This document shows, piece by piece, positions 1 to 64,000 of a stretch of 64,000 nucleotides of DNA. The translations under genes and the position numbers were made by a program. The stretch is taken from positions 14,639,574-14,703,573 of the forward strand of contig OZ025248.1 in the NCBI GenBank assembly GCA_964019135.1, in the 5' to 3' direction. How positions within the stretch are numbered: the stretch's first letter is position 1; each line of letters starts with the position of its first letter. Source of the DNA: Arenicola marina (Eukaryota > Annelida > Polychaeta > Arenicolidae). The notes under the pieces are model-generated. The model was not told the origin of the DNA, ran no database searches, and saw nothing but the letters and a program-made list of their open reading frames with translations.

Positions 1-3000
1 TCCAGGATGGTGCTGTCACTGCCGCCCTCCTCAACATCCACGCACAGGTTCACGCCCCGTCCGCCGCCGGGCCTGCCAAGGCAGAGAAGTTTAAACGCCC
101 GTGCATCTCAGCAGCCGGGATCAGCGAAGAGTGGGCCTACTTCATGACCCGGTGGAAGGAGTACCGTGAAGGTACCAAGCTGAGAGGTCCGGATATCGTA
201 TCCCAACTCCTCGAGTGCTGCAACGATCAGCTCCGCAAAGACCTGACCCGTGCCGCCGGGGGCACCCTCACAACCAAGTCCGAGAAGGACGTGTTAGCAG
301 CGATGGTGGCACTCGCCGTACGCCGCGAGAACATCATGGTCGCGCGCGTGACACTCCACAACATGTCCCAAGACCGCGATGAGCCCATCAGGGCATTTGG
401 CGCTCGGATCAAAGGGCAGGCTGGCACATGCAAATATGTGACGACGTGCACAGCTGATGGTTGCGGCGCCGAAGAAGACTTCACGGATGCAATATTGCGT
501 GACGTGCTAGCCCGCGGTATCGCCGACCAGGAGATCCAGCTGGATCTCCTTGGTGACCAAAATCAGGATATGTCACTTGAGGAGATGCTCTCGTTCATTG
601 AAGCTAAAGAGTCAGGGAAACGGTCGGCCTCCAGGCTGTTTGATGCACAGGGTGCCAATGCCATGCGCAGTGCCTACTACCGATCCAAGATGCAGGAGTT
701 GAGCGGGAAGCGGACGGACTCGAAGGGGGGCCAAACCGAGAAGCCGCCAGCCAGCTGCACGTACTGCGGGGGGCCGTGGCCACGGCAAGCGTGCACCGCC
801 TCATGTCAGAGCAAAGGAGTGCCCCGCTTATAACCATAGGTGCCGGTTGTGCAACAGGGACCACCACGTACATGGAAGGCCGTTGCCGTAGCAGAGACAA
901 CCCAAAACCCGACGCCCACGACCAAGAGGCTGCAGCCTTCAGTGAGTTATGCACGGTCAAAGCCATCCGTCGCCGCCAGGGTAGCCCCATTACCATGGAT
1001 CATCACCTGTACCACAACTTGCGTGACGTATGGTTGAAGCGACCATCCCCAGCCCAGCCCTACATTCGCCTGATTGTTGCAGCTCACAGGCAGGACTACA
1101 GAGACCTTGGCTTCGATCTCCTGACCCTCACGAAACCGGCGTCACTGCTATCGATGGCTGACACGGGTTGCCATAGCTGTCTCGTCGGGCTGCAGGTAAT
1201 CACCCAACTAGGTCTGCGGCGTGACGACCTGCTGCCCCTCACCATGCCCATGCACGCCGCCAACGAGAAGGGGAAAATATCCTTTGAACGCTCATCCTCC
1301 GCTTTTCCGGTAAGGGCAAGCCAGGCCACCTGCTTGAGACGCGGCAAATCGCCTACCTAACGGACAACTCCGACAAGCTCTTCCTCAGCCGTGAGGCCTG
1401 CAAACAGCTGGGGATGATCTCCGAATCGTTCCCTACCATCGGGGAAGTCCATCATGCCTGTGCTACCCGACGCGCCCTTGATGACTCAACGAGCACCACA
1501 AACCCTAATGTCACCCCCGCTTCGGTCCTACCACCAACACCGCACTGATCTCGACATGACAGACGGTGTGGTTCTTTACAAGGGCCGTGTCGTGATCCCC
1601 CCAGGCTTTCGTCAGGAAGTCTTGTCTGCACTCCACTCCGCCCACCAAGGCACCACCTCGATGATCGCACGCGCCGAAGCCTCCATCTTCTGGCCCGGGA
1701 TTTCTACAGCCATCCACCGGACCCGCTCCGACTGCGCCCACTGCAATCGCATGGCCCCATCCTAGCCCTGGTACATGCCTCTCTTACCACGCCCGTAAAC
1801 GGAGCAAGGGTGAGAGACATGCCTCTGACACGGCCGAAAACAAGAAATCGCGGACCGGTGGCTCAAGTTGAAGTTCATAACAGAATAAATATGCAGTGCC
1901 TACCCGTCAAGTTGCTCCATTAGGTTCCTGAAGCTTTTCATGACTTTCGGACAGTCATTTCTTTGGTCGGTAGTGTATTTTCTTGTAATCCGGGCGATTT
2001 GTGTCCTCTCTCGCTTCGTTTTGAATGCTCCGCCGCTCGCCGGAAGTAAACAAACTTAGCGTGAGCACTCGCTGCCAGGCGGCGTTTGTTGACGTCCGGC
2101 AAATGTAGGCACTGTAGGCACGGGTAGGCACTGCATATTTATTCTGTTTTGAACTTTAACTTGAGCCACCGGTCCGCCATTTCTTGTTTTCGGCCGTGTC
2201 AGCGGCATGGCTCTCATCCTTGCTCCGTTTACGGCCTGGTAAGAGAGGCATGTACCAGGGCTAGCCCCGTCCCAACCAAACTCACTCGCAGTACCCCGCA
2301 CCCCGCCAACATACCCGTTCCAATGCATTTGCGCTGATTACTTCAGCTACAAAGCGACAGTGTACCTTGTAATCGTGGACCGTTATTCCAACTGGCCCAT
2401 CGTTGAGAGGACAAAAGGCGGAGCCGATGGCCCAATTGACTGTTTGAGGAGGTGCTTCGCCACGTACGGCATCCCAGATGAACTCTCTTCAGACGGAGGC
2501 CCCGAGTTCACTGCTACGGCCACTCGCCTGTTCCTTCGCACATGGGGGTCAACCATCGCCTTTCATCCGTTGCATTCCCCCACAGCAACTGCCGGGCTGA
2601 GATTGGGGTCAAAACCGTCAAGCGCCTCTTCACCAACAACACCAATGCGGATGGCACCCTTGACACAGATACTACGCCGAGAGCCATCCTGCAGTACCGC
2701 AACACCCCCGATCCAGGCACCCAGACACTGTCACCTGCCATGTGAGTCTTTGGCCGCCCTATCAAAGAGTTCGTCCCCATACTGCCAGGCAGGTATGAAC
2801 GTCACGCGACGTGGAAGAAAACGCTGGTGGCCCGTGAAGAGGCGCTACGCAACAGGCATATGCGATGTGCTGAGCGGTGGTCCGAACATACAAGACAGCT
2901 GCCTCCCCTGTCGGTCGGTGACTTCGTCCGAGTCACCCCAACAAATGGGACAAAACCGGTCGAGAGGTCGAGGTCAAACAGTTCGACCAGTACGTCATCA

Positions 3001-3530
3001 GGATCGACGGCTCCGGGAGGGTGACACTTCGGAACAGGAAGTTCTTACGCAAGTACACCCCAGTGGCCCTTCCAGTTGCCCGCCACACAATCCTTGATGA
3101 CCTCACCCATCAAGCTCGACGTGACGCACTGACTCCGCCTCCGTCCTCTACCGTGCCAGACACAGGAGAGATGAAGGATCAGTATGAGGCCACACCTCGG
3201 TCCCCACTGCCACCCTCCCCCACAACTGCAGCTACACCTCCCACCCAATGTGCTCCGCCGAATACTACGGTCTCCCCCGTGCCTGAGCCCCTTGCGATCA
3301 GCCCAACACGTCCTCCACGAGAAACTGAGACTCGCCATCCACGACTCCCGATCCCGAGACGCATCCTGGCCACAGAGGACCCAATGCCTCCTGGCACCGA
3401 GGGGCACCCCCCCCCCCCACCTCCCGCAGTGGCCGCACTCTCAAACGCCCACTCTGGCACTCATCAAATGTGAATCGTGGGATGATGAGCTGGTGATAAA
3501 GACCAGGCTCCAACTGTGGGCCATGTACTA
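1..3530 (+). mobile_element. Broken Ty3/Gypsy-type LTR retroelement fossil (gag to integrase)
   Basis: A degraded retroelement that enters from the left edge of the window. Recognisable parts in order are: a gag-like region at about 1-830, ending in a cysteine-rich zinc-knuckle-like stretch; an aspartyl-protease-like region with an ADTG-type motif near 1150; an integrase zinc-binding region (HHCC type) near 1620-1760; and an integrase core near 2360-2560, with the VDRYSNWP and SSDGGPEF motifs typical of Gypsy integrases. A proline-rich tail follows at 2830-3470. I did not recognise a reverse transcriptase part. The element is clearly broken, by several lesions plus a nested inverted-repeat insertion. 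A G-rich purine tract near 3635-3660 could mark the start of a 3' LTR, but the 5' LTR lies outside the window, so no LTR pair can be tested. It is old enough to have collected a secondary insertion. Confidence 0.75.
1762..2264. mobile_element. 503-bp MITE with ~145-bp inverted repeats, nested in the Gypsy fossil
   Basis: The two ends are inverted copies of each other. The left arm (1762-1908) and the right arm (2122-2264) match at roughly nine bases in ten, starting from the shared terminus CTAGCCCTGGTACATGCC. The middle, about 210 bp, is unique and has no coding potential I recognise. A likely 7-bp target duplication flanks it (ccccatc at 1755-1761, ccccgtc at 2265-2271, one mismatch). It lies inside the integrase region of the retroelement, so it inserted later. 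The superfamily is not assigned. Short open frames inside it are by-products of the palindrome. Confidence 0.75.
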
Positions 3531-5190
3531 GTAACCTCTGGCCCAATTTACTGATCTGTTTGGTTACTGTGTTTTCAGCCTTTACCTAGCCGACAAAGAA
3601 GTTATTCCTATTTAGTCTTAACATGCCGTGCAATGTAAGAAGGCGGGGCGGGTGGGTGGGGTGGCCCCTCGCTGAATGCGTTCCTGGTGAGTGGCTTTTA
3701 TGGCGTTCGTCCTTTACGTCTTCAACATATATGTACGCCGGCAGGCATGTTCTCCCGTTGATGGGCTCCTACCAGTCCTATTTTGTAGCGCGAAAGCTCC
3801 CTTCAAATGGCACAAGAGACTTAATATTGATCTGAGGTGGTGCTCTCCTTGGGGTTCTCTTACCACCGCCACCCTCAGTTCGGTGGACGCGATATTCCTT
3901 CGCAAATTTAACGACACTGGTGTCTCAGGTAAAGGCGTTCCACCAAGCCAGAGTTGTTTAAGAGAGAGACATGGCTTATGTGATGCGGCAACCTTTGGAA
4001 GAAGGTTTACCCCGAACTGCCCAGCTAACCCCGGTTCACCCGTCACCCGACGCCAGAGGTGAGTTCGGATCGACTCGCCCTCCAACCCAATGATTGCGTC
4101 AATCGAAGCGATGGCCGGGTCGATATATGCAGACGCATACGGTGGTGCACGGGCGCTTATCCCACGTCAGTATAATATTACTTGTTTTTTCATATATATT
4201 CATTGATTCATCACATTTTCACGGCCCACGTACTGATCTTTTTTCTCCTGCTATGACGTCAATGAGCCAGTGATATTTATCTCATCTGACCATGTGACCC
4301 ACGTCGCTTAGCAACAGGCCGATCCGGACATGTCCCTGCTATAAGGATCCGACAGGGCTGGCACCAGTTTTTATTTTTATTTCTGCCTCTGCACCTTAAA
4401 ACGCTTGGAATCGGGACGTAAGAAATTGTTCTTTATCTTACTACTGCCAGAGACCAACCCCGCGTTGCATTTCTTGTGGAAGGCGGGAAACTGACAGTCC
4501 GTACGTAGGCCTACAAGTGTTGTACACTCACCGTCGGAAAACAGCTTCAAATAGAATGGCCCCCTGGTTACCATCTATATCGTCGGAGGAGTTTCAAGTT
4601 TAACGCTAAACACAAACAAATATTCCAACTCTTCAAGCAATAGTGTATGCATGTTTATGTTGAATTGATGCCTCGTGTAGGCAGAGTGTGTGCCTTGTGT
4701 AGGCAGAGTGTGTGCCTTATATAGGATGTATACGATGCATATGATCCTTGTTATATAATGTTTCGTGGAATACTGTACAACCACGTCAGTTTGCTGTGCA
4801 CTATTAATTAATGAGACGCATAGACCGTACAAGGCCTGGTACTATACAACGGAAGGTTGTCCAGTTGTCCTGGGTTACGGACAGTCCGTTTAGATATTAT
4901 TAAGTTATTATCAACACGTATGGGTGCCACGGCTGTCCGATGACCGCAATGACCTTCAGGACAAGCCCACTGCGAATCGCAATGCGGTTCCAGACCAGAT
5001 TGGACCGATATTGGATCTCTCTGGATTTCCCACGTTGACATAATACTGCCATTATGGGTCCCAGCACTAAATTGTAGAGAGTGCGTCAAAGTGTGTTCTC
5101 ACGGAACAAACTAACTTTACGTAATCTGCGGGGGTGGGGGGGGGGGGGACGCGCGATATCGCGACGATATCTAGAATGGTGTCCGGAACC
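3531..5190. other. Non-coding stretch, possibly containing the 3' LTR of the retroelement
   Basis: No gene is supported here. A TATA-like GCTATAAGG at about 4338 and the purine tract near 3640 would fit a 3' LTR at roughly 3.66-4.6 kb, but without its partner this is only inference. A short direct repeat (TGTAGGCAGAGTGTGTGCCTT, about two copies) lies at 4675-4720. A poly-G run at 5130-5150 precedes the large 44-bp array. Confidence 0.3.
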
Positions 5191-8100
5191 GTGCAGTGCA
5201 GTTGTGTACGTCATATAGTGCCCCACAGTGCCTCCCCTGTACTGGTTGTGTACGGCATATAGTACCCCACAGTGCCTCCCCTGCACTGGCTGTGTACGGC
5301 ATATAGTACCCCACAGTGCCTCCCCTGCACTGGTTGTGTACGGCATATAGTACCCCACAGTGCCTCCCCTGCACTGGTTGTGTACGTCATATAGTACCCC
5401 ACAGTGCCTCCCCTGCACTGGTTGTGTACGGCATATAGTACCCCATAGTGCCTCCCCTGCACTGGTTGTGTACGGCATATAGTACCCCACAGTGCCTCCC
5501 CTGCACTGGTTGTGTACGTTATATAGTACCCCACAGTGCCTCCCCTGCACTTGTTGTGTACGTCATATAGTACCCCACAGTGCCTCCCCTGCACTGGTTG
5601 TGTACGGTATATAGTACCCCACAGTGCCTCCCCTGCACTGGTTGTGTACGTCATATAGTACCCCACACTGCCTCCCCTGCACTGGTTGTGTACGACATAT
5701 AGAACCCCACAGTGCTTCCCCTGCACTGGTTGTGTACGTCATATAGTACCCCACAGTGCCTCCCCTGCACTGGTTGTGTACGTCATATAGTACCCCACAG
5801 TGCCTCCCCGGCACTGGTTGTGTACGGCATATAGTACCCCACAGTGCCTCCCCTGCACTGGCTGTGTACGGCATATAGTACCCCACAGTGCCTCCCCTGC
5901 ACTGGTTGTGTACGGCATATAGTACCCCACAGTGCCTCCCCTGCACTGGTTGTGTACGTCATATAGTACCCCACAGTGCCTCCCCTGCACTGGTTGTGTA
6001 CGGCATATAGTACCCCACAGTGCCTCCCCTGCACTGGTTGTGTACGGCATATAGTACCCCACAGTGCCTCCCCTGCACTGGTTGTGTACGGCATATAGTA
6101 CCCCACAGTGCCTCCCCTGCACTGGTTGTGTACGTTATATAGTACCCCACAGTGCCCCCCCGTGCACTGGTTGTGTGCGTCATATAGTACCCCACAGTGC
6201 CTCCCCTGCACTGGCTGTGTACGGCATATAGTACCCCACAGTGCCTCCCCTGCACTGGTTGTGTACGTCATATAGTACCCCACAGTGCCTCCCCTGCACT
6301 GGTTGTGTACGTCATATAGTACCCCACAGTGCCTCCCCTGCACTGGTTGTGTACGGCATATAGTACCCCACAGTGCCTCCCCTGCACTGGTTGTGTACGT
6401 CATATAGTACCCCACAGTGCCTCCCCTGCACTGGTTGTGTACGTCATATAGTACCCCACAGTGCCCCCCCGTGCACTGGTTGTGTGCGTCATATAGTACC
6501 CCACAGTGCCTCCCCTGCACTGGCTGTGTACGGCATATAGTACCCCACAGTGCCTCCCCTGCACTGGTTGTGTACGTCATATAGTACCCCACAGTGCCTC
6601 CCCTGCACTGGTTGTGTACGTCATATAGTACCCCACAGTGCCTCCCCTGCACTGGTTGTGTACGTCATATAGTACCCCACAGTGCCTCCCCTGCACTGGT
6701 TGTGTACGTCATATAGTACCCCACAGTGCCTCCCCTGCACTGGTTGTGTACGGCATATAGTACCCCACAGTGCCTCCCCTGCATTGGCTGTGTACGTCAT
6801 ATAGTACCCCACAGTGCCTCCCCTGCACTGGTTGTGTACGTCATATAGTACCCCACAGTGCCTCCCCTGCACTGGTTGTGTGCGTCATATAGTACCCCAC
6901 AGTGCCTCCCCTGCACTGGTTGTGTACGGCATATAGTACCCCACAGTGCCTCCCCTGCACTGGTTGTGTACGGCATATAGTAGCCCACACTGCCTCCCCT
7001 GCACTGGTTGTGCACGTCATATAGTACCCCACAGTGCCTCCCCTGCACTGGTTGTGTGCGTCATATAGTACCCCACAGTGCCTCCCCTGCACTGGCTGTG
7101 TACGGCATATAGTACCCCACAGTGCCTCCCCTGCACTGGTTGTGTACGTCATATAGTACCCCACAGTGCCTCCCCTGCACTGGTTGTGTACGTCATATAG
7201 TACCCCACAGTGCCTCCCCTGCACTGGTTGTGTACGTTATATAGTACCCCACAGTGCCTCCCCTGCACTGGTTGTGTACGTTATATAGTACCCCACAGTG
7301 CCTCCCCTGCACTGGTTGTGTGCGTCATATAGTACCCCACAGTGCCTCCCCTGCACTGGCTGTGTACGTCATATAGTACCCCACAGTGCCTCCCCTGCAC
7401 TGGTTGTGTACGTCATATGGTACCCCACACTGCCTCCCCTGCACTGGTTGTGTACGTTATATAGTACCCCACAGTGCCTCCCCTGCACTGGTTGTGTGCG
7501 TCATATAGTACCCCACAGTGCCTCCCCTGCACTGGCTGTGTACGGCATATAGTACCCCACAGTGCCTCCCCTGCACTGGTTGTGTACGTCATATAGTACC
7601 CCCACAGTGCCTCCCCTGCACTGGTTGTGTACGTCATATAGTACCCCACAGTGCCTCCCCTGCACTGGTTGTGTACATCATATAGTACCCCACAGTGCCT
7701 CCCCTGCACTGGTTGTGTACGTCATATAGTACCCCACAGTGCCTCCCCTGCACTGGTTGTGTACGGCGTATAGTACCCCATAGTGCCTCCCCTGCACTGG
7801 TTGTGTACGGCATATACCCCACAGTGCCTCCCCTGCACTGGTTGTGTACGGCATATAGTACCCCACAGTGCCTCCCCTGCACTGGTTGTGTACGGCATAT
7901 AGTACTCCACAGTGCCTCCCCTGCACTGGTTGTGTACGTTATATAGTACCCCACAGTGCCTCCCCTGCACTGGTTGCGTACGGCATATAGTACCCCATAG
8001 TGCCTCCCCTGCACTGGTTGTGTACGGCATATACCCCACAGTGCCTCCCCTGCACTGGTTGTGTACGGCATATAGTACCCCACAGTGCCTCCCCGGCACT

Positions 8101-10567
8101 GGTTGTGTACGGCATATAGTACCCCACAGTGCCTCCCCTGCACTGGTTGTGTACGTTATAAAGTACCCCACAGTGCCTCCCCTGCACTGGTTGTGTGCGT
8201 CATATAGTACCCCACAGTGCCTCCCCTGCACTGGTTGTGTACGGCATATAGTACCCCACAGTGCCTCCCCGGCACTGGTTGTGTACGGCATATAGTACCC
8301 CACAGTGCCTCCCCTGCACTGGTTGTGTACGTTATAAAGTACCCCACAGTGCCTCCCCTGCACTGGTTGTGTACGGCATATAGTACCCCACAGTGCCTCC
8401 CCTGCACTGGTTGTGTACGGCATATTGTACCCCACAGTGCCTCCCCTGTACTGGTTGTGTACGTCATATAGTACCCCACAGTGCCTCCCCTGCACTGGTT
8501 GTGTACGGCATATAGTACCCCACAGTGCCTCCCCTGCACTGGTTGTGTACGGCATATAGTACCCCACAGTGCCTCCCCTGCACTGGTTGTGTACGGCATA
8601 TAGTACCCCACAGTGCCTCCCCTGCACTGGTTGTGTACGGCATATAGTACCCCACAGTGCCTCCCCTGCACTGGTTGTGTACGGCATATAGTACCCCACA
8701 GTGCCTCCCCGGCACTGGTTGTGTACGGCATATAGTACCCCACAGTGCCTCCCCTGTACTGTTTGTGTACGTCATATAGTACCCCACAGTGCCTCCCCTG
8801 CACTGTTTGTGTACGTCATATAGTACCCCACAGTGCCTCCCCTGCACTGGTTGTGTACGGCATATAGTACCCCACAGTGCCTCCCCGGCACTGGTTGTGT
8901 ACGGCATATAGTACCCCACAGTGCCTCCCCTGTACTGTTTGTGTACGTCATATAGTACCCCACAGTGCCTCCCCTGCACTGGTTGTGTACGTCATATAGT
9001 ACCCCACAGTGCCTCCCCTGTACTGGTTGTGTACGGCATATAGTACCCCACAGTGCCTCCCCTGCACTGGTTGTGTACGGCATATAGTACCCCACAGTGC
9101 CTCCCCTGCACTGGTTGTGTACGGCATATAGTACCCCACAGTGCCTCCCCTGCACTGGTTGTGTACGTCATATAGTACCCCACACTGCCTCCCCTGCACT
9201 GGTTGTGTACGGCATATAGTACCCCACACTGCCTCCCCTGCACTGGTTGTGTACGGCATATAGTACCCCACAGTGCCTCCCCTGCATTGGTTGTGTACGG
9301 CATATAGTACCCCACAGTGCCTCCCCTGCACTGGTTGTGTACGGCATATAGTACCCCACAGTGCCTCCCCTGCACTGGTTGTGTACGGCATATAGTACCC
9401 CATAGTGCCTCCCCTGCACTGGTTGTGTACGGCATATACCCCACAGTGCCTCCCCTGCACTGGTTGTGTACGGCATATAGTACCCCATAGTGCCTCCCCT
9501 GCACTGGTTGTGTACGTTATATAGTACCCCACACTGCCTCCCCTGCACTGGTTGTGTACGGCATATAGTACCCCACAGTGCCTCCCCTGCACTGGTTGTG
9601 TACGGCATATAGTACCCCATAGTGCCTCCCCTGCACTGGTTGTGTACGGCATATACCCCACAGTGCCTCCCCTGCACTGGTTGTGTACGGCATATAGTAC
9701 CCCACAGTGCCTCCCCTGCACTGGTTGTGTACGTCATATAGTACCCCACAGTGCCTCCCCGGCACTGGTTGTGTACGGCATATAGTACCCCACAGTGCCT
9801 CCCCGGCACTGGTTGTGTACGTCATATAGTACCCCACAGTGCCTCCCCTGCACTGGTTGTGTACGTCATATAGTACCCCACAGTGCCTCCCCGGCACTGG
9901 TTGTGTACGGCATATAGTACCCCACAGTGCCTCCCCTGCACTGGTTGTGTACGTCATATAGTACCCCACAGTGCCTCCCCTGCACTGGTTGTGTACGTCA
10001 TATAGTACCCCACAGTGCCTCCCCTGCACTGGTTGTGTACGGCATATAGTACCCCACAGTGCCTCCCCTGCACTGGTTGTGTACGTCATATAGTACCCCA
10101 CAGTGCCTCCCCTGCACTGGTTGTGTACGGCATATAGTACCCCACACTGCCTCCCCTGCACTGGTTGTGTACGGCATATAGTACCCCACAGTGCCTCCCC
10201 TGCACTGGTTGTGTACGGCATATAGTACCCCACAGTGCCTCCCCTGCACTGGTTGTGTACGGCATATAGTACCCCACACTGCCTCCCCTGCACTGGTTGT
10301 GTACGGCATATAGTACCCCACAGTGCCTCCCCTGCACTGGTTGTGTACGTCATATAGTACCCCACACTGCCTCCCCTGCACTGGTTGTGTACGGCATATA
10401 GTACCCCACAGTGCCTCCCCTGCACTGGTGTACGGCATATAGTACCCCACACTGCCTCCCCTGCACTGGTTGTGTACGGCATATAGTACCCCACAGTGCC
10501 TCCCCTGCACTGGTTGTGTACGTCATATAGTACCCCACAGTGCCTCCCCTGCACTGGCTGTGTACGG
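5191..10567. repeat. Large 44-bp minisatellite array (~120 copies)
   Basis: About 5.4 kb is a head-to-tail array of a 44-bp unit with core ATATAGTACCCCACAGTGCC followed by TCCCCTGCACTGG. Units vary at a few positions (GTCAT, GGCAT or GTTAT before ATAGTA; CACAG or CACTG), and some units are a few bases short. Because 44 is not divisible by 3 and the unit lacks stops in most frames, three units make a 44-residue super-repeat that stays open on both strands; these frames are not genes. The last unit runs directly into GTGAGAAAC (10567-10575), which looks like a splice donor. The array lies about 0.85 kb upstream of the PFOR exon acceptor. Confidence 0.97.
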
Positions 10568-11415
10568 TGAGAAACATGGATCGTTATCTAATGCGCTAAA
10601 TCCGGCGCTGAACATATATTTATTTCAGTGCAGTCGTTATGTTACTTTAGGGTCAATGCCCGACAGCGCACCAGAAAACAATCTAATCTCTAAATCGGTT
10701 CGCGACAAGCAGCATTCAGAAGTAGATCGCTATAATATTTGGCAGACCTACATATTACATTACTAGCATTGAAATGAAATGAAATCCCACAATAAGCAAG
10801 AAATACTGAACTTATCTATTTATTTATTCAAGGCAGAGATATTGCACCAAACAAACGTTGAAATTTACCCTGTATATATCCTGTTGCACCGTATTAATTA
10901 TGTTATACCCTGTATGTACTATGGGCCTGATGGCCTCTTATACTACATAAACTTACTACTACTACTACATTACTAGCATTGTCTGTGCAAAGGCGTCACA
11001 ACATTGACGACCTCCGCCAGCCTATAGGCCTACCTAACGAGAAAAAAACTTACCATTGTCGAAGTATTTGTACTTTGATTCCTAAAACGAAACTCTATAG
11101 TGCAATAGGGGTGATGATCGAATTACAACACAACTGGGTTTGTATCTAGGTGTAGCAATGCTGTATAGGTTGCAGTCACATTTAGTCTGTAGTATGTTGT
11201 GAAGCACACAAAATGTAAAGTTTCTTAATTATTTTGCAATGTTCCTTTGGTCATAACGGATGATGGACGATCCGACAAGCTCGACCGAATATTGGAGCAC
11301 GTTATGACATCAAGGCGTCTAGACTAATATCGATATTTAGGAATTTGGAATTTGGTTTCCAGTTTCGAAACGATTGTATTTCATTTTTTGTTTCTTTCCT
11401 TTCTTGTCCTTTCAG
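10568..11415. other. Stretch between the 44-bp array and the PFOR exon, possible 5' intron
   Basis: No coding region is supported. It is AT-rich, with a short TAC/CTA repeat near 10955-10970. It begins with a donor-like GTGAGA next to the array and ends with a strong pyrimidine tract and CAG at 11390-11415 (TTTCTTTCCTTTCTTGTCC then TTTCAG). It could therefore be an intron in the 5' untranslated region of the PFOR gene. This is inference from splice signals only. Confidence 0.35.
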
Positions 11416-11511
11416 TTCTAATGCCCAACGCAGTCCCCTCAAAGTACAAGCACTGATTCTTAACCAAGACGTCGCCTTTCGCGGAGAGCGGCAGAGGAAT
11501 CTAAAGCTAAG

Positions 11512-13611
11512 ATGTGGCGAGCGTGGGCGACCGGACGCTCGGTCCTGCAGACCGTGATGCGGGCGTCCAACGTGAGCAAGCGAGGCTTGGCCGAGACGAC
11601 CACGCCTCGACCTCAGATGGCGGCCGCCGTGGCCCAGATGAAGGGAAGCCCCGAGCTGACCCCCTCCGAGAACCAGCGCTGGGCGGTGATGGACGGGAAC
11701 GAGGCCGCGGCCTACGTGGCCTACTCCATGAGTGACATCTCCTTCATCTACCCGATCAGCCCGGCCACCTCCATGGGCGAACACATGGACCGCTGGGCCG
11801 CCAACGGCGAGAAGAACATCCTTGGACAGATCGTTGACGTCAACATGATGCAGTCGGAAGCCGGAACCGCCGGGGCGCTGCACGGCGCATGCGCAGCTGG
11901 GGCGTTGACGAGTACCTTCACGGCGTCCCAGGGCCTGTTGCTGATGATCCCCAACATGTACCTGCTGGCGGGCGAGCTCATGCCCACAGTGTTCCACGTG
12001 TCGGCGAGAACCGTCTCCAAGCACGCCCTTTCCATCTTCAACGACCACTCGGACGTCATGGCGACGCGCCAGACGGGCTTCGCCATGCTGTGCTCCTCCT
12101 CCGTGCAGGAGGTGATGGACCTGGGCGTCGCCTCCCACATCGCCGCCCTCAAGAGCCGACTGCCCTTCCTCCACTTCTTCGACGGCTACCGAACCTCGGC
12201 CGAGATGTCCAAGATCCGGGTCCTGCCCCGAGAAGACATGGCCAAGATCTTCCCGTTCGAGACGGTGAAGGAGCACCTGCACAAGTACGCCCTGAACCCC
12301 TACCACCCGATCATCCGCGGCACGGGGCAGAGGCCCGACATCTTCTTCCAGTCGTCCGTGGCCGCCAACAAGTACTACCAAGCCTGCCCCGAGATCGTGG
12401 AGGAGAGGATGCAGGACCTGGAGAAGGTGACTGGTCGGAAGTACGGGCTGTTCACGTACCGCGGGTCCCCCACGGCCGAGCGGGTCGCCGTCTGCATGGG
12501 TTCGGCCGCCAAGACAATGGAGGAGACCGTCGACTACATGAACAAGCAAGGAGAGAACGTGGGCGTCCTCAACGTGCACCTGTTCCGGCCCTGGTCAACC
12601 AAGCATTTCCTGGACGTGTTGCCGCCCACAGTGGCGAAGATGGCGGTACTGGACCGGACCCGGGAGGACGGTGCCATCGGTATGCCGCTCTTCCTCGACG
12701 TCAACGTGACGATGGCGGACGCGAGCCGACAGCCGCTCATCACCGGCGCCCAGTACGGCCTGGCCTCCAAGGAGTTCACGCCCGCGATGGGCAAGGCCGT
12801 CTTCGACAACCTCAACGCCAAGGAGCCCAGGAAGCGATTCGTCATCGGCATCGAGGATGACGTCACGCATTCGTCGCTGGACTACGGCGACCCGCTGCCG
12901 ACGATGCCGCCCAATTCCCGACAGTGCCTCTTTTGGGGTTTGGGTTCGGACGGCACGGTGGGCGCCAACAAGACGGCCATCAAGACCATCGGACTGGAGA
13001 CTGACCTGAAGGCCCAGGGACACTTCGTCTTCGACTCGCACAAGGAAGACGGCGTGACGGTGTCCCACTTGAGGTTCGGACCCGAGGAGATCAAGTCCGA
13101 GTACACGATCCAGAGCGATGCCGACTACCTGTCATGCAGCCACCCCTCCTACGTGTACAAGTACGAGATGCTGGAGCCGCTGAAGGATGGCGGCATCTTC
13201 GTCCTCAACTCGCCCTGGAACACGGTGGAGGAGATGAACAAGAAGCTCCCCGCCCACGTCAAGCAGTCCATCATGACGAAGAAGCTGCAGTTCTACAACA
13301 TCGACGCCACCAACATCGCCAAGGAGGTGGGTCTGGGCAAGCGCGTCAACATGATCATGCAGGCCGCCTTCTACTGCCTGAGCGGCGTGCTGCCCGAGGA
13401 GCAGGCTCTGGCCCTGGTCAAGACCTCCATCACCAAGCAGTACGAGCACAAGGGCCCCAAAGTGATCGCCATGAACCACAAGGCCGTGGACGTCACCCGC
13501 GACCGCCTCACCAAGATGGAGTACCCGGAGAGCTGGCAGACCACCACCGAGGGCGGACACAAGCCGGGCTTCAACGAAGGCGACAAGCCAGACTTCGTGG
13601 AGCACATCATC
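11512..13611 (+). CDS. PFOR: Pyruvate:ferredoxin oxidoreductase-like protein, N-terminal 700 residues, mitochondrial-type leader
   Basis: PFOR oxidatively decarboxylates pyruvate to acetyl-CoA and passes electrons to ferredoxin or, in fused forms, NADP+. The N-terminal ~30 residues (MWRAWATGRSVLQ...) are rich in Arg, Ser and Ala and free of acidic residues until E28, like a mitochondrial presequence. Domain I starts at about residue 50 (VMDGNEAAAYVAY, FIYPISPATSMGEHMD, MMQSEAGTAGALHG, TFTASQGLLLMIPNMY, HFFDGYRTSAE). Domain II follows (YRGSPTAERVAVCMGSAA, VLDRTREDGAIG), then domain III (FWGLGSDGTVGANKTAIKTI, SHLRFGPEEI, LNSPWNTVEEMN, GKRVNMIMQAAFYCLSGV). Family members are about 1,200 residues; the two-cluster ferredoxin domain and TPP domain are missing. 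After residue 700 the open frame continues about 600 codons into the 23-bp array. No intron interrupts the 2.1-kb exon, and the bases are GC-rich. A 3' splice site at 11415 precedes the start. I chose the ATG at 11512 because it heads the leader. The gene is either 3'-truncated or its later exons lie outside the window. Confidence 0.85.
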
Positions 13612-16600
13612 CATACAGCCCCATACCTCACCTCCCTACAGCCCCATACCTCACCTCCCTACAGCTCCATACCTGACCTCGCTACAGCTCCATACCTCAC
13701 CTCCCTACAGCTCCATACCTCGATCACATCGCTACAGCTCCATACGTCACCTCCCTACAGCTCCACACCATACCTCCCTACAGCCCCATACCTCACCTCC
13801 CTACAGCTCCATACCTCACCTCCCTACAGTTCCATACCTCACCTGGCTACAGCTCCATACCATACCGCGCTACAGCCCCATACCTCACCTCACTACAGCT
13901 CCATACCTCACCTCGCTACAGCTCTATACCCCACCTCCCTACAGCTCCATACATCACCTCCCTACAGCTCCATACCTCACCTCGCTACAGCCCCATACCT
14001 CACCTCCCTACAGCTCCATACCTCACCTCCCTACAGCCCCATACCTCACCTCCCTACAGCTCCATACCTCACCTCCCTACAGCTCCATACCTCACCTCGC
14101 TACAGCTCCATACATCACCTCCCTACAGCTCCATACCTCACCTCCCTACAGCTCCATATCTTACCTCCCTACAACCCCATACCTCACCTCGCTACAGCTC
14201 TATACCTCACCTCGCTACAGCTCTATACCTCACCTCGCTACAGCTCCATACCCCACCTCGCTACAGCTCCATACCTCACCTCCCTACAGCTCCATACCTC
14301 ACCTCCCTACAGCTCCATACCTCACCTCGCTACAGCTCCATACATCACCTCCCTACAGCTCCATACCTCACCTCCCTACAGCTCCATATCTTACCTCCCT
14401 ACAACCCCATACCTCACCTCACTACAGCTCCATACCTCACCTCGCTACAGCTCTATACCTCACCTCGCTACAGCTCCGTACCTTACCCCCCTACAGCTCC
14501 ATACCCCACCTCCCTACAGCTCCATACATCACCTCCCTACAGCTCCATACCTCACCTCGCTACAGCTCCATACCTCACCTCCCTACAGCTCCATACCACA
14601 CCTCCCTACAGCTCCATACCTCACCTCCCTACAGCTCCATACCTTACCTCGCTACAGCTCCATACCTCACCTCCCTACAGCTCCATACCTCACCTCCCTA
14701 CAGCTCCATACCCCACCTCCCTACAGCTCTATACCTCACCTCCCTACAGCTCCATACCACACCTCCCTACAGCTCCATTCCTCACCTCCCTACAGCTCCA
14801 TACCTCACCTCGCTACAGCTCTATACCTCACCTCGCTACAGCTACATACCCCACCTCCCTACAGCTCCATACCTCACCTCCCTACAGCCCCATACCACAC
14901 CTCCCTACAGCTCCATACCTCACCTCCCTACAGCTCCATACCTCACCTCCCTACAGCCCCATACCTCACCTCGCTACAGCCCCATACCTCACCTCCCTAC
15001 AGCCCCACACCTCACATCCCTACAGCTCCATACCTCACCTCCCTACAGCTCCATACCTCACCTCCCTACAGCTCCATACCCCACCTCGCTACAGCCCCAT
15101 ACCTCACCTCCCTACAGCTCCATACCTCACCTCCCTACAGTTCCATACCTCACCTGGCTACAGCCCCATACCTCACCTCCCTACAGCTCCATACCTCACC
15201 TCCCTACAGCTCCATACCTCCCCTCCCTACAGCTCCATATGTCACCTCCCTACAGCCCCATACCTCACCTCCCTACAGCTCCATACCTCACCTCGCTACA
15301 GCCCCATACCTCACCTCCCTACAGCTCCATACCTCACCTCCCTACAGCTCCATACCTCACCTCGCTACAGCCCCATACCTCACCTCCCTACAGCCCCATA
15401 CCTCACCTCCATAGAGCCCCATACCTCACCTCCCTACAGCTCCATACCTCACCTCGCTACAGCCCCATACCTCACCTCCCTACAGCCCCATACCTCACCT
15501 CCCTACAGCTCCATACCTCACCTCGCTACAGCCCCATACCTCACCTCCCTACAGCCCCATACCTCACCTCCATAGAGCCCCATACCTCACCTCCCTACAG
15601 CTCCATACCTCACCCCCCTACAGCTCCATACCTCACCTCCCTACAGCCCCATACCTCACCTCCCTACAGCTCCATACCTCACCTCCCTACAGCTCCATAC
15701 CTCACCTCCCTACAGCTCCATACCTCACCTCGCTACAGCCCCATACCTCACCTCCCTACAGCCCCATACCTCACCTCCATAGAGCCCCATACCTCACCTC
15801 CCTACAGCTCCATACCTCACCTCGCTACAGCCCCATACCTCACCTCCCTACAGCCCCATACCTCACCTCCCTACAGCCCCATACCTCACCTCGCTACAGC
15901 CCCATACCTCACCTCCCTACAGCTCCATACCCCACCTCCCTACAGCTCCATACCTCACCTCCCTACAGCTCCATACCTCACGTCCCTACAGCTCCATACC
16001 CCACCTCCCTACAGCTCCATACCTCACCTCCCTACAGCTCCATACCTCACGTCCCTACAGCTCCATACCCCACCTCGCTACAGCCCCATACCTCACCTCC
16101 CTACAGCCCCATACCTCACCTCCCTACAGCCCCATACCTCACCTCGCTACAGCCCCATACCTCACCTCCCTACAGCTCCATACCCCACCTCCCTACAGCT
16201 CCATACCTCACCTCCCTACAGCTCCATACCTCACGTCCCTACAGCTCCATACCTCACCTCGCTACAGCCCCATACCTCACCTCCCTACAGCTCCATACCT
16301 TACCTCCCTACAGCTCCATACCTCACCTCCCTACAGCTCCATACCTCACCTCCCTACAGCTCCATACCTCACCTCCCTACAGCCCCATACCTCACCTCCC
16401 TACAGCCCCATACCTCACCTCCCTACAGCTCCATACCTCACCTCCCAACAGCCCCATACCTCACCTCGCTACAGCTCCATACCTCACCTCCCTACAGCTC
16501 CATACCTCACCTCGCTACAGCTCCATACCTCACCTCCCTACAGCTCCATACCTCACCTCCCTACAGCTCCATACCTCACGTCCCTACAGCTCCATACCCC

Positions 16601-19600
16601 ACCTCCCTACAGCTCCATACATCACCTCCCTACAGCTCCATACCTCACGTCCCTACAGCTCCATACCCCACCTCCCTACAGCTCCATACATCACCTCCCT
16701 ACAGCTCCATACATCACCTCCCTACAGCCCCAAACCTCACCTCCCTACAGCCCCATACCTCACCTCGCTACAGCCCCATACCCCACCTCCCTACAGCTCC
16801 ATACCCCACCTCCCTACAGCCCCATACCTCACCTCCCTACAGCTCCATACCACACCTCCCTACAGCTCCATACCTCACCTCGCTACAGCCCCATACCTCA
16901 CCTCCCTACAGCTCCATACCTCACCTCCCTACAGCCCCATACGTCACCTCCCTACAGCCCCATACGTCACCTCCCTACAGCCCCATACCACACCTCCCTA
17001 CAGCCCCATACCTCACCTCGCTACAGCTCCATACCTCACCTCGCTACAGCTCTATACCTCACCTCGCTACAGCTCCGTACCTTACCCCCCTACAGCTCCA
17101 TACCCCACCTCCCTACAGCTCCATACATCACCTCCCTACAGCTCCATACCTCACCTCCCTACAGCTCCATACCTCACCTCGCTACAGCTCTATACCTCAC
17201 CTCGCTACAGCTCCATACCTTACCCCCCTACAGCTCCATACCCCACCTCGCTACAGCTCCATACCTCACCTCCCTACAGCCCCATACCTCACCTCCCTAC
17301 AGCTCCATACCTCACCTCCCTACAGCCCCATACCTCACCTCGCTACAGCTCCATACCATACCTCGCTACAGCCCCATACCTCCCCTCCCTACAGCTCCAT
17401 ACGTCACCTCCCTACAGCCCCATACCTCACCTCCCTACAGCTCCATACCCCACCTCGCTACAGCTCCATACCATACCTCGCAAAACCCTTATACCCCCCT
17501 CCCTACAGCCCCATAACTCACCTCCCTACAGCTCCATACCCCACCTCCCTACAGCCCCATACCTCACCTCCCTACAGCCCCATACCTCACCTCGCTACAG
17601 CCCCATACCTCACCTCGCTACAGCCCCATACCTCACCTCCCTACAGCTCCATACCACACCTCCCTACAGCTCCATACCTCACCTCGCTACAGCTCCATAC
17701 CTCACCTCCCTACAGCCCCATACCTCACCTCCCTACAGCTCCATACCTCACCTCCCTACAGCCCCATACGTCACCTCCCTACAGCCCCATACGTCACCTC
17801 CCTACAGCCCCATACCACACCTCCCTACAGCCCCATACCTCACCTCGCTACAGCTCCATACCTCACCTCGCTACAGCTCTATACCTCACCTCGCTACAGC
17901 TCCGTACCTTACCCCCCTACAGCCCCATACCTCACCTCCCTACAGCTCCATACCTCACCTCCCTACAGCCCCATACCTCACCTCGCTACAGCTCCATACC
18001 ATACCTCGCTACAGCTCCATACCTCACCTCCCTACAGCTCCATACGTCACCTCCCTACAGCCCCATACCTCACCTCCCTACAGCTCCATACCCCACCTCG
18101 CTACAGCTCCATACCATACCTCGCAAAACCCTTATACCCCCCTCCCTACAGCCCCATAACTCACCTCCCTACAGCTCCATACCCCACCTACCTACAGCCC
18201 CATACCCCACCTCCCTACAGCCCCATACCTCACCTCCCTACAGCTCCATACCTCACCTCCCTACAGCCCCATACCTCACCCCCTACAGCCCCATACCTCA
18301 CCTCCCTACAGCCCTATACCTCACCTCCCTACAGCCCCATATCTCACCTCCCTGCAGCCCCATACCTCACCTCCCTACAGCCCCATAACTCACCTCCCTA
18401 CAGCTCAATACCTCACCTCCCTACAGCTCCATACCTCACCTGGCTACAGCTCCATACCCCACCTCCCTACAGCTCCATACATCACCTCCCTACAGCTCCA
18501 TACCTCACCTCCCTACAGCTCCATACCTCACCTCGCTACAGCTCTATACCTCACCTCGCTACAGCTCCATACCTTACCCCCCTACAGCTCCATACCCCAC
18601 CTCGCTACAGCTCCATACCTCACCTCCCTACAGCCCCATACCTCACCTCCCTACAGCTCCATACCTCACCTCCCTACAGCCCCATACCTCACCTCGCTAC
18701 AGCTCCATACCATACCTCGCTACAGCCCCATACCTCCCCTCCCTACAGCTCCATACCCCACCTCGCTACAGCTCCATACCTCACCTCCCTACAGCCCCAT
18801 ACCTCACCTCCCTACAGCTCCATACCTCACCTCCCTACAGCCCCATACCTCACCTCGCTACAGCTCCATACCATACCTCGCTACAGCTCCATACCTCACC
18901 TCCCTACAGCTCCATACGTCACCTCCCTACAGCCCCATACCTCACCTCCCTACAGCTCCATACCCCACCTCGCTACAGCTCCATACCATACCTCGCAAAA
19001 CCCTTATACCCCCCTCCCTACAGCCCCATAACTCACCTCCCTACAGCTCCATACCCCACCTACCTACAGCCCCATACCCCACCTCCCTACAGCCCCATAC
19101 CTCACCTCCCTACAGCTCCATACCTCACCTCCCTACAGCCCCATACCTCACCCCCTACAGCCCCATACCTCACCTCCCTACAGCCCTATACCTCACCTCC
19201 CTACAGCCCCATATCTCACCTCCCTGCAGCCCCATACCTCACCTCCCTACAGCCCCATAACTCACCTCCCTACAGCTCAATACCTGACCTCCCTACAGCC
19301 CCATACCTCACCTGGCTACAGCTCCATACCTCACCTCCCTACAGCTCCATACCACACCTCCCTACGGCTCCATACCTAACCTCCCTACAGCTCCATACCT
19401 CACCTCCCTACAGCCCCATACCTCACCTCGCTACAGCTCCATACCTCACCTCGCTACAGCTCCATACCTCACCTCGCTACAGCCCCATACCTCACCTCGC
19501 TACAGCTCCATACCTCACCTCCCTACAGCCCCATACCTCACCTCCCTACAGCCCCATACCTCACCTCCCTACAGCCCCATACCTCACCTCCCTACAGCTC

Positions 19601-20275
19601 CATACCTCACCTCCCTACAGCCCCATACCTCACCTCCCTACAGCCCCATACCTCACCTCCCTACAGCCCCATACCTCACCTCCCTACAGCTCCATACCTC
19701 ACCTCCCTACAGCCCCATACCTCCCCTCCCTACAGCCCCATACGTCACCTCCCTACAGCTCCATACCTCACCTCGCTACAGCTCCATACCTCACCTCGCT
19801 ACAACCCCATACCTCACCTCGCTACAGCTCCATACCTCACCTCCCTACAGCTCCATACCCCACCTCCCTACAGCTCCATACCTCACCTCGCTACAGCTCC
19901 ATACCACACCTCCCTACAGCTACATACCTCACCTCCCTACAGCTCCATACCTCACCTCCCTACAGCCCCATACCTCACCTCCCTACAGCTCCATACCTCA
20001 CCTCCCTACAGCTCCATACCTTACCTCCCTACAGCTCCATACCTCACCTCGCTACAGCTACATACCTCACCTCGCTACAGCTACATACCCCACCTCCCTA
20101 CAGCTCCATACCTCACCTCCCTACAGCCCCACACCTCACCTCGCTACAGCTCCATACCTCACCTCCCTAGAGCCCCATACCTCACCTCCCTACAGCTGCA
20201 TACCTCACCTCCCTACAGTTCCATACCTCACCTCCCTACAGTTCCATACCCCCCTCCCTACAGCCCCATATCATA
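13612..20275. repeat. 6.7-kb array of a 23-bp minisatellite (~290 copies) abutting the PFOR exon
   Basis: The array starts within a codon or two of the last recognisable PFOR residue and continues to about 20.275 kb. The unit core is CCTCACCTCCCTACAG, followed by CTCCATA or CCCCATA; the main variants are CTCGCTACAG, ACGTCCCTACAG, CACACC and CCATACC. Nearly every unit is a pyrimidine tract ending in ACAG and so resembles a 3' splice site. The unit has almost no GT. Three units give a 23-residue super-repeat (...SLQLHTSPPYSSIPHL...), which explains the long open frames; they are not evidence of a gene. A rare variant (TCGCAAAACCCTTATACC) recurs at 17478, 18121 and 18993, showing larger internal duplications. 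Confidence 0.97.
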
Positions 20276-20990
20276 CCGCACCCCACTGCGGTCTGTCACG
20301 AGCTGATTCACACGAACCAACCATCTTAGCAATACACTAAGGACCTAATAACTACTTAAAGAAAAGAAAATTTCTATCATGCTAGAAAGGCCTTTCGACG
20401 TTCTCCAAGTTACAAACGCCAGTTCACTACATCATTCGGAGGGTAACGGCGGCACTGTTGGGTTTAACCCATTCCAGAGCGCGACAACACACATCACACT
20501 TGTATAGAGGGATGTTAGATGCCCTGATGACCACTTTTGTTGGAGTCTCAACAGCAAACAAGACCTTCGGCGAGGCATCACCCTACGCAGATATTTATGA
20601 AAGACAGTATATTCGTTAATGAATGCTACAATTTGCTTAACAATATACGCTCAGGTACGTCCCAATCACACATACCGCTTCTCCTTGCGGAAAATTATAA
20701 CGTTGGCATGGAGCTTTTAATCAGCTATATATTTATTTAGGTATTTGAATATGCGACGGCGAGATAACTCAGACATTCCCACGGTCATAGAGACTTTGCA
20801 CCAGCTAATCGTAAATGCAATCTCATTTTAAAAAATTACTGATTCAATACACATTTGTCCTCTTCAAACGCGGCCTAACAGATGGGACAGATCACTATAT
20901 TTTTTAACTAATTTGTGGAGATAAATGACCGTTGGCCAGCAATATTTTTTCTGTAGTTTTCGCCTTCCTCAAGCACGTTTTCCACGTGGA
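20276..20990. other. Non-coding stretch after the 23-bp array
   Basis: No gene, RNA or repeat family is recognised. I looked for the missing PFOR ferredoxin domain (paired CxxCxxC motifs) and TPP domain here and further right, and saw neither. Confidence 0.4.
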
Positions 20991-21152
20991 CGTCTGGGGC
21001 CGCCTCGATGGGCTGGAGCGCTCGTCTTGAGTGCTCTGGCCACTTGTGAGTCTAACGGTAACGGTGAATCGTGGTTCGCGCCCCGCTGTGGTCATGTCCG
21101 TGTGATCGCAGGATAAAAATCACATGTCTTTCTTCGTAAAGAGTGGGGCTAC
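20991..21152 (+). mobile_element. tRNA-derived SINE, copy 1
   Basis: This segment and the reverse complement of 34632-34802 are alike over about 160 bp, although their surroundings differ. Shared blocks include GGGCTxGAGyGCTCG (A-box-like), AACGG..., GCCCCGCTGTGG, GTGTGxTCGCAGGATAAA and CTTCTTCGxAAAGAGTxGGG. GGTTCGCGCCCC matches the tRNA B-box pattern. A tRNA-like head with a shared tail in two distant copies is what a SINE looks like. It carries no protein. Confidence 0.6.
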
Positions 21153-21793
21153 AGGGTCGGATTTACCAGAGCTGGCCTAAATGCCAGAGTGGACAGCTTG
21201 CTGAAAGCCAGCGATCGTGATAGTTGGCATAAAATTTACAAAAAGCTTAATTATGTCATGTGTTTGTCCCCTATATATTAATACCTGCCTAACTGAAAAC
21301 CTTTTATCATTCAAAAGTATCTGTCTAATAGTCCCAGTGACTCTTGTAAAAGACTCAGCGCTCATTTTTGTCAGAGCACCCTGTCGCAAGGACTGTTTTC
21401 GGCCGCCATTGCCGTTGTGCTCTGAAGTCCAAAGTGGCAAATGTTAGTGGCCCCACTCCGTGTAGACGTAAGGTATTCAATTGCCTGCTTTCAGGCCCAC
21501 GAAAAAAGTCACTTTGACCAACCGTTGAAAACAATCACGGCGCCTAAGCGGTCCGCGTAGACGTTGGGCTCTCGTTATGAAGATCAGCGATTCGCACATA
21601 AGACATGTATTTGCACAAAAGCAAGCTACAAATGTAAAGTCGAATGATTTGTGGTTATGTTAGTTTTAAAGAAATGTGAAAACAGAAAAGATGTTATTGT
21701 GAAATTGCGATTTTTTATGCCATTAGGAGCGTTTCGCCGGCAAAAAGGCTGGTGTCTACTGCCATTTTAGTGCGAGCCTGTGAGTGATGAAGT

Positions 21794-21996
21794 GGTCGGA
21801 TCCAGATAGGGGGGCCGGTTTCAGGGTCGGATCCAAATATGCTGGATAGGGAGGTCGGATCCAAATATGCTGGATAGGGGGGTCGGTTTCAGGGTCGGAT
21901 CCAAATATGCTGGATAGGGGGGTCGGTTTCAGGGTCGGATCCAAATATGCTGGATAGGGGGGTCGGTTTCAGGGTCGGATCCAGATCTGCTGGATA
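21794..21996. repeat. 40-bp tandem repeat, ~5 copies
   Basis: The unit contains GGATCCAAATATGCTGGATA followed by a G-run and TCGGTTTCAGGGTC. The middle copies are almost identical and the outer ones are degenerate. It ends shortly before the LINE fragment. The period is about 40 bp, and no coding role is seen. Confidence 0.9.
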
Positions 21997-22039
21997 CGGA
22001 AATATGTTCATATGTTAAATGGTATATATTATATACATT

Positions 22040-23251
22040 TCGGACCTAAAAGGGGGGCCGGGGCCTTACTTTTCGTTCTTGTTGTAGAAACACACCCCAA
22101 CGTACATGGTATAACAGTGTGTGAAGCAGTGTTTAAGATATCACAACTAGCAGATGATGCCACATTGTTTCTGAAGAATGCAGAATCAATATCTAGGGCA
22201 CTTAATATATTAGAACAGTTCGCGTTATGCTCAGGGTTAAAGCTAAAAAAACAAAAACATTTGTGGTTCCTTTACATCCAAACTGCAGATTATACACGGA
22301 TTAGAGGTTAAAAGATCGACTTTCAAAAACAGATCTTTGATATAGACCAAACGGCTATGTGCCACAAAAATCTGGAAGACAGATTATCTAAATTTGAACT
22401 AAACTAAAGCTAACTAAACTAAACTAAAGCTGTTCTCACCACCTGGTCCGCTCGCCGGCTTTCCCAAAAAGGTAAAATAACCATATTAAAAAGTCTGGCA
22501 CTCACGCTGTTGACCTATGCTACCGCTGTCATTCACGTTCCCGAGAGCTTTATCAAAAAGGTCAAAAGCGAAATAGCAGATTTTGTGTGGAATGGCAAAC
22601 GCCCCAAAGTGAAATATTCCACAGTGATATCAGATATACCAAATGGGGGTCTGAAAATGCCCTGTTTCAGCTCAATTATTGCTAGCCAAAAGGCACTATG
22701 GATTAAACGAGTAATATCGGGTAATGAGTTACAAACGAAACAAGGCAAGTTAGCCCTCTGCCTAATTGGTCTTACAACACAAGAAATCTGAAGCAAACTC
22801 AGCATCACACATATAAAGCCCCCTAAGAGTCTTGGAATTACACACATAGATCACTTGATGGACGAGAACAGGGGCTTTTTAGAAAAAGCTGCTTTAGAAA
22901 AAAAATACGGAATTCAAATAGACGCGCTGAAACTAAACAGCCTCATACACGCTATTCCCAAATGGAGCATCATGCTGATATCCTTACAGGAAAATCATCC
23001 AGATATATTGCATTGTATGAGAAAATAGAATCTTGTAATGTAATTATATAATTTTATATAATATTCCGTCACATATCAATACGATATTCGCAGACCTTAT
23101 TTCAACATTGCCATATTTGAGTAATCAATAATTGTTTATGTTATCGGCCCTGACCTATAATTGCATTGCCTATATTTATATATGTATGTAGCTCTCGTTG
23201 CTGAAGAAATAAATTAAAAAAAAAAAAAAAAGAAAAAAAAAAAAAAAAAAA
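22040..23251 (+). mobile_element. 5'-truncated LINE with reverse transcriptase remains and poly(A) tail
   Basis: The block at about 22110-22260 encodes KISQLADDATLFLKNAESI, carrying the ADD active-site motif of LINE reverse transcriptases, with GLKLKKQK after it. The later block at 22510-22780 (FVWNGKRPKVKYSTV, NGGLKMP) matches the region after the RT in L1/Tx1-type elements. Stops and frame changes separate the blocks, so the element is dead. It ends in AATAAATT and about 35 bases of near-pure A at 23211-23250, the expected 3' end. The 5' part (endonuclease and the start of RT) is absent, as in most LINE insertions. Its end lies about 115 bp upstream of the X-box promoter. Confidence 0.75.
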
Positions 23252-23367
23252 CATGCGGTCGTTGTCACATAAAACCGATAAATGGACTGAGAAAGGAGCG
23301 TTAGTTTTCATACTACTGTGGTATTTTAGGTCCATACTTTTGCGCCATACTGTAGTTTGCTCGCGTG

Positions 23368-23398
23368 AGTTGCCATAGCAACCATAGCGGTGATGTCA
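23368..23398 (+). promoter_or_regulatory. RFX X-box followed by a CRE-like site, likely ARL6 promoter
   Basis: GTTGCCATAGCAAC (23368-23381) matches the ciliary X-box consensus RYYNYYWWRRNRAC at every position. TGATGTCAC (23390-23398), a CRE/ATF-like half-conserved site, follows 8 bases later. RFX factors drive ciliary genes, including BBS genes, through X-boxes close to the transcription start. The next strong splice donor on the same strand is at 23560, and the next acceptor I can tie to a known gene is that of ARL6 (BBS3), a ciliary gene. The link to ARL6 is inference. Confidence 0.6.
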
Positions 23399-23399
23399 C

Positions 23400-23559
23400 G
23401 GCTTGGGTAGAGTTTAGCAGTCAGTCAGTTAGTCAGTCAGCGGCGTTGCGGGAGGACGCGATTTAGCTAGCCAGCTAGGAGGGATTTCGGTTAGATGCAC
23501 CGCCCTGCGGAGCAAGGGGCTGGCAGCCAGTTAACCAACTGCTGCCAGGCTGCTGCCAG
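23400..23559 (+). other. Probable noncoding first exon (5' UTR) with GTAAGT donor
   Basis: A GC-rich stretch (TCAGTCAGTCAG repeats, then GCGGCGTTGCGGGAGGACGC) runs from just after the X-box to CTGCCAG|GTAAGTGAC, a near-perfect donor at 23560. No ATG-led frame of note is present. If it is spliced to the acceptor at 31786, it gives ARL6 a noncoding leader exon and an 8.2-kb first intron. The exon start is approximate. Confidence 0.45.
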
Positions 23560-23629
23560 GTAAGTGACACACCGATTGACGGAGCGGCTAGCTTGTTTAA
23601 GCTGGGGTTTTAAGAGTATAAGTAAATCA

Positions 23630-24665
23630 TCGAAACTTGACCACTGCGTTTCGCCTCATAGGGCTATAAAGTCTCGTTCGCTTAGACTTCCGGTTTAGTC
23701 ATTTTGGGGACAAACAAACGAAGCACGTGTTCGGAACGAGTTTAGAATCTCTGCGCACACTGGTATCCTCACTATCTGTGACGTACATGACGTGTATGTT
23801 ACGCAAAGAGAGACTTGGAACCAGACTACCTGCGCAAAAGTCAGGCGCCGAGGGGTGGGTCCATTGCGGAAGGCCTAGCGATATGATTAAGAATATTTAA
23901 GAAATATAGCTTCACAAGACGGATAGACGACATATTTTTTATTCGTTTGCGCCATCACAATGACGAATATTTGTTACGACGGGACAATACGACTGAGAAA
24001 TTAACGTTTTTTTGCATTTCCTACGAAAACGAGGCATTATGACGTCACACGGATTCTCCCCGGTGACAACGTTGGCGCTACGCTTCAAACAGAAAACTTA
24101 CAAAAATGAAGATACTTGGTCTTTTTGTGATCCAAAAGTGATACGAAAACATCCAACTGGTCTTATTGTATCTTTACTATGTGGTTTAATGACGCATCTG
24201 TGTGCTGTTACTCCATGTACTGCACATTTTGACAGTGGAATGGTTAAGTCGATCCCTTGCTATTGCCATTTTTGTTACTGCGGAGGCACGCGAACGTCTG
24301 TGACGTCACTCGCTGTTTGAGAAACTTGCGAAAGCCCGGGTGCGGGGCTAAATTTAGAACGTTATTTTTAGCTTTCGAGTGTTTTGAAGACGGATTTTTC
24401 CTGGTATATTCCCAAAGTTCTGCGCTTCATCGCCTCGAAATATTTTAACGTATATCTCCCATAGCCATGTTTAGTGAAATGGTACTCATAGTCTTTAGAC
24501 TAAACCTGGAAAGAAATTGACTTATAGCTGCCTATACTTCAACATGGAGCACGTGTGTTTGTTTGTCCCCAAAACTGAAGTCTCGCGGCCCGATCGCGAG
24601 AACTGTATAGCCCTATTGCCTTCGCCACCACGTGTTAAGCCAAGACCGTCTCGGAACGAGCACCC
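23630..24665. mobile_element. ~1.0-kb element with degenerate ~100-bp inverted ends
   Basis: The stretch at 23655-23745 reappears inverted at 24545-24650. Shared blocks are ATAGGGCTATA (inverted TATAGCCCTAT), TTTTGGGGACAAACAAAC (inverted GTTTGTTTGTCCCCAAAA), CACGTG and CTCGTTCCGA. The interior has no recognisable transposase. This is probably a non-autonomous DNA transposon that inserted in the proposed ARL6 intron. Its ends are not precisely defined, and I saw no target duplication. Confidence 0.45.
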
Positions 24666-27090
24666 AGTTCAGGGTTGTCCAAAAGTTTAAAGAAGAGTAA
24701 ATTTCCACAACGAGAAGTAAATTTAAAGTTTAGAAAAGACACTAGGCCTAACTTTCGGAAAATATCACACTACTACCACATGACCACCCCGACAGGGCCT
24801 GGTGGATTTCATCGGGGTATTGGCGTTGTACACGGCGGCCGGAGAGTACGCCCCTTTCAAGGCGCCATTAGTATTCGCCAAGCCTGGCCCCGGGACCTGA
24901 TCGACATACGGCCACGTGGCCCCCGCCGGGAGCAGGTGCTCCTTGTCACATAGACCGGGAATCTATGAGAAATCGCGGCGCTATTAAAGCCGCCATCACT
25001 GCTTGCTCATACACCGCGACACCCAAGGTGCCTAGCTTGACCCAGAACACACACGAACAAATTAAGCCACAACAGTCCAATAAAAGAAAACAAAAAAGAA
25101 ACTGGCGTCTAAAGAACTTTGCATGGACACCGTTGTGTCCCTAGAAAGCGGGCTTGCCTGGGGGCACTTGCGCCAAGTCTAAATAGGGCCTGCAGCGGTC
25201 AATGTAGCTTGAAATAACTCCTACAAACGGGCATTTTAGCCCACAATCTCACCTACAAGGGGCAACACTGAGGGAAGCGAAAGTGCCTTGAGTCCATTTC
25301 CCCGTTCTCTCATCATTGGCGACCGAACCAGAGGGGTCACCTTTGTGCGGCGCCATGGTTCCCAGGGTAAGGGCAATACGTCAATTGTGAGCACAGGTAT
25401 GTCCATGTATAGTTCAGCCCTACTAAGTACCGTCACAATCGCAGCTCTCACTTGCTTTCCTGATTTTTGACAAATTTTCCTATTTGGCCAGAATCTCTAT
25501 ACTTTATCTTTGGGCTTAGTTCCGTTGCCATGAAACGTCATCATGACGTCATTGACGCTTACCAAATTGGCTTCTAGCTTTTCACGGTACCTACTCACGA
25601 ACTTATAGTGATCTTACCTATAGTCGGCGTGTTTAATATCTGCCGCCTCGCTTTCATAAATATTTTTGTCCGTGCAAAATTTGGAGCCACGATTTATGTA
25701 TTAATTTGCTCCATTACACGAGACCCTTGTGATTTTAACTTACTTGAAAGTGTATCTTGTTTAATAACAGCAAAACTCGATAGTCTCTAGCATAAAGTAT
25801 AGCAGACGAAAGTGTGTTGACAGCCACCTTTTCATGACATCGTAAAGTGAAGGTCATATTACTGCGTTTTCATTGGTTAAAAGTAAGCCCACGGAAGAAT
25901 CTAATATCAGGCACTAGAAAAGGGGACAGAGCATTATGTGCCCATGCAAAGTTTCTATAATAACAGTAATTTTAGCGTCTCAAAGCAAAAGCAATGCAAA
26001 AGGAATGAGTTTTTAGCTTCAATGTTCATATATATGGGAGGAACTATAAACGCATGTAAGCTTAATTTCAAGTTACGGCTTGACATTGACACAACCTAAC
26101 CCCCCTGCCCAAAATACCAGCAATACTATCACCCACAGACATGGCAGATGACAAGGTAAACAGAGCGACGGCCATAGCGAAACTTGTCTGCTTCGTTTGC
26201 GTGAAACTCGTAATGTTGGCATCATGTGAATTCTTTTGACAACAGGACTGTGAGTACGCCAAATTCTGTTGGGTCTTTGGTTCAAGTTGACAAATATAAA
26301 CTGATTTTAGGCTTGTCAATGAAACATTTCGCGTCAAATTAGAAAACGAGGCGGCAAATAGTTTCCGTGCCGACTATAGTGGTTAAATAGGTGAAAATGA
26401 AACGATTTCACAATTTCGTCGGCTAACGTAAACTTGGTCGTCAATTTTGACGCACACGTTTCGGTAACGCAAAAAAAGATACGCACGGCAACATTTGTGC
26501 GTGGATATCAGGTACAGCGTCAAATCAACCGGTAGTCGCTATGAAGTATAATAGTCGAGTAATAGAGGTTCTAAAATTATGACGTCATGACGTCATGGCA
26601 TGACGCACGGCAACGTCCAAATATCTAAACACAAACATTTGTGCCCTCAAGCCAAAACGTTGATTAGGACGGCGGTAGGACTGTTAGTCCTTCAGATATA
26701 GCTTCACCTAATTACCGAAAATTGCTATTCTCCATCATTACGGGTAAATGAAAAACGAGCAGACGAAAAAAGGACTCTGCAGCTAAGATGTAAAGGATAA
26801 TAATGCTTTACTGCCAATAGTAATCTGGAGACATATCTTCCCTACCATTATACGCAAAGATCGAAGAATATAGCTAGTTTTTTCCGATTTTTGACGAATT
26901 TTCTAAGTTAGAGGGAATTTGTATACTTTATCATTGGAAAAATCTTCGTGGTAAAGCAAAGTGAGATCGCTCAACCGGAAGTACGTCATATTGAAGGAAG
27001 TTTGATTATCTCCATAGGGTTCCATGTAAAACGCGTTCGACTATATACCAAAAAGTTACAGAGCCATGTCGCCGTGTTTAGAGTAAATTT
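24666..27090. other. Intronic or intergenic stretch with one orphan MITE end
   Basis: No gene is recognised. At 25133-25176 there is a lone right end of the Mutator-like MITE family (AGAAAGCGGGCTTGCCTGG then GGGCACTTGCGCCAA). Two adjoining TGACGTCA palindromes lie at about 26580-26597. The rest holds only short open frames with no family resemblance. Confidence 0.4.
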
Positions 27091-27923
27091 CCCCAGCCTG
27101 AGAGATTGAGGGCTTTAACATTGGAGGTCCCATAGGGAATTGCCGTCACCCCTGGAAGTGGCAGATTGGCAGTCGGCCAGTGCTGGGGAATAGGGTTGTT
27201 TGTGGTATGGGATAGAAAGGCTCCACATTGAGCGGAAATGTATCTCCGGTGACTAGGGAGATGGTTTCCCATCATATACATTGCCTAATTTTCCACCTGG
27301 GCCCGAAAGAGGCCAATTTGCGAAAGTGGCAGTTTGGGAGTCGGCCAGTGCTGGGGAATAGGGTTGCTTATGGAATGGGATAGAAAAGCCCGATATTGAG
27401 GGGAAATGTATCTCCGGTGACTAAGGAGGTGGTTTCCCATCATATACATTTCCTATTTTCCACCTGGGCCCCAAAGAGTCCAATTTGCGTAAGTGGCAGA
27501 TTGGGAGTCGGCCAGTGCTGGGGAATAGGGTTGCTTATGGAATAGGGATAGAAAGGCTCCACATTGAGAGGAAATGCATCTCCGGTGACTAGGGAGATGG
27601 TTTACCATCATATACATTGCCTAATTTCCACCTGGGCCCCAAAGAGTCCAATTTGCGTAAGTGGCAGTTTGGGAGTCGCCAGTGCTGGGGAATAGGGTTA
27701 CTTACAGAATGGGAGAGAAAGGCCTATATTGAAAGGAAATGCATCTCCGGGGACTAAGGAGGTGGTTTCCCATCATATACATTGCCTAATTTCCACCTGG
27801 GCCCCAAAGAGTCCAACTTGCGTAAGTGGCAGATTGGGAGTCGGCCAGTGCTAGGGAATAGGGTTACTTATGGAATGGGAGAGAAAGGTCTCATATTGAA
27901 AGGAAATATATCTCTGGTGGGCA
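27091..27923. repeat. 167-bp satellite-like tandem repeat, 5 copies
   Basis: The landmark GCCAGTGCTGGGGAATAGGG recurs at 27176, 27344, 27511, 27678 and 27844, a period of 166-168 bp. Each unit also has TCTCCGGTGACTA, GGTTTCCCATCATATACAT and CCACCTGGGCCCCAAAGAG. The array is cut by a MITE at 27924, and a degenerate unit resumes beyond it at about 28655-28750. The period is close to a nucleosome repeat. A further partial copy lies inside the composite element at 29951-30198. Confidence 0.9.
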
Positions 27924-28645
27924 TTGGCGCAAGTGCCCCCAGGCAAGCCCGCTTCTCTAGGGGCACAACGGTAACAATGTTAAAATCCTTCGACGTTAGT
28001 AGAGATTCGACTGTACCTTTTATTATAATGTGGGTGCGTGCAATAATAGTGCTTACGTATTCTATATACCTTGTTCTATCTTCTGACATCAAGAAAGTGT
28101 GTCAACACTAGATTGTTGCAGTCATATTTTCGCGAACAAATGTTCGAGCATGCGACTTTTCCCTACCAACCGCCATGCGTATGCAGCGCCACCTGGCGAA
28201 TCCCGCCACCATTTGTAGCCTGGGTCCCAAACTTTGTAACAGTCAATGACCTGTGAAAGAGGGCGTGCTGTTGTCTTTAAGTTCAAAGCGAGCGACTGAC
28301 AAGGCCCTTTAGCGGAGAGTCATATGCTAACGGAGAGGAGGAACCAAGTCGCATTCACAGCTACCGGCATCCGCCAAAAACAAATATGGCGGACGGCTGG
28401 TCGGGAACAGTTGTGTGCTCCAACATTTCTTCGCGAAAATATAACCGAAACAACCTAGTGTCGACACACTTTATTGATGTCAGATGATAAAACAAGGTAT
28501 ATAGAATACGTAAACACTATGATTGTTCGAGCACACATTATAATAAAAGCTACAGTCGATTCCCTACTAACGTCGAAGGATTTTAACATTGTTACCGTTG
28601 TGCCCCTAGAGAAGCGGGCTTTTTGCCTGGGGGCACTTGCGCCAA
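27924..28645. mobile_element. Mutator-like MITE, 722 bp, ~225-bp inverted repeats, 9-bp target duplication
   Basis: The ends are long inverted copies starting TTGGCGCAAGTGCCCCCAGG. The left arm runs to about 28150, and the right arm (28420-28645) is its reverse complement with few differences. The 9 bases TGGTGGGCA occur directly outside both ends (27915-27923 and 28646-28654), a clean target duplication. Long inverted repeats plus a 9-bp duplication fit the Mutator superfamily. There is no transposase inside, so it depends on another element. It sits inside the fifth unit of the 167-bp satellite. Confidence 0.85.
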
Positions 28646-28654
28646 TGGTGGGCA

Positions 28655-29603
28655 GTGAGACGGTTTAATTTCCACCCTAATTTCCCCCTGGGCCCCAAAA
28701 AATCGAATTTATGTAAGTGGTAGATTGGGAGACGGTAGATTGGGAGATCATGCATAATAGCCCTAAAACGCCCCCCCCCCCCCCCCCACTTGCTCCCCGG
28801 CATAAGTGGCAGACAGACAGTAACTGGCATACGCCGCGGCACTCTACATAAATTGCAGACCATAACTGGTAATTTGTAACTGGCAGACTCTAGCGCGCGC
28901 TAACACTCACGACGACCAAGCGATTTTCCTCTGAATACCGAAAATGTGGTCAATAAACCTATCGATCTCCCGGCAGAGGGCGTTACAGAACAGAATGAAA
29001 ATTGTTAAAAAAAACGTGTACCTTATCAAACTAGGCTTAAAACCCCCTTACTCTTGATTAGGTTTGACATTAGGGTTTGCCATCTCTACCTGTTCTAATT
29101 GGTTTTATTTTCCGACTCATAGCAGGTTTTTCTTGTTCATTTTGGTAATCAGTTTATTGTTCACTTGTGGGTGAAATAGTTGCCCGATGCTTGTGAAATG
29201 TTGTTTACGGCGTATCTAGCGTAACTAGAAAGAACCCAGTATTCCTGTTGGTTGTCTCTTTTGTGACATATTGAAAGGTACTGTGTCCATTTTGAGATTG
29301 TGCAATTACTCGGAAGTATGAAACGACTGTAATTTGTTCATTCTTTGTGTTAGAGTAAGTAGAATGCTTGGTCCGAATGCTTTATACCGGAGGTTGCATG
29401 AGTTGTGTTGTCAGATTCCACATTACATCCGTGTCAACGTAAACATCAGCTGCCTTATCATGGCGAATAATGAGCAATCTGAATGCCCAACACACCCTAC
29501 CACCTATAGAAACAAAGCTAAATTGTGCCCTAACTTAGCCACAAGCAAACAATACATAACCATATGGTTAAACAAAATTTCAATTTTCCTCAGCAGGGCT
29601 TCC
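28655..29603. other. Degenerate satellite remnant and non-coding stretch
   Basis: After the MITE, a decayed satellite unit (CCCTGGGCCCC, GTAGATTGGGAG) continues to about 28750, followed by an 18-base C-run near 28775. The rest holds no gene I can support. Confidence 0.4.
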
Positions 29604-30753
29604 TTTGCGCAAGTGCCCCCAGGCAAGCCCGCTTCTCTAAGGGGCACAGCGGTAACAATGTTAAAATCCTTTGACGTTAGCAGAGAATCGACTGTACCTT
29701 TTATTATAATGTGGGCGCGTACAATAATAGTGTTTACGTATTCTGTATACCTTGTTCTATCTTCTGACATCAAGAAAGTGTGTCAACACTAGATTGTTGC
29801 AGTTATATTTTCGCGAACAAATGTTGGAGCATGCGACTTTTCTCTACCAACCACCATGCGTATGCAGTGCCACCTGGCAAGTCCCGCCACCATATGAACC
29901 ATTTGTAGCCTGGGTCCCAAACGGCTGGTCGGGAAAAGTTGTGTACTCCAACAGTGCTGGGGAATATGGTTGCTTATGGAATGGGATAGAAAGGTTCCAC
30001 ATTGAGAGGAAATGCATCTCCGGTGACTAGGGAGATGGTTTACCATCATATACATTGCCTAATTTCCACCTGGGCCCCAAAGAGTCCAACTTGCGTAAGT
30101 GGCAGATTGGGAGTCGGCCAGTGCTAGGGAATAGGGTTACTTATGGAATGGGAGAGAAAGGTCCCATATTGAAAGGAAATATATCTCTGGTGGGCATTGG
30201 GGCAAGTGCCCCCAGGCAAGCCCGCTTCTCTAGGGGCACAACGGTAACAATGTTAAAATCCTTCGACGTTAGTAAAGAATCGACTGTACCTTTTATTATA
30301 ATGTGGGCGCGTACAATAATAGTGCTTACGTATTCTATATACTTTGTTCTATCTTCTGACATCAAGAAAGTGTATCAACACTAGATTGTTGCAGTTATAT
30401 TTTCGCGAACAAATGTTGGAGCATGCGACTTTTCTCTACAAACCACCATGCGTATGCAGTGCCACCTGGCAAGTCCCGCCACCATATGAACCATTTGTAG
30501 CCTGGATCCCAAACGGCTGGTCGGGAATAGTTGTGTACTCCAACATTTCTTCGAGAAAATATAACCAAAACAACCTAGTGTCGATGCACTTTATTGATGT
30601 CAGATGATAGAACAAGGTATATAGAATACGTAAATGCTATGATTGTTCGAGCACACATTATAATATAAGCTACAGTCGATTCGTCGAAGGATTCTAATAT
30701 TGTTACTGTTGTGCCCCTAGAGAAGCGGGCTTGCCTGGGGGCACTTGGGCCAA
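29604..30753. mobile_element. Composite MITE of the same Mutator-like family with an internal copy of another locus
   Basis: The outer ends are the family's inverted repeats (TTTGCGCAAGTGCCCCC at 29604, GGGGGCACTTGGGCCAA ending at 30753), flanked by a 10-bp duplication CAGGGCTTCC (29594-29603, 30754-30763). Inside, the left half (29604-29950) stops at TACTCCAAC and passes into a piece of the 167-bp satellite (29951-30198). Then comes a second left end, still carrying the TCTGGTGGGCA flank that belongs to the MITE at 27924. From 30199 it continues normally to the right end. It therefore contains a copied segment of the upstream locus, flank included. Confidence 0.8.
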
Positions 30754-30763
30754 CAGGGCTTCC

Positions 30764-31786
30764 ATGCAAAGCAGGGCACAACAAGTACATGTCTTCCACT
30801 TGGCCAGAGTCCTGAATTGCAGGTGTCAATTCCTCATCGATTTAAAAACCCTGATTGAGTGAATTTAAATTGTTGATGATTTTACAGCCTATACATTAGG
30901 ATTGTGGCTGAGCGTTAGTATGTTATAGGTTTTTCAGGCATTATATATAACTTTCTATGTCTTGGGGAATTTTAAGAAGTTATAGATAGAATGTAAGTCA
31001 GTAGTAGCATAGCATCAAGGTATCAGCTAGAAAACCAGTCTGCCCACCAGATGGGTGGGCAGCTTCAATTTTGGCTGATAGATGTTTACCTGCCCAAAAA
31101 GAGCCTTTTTGTCAGGAGGTTTCAAAGCAAGTCTTAGCATTTGCAATCTTATATGACATCAAGATTTTTTTTTATCAGATTTTAAATTGCAAGCTGGAAA
31201 TGTGATCTGATTGGCTTGTGCCATGTTGTATATGTATACTGAATACTTCTGGCTAATACCCTGCATAGCATTATAGTAAGTAGTAAAGTAATAAATAAGT
31301 TATTGATATTTGAGGCTGAGGGACCCAGGTGTCACAAGGTTCCCAGGTGTCACAAGCTTCTCCTTAGGGTCCTGAAGCAGCGCATTGACGCTGCCACCAA
31401 AATCATGCACAGCATGAAAGTTGAAGCAGCAGACTAAAGCGCATCGGATACTTTTATAATATGAGTAAAGACGTCAACTAAAATGTTAAGTAATAGATTA
31501 TGTTGCATAGAATAAGGAATGTTAAGATATATGCATGATACTCGCAGAAAGTAATTTAAATTTATTTATTTCTCATAACCTGTTTGATTTTAAGTAAAGC
31601 TGCTATAGTCTGACCTTTTCATATCAGTGATACTAGACTTATTTCAGAATATATTAATTTGGTATTTTTTTAAGTTTCACATTTATTTCAATTTCTGAGT
31701 GAATTAATACTCATTTGTATCAAAGCATATACATTCACATAATGACCTTGAATAATGCTTTTTCCTGCAATTTTTTTTTATTACAG
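30764..31786. other. Intronic stretch with one candidate small terminal exon
   Basis: It is mostly AT-rich with no clear gene. At 31369, TTCTCCTTAG is followed by a 22-codon open frame (VLKQRIDAATKIMHSMKVEA...) ending in TAA at 31434-31436. This could be a terminal exon of an unidentified gene. The interval ends in a pyrimidine tract and TTACAG at 31781-31786, the acceptor used by the ARL6 exon. Confidence 0.35.
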
Positions 31787-31851
31787 GCTGGAAGTTGACA
31801 GTGAGTGGTGTACGTCTGACATTGGATTCCATCTGAAGGCCTATTCTTATC

Positions 31852-32427
31852 ATGGGGTTTCTCTCAAAGCTTGGTGAGTGGCTGGGCATGAGAAAGAAGG
31901 AAGCCAATGTGGTGGTAGTTGGCTTAGACAACAGCGGTAAGACGACCATCATCAACAAGCTGAAGCCAGACGACGCCAGGACGCACGATATCGTTCCAAC
32001 TATAGGCTTCAACGTGGAGAAGTTCCAGACCAAGGCATTATCGTTCACAGCCTTCGACATGTCAGGTCAGGGTCGCTACCGCAACCTGTGGGAACACTAC
32101 TACCGCGAGTGCCAGGGAATCATCTTCGTCATCGACAGCAGCGACAAGCTCCGGATGACGGTGGCCAAGGATGAGCTGAATATGCTGCTGGGACACGCCG
32201 AGATCCAACACAGACGCCTCCCGATCCTGTTTTTTGCCAACAAGATGGACATGCGCGATGCCCTGTCCAGTGTCAAGTGCTCCAGCATGCTGGAACTGGA
32301 AATGCTCCGGGACAAACCTTGGCACATATGTGCCAGCAACGCCTTGACGGGGGAGGGCCTAGAGGAAGGGGTCGGCTGGCTCACCGACCAACTCAAAGAC
32401 GCTCTCAGTCAAAAGCGAAAGAAATAA
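31852..32427 (+). CDS. ARL6: ARL6/BBS3 small GTPase
   Basis: ARL6 is the Arf-like GTPase that, in its GTP form, recruits the BBSome coat to membranes for traffic to cilia. The 191-residue product (human: 186) has Gly2 near a basic amphipathic N-terminal helix ([17 protein letters not shown]), the P-loop GLDNSGKT at 24-31, switch I PTIGF with Thr50, the [16 protein letters not shown] block with Gln73, the NKMD base-binding motif at 130-133 and CASNAL near 160-165. DMSGQ in place of the usual Arf DVGGQ is an ARL6 hallmark. Thr31 and Gly169, altered in human Bardet-Biedl patients, are intact. The coding region is one exon. An acceptor (TTACAG) at 31786 gives a 65-base leader, pointing to an upstream noncoding exon, probably the X-box exon at 23.4 kb. 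An AATAAA near 33729 could end the transcript. Confidence 0.95.
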
Positions 32428-34185
32428 CAACAGTTCCCTTCTGTAGATTCCGGTTCCTAAGGTGCCCGACAAGGTTCATCTTTTGGCTGCTGCGTCGTGT
32501 TACAGTAGAAGAGACTTTTATTTTCTGTCGATGTGTTGTGAATGTACAGTATATATGTGAGTTAATGATATTAGCGGCCGTCAAAGTTCAATTTACTATA
32601 ATCTGGTATTGATTGTGTGACACATGGGTTCTAACTCGGGGCCTTTACCGGTTATTATGGCCATTGAAAAAACTCATTTACTTCATATCACGAATCAATA
32701 ACACTATTACCGATTCACTGCACGTAAAACGGTTTACTTGTGGCTATAATGTGTGGGAGCTTACACACACTCTAGCTGGCCCAGGGCATCACACAAGATA
32801 CATGAAATCAAACGATCCCCTTGGAAGTTTTATTGCGTATATAATTCTTGGAATTTCCATGGCTCTCCTGCTGCTTCATGTCCGTCCGTTCGTACGCAGC
32901 CCAGGTGGTCTAGCTCTACGTGTGCAAAGCACATAATTTATTTAATTTATTTACCATGAATTTTCTCTTCATATATACACGTTGCATTTGGAAAGTACGG
33001 AATTCAATATCATTACAAATGTCTTTATCTATACACGTCGCGTTTGGAAAGTACAGAATTCACTATCATTTCATATATTCCTTAACTGAGTATTGTTACA
33101 GTCTTGGTTTAAACATATATGTTATTTTGCAATTAGGAAACCGGCAATGCCTATACAAATCCCTCTTGCTCTTGTAACAGTCTTCTGTCACATCCGGTGT
33201 TATGTCATCTAATATTAACGCGACTAGGGTAATTTTTGTTAGATGAAGCATTGACCAAGAGAGTTCACGAGTAGACGTTGCTATAGTGATCGCGTGCCAC
33301 CATGTAACATACACATGCAGTGCCTATACGAACTGACCGCCGCAAACCGACTTGATCCAACAGCATCGCTCTGTCACGCACGTTACGTAGTGACCAGCGT
33401 TAGTGTCCCGATTATGATAATTATATGGAAATCCATCCTTTATTATTGCATCGAGTGCTTTCATATTGTACGCTTTTCGTTTAGTATTTCTGCAGAGTAT
33501 TTCTTCACCTGTGTTTTTTTGTTTTACAGTTTGTCCGTCCACTGCATCTCTGCGATGCAGAATATAGAAGTGAAGGCCTTGTGATCTCTACCATATGGTC
33601 ATTATTATTAAGTAATTTAATACAAGAGCATTGAAATCAAACATGGGACCAAACTTTCCGCATAATATGTATCCTCTGTGATTACATGTATGTATCAAAA
33701 TTTACACATTAATGAGTGAAACTTGTGAATAAAACATTCCATATTTGTCGCACTGCATTCTGGGGTGTCGTGTGCACAAAACTGGCCTCAAACACAGTTC
33801 ATTTTCTTTCGCGTGAAGTGGTAATGAAGGGTAACATTATGTCATCTATGAAAATTGGATTTAATTACTGGCAGATAAACAACGAATGGGATATCAATAA
33901 TTGCGGTGTGATTGGGTAAATCATGAAGGGACGTTTGCAACACAGTTGCTGGCTATGGCAAGAGACATCACTTGGTAACACATTATTTACGTTGTTTCTT
34001 CCTTCCAGAGACTACAATGCATGTCCAGGATCTGACTTGATATCCCTACAGAATGTCCTATTATACGGCCCAATGCAGTCAGATTTTAAAATCAACAGGT
34101 GATTCAGAATTCGAATACATCCATTTGAGAGCAATGACCCAGTGAGGACAATATCTGCCACAGCCGTCCCGTGCTGGATCTGTCC
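32428..34185. other. ARL6 3' UTR and intergenic stretch
   Basis: No further coding region is supported. The stretch is AT-rich. Two similar blocks of about 50 bp (TACACGTTGCATTTGGAAAG... and TACACGTCGCGTTTGGAAAG...) lie at 32976 and 33033. An AATAAA at about 33729 is a candidate poly(A) signal for ARL6. Confidence 0.4.
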
Positions 34186-36831
34186 TCAGCCACATCGATC
34201 CAGAAGGCGATACGAGTCCACGTTACTGGCAAACTCGGTCTCGTCTAGGCCGATTTGCTCCAGATGAAACCAACAGAACGGGTATCCCGGGTTGTAATCC
34301 AAATCGACGGCCTGGCACTGGGGGTCGGAGGCGCAGATCTGGAGACACGTCCGGTGGTCGGGGTGAGTCTGCTGCACCCCGCCAGGCCGGTGCGTGTGTT
34401 CTCGGAGTTCCCAGGTATTCTGGCAACCTGGAGACGCAGAGAAAGCAGATGAGATATTTGTGAAGAGTACTTTGTACTACTCTGTACTTTTTTATTAATA
34501 TAAGAAGCTTGCTTGATGGTTGTATAGGAGGTGGTCGGTTGGTTAGATGGCTGTATGTTCAGGACGCTTTAACCATTTTTTGTCATATCGCGTCAATGGG
34601 AGAAGGAAGAGAGAGTTGAGCTATGTCCCTGGGGGTAACCCCCTACTCTTTGCGAAGAAGGACATGGGATCTTTATCCTGCGACCACACAGACAAGGCCA
34701 CAGCGGGGCTCCAATCACCGATCCATGTGCCGTTAGGCTCTCAGGTGATCAGAAAACTCAATGCGAGCACTCTAGCCCACCGAGCTATCGGGCCGGCCCC
34801 TGTATAGGAGGTGAACAGGTGGAGTCAAACCTATAGCGAATCAACATGACCGGAAACATATGTAATGGCGGTGGAAGGCACATTTCCAACTTCGGATGAT
34901 AGTTTGACTGGATTTATTAATCTTATTTCTCTTACTTGGAGGTAATCCAGTCGAGGCCCTAGTCGTTGTAACTGAAATATAAGCGTTATTTTCCATGTAT
35001 AAATACCACAATGAAGACCCGTTACTAGATAACCGATGCATCAAAACACGTTGTGGTCTGACCAGTTTCATATTCGGGTTTAAAATATTGCAGTATAAGT
35101 GTTGACACTGCATCAGCACTGCAACAGCACATTGCAATAATGCAATACTAAAGGGGAATTTTGCACAATGAATTGCAATAGTATACTGCAACTATATATC
35201 GCAATACTGTTTCATTGCAATAGTGCATTGCGATACTGCAATTGTGTATGGCAAAATCTGTACATGATTATAGTTTTGCAATATCGGTCACTTTAATACG
35301 TATTTTGTCCCTGGGGCGACTATGTTCGTTTGACTGATATTAACAGAAATTACGGACGCAATCTGCTAAACCTTAAAAAAACAAAATAACAATGAAAAAG
35401 AGTATTGACTGACTTGGTGGGCAGCGATCAACAAGCCTGTGGTGGACGGTGTTGGTTTTTCTCTCGATCCGCTCGAGGCTGGCCGCATCATAGTGAAGCC
35501 AGCACAATACGACGCCGGGATTGGAGTCAATGTCAACTGCGACACAGCCACCGTCGACGTCATCGACACAGGTCTGACGACATGACTCCGGCGTTATGAC
35601 GTCAGGCATGGCCCGCCCCCCAGGCGCATGCGTGTCGGCAAGAACGTCCCACAGAGGGAAGCAGACTGACACAACGGAACAAATAGGGGTAATCATTTCA
35701 GTTTTCTCTTTTTAAAAAACCCTCTTAATCACAATAATCCTAAGGATGACATCATACTAATAAAATATTAATTATAGTCTCAACGAAGAATGACAATGAG
35801 AAGAATAATTGCGACAGTTGAAATTGTTGTCTCAATGGCGTAGCCATTGCGTGTTAAGTAAATTTAAATAAAATAATTATAAACACGTTACCTTGTATTG
35901 GGGTTGAAACCGGTATCGTCGAAACTATAAGGTGTAAAAAAAATACAACCTGTTTTTACTTGCATCGAACATGTTGTTTTACTCCATGGCACACTGAAAT
36001 GTTTAAGAAGTACTAGTTTTTTAAACTCCTCTGACCAACCTGTCTTCGACAATATTCAACAGGTTTTTCCTGCGTAGCTTCCGTTGTATCGGCGCTTTGT
36101 CGCAAACACTGTTCAGTGTTTAATCCCCGGTCAACCAAGCCATTCTCGGAAAAGGAAAGACCTTTTAAAATAGGATTGGGGTTCTTCCAACATCACTGCA
36201 GATGAACACTTCCATACACTAGCATACACACGGATCTGAACCAAGCACCCCGTGCCTGTAGTTGGATACATTCATACTTACATGGCGAACCGTCGCAGCG
36301 ACTGAGGAGCACGTAGGACGCGATGCCCAAGACGGGGCGTGTGTTGCCCATGTCGGAGGTTTGGAAGTGGTACCAGCACAGGGCGTAGGCTCCGCCATTG
36401 AGGTCGACGTCTACACCCACACAATGGGACTTGTCCACACACCCCAGGAGACACTCGTCCACAGTGCCCACCCCGCTCTGGGCCACCCCGCCCCAAGCGC
36501 TGGTGTCTGAGCGCCGATCCCACTTCACCGAGCAATCTGTGGGTGAACAATGTCACTCTCCCCTTGACAATTTGATTGATTAATTTTTAAACAATTGCGT
36601 TAAATCGAAAACACATTTTTCGATAGCCTATTTAAAAAGTCGGATATAGCAGCCGCTTAATGATCTCATTCGTAGTCAGTGTAAACTTAATTCAGAAAAA
36701 TCTAGTCTTCATGGTGACATTATTTCATTGAATATTATCAGTGCTACATATTGGTAATCGGAACAGATCCTTGCGCAAAATATTTCCGTATGACTTACCT
36801 TCATAGTTGCCTTTCGTGTAGACCAGAGCCC
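34186..36831 (-). CDS. Protein with three six-cysteine PAN/Apple-like domains (3' part of gene)
   Basis: Four exons on the minus strand: 36831-36799 (33 bp, ALVYTKGNYE), 36536-36282, 35665-35414 and 34427-34186 (with stop). All have AG acceptors and GT donors, and all junctions are phase 1, so they join in frame. Each of the three large exons encodes one domain of about 80-85 residues with six cysteines: C-x-W/F near the start, C-x3-C, a C-V-x-V-D-x-D-like strand, C-W-x-H/F and a closing R-C. Examples are HCVGVDVDLNGGAYALCWYH, CVAVDIDSNPGVVLCWLHYD and CQAVDLDYNPGYPFCWFHLE. The pattern resembles PAN/Apple domains, which bind protein or sugar in secreted or surface proteins. The protein ends DRCG, so there is no membrane anchor at its C-terminus. 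The signal peptide exon was not found. I do not recognise the specific gene. Confidence 0.75.
34632..34802 (-). mobile_element. tRNA-derived SINE, copy 2
   Basis: This is the reverse-strand counterpart of the SINE at 20991. The reverse complement reads GGCCCGATAGCTCGGTGGGC at the head (A-box-like), GGATCGGTGATTGGAGCCCC (B-box-like) and then GTCGCAGGATAAAGATCCCATG. It lies in the last intron of the PAN/Apple-domain gene, between the exons at 34427 and 35414. Confidence 0.6.
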
Positions 36832-37804
36832 CTGAAACGACCAAGAGCACCGCAGTTATGTCGCTGGCTTATCGCTTCATAATTAACATGCTTAAGCGAT
36901 ATCTTCAATTCACGCTCTTTGATCTTCTACATGATACCAGTCAAGTAATCTGATCTCCTGTGACCTATTCACTGCACTTAAAATAAGTAATATGGGTGAA
37001 TCTTGGAACTTGAAAAAGGGTTGGTGAAAACCGCTGGGGATGGGTTAAACTTTTCACGATCGGGAGGCGGGTGGGTGTGGGGGGTCCACACCGACATGCA
37101 GCTATGATCGTGAGGGGAGCCCGACGGGAGGTTGCATGTACAAAATGTCACTTAGTGATGTTTTTCCTCGGACTTTTACGGTATATGCTAAAATGTTCAA
37201 GAGGGGGCGCATTTTGAGCATACCCCCCACTCCCTAGATCCCTGGGTGCCCGTGTGACCTGCGGAAGTGTCCCCTCCTGCGCAGTCTCCGCTCTGTGTGT
37301 TGGTGTCCAGTATACGGTGTCGTTATGATATAGATACAAGCGGGACATCTCCGCATACAGGGGGCGATCTCGCATACCACACTGTAATTATATTACACAA
37401 GTACATTTATGTACGACCAGGTATGCAAGGGGGGGGGGGGGGGGGGGTCGCGGTAAAGCCCGCCATGTTTTACCGCCAAAATCCGCTCGGTCGGGGCCTA
37501 TTACAGCCAAAATCTGCTTGGAAGGGGTATTTTATCGCGGCAACCCGCTCTATGAACGCACATTTTCAGATCCCCCCTAACCCCCCCCCCCCCCGCCCCC
37601 CTCGGTAGCAAATATCCGCTCTATAGGGGTATCTTTTTCATCACAAATGTCCATTCCCTTAGGCATCAAGGGGCACCCGCGGACCCCCCCCCCCCCCCAC
37701 ACACACACACACCACCAGTTTCCTATAACAGTGCCCCCCGCCCCCCGGGCAGAGTTTGTAATTTTTCGCATTTATTATCTATATCTGTCCTACCGAATGG
37801 AATA
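36832..37804. other. Low-complexity, C/G-run-rich stretch
   Basis: It contains a 20-base G-run near 37430 and C-runs at 37580 and 37685, plus a loosely repeated motif (CCAAAATCCGCTCGG, CCAAAATCTGCTTGG, CAAATATCCGCTCTATAGG) at 37475-37625. No gene is seen. The missing 5' exons of the PAN/Apple-domain gene may lie here or further right, but I could not place them. Confidence 0.35.
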
Positions 37805-39058
37805 TACACTGAAGGACTTTAATTACGCAAGATATTGTAAGGCGCATAATTTTATGGTCCGACAATTTAGTGTCGAGTTGTGAGTTGAGTTTACAGACAC
37901 AATAATTGAGTCTGTAATACGGTGCACCGTAAAACGTTTACTCGCTTAAAAATGTCGCCCGATTTTTACCAATCCTTAATATCGCTCACGTAAGTGAGTT
38001 AAGGGCTATAAGGCGGGAGTAGTGAGCAATATTGGGAACCATGGGGTACCTTGGGTCATGGCTATAAAAGACCGATACAAGTTGCACCACGTTCAGTACG
38101 CGTCGCCAGGCCGCGAATGAGTCAATTAGTCAGTCGTGACCAGGGTATTGGAATGCTGTTGACGGGAGCCACGCAAGATGACGTCGCAAGAAGGTTTCGG
38201 GTCGCTCCATCAACCATAACCGTCTTCTGAGACGGTTCCAGGACACTGGCGTAACACGTGATCGACCCCGACCAGGACAGCCACGTGTTACGACGCAAGC
38301 GCAAGACCGCTATATCCACCTGACGCATCTCCGCGACCGGTTCCGTGCAGCATCACAGACGGCATCGGAGACCAGGGGTCGCACTCGACCCCAAGTAAGC
38401 GCTCGAACTATCCGCCGGCCGCTCAGAGACCATGGGATCCGACCATATCGAGAAAGGGTGGGTGTCACGCTGGACCAACGTCGGAGGCGCATCCGGTTGG
38501 CGTGGGCACAAGCTCATGCCAATAGAAACAGAGATTGGCCAAATGCGAGGTGGCGTAACGTTATTTTCAGCGACGAATCGCGATTTCTGCTTTTCCGACA
38601 TCATGGGAGGTATATCGGGTGTATCGCAGACGGGGAGAACGCAACGCTGGGCCTTGTGTTGTGCAGCAGGAGCGTTTTGGTGGAGGTGGCTGGACGATTT
38701 GGGGTGCCATACGTCATGGGTGGAGTTCTGAATTGTTTTTTTTTGGAGGAAGCATTGAACGCTCGGCGGTTTGTCGACCTCATCTTACACAACCATGTGG
38801 TACCCTACGTCACTAACAACCCTGGGCTGCTGTTTATGCACGACAACGCCCGTCCTCACGTGGCACGCATGTCCATGGACTTTCTCAACGAACATAGGGT
38901 GGATGTTCTGGATTGGCCGCATCACCGCGACCTGTGCTCCTTTCTCTAACACAGATATCGATAATTGTAAAACTATTAATAAAATGATTCAATACCTTCA
39001 CGTGTATCTGTCGCACCCCTTACAATTTCAACTTGCGTAATTAAAGACCTTCAGTGTA
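37805..39058 (+). mobile_element. Decayed Tc1/mariner transposon, 1,254 bp
   Basis: Inverted ends TACACTGAAGGACTTTAATT (from 37805) and the matching right end (to 39058) extend about 40 bp and are flanked by TA on both sides (37803-37804, 39059-39060), the Tc1/mariner target. Transposase remains lie between them: a helix-turn-helix part near 38117-38215 (GATQDDVARRFRVAPSTI), then in another frame PRPGQPRVTTQAQDRYI, and a catalytic part from 38458 with IFSDESRF (first Asp), LFMHDNARPHVAR (second Asp) and a stop after DVLDWPHHRD. The third catalytic acidic residue and the C-terminus are missing. At least two frame changes and stops are present, so it is inactive. The intact TA-flanked ends suggest moderate age. 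Confidence 0.9.
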
Positions 39059-39193
39059 TATTTATTGGAATCGTATCTCTAGAGGCATTGAGAATACCGA
39101 GGGCTGATGTTCAGTCTGGGAACGAGATGACTTCACTCATATAAGATACAAAGGACAATCATTCTCATCCATCTGCGCCTCCCTTGATTTTCA

Positions 39194-39222
39194 AACCACA
39201 CACACACACACACACACACACC
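39194..39222. repeat. (AC)n microsatellite
   Basis: A run of about 14 AC units just upstream of the LINE tail fragment. Confidence 0.9.
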
Positions 39223-39289
39223 GCTAACAGCCGAAATATATAGACCCTAAATGATATACAGACGCTGACGTTAATACAGACGCTGACCG

Positions 39290-39640
39290 TAGTACAGACG
39301 GTGCAACTTGGAGCTAGTCGCCTTGTATCTGGAGCGACCAAATATAGCCTACTAGTCAGTCTTTACGAGTCTACAATGACAAAAAAATATGTAATCGTCG
39401 GAAACAAATGTCGTATGAATTACGCAGTGCTGAAGCAATGAATGGGCTATACTTGAAGACTAGACTTACATCTCACTATAAATCATTTTTACCTAGTAAT
39501 ACAAGGCTTTGGAATGAGTTACCAAACAACATACGGCTTATTCAGGACCCTACATTATTCAAACAACCATTGCTGAAACTTGTATCGCACATATGTCTGA
39601 GAAGGGTAGTAAGTTGTATACATTCGGTAATGAAATAGTA
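39290..39640 (+). mobile_element. LINE 3'-end fragment (non-L1 type)
   Basis: Encoded blocks VQLGASRLVSGATKYSLL, then MSYELRSAEA and SHYKSFLPSNTRLWNELPNNIRL, match the conserved C-terminal tail that follows the reverse transcriptase in CR1/L2/Jockey-like LINEs (the 'A-R-L-V-T-G-A' and 'S-F-x-P-x-x-x-R-x-W-N-x-L-P' signatures). The two blocks are in different frames and no RT is present, so this is a dead 5'-truncated remnant. Confidence 0.65.
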
Positions 39641-39811
39641 CATGTGTATGTGGCGCGCCTAGAGAGGATCCACTCCATTATGTCCAAGGTACACCATACT
39701 TCAAGAAACTAAATTTTGTCATGAACCACCTTCTATCGGTAACATCCTGTATGGAAGCCCAACCTTATCATTAAAACTCATCGTTGAAAACCAAGCCATA
39801 TTGAAAGAAGT

Positions 39812-39862
39812 GCATGTCTACTCAGTAGTGCATGTCTACTCAGTAGTGCATGTCTACTCAGA
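39812..39862. repeat. 18-bp tandem repeat, 3 copies
   Basis: TGCATGTCTACTCAGTAG is repeated three times head to tail, the last copy partial. Confidence 0.85.
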
Positions 39863-40228
39863 TCACTGCTGCGATTACATTACCAGAGAACGACCAGGTA
39901 ACTTTCCCCGAGCCTGAACTTGAACGACAGTAAAAGCTACACGCTGTGTAGTAAACACTTTATAATACAGTGGCGAATCGGACCCTTCGCTGGAAAATAG
40001 GTGAAAAAAGGCACGTCAGCTCCCCTTTCTCTGAAGAAGTGGGCGCAGGGGACACAGTCGAATTCTGTACAACCTCACCCGCACCCCCCCCCCCCCGCTC
40101 CTCCCCCCCCCCGGTCGCTTTAGTAAATTCCTGGGTATGTTCATACCAACGGCCTTTGAGGGACACCCGTTCTTGTGAGCCTACCCTCGAGGATGGATCT
40201 TTTTATTTAGCGATTAAGTTATGACAGA

Positions 40229-40465
40229 AGATCCCAATAAGCGAACGGATCACAATCGCGAGCCCTAATAAGCGAACCAATCACAATCACGAGCCCCAAT
40301 GAACGGGCTAATCACAATCACGGGCCCCAATGAACGAGCCAATCACAATCACGAGCCCCAATGAGCGAGCCAATCACCATCCCGAGCCCCAATGAGCGAG
40401 CCAATCACAATCACGAGCCCCAATGAACGAGCCAATCACAATCACGAGCCCTAAAGAGCCAATCA
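40229..40465. repeat. 31-bp minisatellite, ~7.5 copies
   Basis: The unit contains AGCCCCAATGAACGAGCCAA followed by TCACAATCACG, with a period of 31 bp. The flanking copies are more diverged than the central ones. No coding role. Confidence 0.92.
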
Positions 40466-41187
40466 CAAAACATTTGCACAGGTGAGGCTCATGCCACGCA
40501 CCGGCCGCTTTGGCTGATCTTCGCACAACACTCGACAATAGTCGAACGTGCTGTCTACCCCCATCCTGGTGACCCCCATCCTCCCCATCGTATTGTCAAC
40601 AACGGTGGCCTGAAAAACTGGCATTTCATTCCATTTCTCCAGCGAGTAGGGACCCCGGGTCATTCCTATCGTTCATGTATAATATCCCACGAAGCTATAC
40701 ATGTGGGTACAAATCTGAATACAGATCTGATTCGCTTGAGTATACGGTTGTCGAAAGGATTTACGACTGCTCGTTTATGCTAGACTTAAATACATGTGCA
40801 GTCCGCGTGTCACAAACATTTCTTTCTGACGCCAGTGAACGCTGAGCGACAACGGGCCTGAGATATCCGGGATGCGGAGCATGTAATTCATGACTTGCTT
40901 CAACGGCGTTTGAATTGCCTCAGAACTAACTTTGCTGAAAGGTGTGCGTCGTCGAAAAAAGTCATTATCTCTGTTTCACCGTGTGATATATTCGCCACTT
41001 GCCTGGTGCGGTATCAACAGTGTCTCATTATATAACAAACTGGGGTTCCCGTGATCTTGCTACGTGGATTCAAGCGACAGCTATGTATTTTGTTTGACAC
41101 CCTAAATGTGTTTTTTATATATTTAGAAGAATTTGAGCAGGTGATCAAGTCCGTTTTCCACGTCACGCGTAATTATACGTAAAGTGC

Positions 41188-41301
41188 ACCAATGCGTCAC
41201 GTTTATACCAATGCGTCACGTTTACACCAATGCGTCACGTTTATACCAATGCGTCACGTTTATACCAATGCGTCACGTTTATACCAATACTCCACCTTCA
41301 T
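41188..41301. repeat. 19-bp tandem repeat, 5-6 copies
   Basis: ACCAATGCGTCACGTTTAT is repeated exactly every 19 bp at 41188, 41207, 41226, 41245 and 41264, with a degenerate sixth copy. Confidence 0.92.
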
Positions 41302-41997
41302 AAATGTTCTTGTTAATTAATACGTCACATTTTTCTAAATGTGTTTATTATTAGTCATTTAGAAAAATTCAATCGTACGGAAAAATTGGAGCCATTTTCA
41401 CATTAGATGATCAACATACTAAATATGGTCTTAACTTATTATGGTGTTAAATGTTTTCTTTAATGCAATGTAACAGAAAGGACATACAATGTCATTAGCG
41501 TTGTTATCAGTCCAGTCCGTGAATAATATCAGCAGAAAGAACAATGTAATGGGTTCAACTTGCCTGCGCTAATTCTGATACACACGACAATGAAAAGTAT
41601 CCACAACATCATCCAAGAAGGTCAGCCTTCACCGCATTAATGTGTCCCGTAATTCCACTATTGTCAACAGTGAACACCGCTATAAGCTATGATTTCATCA
41701 CAAACATGAGCTGTTTACGCACTGTGGCGACTTCCTCTATACAGTTATCGACAATGTCCCCTGTCAGGTAAGCAAGCGGCTGTCCGTACGATAGCATACA
41801 CAGAATACCCCTGGATGAGACCTGCGACTTATGTATTACCACCCCGTCTCGAGGGCCACCGAGGCGTAGCTACCTCGAGCCCTGGCCCTCTCTCCACGTT
41901 CCAAACTCGCCCTGGCAAATTGAAAGAGGATGTTGAGTAAAACAGTGATAAAAACAGTGCTTTGAGTTAACAATGAAGCGTTCTATGTCATCACTAG
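41302..41997. other. Non-coding stretch
   Basis: I see no gene, RNA or repeat here. The base composition is ordinary and AT-rich. Confidence 0.4.
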
Positions 41998-42252
41998 ACT
42001 TAGTGGCGGATCCAGGAATTTACAAAGGGTGTGTGGGGGGGGGGGGGCACCATATATGGAAGTACTACCCAGGAGCGGATCCAGTGAGAAACTTGGGGGG
42101 GGGCCGGGGGGGGGGGGGGTTCTGTGACTCTGCCCCCTTCTTCAAAGAGGGGGGGAGGCACGTGCCTTTTTTCGCCAATTCTTCAGCGAAAGGGGGGGTG
42201 GGCAGTACGTGGCCCCTGTGCCCTCCTCCCCTCGTGGATCCACCACTGATAC
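41998..42252. mobile_element. Short MITE with GGATCCA-type inverted ends
   Basis: It starts AGTGGCGGATCCAGGAATTT and ends GTGGATCCACCACTG, imperfect inverted copies about 250 bp apart, with long G-runs between. Related sequence (GATCCAGGAGTTTACAAAGG, GGATCCAGTGAGAAACTT) recurs at 49105-49190, and weaker relatives lie near 44148 and 46728. This points to a dispersed non-autonomous family. No transposase is present. Confidence 0.55.
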
Positions 42253-42483
42253 TGACAAGAAAACTGACATAAAAACTATCTGTAACAGCGCCGCTGACCA
42301 CGTCGCAATTGTCATACATGCATAATACTTCGTGGTTCTATCAATTAACATTATATTTTTAAGGTAAAAGTGAAAGTGTTTTTTGATATTTGAAATTACA
42401 TAACTAACGTTACGTTACATTTTTCAAGCCAGAATGTCCTAAAGTTAACTTTGACGGACCTAGTTTGATGCGTTCCCGTTGAA

Positions 42484-42597
42484 CATGTACTAGTTAAAGA
42501 ACGAGCTGGAGTGCATTCGCCAAAATAAAGCACGAGACGCGATAGCGTCGAGTGGTTTATTTTGGGAATGCACGACAGCGAGTTCTTTAACGTACTT
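42484..42597. mobile_element. ~110-bp near-perfect foldback (hairpin) element
   Basis: The left arm (42493-42533, GTTAAAGAACGAGCTGGAG...) and the right arm (to 42591, ...GACAGCGAGTTCTTTAAC) are reverse complements with about five mismatches in 40. The centre is GACGC-GATA-GCGTC, so the whole folds into one hairpin with a 4-base loop. It could be a tiny foldback MITE. An RNA hairpin is possible, but nothing else supports it. Confidence 0.75.
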
Positions 42598-43775
42598 ATA
42601 AAATTGTTATAACAAGGCCTGACATGTGCTCACGTTTGGACACAGGAATTGACTATTGTGTCAGTTGCACTGCCCGACGAATACATGAGGCACATTGTGG
42701 AAACAACGGTTCGTCATCGTGAAGCCCCAGGGGGAAGGGTAGGGGTGGGAAGGCGTAGATGAAGTAGACATTTTGGAAGTCATTGCTTCTTAGTTTCGTG
42801 AAAACATCGCCTCCTGAAAAGCGATATGACGGATATAATAAGAAATGTATGCAATCGATAACTGTGGAATTTCTATATATTTTGAGATTTCTGATCTAAC
42901 CCCAGCCCCTTTGGTGCTTAACATTGACTTATGCAGTCCATTGTTTGTCTTGAAATTGGCAAGTCAACACAAGCCAACTCGGCTCCGCTCAGCTCAGCTC
43001 GACTGATTATACCGTGACACTTGACGAGTCAATATTAACAACTGTTCTTTATCTAGATAATGCACAGTTTTTCCGTTCATTATTAAAATAAAGCACTGTT
43101 TTACAGTTCTTTATTTGAATAACGCACACTTACGTTAATAAAACCCGGCTAGGTCTGTTTTTCGATCCATTCTTCAAGATAATGAACACTTAAGACAAAG
43201 GCGTGACATCACACAATTTTTTAAGGGTTGCTATAGGTCATTTACAGTTGTAATCGGCAAATACACGGAACGGGCCTCACCACTGAAATGGTGTACCAGT
43301 TTGAAGAGTCCGTACAGGAGGAAAACAGCCCTAGTCGCTGAGATTGTAAAGCTTCAGTATAGCGGGATGGATCGGACAGATAACACTGAGGTGCAAAAAG
43401 CAGTGACTGTGCGTCCTGTACTCACAATTCATGTTACTCAGCTGCACAACATCACTACTCTATAATATCGTCGCGAAAGGAAACTCTGAGCAATCAAAGC
43501 AAACACACACTTCAAAAAAAAAAAATCATTGCATGGGCCTAGCTAAAAATATTAAAGCTTTTCACAGGTTTGTAAGACGTGTGTTTGCGTAGTGTAATTT
43601 ACTACCGCGAACACAATGATTCCATTTGCGGATCGAGGTCTGGTTAATTGACATATCCATAGTAGTATAGTTATACGACATGGACTCGCGACTGAGTGAT
43701 GCCATAAGTTGATGACATTGTGGTGTATCTGTTACGGGATGTGTGGGAAGATATAGGATTCCCGAACATATAGGA
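42598..43775. other. Non-coding stretch
   Basis: No gene is recognised. Short GCTCAGCTCAGCTCG and AAAGCACTGTTTTACAGTTC repeats only. Confidence 0.35.
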
Positions 43776-43815
43776 TCTTGCTGACCTACATATTATCTCG
43801 CTGCATGACCTACAT

Positions 43816-44395
43816 ATATCCCAGGTAACAAAATAATATTCTCCGAATATTCCACCAATGTTACGGGAATATTACCAAAAAAAAATCGGGGATTGTTCTC
43901 CAGGAAAGTTTTCTTAATATTCAGGAAATGTTTTTTTGCGAATGTTACGAGCAAACCGTTCCAGAACATTAACGAACATGATGGTGCACTCACATGAATA
44001 AAGCACAAAACCGTTCAATATTTTTAACGTCTCCCTTATTAGACCGCGTGATTGACAGGTCAACGCGCCAATAACCTCCGGGAGCAAGCGCCGCAAAAGT
44101 TTGAATGTGCCAAAATTGTTTTACTAATGTGCATCGCAACTCATTGGCGGATCCAAGAGGGGCAGGTTCCGGAAGCTCAGGACCCCCCCCCCCCCCCACC
44201 CTCTCTTTTGAGGAAGAATGATGATTTTCAATGCAAAATTTAGGCCATCTAGGGGGTTGACCCTCCCCCCAACCCCCATTTTGAGGAAGTTTCAATGCAT
44301 AATAACGTAACAAAATTTACTTTGTGCAAGCGTACCATTCGCAAAACATCCTCGTAATTCATCTGTAACGTAACACGGAAAGAACACTGAGCGAA
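43816..44395. mobile_element. Insertion in the 20-bp array (probable MITE)
   Basis: The array is interrupted by about 580 bp starting TATATCCCAGGTAACAAAAT, with repeated AATATTC/GTTACGGGAATATT motifs, and resuming the array at about 44396. Near 44148 it holds a GGCGGATCC-type repeat with a C-run. The ends are not cleanly inverted, so the family is uncertain. Confidence 0.4.
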
Positions 44396-44815
44396 CATAG
44401 GATGTCGCTGACCTACATATTATCTCGCAACATAGGATCTCGCTGACCTACATATCATCTCGCTGTCCAACATAGAATCTCGCTGACCTGCATAGGATCT
44501 CGCTGACCTTCATAGGATCTCGCTGACCTACATATTATCTCGCTGTCCAACATAGGGTCGCTGACCTGCATAGGATCTCGCTGACCTACATATTATCTCG
44601 CTGTCCTACATAGAATCTCGCTAACCTACATAAGATATTCTTGACCTACATAAGACGATCTCACTGACCTACATCTATAGGACCTTCCTGGCCCACATAA
44701 GAGTATCTTTCGCTTTCCTGGTTTACACAAGAGGATTTCATTGACCTACACAGGATCTTCCTGCTCTGCATTTGAGAATAGCTCGCTGAATTACACAACA
44801 TATCGCTAACGTACA

Positions 44816-45967
44816 TACCCAGCTAACAAAAAGTGGTTTTTAAAATGTTTTAAAAACGTCATTGATGGGGGGAGGGTTGAGGTTCGGCAGCAAGGCAAAT
44901 CCGACGCGTCTAACAATGACATAAGTTGTCATAGGGATATGCGATCATTCACATCAACGCTTAGCAACCAAAATCATTGAAGACAAATACTGCAAGTGTA
45001 ATATATAAATCGATATAATCCTTGTAGATAAACGTTTGCTTCCCCCCCCCCCCCCCCACCCCCCCACGCCGCCCTTCTGACTTTGCCCCGAATGACATTC
45101 GGCTATAAAACCCCAAAACTTAAATTAGATAGAAAAAAAAGTATTTGTATCGAATATATCGCAAATTCGTAGATTTTTTGGGAATTGAGCGGATTTTCAC
45201 ATAACAAACCTAGCTGTAGTCTATATCATATGGAGTCAGCAAACGCCGGGCTACGGAACCACACATAATGACGATGTTTTCACGAAAAGATCTTGCGGAT
45301 CTTAAGAAAGGGGTCTCCTGGAACCGGTACAGGACCGGTAAAGTGGGTCTTTGGGGTGCCCTCCGCCACCCACGCCATCCACAGGGGCGAGGGGTGGGGG
45401 GGGGGGGGGTGCGATCGTCCGACGCTAACCGATGTCAAATAACATAGTTCTTCCCTTGGAAAATTTCGCGCCGACATTAATAAATAACATGGTTGAAGCG
45501 TTCCTATTCTATTGTGATGACGTCACATCATATTCATCGATCGTCAAATTCAGCATGTGCAGCATCATCAAATGGTCAAACCAATTCGCCATGTATGCAT
45601 CGTCATCTGCATCGTCCGATATAAATTAAGGTCGTAATTTAAACATCACGGCGGCAACTTGTTTTGCCCGCAAACGTTTTTCCAATAGTTCAAAAACACT
45701 TCGGTAGAAAATCTTTACTATAAGCTGTAGCAAGATAAATATAACGTTTTGTAAACGTTACGAAATCGCTTGAACAGCAACATTTGCTCACAACTTCAAT
45801 AAAACGTTTTTAAAACGTCACGAAAAGGTTGTAGCAAAAAGGCTTTCCTCGTGCGCAAAGTTAACGTTTTAAAAACGTTTATAAAACGATATAATAATAA
45901 CATTTTCATAACAACCTAAAAAAAATGTTTTGAGAATGTCATGAAGACGTTATGTGTTAGCTGGGTA
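44816..45967. mobile_element. 1.15-kb DNA element with TACCCAGCTAAC inverted termini
   Basis: It begins TACCCAGCTAACAAAAAG and ends GTGTTAGCTGGGTA, inverted to each other for about 13 bases. Towards the right end, about nine AACGTTTT or AAAACGTT motifs are spaced through 45700-45950, a subterminal repeat like transposase-binding sites. There is no transposase frame. It interrupts the 20-bp minisatellite. Confidence 0.65.
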
Positions 45968-46225
45968 CAGGACGTAAACTCTCGCAGGACTAAATAGCAC
46001 TTTCCTGACCTACGTAAGAGAAGATGAATACACAGGATATATAAGATGATCTCGCTGACCTACATAGGAGCTCGATGACCTACACAGAATATATATAGGA
46101 TGATCTCGCTGACATACTTTGGAGCTCGAGGATCTGCATAGGATCTCGCTGATCTATATATGTATATATCTTCTTCCCCAAATGCATATGATTTTCAAAG
46201 GATCTCGCTGACCTAAATGGAAGAT

Positions 46226-48220
46226 CTCTCTAACTGATAATGTGTACACATCATGGGGTCAATAAGATATATAATAGGTAATATGATAATAATTGAATAT
46301 TTTAAAGCAACATATTTCCAAAGCATGGTTTTGTGTCATACATTTTCTTTGCCATTGGAAACAAAGAAATAAAATTACAGATCGGCTTTCATTGAACTGA
46401 AACTGGTGTGGGACAGATAAGTGTAACATTCATACGAGGATAGGTGATTGGTGGTGGTGGGGGGGGAGGGGGGCGAGAGGTGTCTGAACGGAGCTGGAGA
46501 GATATCATGTGGAGTGGTGCCGATGGATAAAACGAACTGGCGGTCGTGCACTCTCTTTAAGGATATGTACATAGATCGTTCACAGATCGGCATGACGCGG
46601 TTCTTGTCACTCCCCAATTGATCTATTGGTCTCTTGGCCAAAAAAGACAACGGATTTACATGCGGGGCGTCCATATAATGGATGTCAGTTAGGTCGGGGT
46701 CCAGTGGCAAAGGGTGGATCTTCAAACGGCGGATCCAGAAATTTGAAAAGGGGAGGTCCACTGAGAAAATTGCGCGACCGGGGGTCAATTAACTTTTTTT
46801 ACGACGGGAGGGGGGGGGGGGGGGTCTACCAAAACATTGAACTTTCTCCATAAAAAAAGGGGATGAGTAGGGTCCACGCCGAAGATCGATGACCTAAATA
46901 TTGCGTTGAAAAACGATAGTCTTCCTCAAAAGATCTCAAACGAAGGGGGGGGGGGGATCCGCACCGCCTGGACACCACCCCCACTACCTGGATCGGCCCC
47001 TGGATCATCATATCAAATGTGGTACCTCGGTAACGGTCCCGTATGATATAAATCATTTGCCTTCCCTGCTGCCAGCATGTACTTGGAGGAACAAACGGCT
47101 TTCCATACTGATCATATCATAATGCACTCGTCTATGCCGGTGTCACCACCAGCGGTGGCCAATCGATTGCTCTGCTGAGGTTGTTATTTGGCCTGACCTA
47201 CTTTCGGACCGACTGTCGGTTGTGCCTGCACATCGCCATCTTTGCACTGAACGGGTGACTGAGTTCGCCTAGCGCTCTCACCTGCTGACGACTCGTGTTG
47301 GTGAAGTACTTTGTGATTGGGTCAGTATTTGACGCCAGCCCCGCTATGCCTTAACGTTCAAAAAGGCCAAATAGATAGGGTTTCACGTCAAGTAATACAA
47401 CTATCGCAACAAGCCAGCTAGGGTGGGCGTGGTCTCCTAATAATATCAGTTTTCACTTTAGTTTCAAGACTTGTTTACACATTGCAAAACAGCGGTTCTA
47501 TGCAAATTGTGAGCTGGCCATGCGTAAAATATAGCGTTCTGTCGCTCGCTCAGTGTCTGTCATCACGTCCTCCATTTGTTCAAAATTACGGAAGTGTTAG
47601 CATAAGCTTATATATATAATTGTATTAGCTTATGCAAAGTGTTTATCAGTGTATTTTTAGTGATCAATAAATTGATCAATGATATCAGTTAATGGCTGAT
47701 GTTCTGTGTCATATAAGTAGATTTTAGTGGTTTAACTGTACGAAGGATTTTGGAGGGGTATACCGTCTTTGACTAACAGTGTGTAGGCCTACCCACTACC
47801 ACTGGTGTGGGTGTATAGCTCTACTGTACTGCATGCTTGACTGCTTGCTGGGCTATATATAGAAGGCTTGGAATGCACAGGACTTCAGATAGGGGTCCAT
47901 TATTGGCTGGTTGGAGTGCTGGTCTAGTTTTCATTCAGACTGCAGTTAAATGCTAGAGGCATCCATGACCTGACATTTAAATGTCAGCCAGTTTGGTGGC
48001 GGAGTGAACCTGCCAGATCTACAGTGTGATATGTAGACCCATATATTACATGTAATAAGGCTATTTGAAACCAGGAGCCATAGTTCATTATATGAAATCA
48101 CTGTTGCCACACAAAGCAGGAACAGCTACTTCATATTTCAAGTTGGATATTCCATCATTAATTGGTTCTGAACTGTCCTTTTGTATGATTTGTTAAGTCA
48201 GTCCTGAGAGATATTTTATC
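46226..48220. other. Upstream region of the scramblase gene
   Basis: No gene is supported before 48221. A GGCGGATCC-family remnant with G-runs lies at about 46728-47000. A weak tRNA/SINE-like block (CCTAGCGCTCTCACCTGCTG) lies near 47265-47355. The scramblase leader probably begins at about 47.5-47.9 kb, but no first-exon donor could be fixed. Imperfect matches only. Confidence 0.35.
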
Positions 48221-50388
48221 ATGGCCCATCCAGGACCTGTCGAGATGCAGCCAGCAGTACAGATGCAGCCTGCCCAGGGGCCAAACTGGATGCAGGTACC
48301 CCAGCAAGTGGTGGACTGCCCCCCTGGGTTGGAATATCTCACTCAAGTTGATCAGCTCCTGATCAAGCAGAAGGTTGAAGTCTTTGAAACTTTCTCCGGT
48401 TTTGAAACGAATAACCGCTATGAGGTCTTGAATACAATGGGTCAGAAAGTTTACTATGCAGCGGAGGATACTTGCTGTTGTACTCGTCAGTGTTGTGGCG
48501 ATCACAGACCGTTTGACCTCAAGATCATGGATAACGATGGAAAAGAAGTGATGCATATGGAGGCACCACTACGATGTGATACTTGCTGGTGTCCATGTTG
48601 TCTGAGAAAGATTGAGATTCAAGCGCCACCTGGCAAGTCTATCAGCTTCGTCCGCCAGGGTTGGAGTATACTGAGGCCCTGCTACAAGATCAATGATGCC
48701 AATGACCAGACTGTGCTCACTGTTGAGGGTCCCATCTGTCACTGCAAGCCATGTGGAGATGTGGAGTTCAGGGTGAGTTCTTGGCCACTGTACTTTTATC
48801 TTATTGAATGTCTCTGTTATTACCGTATATAATATGATGTAAAATCCATGCATGGCTTGGCATCAAAATCAATTAGTCATAGATTATATATATATATTTA
48901 TATATATTAATGCTATTCATTTTTTAACAGACAGGTACTCCATTTAGTGTTGAATATAGCTGACTATGCAGACTATAGAGCTTGTGGTTGATTGGAAGGA
49001 CTGGCCACTGGTAGACTATATCAACTGGTTGATTGGAATGACTGGCCACTGGTAGACTATATCGACTGGTTGATTTGAATGACTGGCCACTGGTAAGCTA
49101 CGAAAGCTCAGATCCAGGAGTTTACAAAGGGGGGGGGGGGGGGCGCGCCATATATTTAAACACTATCCAGGCACGGATCCAGTGAGAAACTTACGACCCT
49201 GGGGGTCTGGGGGGGGGGGGGGGTCTGGTGAAGTTGTGCAGAAAGAATAGTGACTGTGCCTTTTTTGCCTATTTTCCAGCAAACTGGGGGGAACATTACT
49301 GTGCCTGTGCCACTTGCCAGTTGTAAACTATAGAGCTTGGGTTTGATTGGAATTATTGGTCAATGGTAGACTTTAGACCTTGTGGTTGATTGGAGCTACT
49401 GGCCTCTGGTAGATGGTACAGCTTGTGGTTGAATGGAGCTACTAGCCTCTGGTAGATGGTACAGCTTGTGGTTCATTGGAGCTACTAGCCTATGGTAGAT
49501 GGTACAGCTTGTGGTTGATTGGAGCTACTAGCCTCTGGTAGATGGTACAGCTTGTGGTTGATTGGAGCTATTAGCCTCTGGTAGATGGTACAGCTTGTGG
49601 TTCATTGGAGCTACTAGCCTCTGGTAGATGGTATAGCTTGTGGTTGATTGGAGCTACTAGTCTCTGGTAGATGGTACAGCTTGTGGTTGATTGGAGCTAC
49701 TAGCCTCTGGTAGATGGTACAGCTTGGGGTTGTTTGGAGCTACTAGCCTCTGGTAGATGGTACAGCTTGTGGTTGATTGGAGCTACTAGCCTCTGGTAGA
49801 TGGTACAGCTTGGGGTTGATTGGAGCTACTAGCCTCTGGTAGATGGTAAATCTTGTGGTTGATTGGAGCTACTAGGCTCTGGCAGATGGTATAGCTTGTG
49901 ATTGATTGGAGCTACTAGCCTCTGGTAGATGGTATAGCTTGTGGTCGATTGGAGCTACTAGCCTATGGTAGATGGTATAGCTTGTGGTTGATTGGAGCTA
50001 CTAGCCTATGGTAGATGGTATAGCTTGTGGTTGATTGGAGCTACTAGCCTCTGGTAGATGGTATAGCGGTTACTTTATGTGAAGACATTCATTAAAAGGC
50101 TTTAAACTATAAACTCGGTCGTTGACGTGTCCTGACTTTAGCTGATCTAGCAGCCCTTAATACATTGGCTTTGTGCTATGATTGCAGGTGCTGGCTACGG
50201 ATGGGACCCAGGTTGGCATGATCACCAAGCAGTGGTCCGGCCTGATCAACGAGGCCTTCACTGATGCCGACAACTTCGGGGTCGTCTTCCCCATGGACCT
50301 GCACGTCAACATCAAGGCCGCTCTGCTCGGAGCCGTCTTCCTCATCGACTTTATGTACTTCGAGGACAAGGCTGGCGACAATGACTAG
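48221..50388 (+). CDS. PLSCR: Phospholipid scramblase family protein, two coding exons
   Basis: Scramblases of this family move phospholipids between leaflets in response to Ca2+ and also act in signalling. The coding exons are 48221-48772 (184 codons, AGG|GTGAGT donor) and 50188-50388 (ATTGCAG acceptor, 66 codons plus TAG). They join in phase 0 as [13 protein letters not shown], giving 250 residues. The N-terminus is short and Pro/Gln-rich ([14 protein letters not shown]). Cysteine clusters at 85-92 (CCCTRQCC) and 119-127 (CDTCWCPCC) match the palmitoylation region. [17 protein letters not shown] at 206-222 holds the Ca2+-binding loop, followed by a C-terminal membrane helix [18 protein letters not shown]. 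The length is normal for the short members. The intron carries a 43-bp array, and the 3' UTR starts with a 21-bp array. Which PLSCR paralogue it equals is not decided. Confidence 0.95.
49105..49310. mobile_element. GGATCC-type MITE remnant in the scramblase intron
   Basis: GATCCAGGAGTTTACAAAGG, a G-run, CCATATAT and GGATCCAGTGAGAAACTT repeat the order seen in the MITE at 41998. The right terminus is not clear. Confidence 0.5.
49320..50068. repeat. 43-bp intronic minisatellite, ~16 copies
   Basis: The unit contains GATTGGAGCTACTAGCCTCT followed by GGTAGATGGTACAGCTTGTG, with a period of 43 bp. Degenerate early copies (GGTTGATTGGAATGACTGGC) reach back to about 48980. It lies in the scramblase intron and ends about 120 bp before the second exon. 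Confidence 0.93.
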
Positions 50389-50394
50389 GCGGTA

Positions 50395-50625
50395 CCGGCC
50401 GCAACCAGGGCGCTGGCAACGACAAGCAGAGACATACAGGGCGCTGACAACGACAGGCAGGGAGATACAGAATTACATTGCTGACAAGGACATACAGGGC
50501 GTGTACAAAGGACATACAGGGCGCTGACAATGACATACAGGGCGCTAACAAAGACATACAGGGCGCTGACAAGGACATACAGGGCGCTGACAAGGACATA
50601 CAGGGCGCTTACAAGGATGCAGAAA
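50395..50625. repeat. 21-bp minisatellite at the scramblase stop codon
   Basis: GCTGACAAGGACATACAGGG is repeated about every 21 bp directly after the TAG at 50386-50388. The last coding stretch GCTGGCGACAATGACTAGGC is similar in order and length (21 bp), so the unit may have come from the stop region. Confidence 0.8.
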
Positions 50626-53600
50626 AAACTTCCAAAGAGACATACTGGGCGCTATCAAGGTTCAAACAACTTACGTTGCCGATAAAGTACTGTTACAAAG
50701 TGTCGTGGGGGGTGAAGGGAGCGGTGGTCAGCAGGCGTGTAAACCAGCCAGCCTATGAGTAGGAGCGAATCTTAAGAATATAATAACCTAATGTCTGTTG
50801 TCTTTTGGGGTATTTCAGTATTAATAGCGGTGGATCCCTACTTAAGAGACAGAATAAGATATTTTTTATTTGACGATAACTTGGCTTCTTGGAACAATAT
50901 CCACAACCCGTACTCCAGAATGTAAAGTTTCATCCCGGCTTTGTTCTTCCCGTGTTGTATAATACTCGTTTACCCAGGAATCTGTACAATAGTAATCTAT
51001 TTTATTAATGATTCACTATTTTTTCGTTGTATATTCAAACGTAAGACTCAATCAAAATGATCGGACTTCTTCCTGTAAGATATACTCATATCTGAAGCAG
51101 CCATGAAATATTATGAAGATATTGCTCTCTTCGCTTTCCATACTCAGTAGACCAGTTCAGAAATCGTGGCCGTGTTTGCTATTTAGATGCCATATAATAA
51201 GCACCGACAGGATTTAAAAAATGAATATTTATATAGAAAATGTTCACTATTTAATATACCTAGTCTTTATCTCGGATAGTAATCTAGTGACACGTTCTTT
51301 ATCGTCACTATGTCTAGGTCTCATGAATTGGCAGTTCAGGTTTCGGAATGAACTATTTTCTAATTAGGAGGAAGGTGTCCCGCGCTTTGGACATTGACTT
51401 TGGACAAGGTTATGGCCAACCCATCCACCAAGATCCATGTCGGGCATCCCTGTGCCCACTGGTGTAGGATTCCTTCAGCGCCGCTAAGGTTCCCAAGGCC
51501 CACCCCCACACTTTGTTGCACCGCAAGTTGGTTGCCACTATCGGTGACCCTTTTATTCTACCATGTTTGTGTGACCAGCAAACATAAGATTAGAGGTGTC
51601 ACTGTTTTAGTCTCAACTAAAGTCCTGGGGAAAATGAGGGATTTATTTTTTCACTCCTTGAATCATATTAATGAATTTAATAAAAGTACGTGCTTTTCTT
51701 TAGCACTGATTCATCAACTGAAGGTGCGGACGATAATAAGGGGATGTGGTAGAGATGTCACCCTGTAGTAGTCGTGCACACGACCCGGTGTTCCTGGGAA
51801 GGCGTGGCTTTACAACGCCTCTCGTGTATTCACTCATCCGAGACCACCCGGCCTATATTTATAGTGGTGTTCGTCTGTCGCAGTGTCCAAACAAGTTCAG
51901 CTGAATACGTGAAATGTGTCACACAGCTGAAACAAATTTTGTTATTGTTGTTTAACTATTTATTTTAAATTTTCCCCAACGGCTCATCTATTTGTAGCTG
52001 TGTGACGGATACTGATCACTTCCCCAATGGGTACAGTAGTCACGCGAGGCGTTGCCTCGCAACCTGACCGGTCGTACCGGTCTTACCTAGACCGGTGAAA
52101 GTCATGACTCACTCTCGGATACTCCTGTATGACGTCATTTGTCTGACGTGAAATGGACTGACTACAACTCACACCGCCCATCTTTTTTTTTTGTGAGTCA
52201 TTTACATTTGGCAACAGCAGTTCTATATTTCTCTACTGTATTTTGGTATCCACGCCGATTGTAATTTGTTCTTGTATTCTGCCCTCTTGTATATATGCGA
52301 CTGCTTCATGTTTTTGTTTTTACTGAAGTTACTACTTTGTGTTGCCGGTTTCTTCAAGATATCGACTGTATGTTTGGGGTGAATTCGCAAAATACGTGCG
52401 CTATTCATAGAAAAAAACATTTTCTGCCTCTTTATGGAGCAGGTAAACGGGGTCGTTCTTCTATGTAAGGGCGAATCATTGTTTCAGCACAGCTCACGTA
52501 TTACTCACGCCTAACGTTTACTACAATAATACATGTCATGGGTTCTAACATGGAAGATGGACCGTGAACGGCTTTGAATATATAGACATTTATAGATCCT
52601 ATGTGTCATACCCAGATGGTATGAAATATAGACTAATGTGTGTCTCTGCCAGGGTTACCGGTACATGGAACATGTGGACCTTCTGTCGCGGAGAGACATA
52701 TTGGTCATCGCCAATAGATGACACAGTCTTTATAGATGTTGGTTGTGTTTTCCTATCTGTGTATTCTGTGTTCGAATCACGTAATTAGCCTTCGTGGTCA
52801 GTACTGTTTATCTAGTTTGATGTAGCTGTTAGTGGCTATATGTATGTTTAGTTTAAGAAAGCTTTTGGACGCCACATAGCAACAGAATGTTACTTTTATA
52901 TGGTATGGAGTAAGTCGTTTCTTATGTTGATGACCTCAATTTTATTTGTTTTAATTGATATGCTTACTGTCTTTTTTTTCTTGATGTTTGTGTCTATGTA
53001 TGTTATGTGTCTGTAGGTAATTGGTCAAGTGGAGGTTTGTGTAGACTTTTAAGATCGCTGTTGTTTGTCTAAGCGATGTAGGGGATCTAACCTAAGATGG
53101 TGTATGAACTGTTGAAAAACGTGTGTTCATCTCGAGATGGTTAAAGGAAATTGCATGAATAGGATAGAGTTTGATATCCAATTTAGTCGGCCATATTTAG
53201 ACTGTATCTGTGAACGTGCCCAGTTCGCTATGTGCTACTTGTAGTCACTCTGGTGGTAAACGTACACTGATGTCGTTATGATTACTATAGCTGTAGTATC
53301 GATGTGTCGTTAGTCACTGCTCGATGTCTATGTCATATCGCGCTCTTTGCCACATAGCAAGTCTTGTCAAGGTCGTGTTCTGCATGTTTATAATATCACG
53401 GTTTTTCTTGGCGAGGGATGTACATGTGCAAGTCTTATGTGTACATAGCCTTTACAGCCGTGTCTAGCCGGTTATTTAATGATATATCTGGCACAGCCTG
53501 ACTTGTGAGTCTGATTCAAGACTGCTGGTCTCCACGCCAACTCCCAGGTAACGGGCTGTGGTCGTGTACAGAACCTGGCCATCTATTTGTGTTCTAACAT

Positions 53601-54878
53601 GAGAAAAGATGGTGATTGTATTTGTTAAATACTACTTCAATCAAGTGCAATTGCAAGAGTTGATTTGTGTACTCTGTCATCGATTTTTACCAGTTAAATA
53701 TGTAAGATAGGTATACTTATTAGCACCTGAAGTAATTGATTTCTATTTATGACTTCTCGTCATAGCGTCCTTATTTGGATGACAAGAATTTGTTACATGG
53801 TTGCATTTGGTATACTGAGCAAAACGGTACACAGATATAGCAGTTTCTTTAAGCAAATAATGTATTTTACTGTTAAGTCTATACTTATAAATATAGTAAA
53901 AAATCTGTACAATATACTTTTTTACAAGCGTCGAGCTGCCGAAAAGTGGTCTTATATTTTGAAAATAGAACCGTCGATTGAGTGAAATTTATATTGTGAA
54001 TACTAAGACCTGTATCCCACTCTTCCCTTTCATTGATTCTGTTCGCGCCCCATAGTCATTGTTCTATCAGAGCCTAGCTGTGGTGTGCATGTATATAAAA
54101 ATACATAAATTAGGTTCCAAACAAGGTTTTTTTTTTAATGGTGTCAATGTTTTATGATCAGAAATTTGATGGCTGACAAATGCTTTACTTATGAATTTTT
54201 TTTGCTTAGGTTAATTGCTAACTGATTAGTACAACCCAAAGATTCATCGCTAATATCTACAGCGTATGTCTAGTAAATGTATTGAAAACAATAGGGACTT
54301 GGTGACAGATTCTCTATTCTTTCGCGGACAAAAACGAGGTGTCATTTATTTATCTCGACGTTTCTAATAATAAAAACGGTGTTTGTTACTTGTTTGATTA
54401 AAAGGCTGGATATTCCGAGAAGATCGGTTTCCTTCTAATCCGATACCTACGCCAGATTTGTTATGCAATTGTGTTGATCACATATCTAGATGTGAAGCAT
54501 TCCCATACATTCGTTTTCTATGTATTATACCCACGACTAATAAAGAACTTGTTTTGTCTCTTGAACTAAACATACCAATGTATTATTGCTTTTGGAGCTA
54601 AAATGCCGTGAAGCACATTGCATAGAGAAATTTGACGCAATTTGAGTACGCCTGAGTTGTCCCTTCCTCATTTCTACAGACTGATCGGTCTGGGTGTCGT
54701 AAGTACCTTTCTCACGTCCAGTGGCACTTGCTGGGAGACAAAAGTAAGGATTGTCTCAGTGGACAGAACCCTGTAAAAGCCGCTGACCTCCTCAGGTTTC
54801 ACTTTGTCGAGTCCTTTACCGGACTTTAGATGGTTTCCCATCAAAGTCATCCCGTTCCCAGAGAGGTCTTCGCCCGGT
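50626..54878. other. Long non-coding stretch, possible scramblase 3' UTR
   Basis: No gene is supported. AATAAA followed by GAACTTGTTTTGTCTC at about 54538-54560 looks like a poly(A) site. If it is used by the scramblase, the 3' UTR would be about 4 kb. The stretch is AT-rich with short open frames only. Confidence 0.35.
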
Positions 54879-55778
54879 GACTAGTTCGTCCAGGTCTGCG
54901 CACAGATGGCATTCACATGTTTTGTTCACGCCTTTAAAGGTGCCCTAACTAATGGGTTAAACAGGCGAGAGCAATGTAGACTACTTCGTCCAGGTCTGCG
55001 CACAGATGGCATGCACATGTTTTGTTCATGCCTTTAAAGGTGCCCTAACTAATGGGTTAAACAGGCGAGAGCAATGTAGACTACTTCGTCCAGGTCTGCG
55101 CACAGATGGCATGCACATGTTTTGTTCATGCCTTTAAAGGTGCCCTAACAAATAGGTTAAACAGGCGAGAGCAATGTAGACTACTTCGTCCAGGTCTGCG
55201 CACAGATGGCATGCACATGTTTTGTTCATGCCTTTAAAGGTGCCCTAACTAATAGGTTAAACAGGCGAGAGCTATGTCAACTACTTCGTCCAGGTCTGCG
55301 CACAGATGGCATGAACATGTTTTGTTCACGCCTTTAAAGGTGCCCTAACTAATGGGTTAAACAGGCGAGAGCAATGTAGACTACTTCGTCCAGGTCTGCG
55401 CACAGATGGCATGCACATGTTTTGTTCACGCCTTTAAAGGTGCCCGAACTAATAGGTTAAACAGGCGAGAGCAATGTAGACTACTTCGTCCAGGTCTGCG
55501 CACAGATGGCATTCACATGTTTTGTTCACGCCTTTATAGGTGCCCTAACTAATGGGTTAAACAGGCGAGAGCAATGTAGACTACTTCGTCCAGGTCTGCG
55601 CACAGATGGCATGCACATGTTTTGTTCACGCCTTTAAAGGTGCCCGAACTAGGGGGTTAAACAGGCGAGAGCAATGTCGACTACTTCGTCCAGGTCTGCG
55701 CACAGATGGCATGCACATGTTTTGTTCATGCCTTTAAGGGTGCCCTAACTAATGGGTTAAACAGGCGAGAGCTATGTC
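54879..55778. repeat. 100-bp tandem repeat, 9 copies
   Basis: CTACTTCGTCCAGGTCTGCG recurs at 54981, 55081, 55181, 55281, 55381, 55481, 55581 and 55681, exactly every 100 bp, with a first copy at about 54881. Units differ by only a few bases. Each holds GCACAGATGGCATGCACATG and GGGTTAAACAGGCGAGAGC. Confidence 0.97.
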
Positions 55779-58600
55779 GACCGGAGTGAGACGCCAGAGG
55801 GTCAGATGTCTGCCATACGATGCACTTCCGATTATGTGTTTATGCCTCAGCAATTCTAGTTAAATTATTTGTTGAGCTTCGCACTGTTAATTCACGCAAC
55901 ACCAAACACTGGCTGAATTAAAACTCAAAAACTGGAAACAAGTTGTTGTTATTATCGAAATAGTCCAGATTTATTGTGTAAAACGGGTATACATATTATA
56001 GATATTTATATATATGATCTGTATTTACACAGTGCATATGCATAATTGTCGTAGTTGGAAAATCTAAGCTATATCTACCTAAATCTACCGTCTACTTTGA
56101 TATATATGTACAAATATATTCCATTAAGAAATAACAATTGGTTCGAACCTGTCCAACGCGCACTTGAAGAATATCAATGTCGTAAACTGATTAGAAACTG
56201 ATCAGAAAACGACTCTTCGTCAGAGTAACAAGGTGCCATGACCACATAATTATAAGGGCGCTACTATAAGAAAAGTCACTCTTTTCACGATTTTTGCACT
56301 GGTCATAAAGTCGTTCCTACATCTCCAACAACGTTATAAATATGGGCATTGGTTCGCGGTAACGTTGGGGATAAACAGATGTTGAGCTTTACATATTTGA
56401 ATCAAGGAAATGTGACTAGGGTACCAACCATGGTGTATTGAGGAGTGCACTATTACAACAGCTCTTATCGCACGGAACGCGCAAGCGTCCTCACATCACT
56501 ACGCATGCGCATATTACTTTCTTGTCCACTCTCTTGGTGCTTAATGATGTACCACGTGACGCCATGCCATACTAGTATATTCAAATAAAATTGCTTTAAA
56601 TAATAAACTGTTGAACAGAGAAGCAAAAGGTCGATGAAAGAAGGCTTGATTGGACAATTAAAGCATCACATTACATCAGTCGACCAAACACAAGGTCGCT
56701 GTTCAAAGCAAAGACACGTTTAATGGAGCCCTTACCTCATAAAGCCATGTAACATTACAATGCAAAACCATGATAATACACGAGCGAGAGGTCGAAGCCG
56801 TTCTCGCGAGAGTTGCATCTCGGCGGCCGAGAATGGTAGTTGCAGCGGCTGGTAGTGCCTTATTAGCACTGGCGCCCAAGGTCAAACTGCCAACGGCAAC
56901 CGTTTATCACAAAATATGGATGGATTTTCAATAGTTCAACATCACAGACCCGTACCACTCAATGTGTCATCAGAGTCCATGGCTTTATCACCAGGTGGAA
57001 TCCCTTCACTACTATTACACCAATACCAAACCAAACCCAACGTCCACCGTATTGTCAGCCCGCACTCCTTTAATTTGCATCAGAATGGAGGTACGGACTT
57101 CATAAACTATCGTTTAATGACCGTTTCAAACGTAACATTAAAAACACTTTACAAGAAACTCCATTTACTTTGTAAATATCACAAAGCGATAACAGTGATC
57201 TCGAAAGTGATAAAGACAATAAGACTCAAATTAGGACGACGACGCTCAGACACAACGCAAGGCTGCAGTATGTTAACTGAATAGAAGGCACTAGCAAAAT
57301 GAAATAACATCTTTGCAGGTAATAGAAGCTCAAAGATGGCGACACAATAAAGATTTCGATAACGTTGTCGCATCAAAGTCAACACTTAGCATTACACTCA
57401 CGCTTGCAATTGACCGAAGAGAAGTCTAGAAGTGCCTGTTAGATGTTATCTACCCCGGATGTTATTTCTTACACTAACATTACATCTACATGCTTGATGT
57501 TTTCCTGACTTCTATTTCGTTTCTCAGATCGGAATAGTTGTAACAATAGAGCTACAATCCAAAAGGTTGTGGGGAACAAAGATGACGTCTGGTATATATT
57601 CGAATGGACGCAATTCTTAATTCCAAGTTGAACACACCGATAAGTACAACGCACCAGACTGAGGTATCTATAGTCTAACAACTTGCTTTAGTCTAAAACC
57701 ATTGCTTAAGTAACGTAGTGCATCACGACGCAATCGTGTGAACTAACAAGCGTTTCTGGATGAAATTCAGACATCAGGGGCAAGTAACACAAAGCATTGA
57801 AATGAACCAGAGAAATAGACAAAGGCAAAGCGTATATCCTGTATCAATGAGAGATCTCGTGGTCTGCAAGTAGACAACGACCGCATGTACAAAAGCGGCT
57901 CGTGAGAATATATTATGAATTCCAGTTTGAACGCTCAACGTCAGTGTGTTGCATAACAGCATATGCAGAGCTGCGAAGATTATTCTATTCATATACAAGT
58001 CACCTAAAAGCGTAACAGCAGAGTTACTTACAATGTAGACGTGATTTAGGGAATTATTAAATGATAAAAATGAATGTTACGATCTGTTCTCTACATATAT
58101 TTATATACATCTATTAATTACTACGGAGCATACTCTTTATAATTAAGTTTATACACATTTCAGATATGCAATAAAATGGCAGTGTCCAATGTCTCACGGC
58201 TCCTCTATATTGCCACCTCTCCACTACATCGTCGCCGAGGCGTACAGACTTCCCCTACTTGTTCCTAGCCTGTGTGGTACATCGATCTAAATCAATTTCT
58301 CGCCTCGCAGCGAAAAACAAAACAAAACACGATTGCTGCGAAGGTTCCGCTAGTGCTGCCATCTGGTGTACATGCCCACCTCCTTACCGCGTCCGTTAAC
58401 TCACCAATAAATATCACACCTATCTACAGCTCGCTGAGTCTTCACGCATAAAGCATCCAAGGATAAACCGCCAAATGAATCCAAACAATTCATTAAAAAT
58501 CAAGAAACAAAATACGAAACGATTTTCAAATAATGCCATTGAAAAAAGTTACTATAAATAAAATGCAAGAACGGCGAGACAACCGAAACCGGAATGACTT
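55779..58600. other. Non-coding stretch downstream of MAGI
   Basis: No gene is recognised on either strand. The open frames are short and compositionally random. Confidence 0.35.
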
Positions 58601-58604
58601 TTAA

Positions 58605-58836
58605 ATGGGACGTCACGCAGGCTTACTTAACGTGACGTCACCAAAGCTCGGCATTTACTTCGCGTCACGTTACACAATCTCGATTATTATTACTTAACGT
58701 GACGTCACGCAGGTTCGGTCTTTACTTAACGTGACGTCACACGAGCGCGAGGATCATTCCATGTGACGTCACACGAACGTTGGTTCTTAATCTGACGTCA
58801 GAAGAGTCGATCATTACTTGGTAACGCGACGTCACA
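58605..58836. promoter_or_regulatory. Cluster of seven CRE-like TGACGTCA sites
   Basis: Perfect TGACGTCA palindromes start at 58633, 58700, 58732, 58764 and 58793, with near matches at 58608 (GGACGTCA) and 58827 (CGACGTCA). The spacings in the tight part are 32, 32, 29 and 34 bp, about three helical turns. The shared context CTTAACGTGACGTCACxCxxG shows the block is also a degenerate tandem repeat. CREB/ATF proteins bind this palindrome. The nearest gene end is MAGI, about 1.5 kb away. Confidence 0.6.
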
Positions 58837-59500
58837 CGATTTCAATAGCATCTTCTCAAGATTAAAGATAATCGATAAGTATCCAAAGAGCTACGACCAC
58901 AGAAGAAGTCTAGTTCTCCAGATACACTACGAGCAATTTTCAATTGATATGTAACAAGTCGTCTGCACTTTCTTCAAGAGCCTGGATCATCGGCAGAACT
59001 GTTTTCGATCCAACTTTGGTCTCCTCTCCGTGTCACAGTGTATCACCCGGGCAGACCCGAGAGCCCAACGGGTAACGCTGACAGGCCCCTCGTCTGGCCC
59101 TTCATTTATTAAATGACGAATCAGGCGTTTTTTAAGCAAACTGCAATAACTAAATTTCTTCCAAGAATTTAAATTAGACGCGCCAACAATCTGATAAATT
59201 TTAATCATTTGATCATTCTTGAAATCACATACTCTTCCTTTGGCCATATCGTTGCTCACATCCCGCACAATGACAATGTTGCCAGAACAGAAAAAAATGG
59301 GTGCCCAGAAGACGAAGGCCGCAAAGTAATGGACACCACTAGATAACTGTCTTGCACCAGGCTCGGATACTGTAATAGTATACTTGGTATCAAGAAAAGC
59401 GCAAATCTTGGAAACGTACAAAACACCCGCTTACAGCAACCACACTAGCACCTGCTGCTGGTAAACCACTAGTCTAGATTGCTTAATCGCCTACGATGCT
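58837..59500. other. Non-coding stretch, probable MAGI 3' flank
   Basis: A 144-codon open frame on the minus strand (58987-59421) has no family resemblance, no splice support and ordinary composition, so I do not call it a gene. TTTATT at about 59105 (AATAAA on the minus strand) could be the MAGI poly(A) signal. Confidence 0.3.
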
Positions 59501-59504
59501 GGAA

Positions 59505-60336
59505 ATCGGGTTGCTGGACCGTCAGAAGCCCAGATTGCTGGACCATCAGTAGGCCAGGTTGCTGGACCTTCAGTAGCCCAGGGTGCTGGACTCTCAGTAG
59601 CCCAGGTTGCTGGACCCGTAGTAGCCCACGTTGCTGGACCCATAGTAGCCCAGGTTGCTGGACCGTCAGTAGCCCAGGTTGCTAGACCATCAGTAGCCCA
59701 GGTTGCTGGACCCTCAGTAGCCCAGGTTGCTGGACTCTCAGTAGCCCAGGTTGCTGGACCCGTAGTAGCCCACGTTGCTGGACCCATAGTAGCCCAGGTT
59801 GCTGGACCGTCAGTAGCCCAGGTTGCTAGACCATCAGTAGCCCAGGTTGCTGGACCCTCAGTAGCCCAGGTTGCTTGACCCTCAGTAGCTCAGGTTGCTT
59901 GACCATCAGTAGCCCAGGTTGCTGGACCCTCAGTAGCCCAGGATGCTTGACCATCAGTAGCCCAGGTTGCTGGACCCTCAGTAGCCCAGGTTGCTGGACC
60001 CTCAGTAGCCCAGGTTGCTTGACCATCAGTAGCCCAGGTTGCTGGACCCTCAGTAGCCCAGGTTGCTGGACCCTCAGTAGCCCAGGTTGCTGGACCCTCA
60101 GTAGCCCAGGTTGTTGGACCATCAGTAGCCCAGGTTGCTGGACCCTCAGTAGCCCAGGTTGCTTGACCATCAGTAGCCCAGGTTGCTGGACCCTCAGTAG
60201 CCCAGGTTGCTTGACCATCAGTAGCCCAGGTTGTTGGACCCTCAGTAGCCCAGGTTGCTGGACCATCAGTAGCCCAGGTTGCTGGACCCTCAGTAGCCCA
60301 GGTTGCTGGACCCTCAGTAGCCCAGGTTGCTGGTCC
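59505..60336. repeat. 24-bp minisatellite built from the MAGI stop-codon region, ~35 copies
   Basis: On the minus strand the unit reads ACCAGCAACCTGGGCTACTG then AGGG (24 bp), which is exactly the end of the MAGI coding region (TSNLGY-stop) repeated. The array begins inside the last MAGI codons and continues as the 3' UTR. In the MAGI frame every unit carries a TGA. The other two frames stay open, which explains the long spurious frames on both strands. Confidence 0.95.
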
Positions 60337-63300
60337 GGCCCGAGGGGTGCTCGCCATACTGCCCGCTGTAGTGGCTGTAGTAGGCGTTGCGTGGCTCGGA
60401 GTTCCGCATGTCCGGACCGGGTAGGGAGGGTGAACTTTGACCCATGGGGTGGGAGGGTGACCCCTGCCCCATGGGGCGGGAGGGGCCGTTGGGCATCATG
60501 GGGTTGGGCAGGGGGTTGCTGTGGGCGATGGGCGACCTCACCACGTGACCCGGGCCGTGGACGCCGCCACCTACAACAAACCACAGTCGTCTTGTGAAGA
60601 CTGGCGCACGAATTACACCAATATATAGATATATATATATATATTTATAGATATATATATATATAAACATTCATAGATATATATTTTATACATATCCCCT
60701 ACACTGTACCTACAATGTGTTTCTTATAAGCTTATCTTTCACATACAATATATTAGAATTCAGCAAATAAAAGCGTTTTTAGAAAATGTACACTGTTTAT
60801 TGTTATCTAATATAGAACGTAAAAAAATCTTCTCATACTGTTTCTATTCAATAAAACGATTGGCACTGAACACCAGATGAAATGATGACACCAGGTAAAA
60901 CCAAAATAATCAAAATAACCTCGAGACGCGTGCGGAGAGTTAGTGTTGACGGGACTCACCAGGTGGCGGCACCAGCTTGGCGGCGCGTTTGACGAGCAGT
61001 TTGACGCGGGAGCCGCCGCTGGAGATTAGGCTGATGGCCTCGGCGTGCGTCATGTTGTTGGTGCTGTAGTTGTTGATCTCAATCAGCTGGTCGCCCACCT
61101 GAAGCAGCGCCACCACACTCAGTTAACACTGTACACTGTACGCATCGGGCAGAAAGCTGGGATTTCCCGCTGATGGTTTGTGGGAAGGGGGGTATTTATG
61201 TGACGTGGTCTTATCATGTAATTATTTTAAATAATCCAGTCTATAAAAACAATTGTTCTCAATAATCAAAGAACAGACAAAATATCGTCGTTATACAATA
61301 TCATTATAAATTCAGCATACCTCACCTCCACCCACATTCAGTCTCCCATCCAGATCAGCCGCTCCCCCCACCCCTCCTCCACCACCCAGACCCACCTTCA
61401 GTCTCCCATCCAGATCAGCCGCTCCCCGCACCCCTCCTCCACCACCCAGACCCACCTTCAGTCTCCCATCCAGATCAGCCGCTCCCCCCACCCCTCCTCC
61501 TCGACCCACAGACCCACCTTCAGTCTCCCATCCAGATCAGCCGCTCCCCCCACCCCTCCTCCTCGACCCACAGACCCACCTTCAGTCTCCCATCCAGCTC
61601 AGCCGCTCCCCCCACCCCTCCTCCACCCACAGACCCACCTTCAGTCAGCCATCCAGATCAGCCGCTCCCCCCACCACCCACAGACCCACCTTTAGTCTCC
61701 CATCCAAATCAGCCGCTCCCCCCACCCCTCCTCCTCGACCCACAGACCCACCTTCAGTCTCCCATCCAGCTCAGCCGCTCCCCCCACCCCTCCTCCACCC
61801 ACAGACCCACCTTCAGTCAGCCATCCAGATCAGCCGCTCCCCCCACCACCCACAGACCCACCTTTAGTCTCCCATCCAGATCAGCCGCTCCCCCCCCACC
61901 ACCCACGGACCCACCTTCAGTCTCCCATCCAAATCAGCCGCTCCCCCCACCCCTCCTCCCCGACCTACCTTCAGTCTCCCATCCAGATCTGCCGCTCCCC
62001 CCCACCCCTCCTCCTCGACCCACAGACCCACCTTTAGTCTCCCATCCATATCAGCCGCTCCCCCCACCCCTCCTCCCAGACCCACAGACCCACCTTCAGT
62101 CTCCCATCCAGATCAGCCGCTCCCCCCACCCCTCCTCCACCACCCACAGACCCACCTTCAGTCTCCCATCCAGATCAGCCGCTCCCCCCACCACTCCTCC
62201 TCGACCCACCTTCAGTCTCCCATCCAGATCAGCCGCTCCCCCAACCCCTCCTCCTCGACCCACAGACCCACCTTCAGTCTCCCATCCAGATCAGCAGCTC
62301 CCCCACTCCTCCTCCATCCACAGACCCACCTTCAGTCAGCCATCCAGATCAGCCGCTCCCCCCACCACCCACCGACCCACCTTCAGTCTCCCATCCAGAT
62401 CAGCCGCTCCCCCCACCCCTCCTTCCCGACCCACCTTCAGTCTCCCATCCAGATCTGCCGCTCCCCCCCACCCCTCCTCCTCGACCCAGACCCACCTTCA
62501 GTCTTCCATCCAGATCAGCCGCTCCTCCCTCCGCTATCCGCAACACGTACAGCGGCATATTGTCGAACTCTTTCCCTCCGCGGATGGAGAAACCGAAGCC
62601 CCGCGAGCCGCGGTGCAACTCGGCTTCGTAATACTTGTCTTCTTCCGCTTCCATATTCGGCTGCAGAAATACAAATAACCTTTCAGTAAGCTGATCCCAG
62701 GCAAAATGTCAACAAAAATGCAAGGCAACAATATAACTTGGAATGCTATCTATAAATGGGGTTGATGCATGCTGAGGAACACATTGCTGAATAAGGACTT
62801 ACCCAGCCAGGCACTGAGCGCTACATGGGGACAACAGTTACACAGAAATGTTCTAGTAAGGAGAAACTCACGGCACTATGACGTACAATGTGAGATTAAA
62901 ATCGTGCGTTCTGTGCTGGCCAAGCATGGGACAGGACTAGAAGTCGTACCATAATGAATTCATTTTAAATCTATTTGAAACGACGATGATGCATAAACGC
63001 ATTCGGCATTCAATTTGAAAACCAGGCAAGATGGGTTAATAACATATCCACAGGAAACTAACTACCAGCAAAAGGCAACGTAACCATGCACATTCGGATT
63101 AGCTGGGACCAGGTCATGGGAATAAACCCCGTGAAGAACGACTGAATTCAACTCTCGTGTTAAGTCAAGCCCATGTCACAACCAACTCAATAACGCCAAC
63201 TCATTCCACGACGCACCTGCGACGTCATGTTTCTCTGTCGCTGCATTTCGCGGTGTTTGTCTAATACTGGCTGGTGTCGATTGCCCTGGGGCCCTGGGCC

Positions 63301-63917
63301 TGTGGCCGAGGGGTACGCCCCGCCGTGGCCGCCCCCCTGGGGCGCGTGGTAGGGCGAGTAGTCGGATCGCCGAGAGAGGTCGCTCTCGGACTGGGAGGGG
63401 AACGCCATGGCGTTCACCATGGAACCCTGGGAACTCTACAACGACAGGCAGCGCCAGCACTCGGCGTTAGTACGAACTGCGAGCGTCATGTACTTGTTTC
63501 TGTCTCGTATTAACTTAAGGTATAGATAATACACTCCTCCAGGCGATGTCTTTACAGATGTTTATGATATCTTGGTTATCGCAAACACTTTTAGTAACCG
63601 TTATGCTATCTAATAATGGTCGATATTAATAACGGTCTCACTGCAAACTGTTAGGCGGAATCAAACGGGTCTTAGTGGAGTTCAGTCACTTCAACACCAG
63701 GCACATCATTAGGAAGTTTTACCATGCCATGACATGCACTCTCAGCGGAAAGTATCACAGGCGCGTAAGGCAGGGGGCAAAGAGGGGGTAGTAGTCAAAC
63801 TGGATGGCAGCGAGGAAAAGGATGGAGAAAAAGACCAGAATGTGAGTCACATCCACAATGTTAAAAGTAAGAGACTCACCCTCTGTGATGTCGAGGCTGT
63901 ACTGGACATGTCGTCAG
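60314..63917 (-). CDS. MAGI: MAGI-family scaffold, last PDZ domain and C-terminus (five 3' exons)
   Basis: MAGI proteins are inverted membrane-associated guanylate kinases that organise cell junctions. Minus-strand exons, all with GT/AG borders: 63917-63880 ([10 protein letters not shown]), 63435-63217 ([20 protein letters not shown], ends NMTSQ), 62660-62496, 61098-60960 and 60570-60314. The third and fourth exons join in phase 0 to form one PDZ domain: [20 protein letters not shown] (carboxylate-binding GFGF loop), [19 protein letters not shown], then [20 protein letters not shown] and [27 protein letters not shown] with the MTHAEAI helix is typical of the fifth MAGI PDZ. The final exon adds a Pro/Ser/Gly-rich tail ending SGRTSNLGY. 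The 5' exons lie beyond the window. The third exon's donor and the stop region are both amplified as minisatellites. Confidence 0.93.
61322..62495. repeat. ~60-bp minisatellite repeating a MAGI exon end with its splice donor, ~20 copies
   Basis: Read on the minus strand, each unit contains GCGGCTGATCTGGATGGGAG ACTGAAG|GTGGGT: the last nine codons of the PDZ exon (AADLDGRLK) plus the 5' splice site. A G/GA-rich spacer follows. I count about 20 units between the true exon end (62496) and the next exon (61098), with periods of 50-64 bp. The donor AAG|GTGGGT is kept in most copies. A few units carry AGTCAGCC or AAATC variants. Confidence 0.95.
62661..63216. other. MAGI intron without recognisable features
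   Basis: An intron between the exons at 63217 and 62660. Apart from the splice sites I see nothing. Confidence 0.6.
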
Positions 63918-64000
63918 CTGAAGTAAACAACAACAAACATCAAATACAGATCCCTAGCAACGACCATGGCGACAGTTCTTCGCAACATCCATCGTATTAT

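Follow-up and report, generated by a model that had tools for sequence, protein, structure and literature searches.

A minisatellite that repeats an exon end and its 5′ splice site in a MAGI gene of the annelid Arenicola marina

When the end of an exon and its 5′ splice site (donor) are tandemly repeated, which copy ends the exon, and how does such an arrangement come about? An earlier note, made from the letters of the sequence, had described this state for a PDZ exon of a MAGI gene in Arenicola marina, and had proposed that use of an inner donor would add Gly-rich linkers and repeated PDZ pieces to the protein, in frame where the added length is a multiple of three. We analysed the array in the window (the whole 64-kb stretch of DNA, on the 77 Mb contig C1) and looked for similar arrays in the assembly (867 Mb, 762 contigs).

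The array and its gene

The surrounding MAGI gene structure proved to be as described, with the last PDZ domain split over two exons. Tandem Repeats Finder (TRF) reports the array between the two PDZ halves on the minus strand with a period of 62 and 20.7 copies, and we count 21 donors, a number that leaves out three shifted pattern matches lacking GT; this confirms that the exon end and donor are repeated some 20 times. The main features, in window coordinates and with a slash marking exon ends in motifs, are as follows.

62496–62660, minus strand: MAGI exon encoding the first half of the last PDZ domain (24.4 bits to Pfam PDZ, positions 4–44 of the profile); acceptor CTGCAG, donor AAG/GTGGGT
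61330–62529, minus strand: donor-spanning minisatellite, about 62-bp unit, 20.7 copies (TRF and unit listing); 34 nt exonic, remainder intronic
62494–62495, minus strand: GT of the first (exon-proximal) donor, by reading frame the sole donor giving an intact PDZ domain
61334–62434, minus strand: 20 inner donor copies, GT in all
62400–62402, minus strand: first in-frame stop past donor 1 (reading-frame analysis)
61099–61329, minus strand: intron remainder, 231 bp, up to acceptor CTTCAG (sequence reading and TRF)
60960–61098, minus strand: MAGI exon encoding the second half of this last PDZ domain (30.4 bits to Pfam PDZ, positions 46–80 of the profile)
60314–60570, minus strand: last MAGI exon, ending RTSNLGY and the stop codon (exon limits by eye)

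The first G of each donor GT lies, on the minus strand, at:
Donors 1–7: 62495, 62434, 62380, 62329, 62271, 62209, 62155
Donors 8–14: 62093, 62031, 61968, 61914, 61861, 61810, 61751
Donors 15–21: 61689, 61638, 61579, 61517, 61455, 61395, 61335

The earlier span of 61322–62500 located a real array, but missed the exonic start of the first unit, which TRF places 34 nt 5′ of the exon end. AADLDGRLK followed by AAG/GTGGGT likewise stands as the core of the unit, which in each copy comprises the final 30–34 nt or so of the PDZ exon and its 5′ splice site. Nineteen of the 21 donors read exactly AAG/GTGGGT, one AAG/GTAGGT and one AAT/GTGGGT, with GT kept in all 21. The exonic 30 nt are free of indels in every copy, and length variation is confined to the G-rich intronic part, which spans 21–33 nt from one donor to the following exonic 30 nt. 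We count the motif AAGGTGGGT 19 times in the window; shuffling predicts 1.1, and none of 100 shuffles reached 19. By a scoring matrix for donors, the inner copies nearly equal the first in strength, which bears out the description of some 21 equivalent donors; the site itself thus gives no reason for the first to win. TRF found no further array in the 231 bp between the array and the acceptor, and the exon has one match in the assembly, with no second haplotype copy.

Joined at donor 1, the two PDZ halves reach 104.6 bits with a single PDZ domain from MAGI2 (1wfv) and 99.8 bits with one from MAGI1 (2r4h). The highest ranks go to DLG4 constructs that carry two or three PDZ domains; in the three printed alignments, all of them to DLG4, individual stretches reach 45–56 bits and the junction (DGRLK/VGDQ) is ungapped. 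Splicing at the first donor is thus predicted, from sequence, to yield a normal PDZ domain.

Nor is this junction the only one in such a state. If the PDZ exons on one strand in the same run are taken as one MAGI gene, a reconstructed gene model, the gene has at least four arrays at exon 3′ ends, one of them built on the stop codon. Besides the array described above, these are:

C1:14722729–14722133, minus strand: 46-bp unit, 13 copies, at the 3′ end of an earlier MAGI PDZ exon
C1:14705750–14705126, minus strand: 37-bp unit, 16.5 copies, at the 3′ end of another MAGI PDZ exon (survey locus L016)
59509–60333 of the window, minus strand: 24-bp minisatellite, 34.4 copies (TRF), at the MAGI stop; it starts 17 coding nt 5′ of the TGA and repeats the coding end and stop

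As the 24-bp period is divisible by 3, losing the first MAGI stop would lengthen the protein by only 8 residues, up to the following stop.

The window holds other features of interest. A pyruvate:ferredoxin oxidoreductase (POR_N, PFOR_II and POR domains) is encoded in this animal genome at 11512–13617 on the plus strand; by eye, its N-terminus could be a mitochondrial signal. Its recognisable coding end leads directly into a 23-bp array of 290 copies (13610–20270), and no donor was seen at that end. A 44-bp minisatellite of 122 copies (5201–10567) has no link to any identified exon, and pieces of an LTR-type retroelement, with integrase zinc-binding and core domains, lie at 3–3094 on the plus strand. 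Elsewhere in the assembly, the mitochondrial contig (C762) carries on one strand, as read by eye, cox1, cox2, atp8, cox3, nad6, cob, atp6, nad5, nad4L, nad4, (rRNAs), nad1, nad3 and nad2, which is the annelid order. Four matches above the cut-off were obtained for PF16915, the annelid haemoglobin linker family. Both results mark the host as an annelid and speak against a lancelet, which the resemblance of the array to repeats known from lancelets (see below) had first suggested.

Arrays at exon ends in the sampled families

We surveyed 50 exons from two families, using the ends of profile matches as a proxy for exon ends: the best 30 of 77 PDZ matches, and 20 of 133 kinesin matches, namely the first 20 listed that are chromosomal and stop-free. 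These are high-scoring matches and a non-random sample, some of them from one gene. An array was counted as donor-crossing if its start falls within the final 60 bp of the match and it continues downstream. Arrays cross the donor side in 10 of the 50 exons, comprising eight of 30 PDZ loci (L011, L016, L017, L020, L025, L026, L027 and L032) and two of 20 kinesin loci (L076 and L081); none of the 50 has an array across the acceptor side. L025 is included though only about 5 nt of exon fall inside its array, and L015 (2.2 copies, score 54) is sub-threshold and was left out. An apparent acceptor-crossing array at L073 was rejected: the profile match had extended into the intron, and the array stops 10 nt short of where the likely acceptor ends.

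The surveyed units each consist of an exon end and a GT donor and differ from locus to locus. Across 12 donor arrays GT is kept in 167 of 176 inner copies, and by the same matrix the strength of the inner donors is close to that of the first in 10 of the 12 and lower in L025 and L027.

How strong is the excess at exon 3′ ends? Among the PDZ loci, eight array 5′ boundaries fall in the last 60 bp of the 30 matches (1.8 kb; 4.4 per kb), compared with nine in the 41.4 kb (30 × 1380 bp) at +121 to +1500 (0.22 per kb). The final 60 bp of the matches thus hold array starts at roughly 20 times the density seen past +120 (Poisson p about 1e-8). A further five lie at 0 to +120 past the match, a density high enough that the hot zone is wider than the exon end alone. 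Under a stricter null, in which each array was re-placed randomly within its locus and allowed to enter the match by at most 60 bp, a mean of 2.3 arrays fell at the 3′ ends and eight or more in one of 5000 trials; since random placement already expects about 2.3, the excess is 3.5-fold rather than 20-fold. The same null gave a mean of 2.3 at PDZ exon 5′ ends, and no array in 298 of 5000 trials, which is not significant, so the acceptor-side lack is by itself merely suggestive.

Kinase exons proved useless for the border test. None of 20 chromosomal kinase loci has an array over either end, but these matches are mostly long and single-frame, and their ends need not be exon ends. We excluded the remaining 10 of 30 kinase loci, which sit on small contigs, contain TAA/TAG in frame and look ciliate-like. 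Eight contigs (C330, C443, C465, C497, C504, C609, C652 and C684) carry kinase matches with in-frame TAA/TAG and without TGA, and are likely, to judge by this codon usage, to be ciliate DNA in the assembly. Contig C3 carries, at about 14–57 Mb, numerous kinase-like matches (among the best 120 of 1190 candidates scored) in open frames some 300 codons long, which look like a large family expansion. At C5:5402476–5437356, five kinase matches with identical scores lie about 8.54 kb apart, with a similar minisatellite 3′ of each.

What the repeated donors may do

We favour passive tandem amplification seeded at the donor, in which the exon-proximal donor is used and the inner copies are decoys, and put its probability at about 0.78. 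That the first donor is the one used is suggested by the protein and its reading frame.

The alternative that survives best, though improbable, is that the copies aid splicing and are kept for that reason, many U1 sites and G-runs strengthening exon recognition or guarding the intron from early polyadenylation. It fits the intact donor copies, the G-rich intronic part and the donor-side polarity of the surveyed sample. The changes among the 20 inner copies fit as well, with 18 in the 600 exonic nt compared with 1 in the 120 nt of the donor hexamer, these being raw counts with changes shared between copies. However, homogenisation of the arrays could produce equal retention, the RNA of the first units folds unremarkably (z −0.59), and exceptions exist: L025 has GT in only three of eight inner copies, and the inner donors of L027 are mostly weaker than the first.

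Slightly less probable again is a splicing switch, with decoy donors purposely used at times so that the resulting transcripts contain a stop and are destroyed, which would tune the level of MAGI. Reading through donor 1 does reach a stop within about 95 nt, and donors are mostly intact across the 12 arrays. Against this, array homogenisation alone would predict high donor retention, and similar arrays stand at other exons, built of other units.

The proposal of the earlier note, that inner donors are used and diversify the protein by adding Gly-rich linkers and pieces of PDZ to MAGI, is very unlikely. All 20 inner donors have an intact GT and match the first in strength, yet not one gives a stop-free, frame-keeping insert, because donor 2 (+61 nt) shifts the frame and donors 3 onwards lie behind the in-frame stop at 62402–62400. 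TGA moreover stands in the exonic frame of three of the 20 inner copies, and an insert would land within the PDZ domain. In the exonic part, the inner copies differ by 6 changes at the first codon position, none at the second and 12 at the third; 11 codon changes are synonymous and seven are of other kinds. Past coding constraint would likewise be consistent with an unchanged second position, but array turnover shares variants among copies, leaving too few independent changes to argue from.

In eight other arrays we detected 83 inner donors, of which seven keep the frame and avoid a stop (three of eight in L026, three of 16 in L032 and one of three in L081); this count excludes L020 and L025, where a later copy had been taken as the first donor. 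TRF periods are divisible by three in only two of 12 donor arrays (75 and 69), hence there is no sign of selection for frame. The array of L032 (sense 1641–2874) has a 69-bp unit, equal to 23 codons, and contains the three inner donors just mentioned; on its sequence it is the best candidate for translated copies.

That an assembly artefact produced the MAGI array is hardly credible, given that its units vary by substitutions and indels in patchwork fashion, that about 1.2 kb is short, and that the pattern is seen again at other exons.

Known repeats at exon borders and a possible origin

The closest known systems are the ‘mirages’ of lancelets, minisatellites across exon–intron borders in Adh3, troponin C, the globins BflGb6 and BflGb9, and PGBD5, which are reported, in the portions of these papers available, to leave regular splicing undisturbed (PMC3087553, PMC3902484). 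Their units measure 10–72 bp in Adh3 and 150–160 bp in the globins, and they affect both borders, lying on the acceptor side in BflGb6 (PMC3087553, available portion). The MAGI array resembles them in crossing an exon end (at 62496), in its unit of 62 bp, which is inside the size range given there, and in keeping the AG/GT signal in many units. It is a mirage-type minisatellite and, by itself, simply another member of that kind. The lancelet cases, as described in those portions, concern single genes and both borders, whereas here the animal is an annelid, several genes are affected, and arrays are on the donor side only in the 50 sampled exons. As far as our literature search shows, the novelty relative to lancelets thus lies in phylum, frequency and one-sidedness. 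The titles and abstract openings found in the open-licence PMC literature describe no donor-spanning arrays in annelids, a weak absence.

Three further comparisons rest on parts of the respective sources. Human internal tandem repeats at exon–intron boundaries in segmental duplications, linked to intron formation (PMC2812944), are also tandem repeats at exon borders, but concern recent paralogues and repeats retained in or spliced from the transcript; here the exon is unduplicated and the donor array long. Earthworm metallothionein likewise offers intronic minisatellites in an annelid (PMC12783039), but those arrays lie inside intron 1, with no copying of splice sites stated in the part available, whereas the MAGI array copies the donor. 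The Rogers model of intron gain through tandem duplication of AG/GT segments (cited in PMC3087553) shares tandem duplication over such a site; under it, donor and acceptor would both lie in copies of the unit, while 231 bp without a TRF array separate the MAGI array from its acceptor. The array probably enlarged an existing intron rather than creating one.

Passive, donor-seeded amplification could have proceeded as follows. A short tandem duplication would have captured the final 34 nt or so of the exon and the initial 20–30 nt or so of the intron, and would then have expanded into the intron via unequal exchange or slippage, as the near-likeness of the units suggests. The upstream original would remain attached to the exon, and the exon-proximal donor would still make normal MAGI mRNA. 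Inner copies would be removed with the intron and be at most decoys, whose use would lead to frameshift or early stops. The same process would have hit the donor side of many exons in this annelid and, in the sample, spared the acceptor side.

Two routes could lead to this polarity. One is tolerance: a duplicated donor would leave a good outer donor in place, while a duplicated acceptor would put the wrong one first. The other is that donors are mutational hotspots. Array starts are denser at exon ends than further downstream, where tolerance should be at least equal, which favours a contribution from the hotspot. We think that such duplications are tolerated near donors, as the outermost donor survives, and are also preferentially born there. 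A bolder proposal, which we offer tentatively and think rather more likely to be wrong than right, is that 5′ splice sites are true birth hotspots of minisatellites in this annelid. A process tied to transcription or splicing, triggered for example by exposure of ssDNA at the exon–intron step, would time and again duplicate the exon end with its donor; a sizeable share of introns would start with a ladder of U1 sites, and splicing would reliably pick the outermost donor from among 4 to some 45 that are almost equal.

The MAGI and survey arrays suggest that ‘mirages’ extend beyond lancelets, and gene annotation in such genomes may err where a predictor selects an inner donor. Their one-sided placement offers a direct test of a mutational hotspot at donors against a selection sieve. 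Were the hotspot reading true, these introns would constitute a natural experiment on donor choice, and if 4 to some 45 near-equal donors are handled by splicing in many genes, the rule of 5′-splice-site choice could be read from the natural cDNA of one animal.
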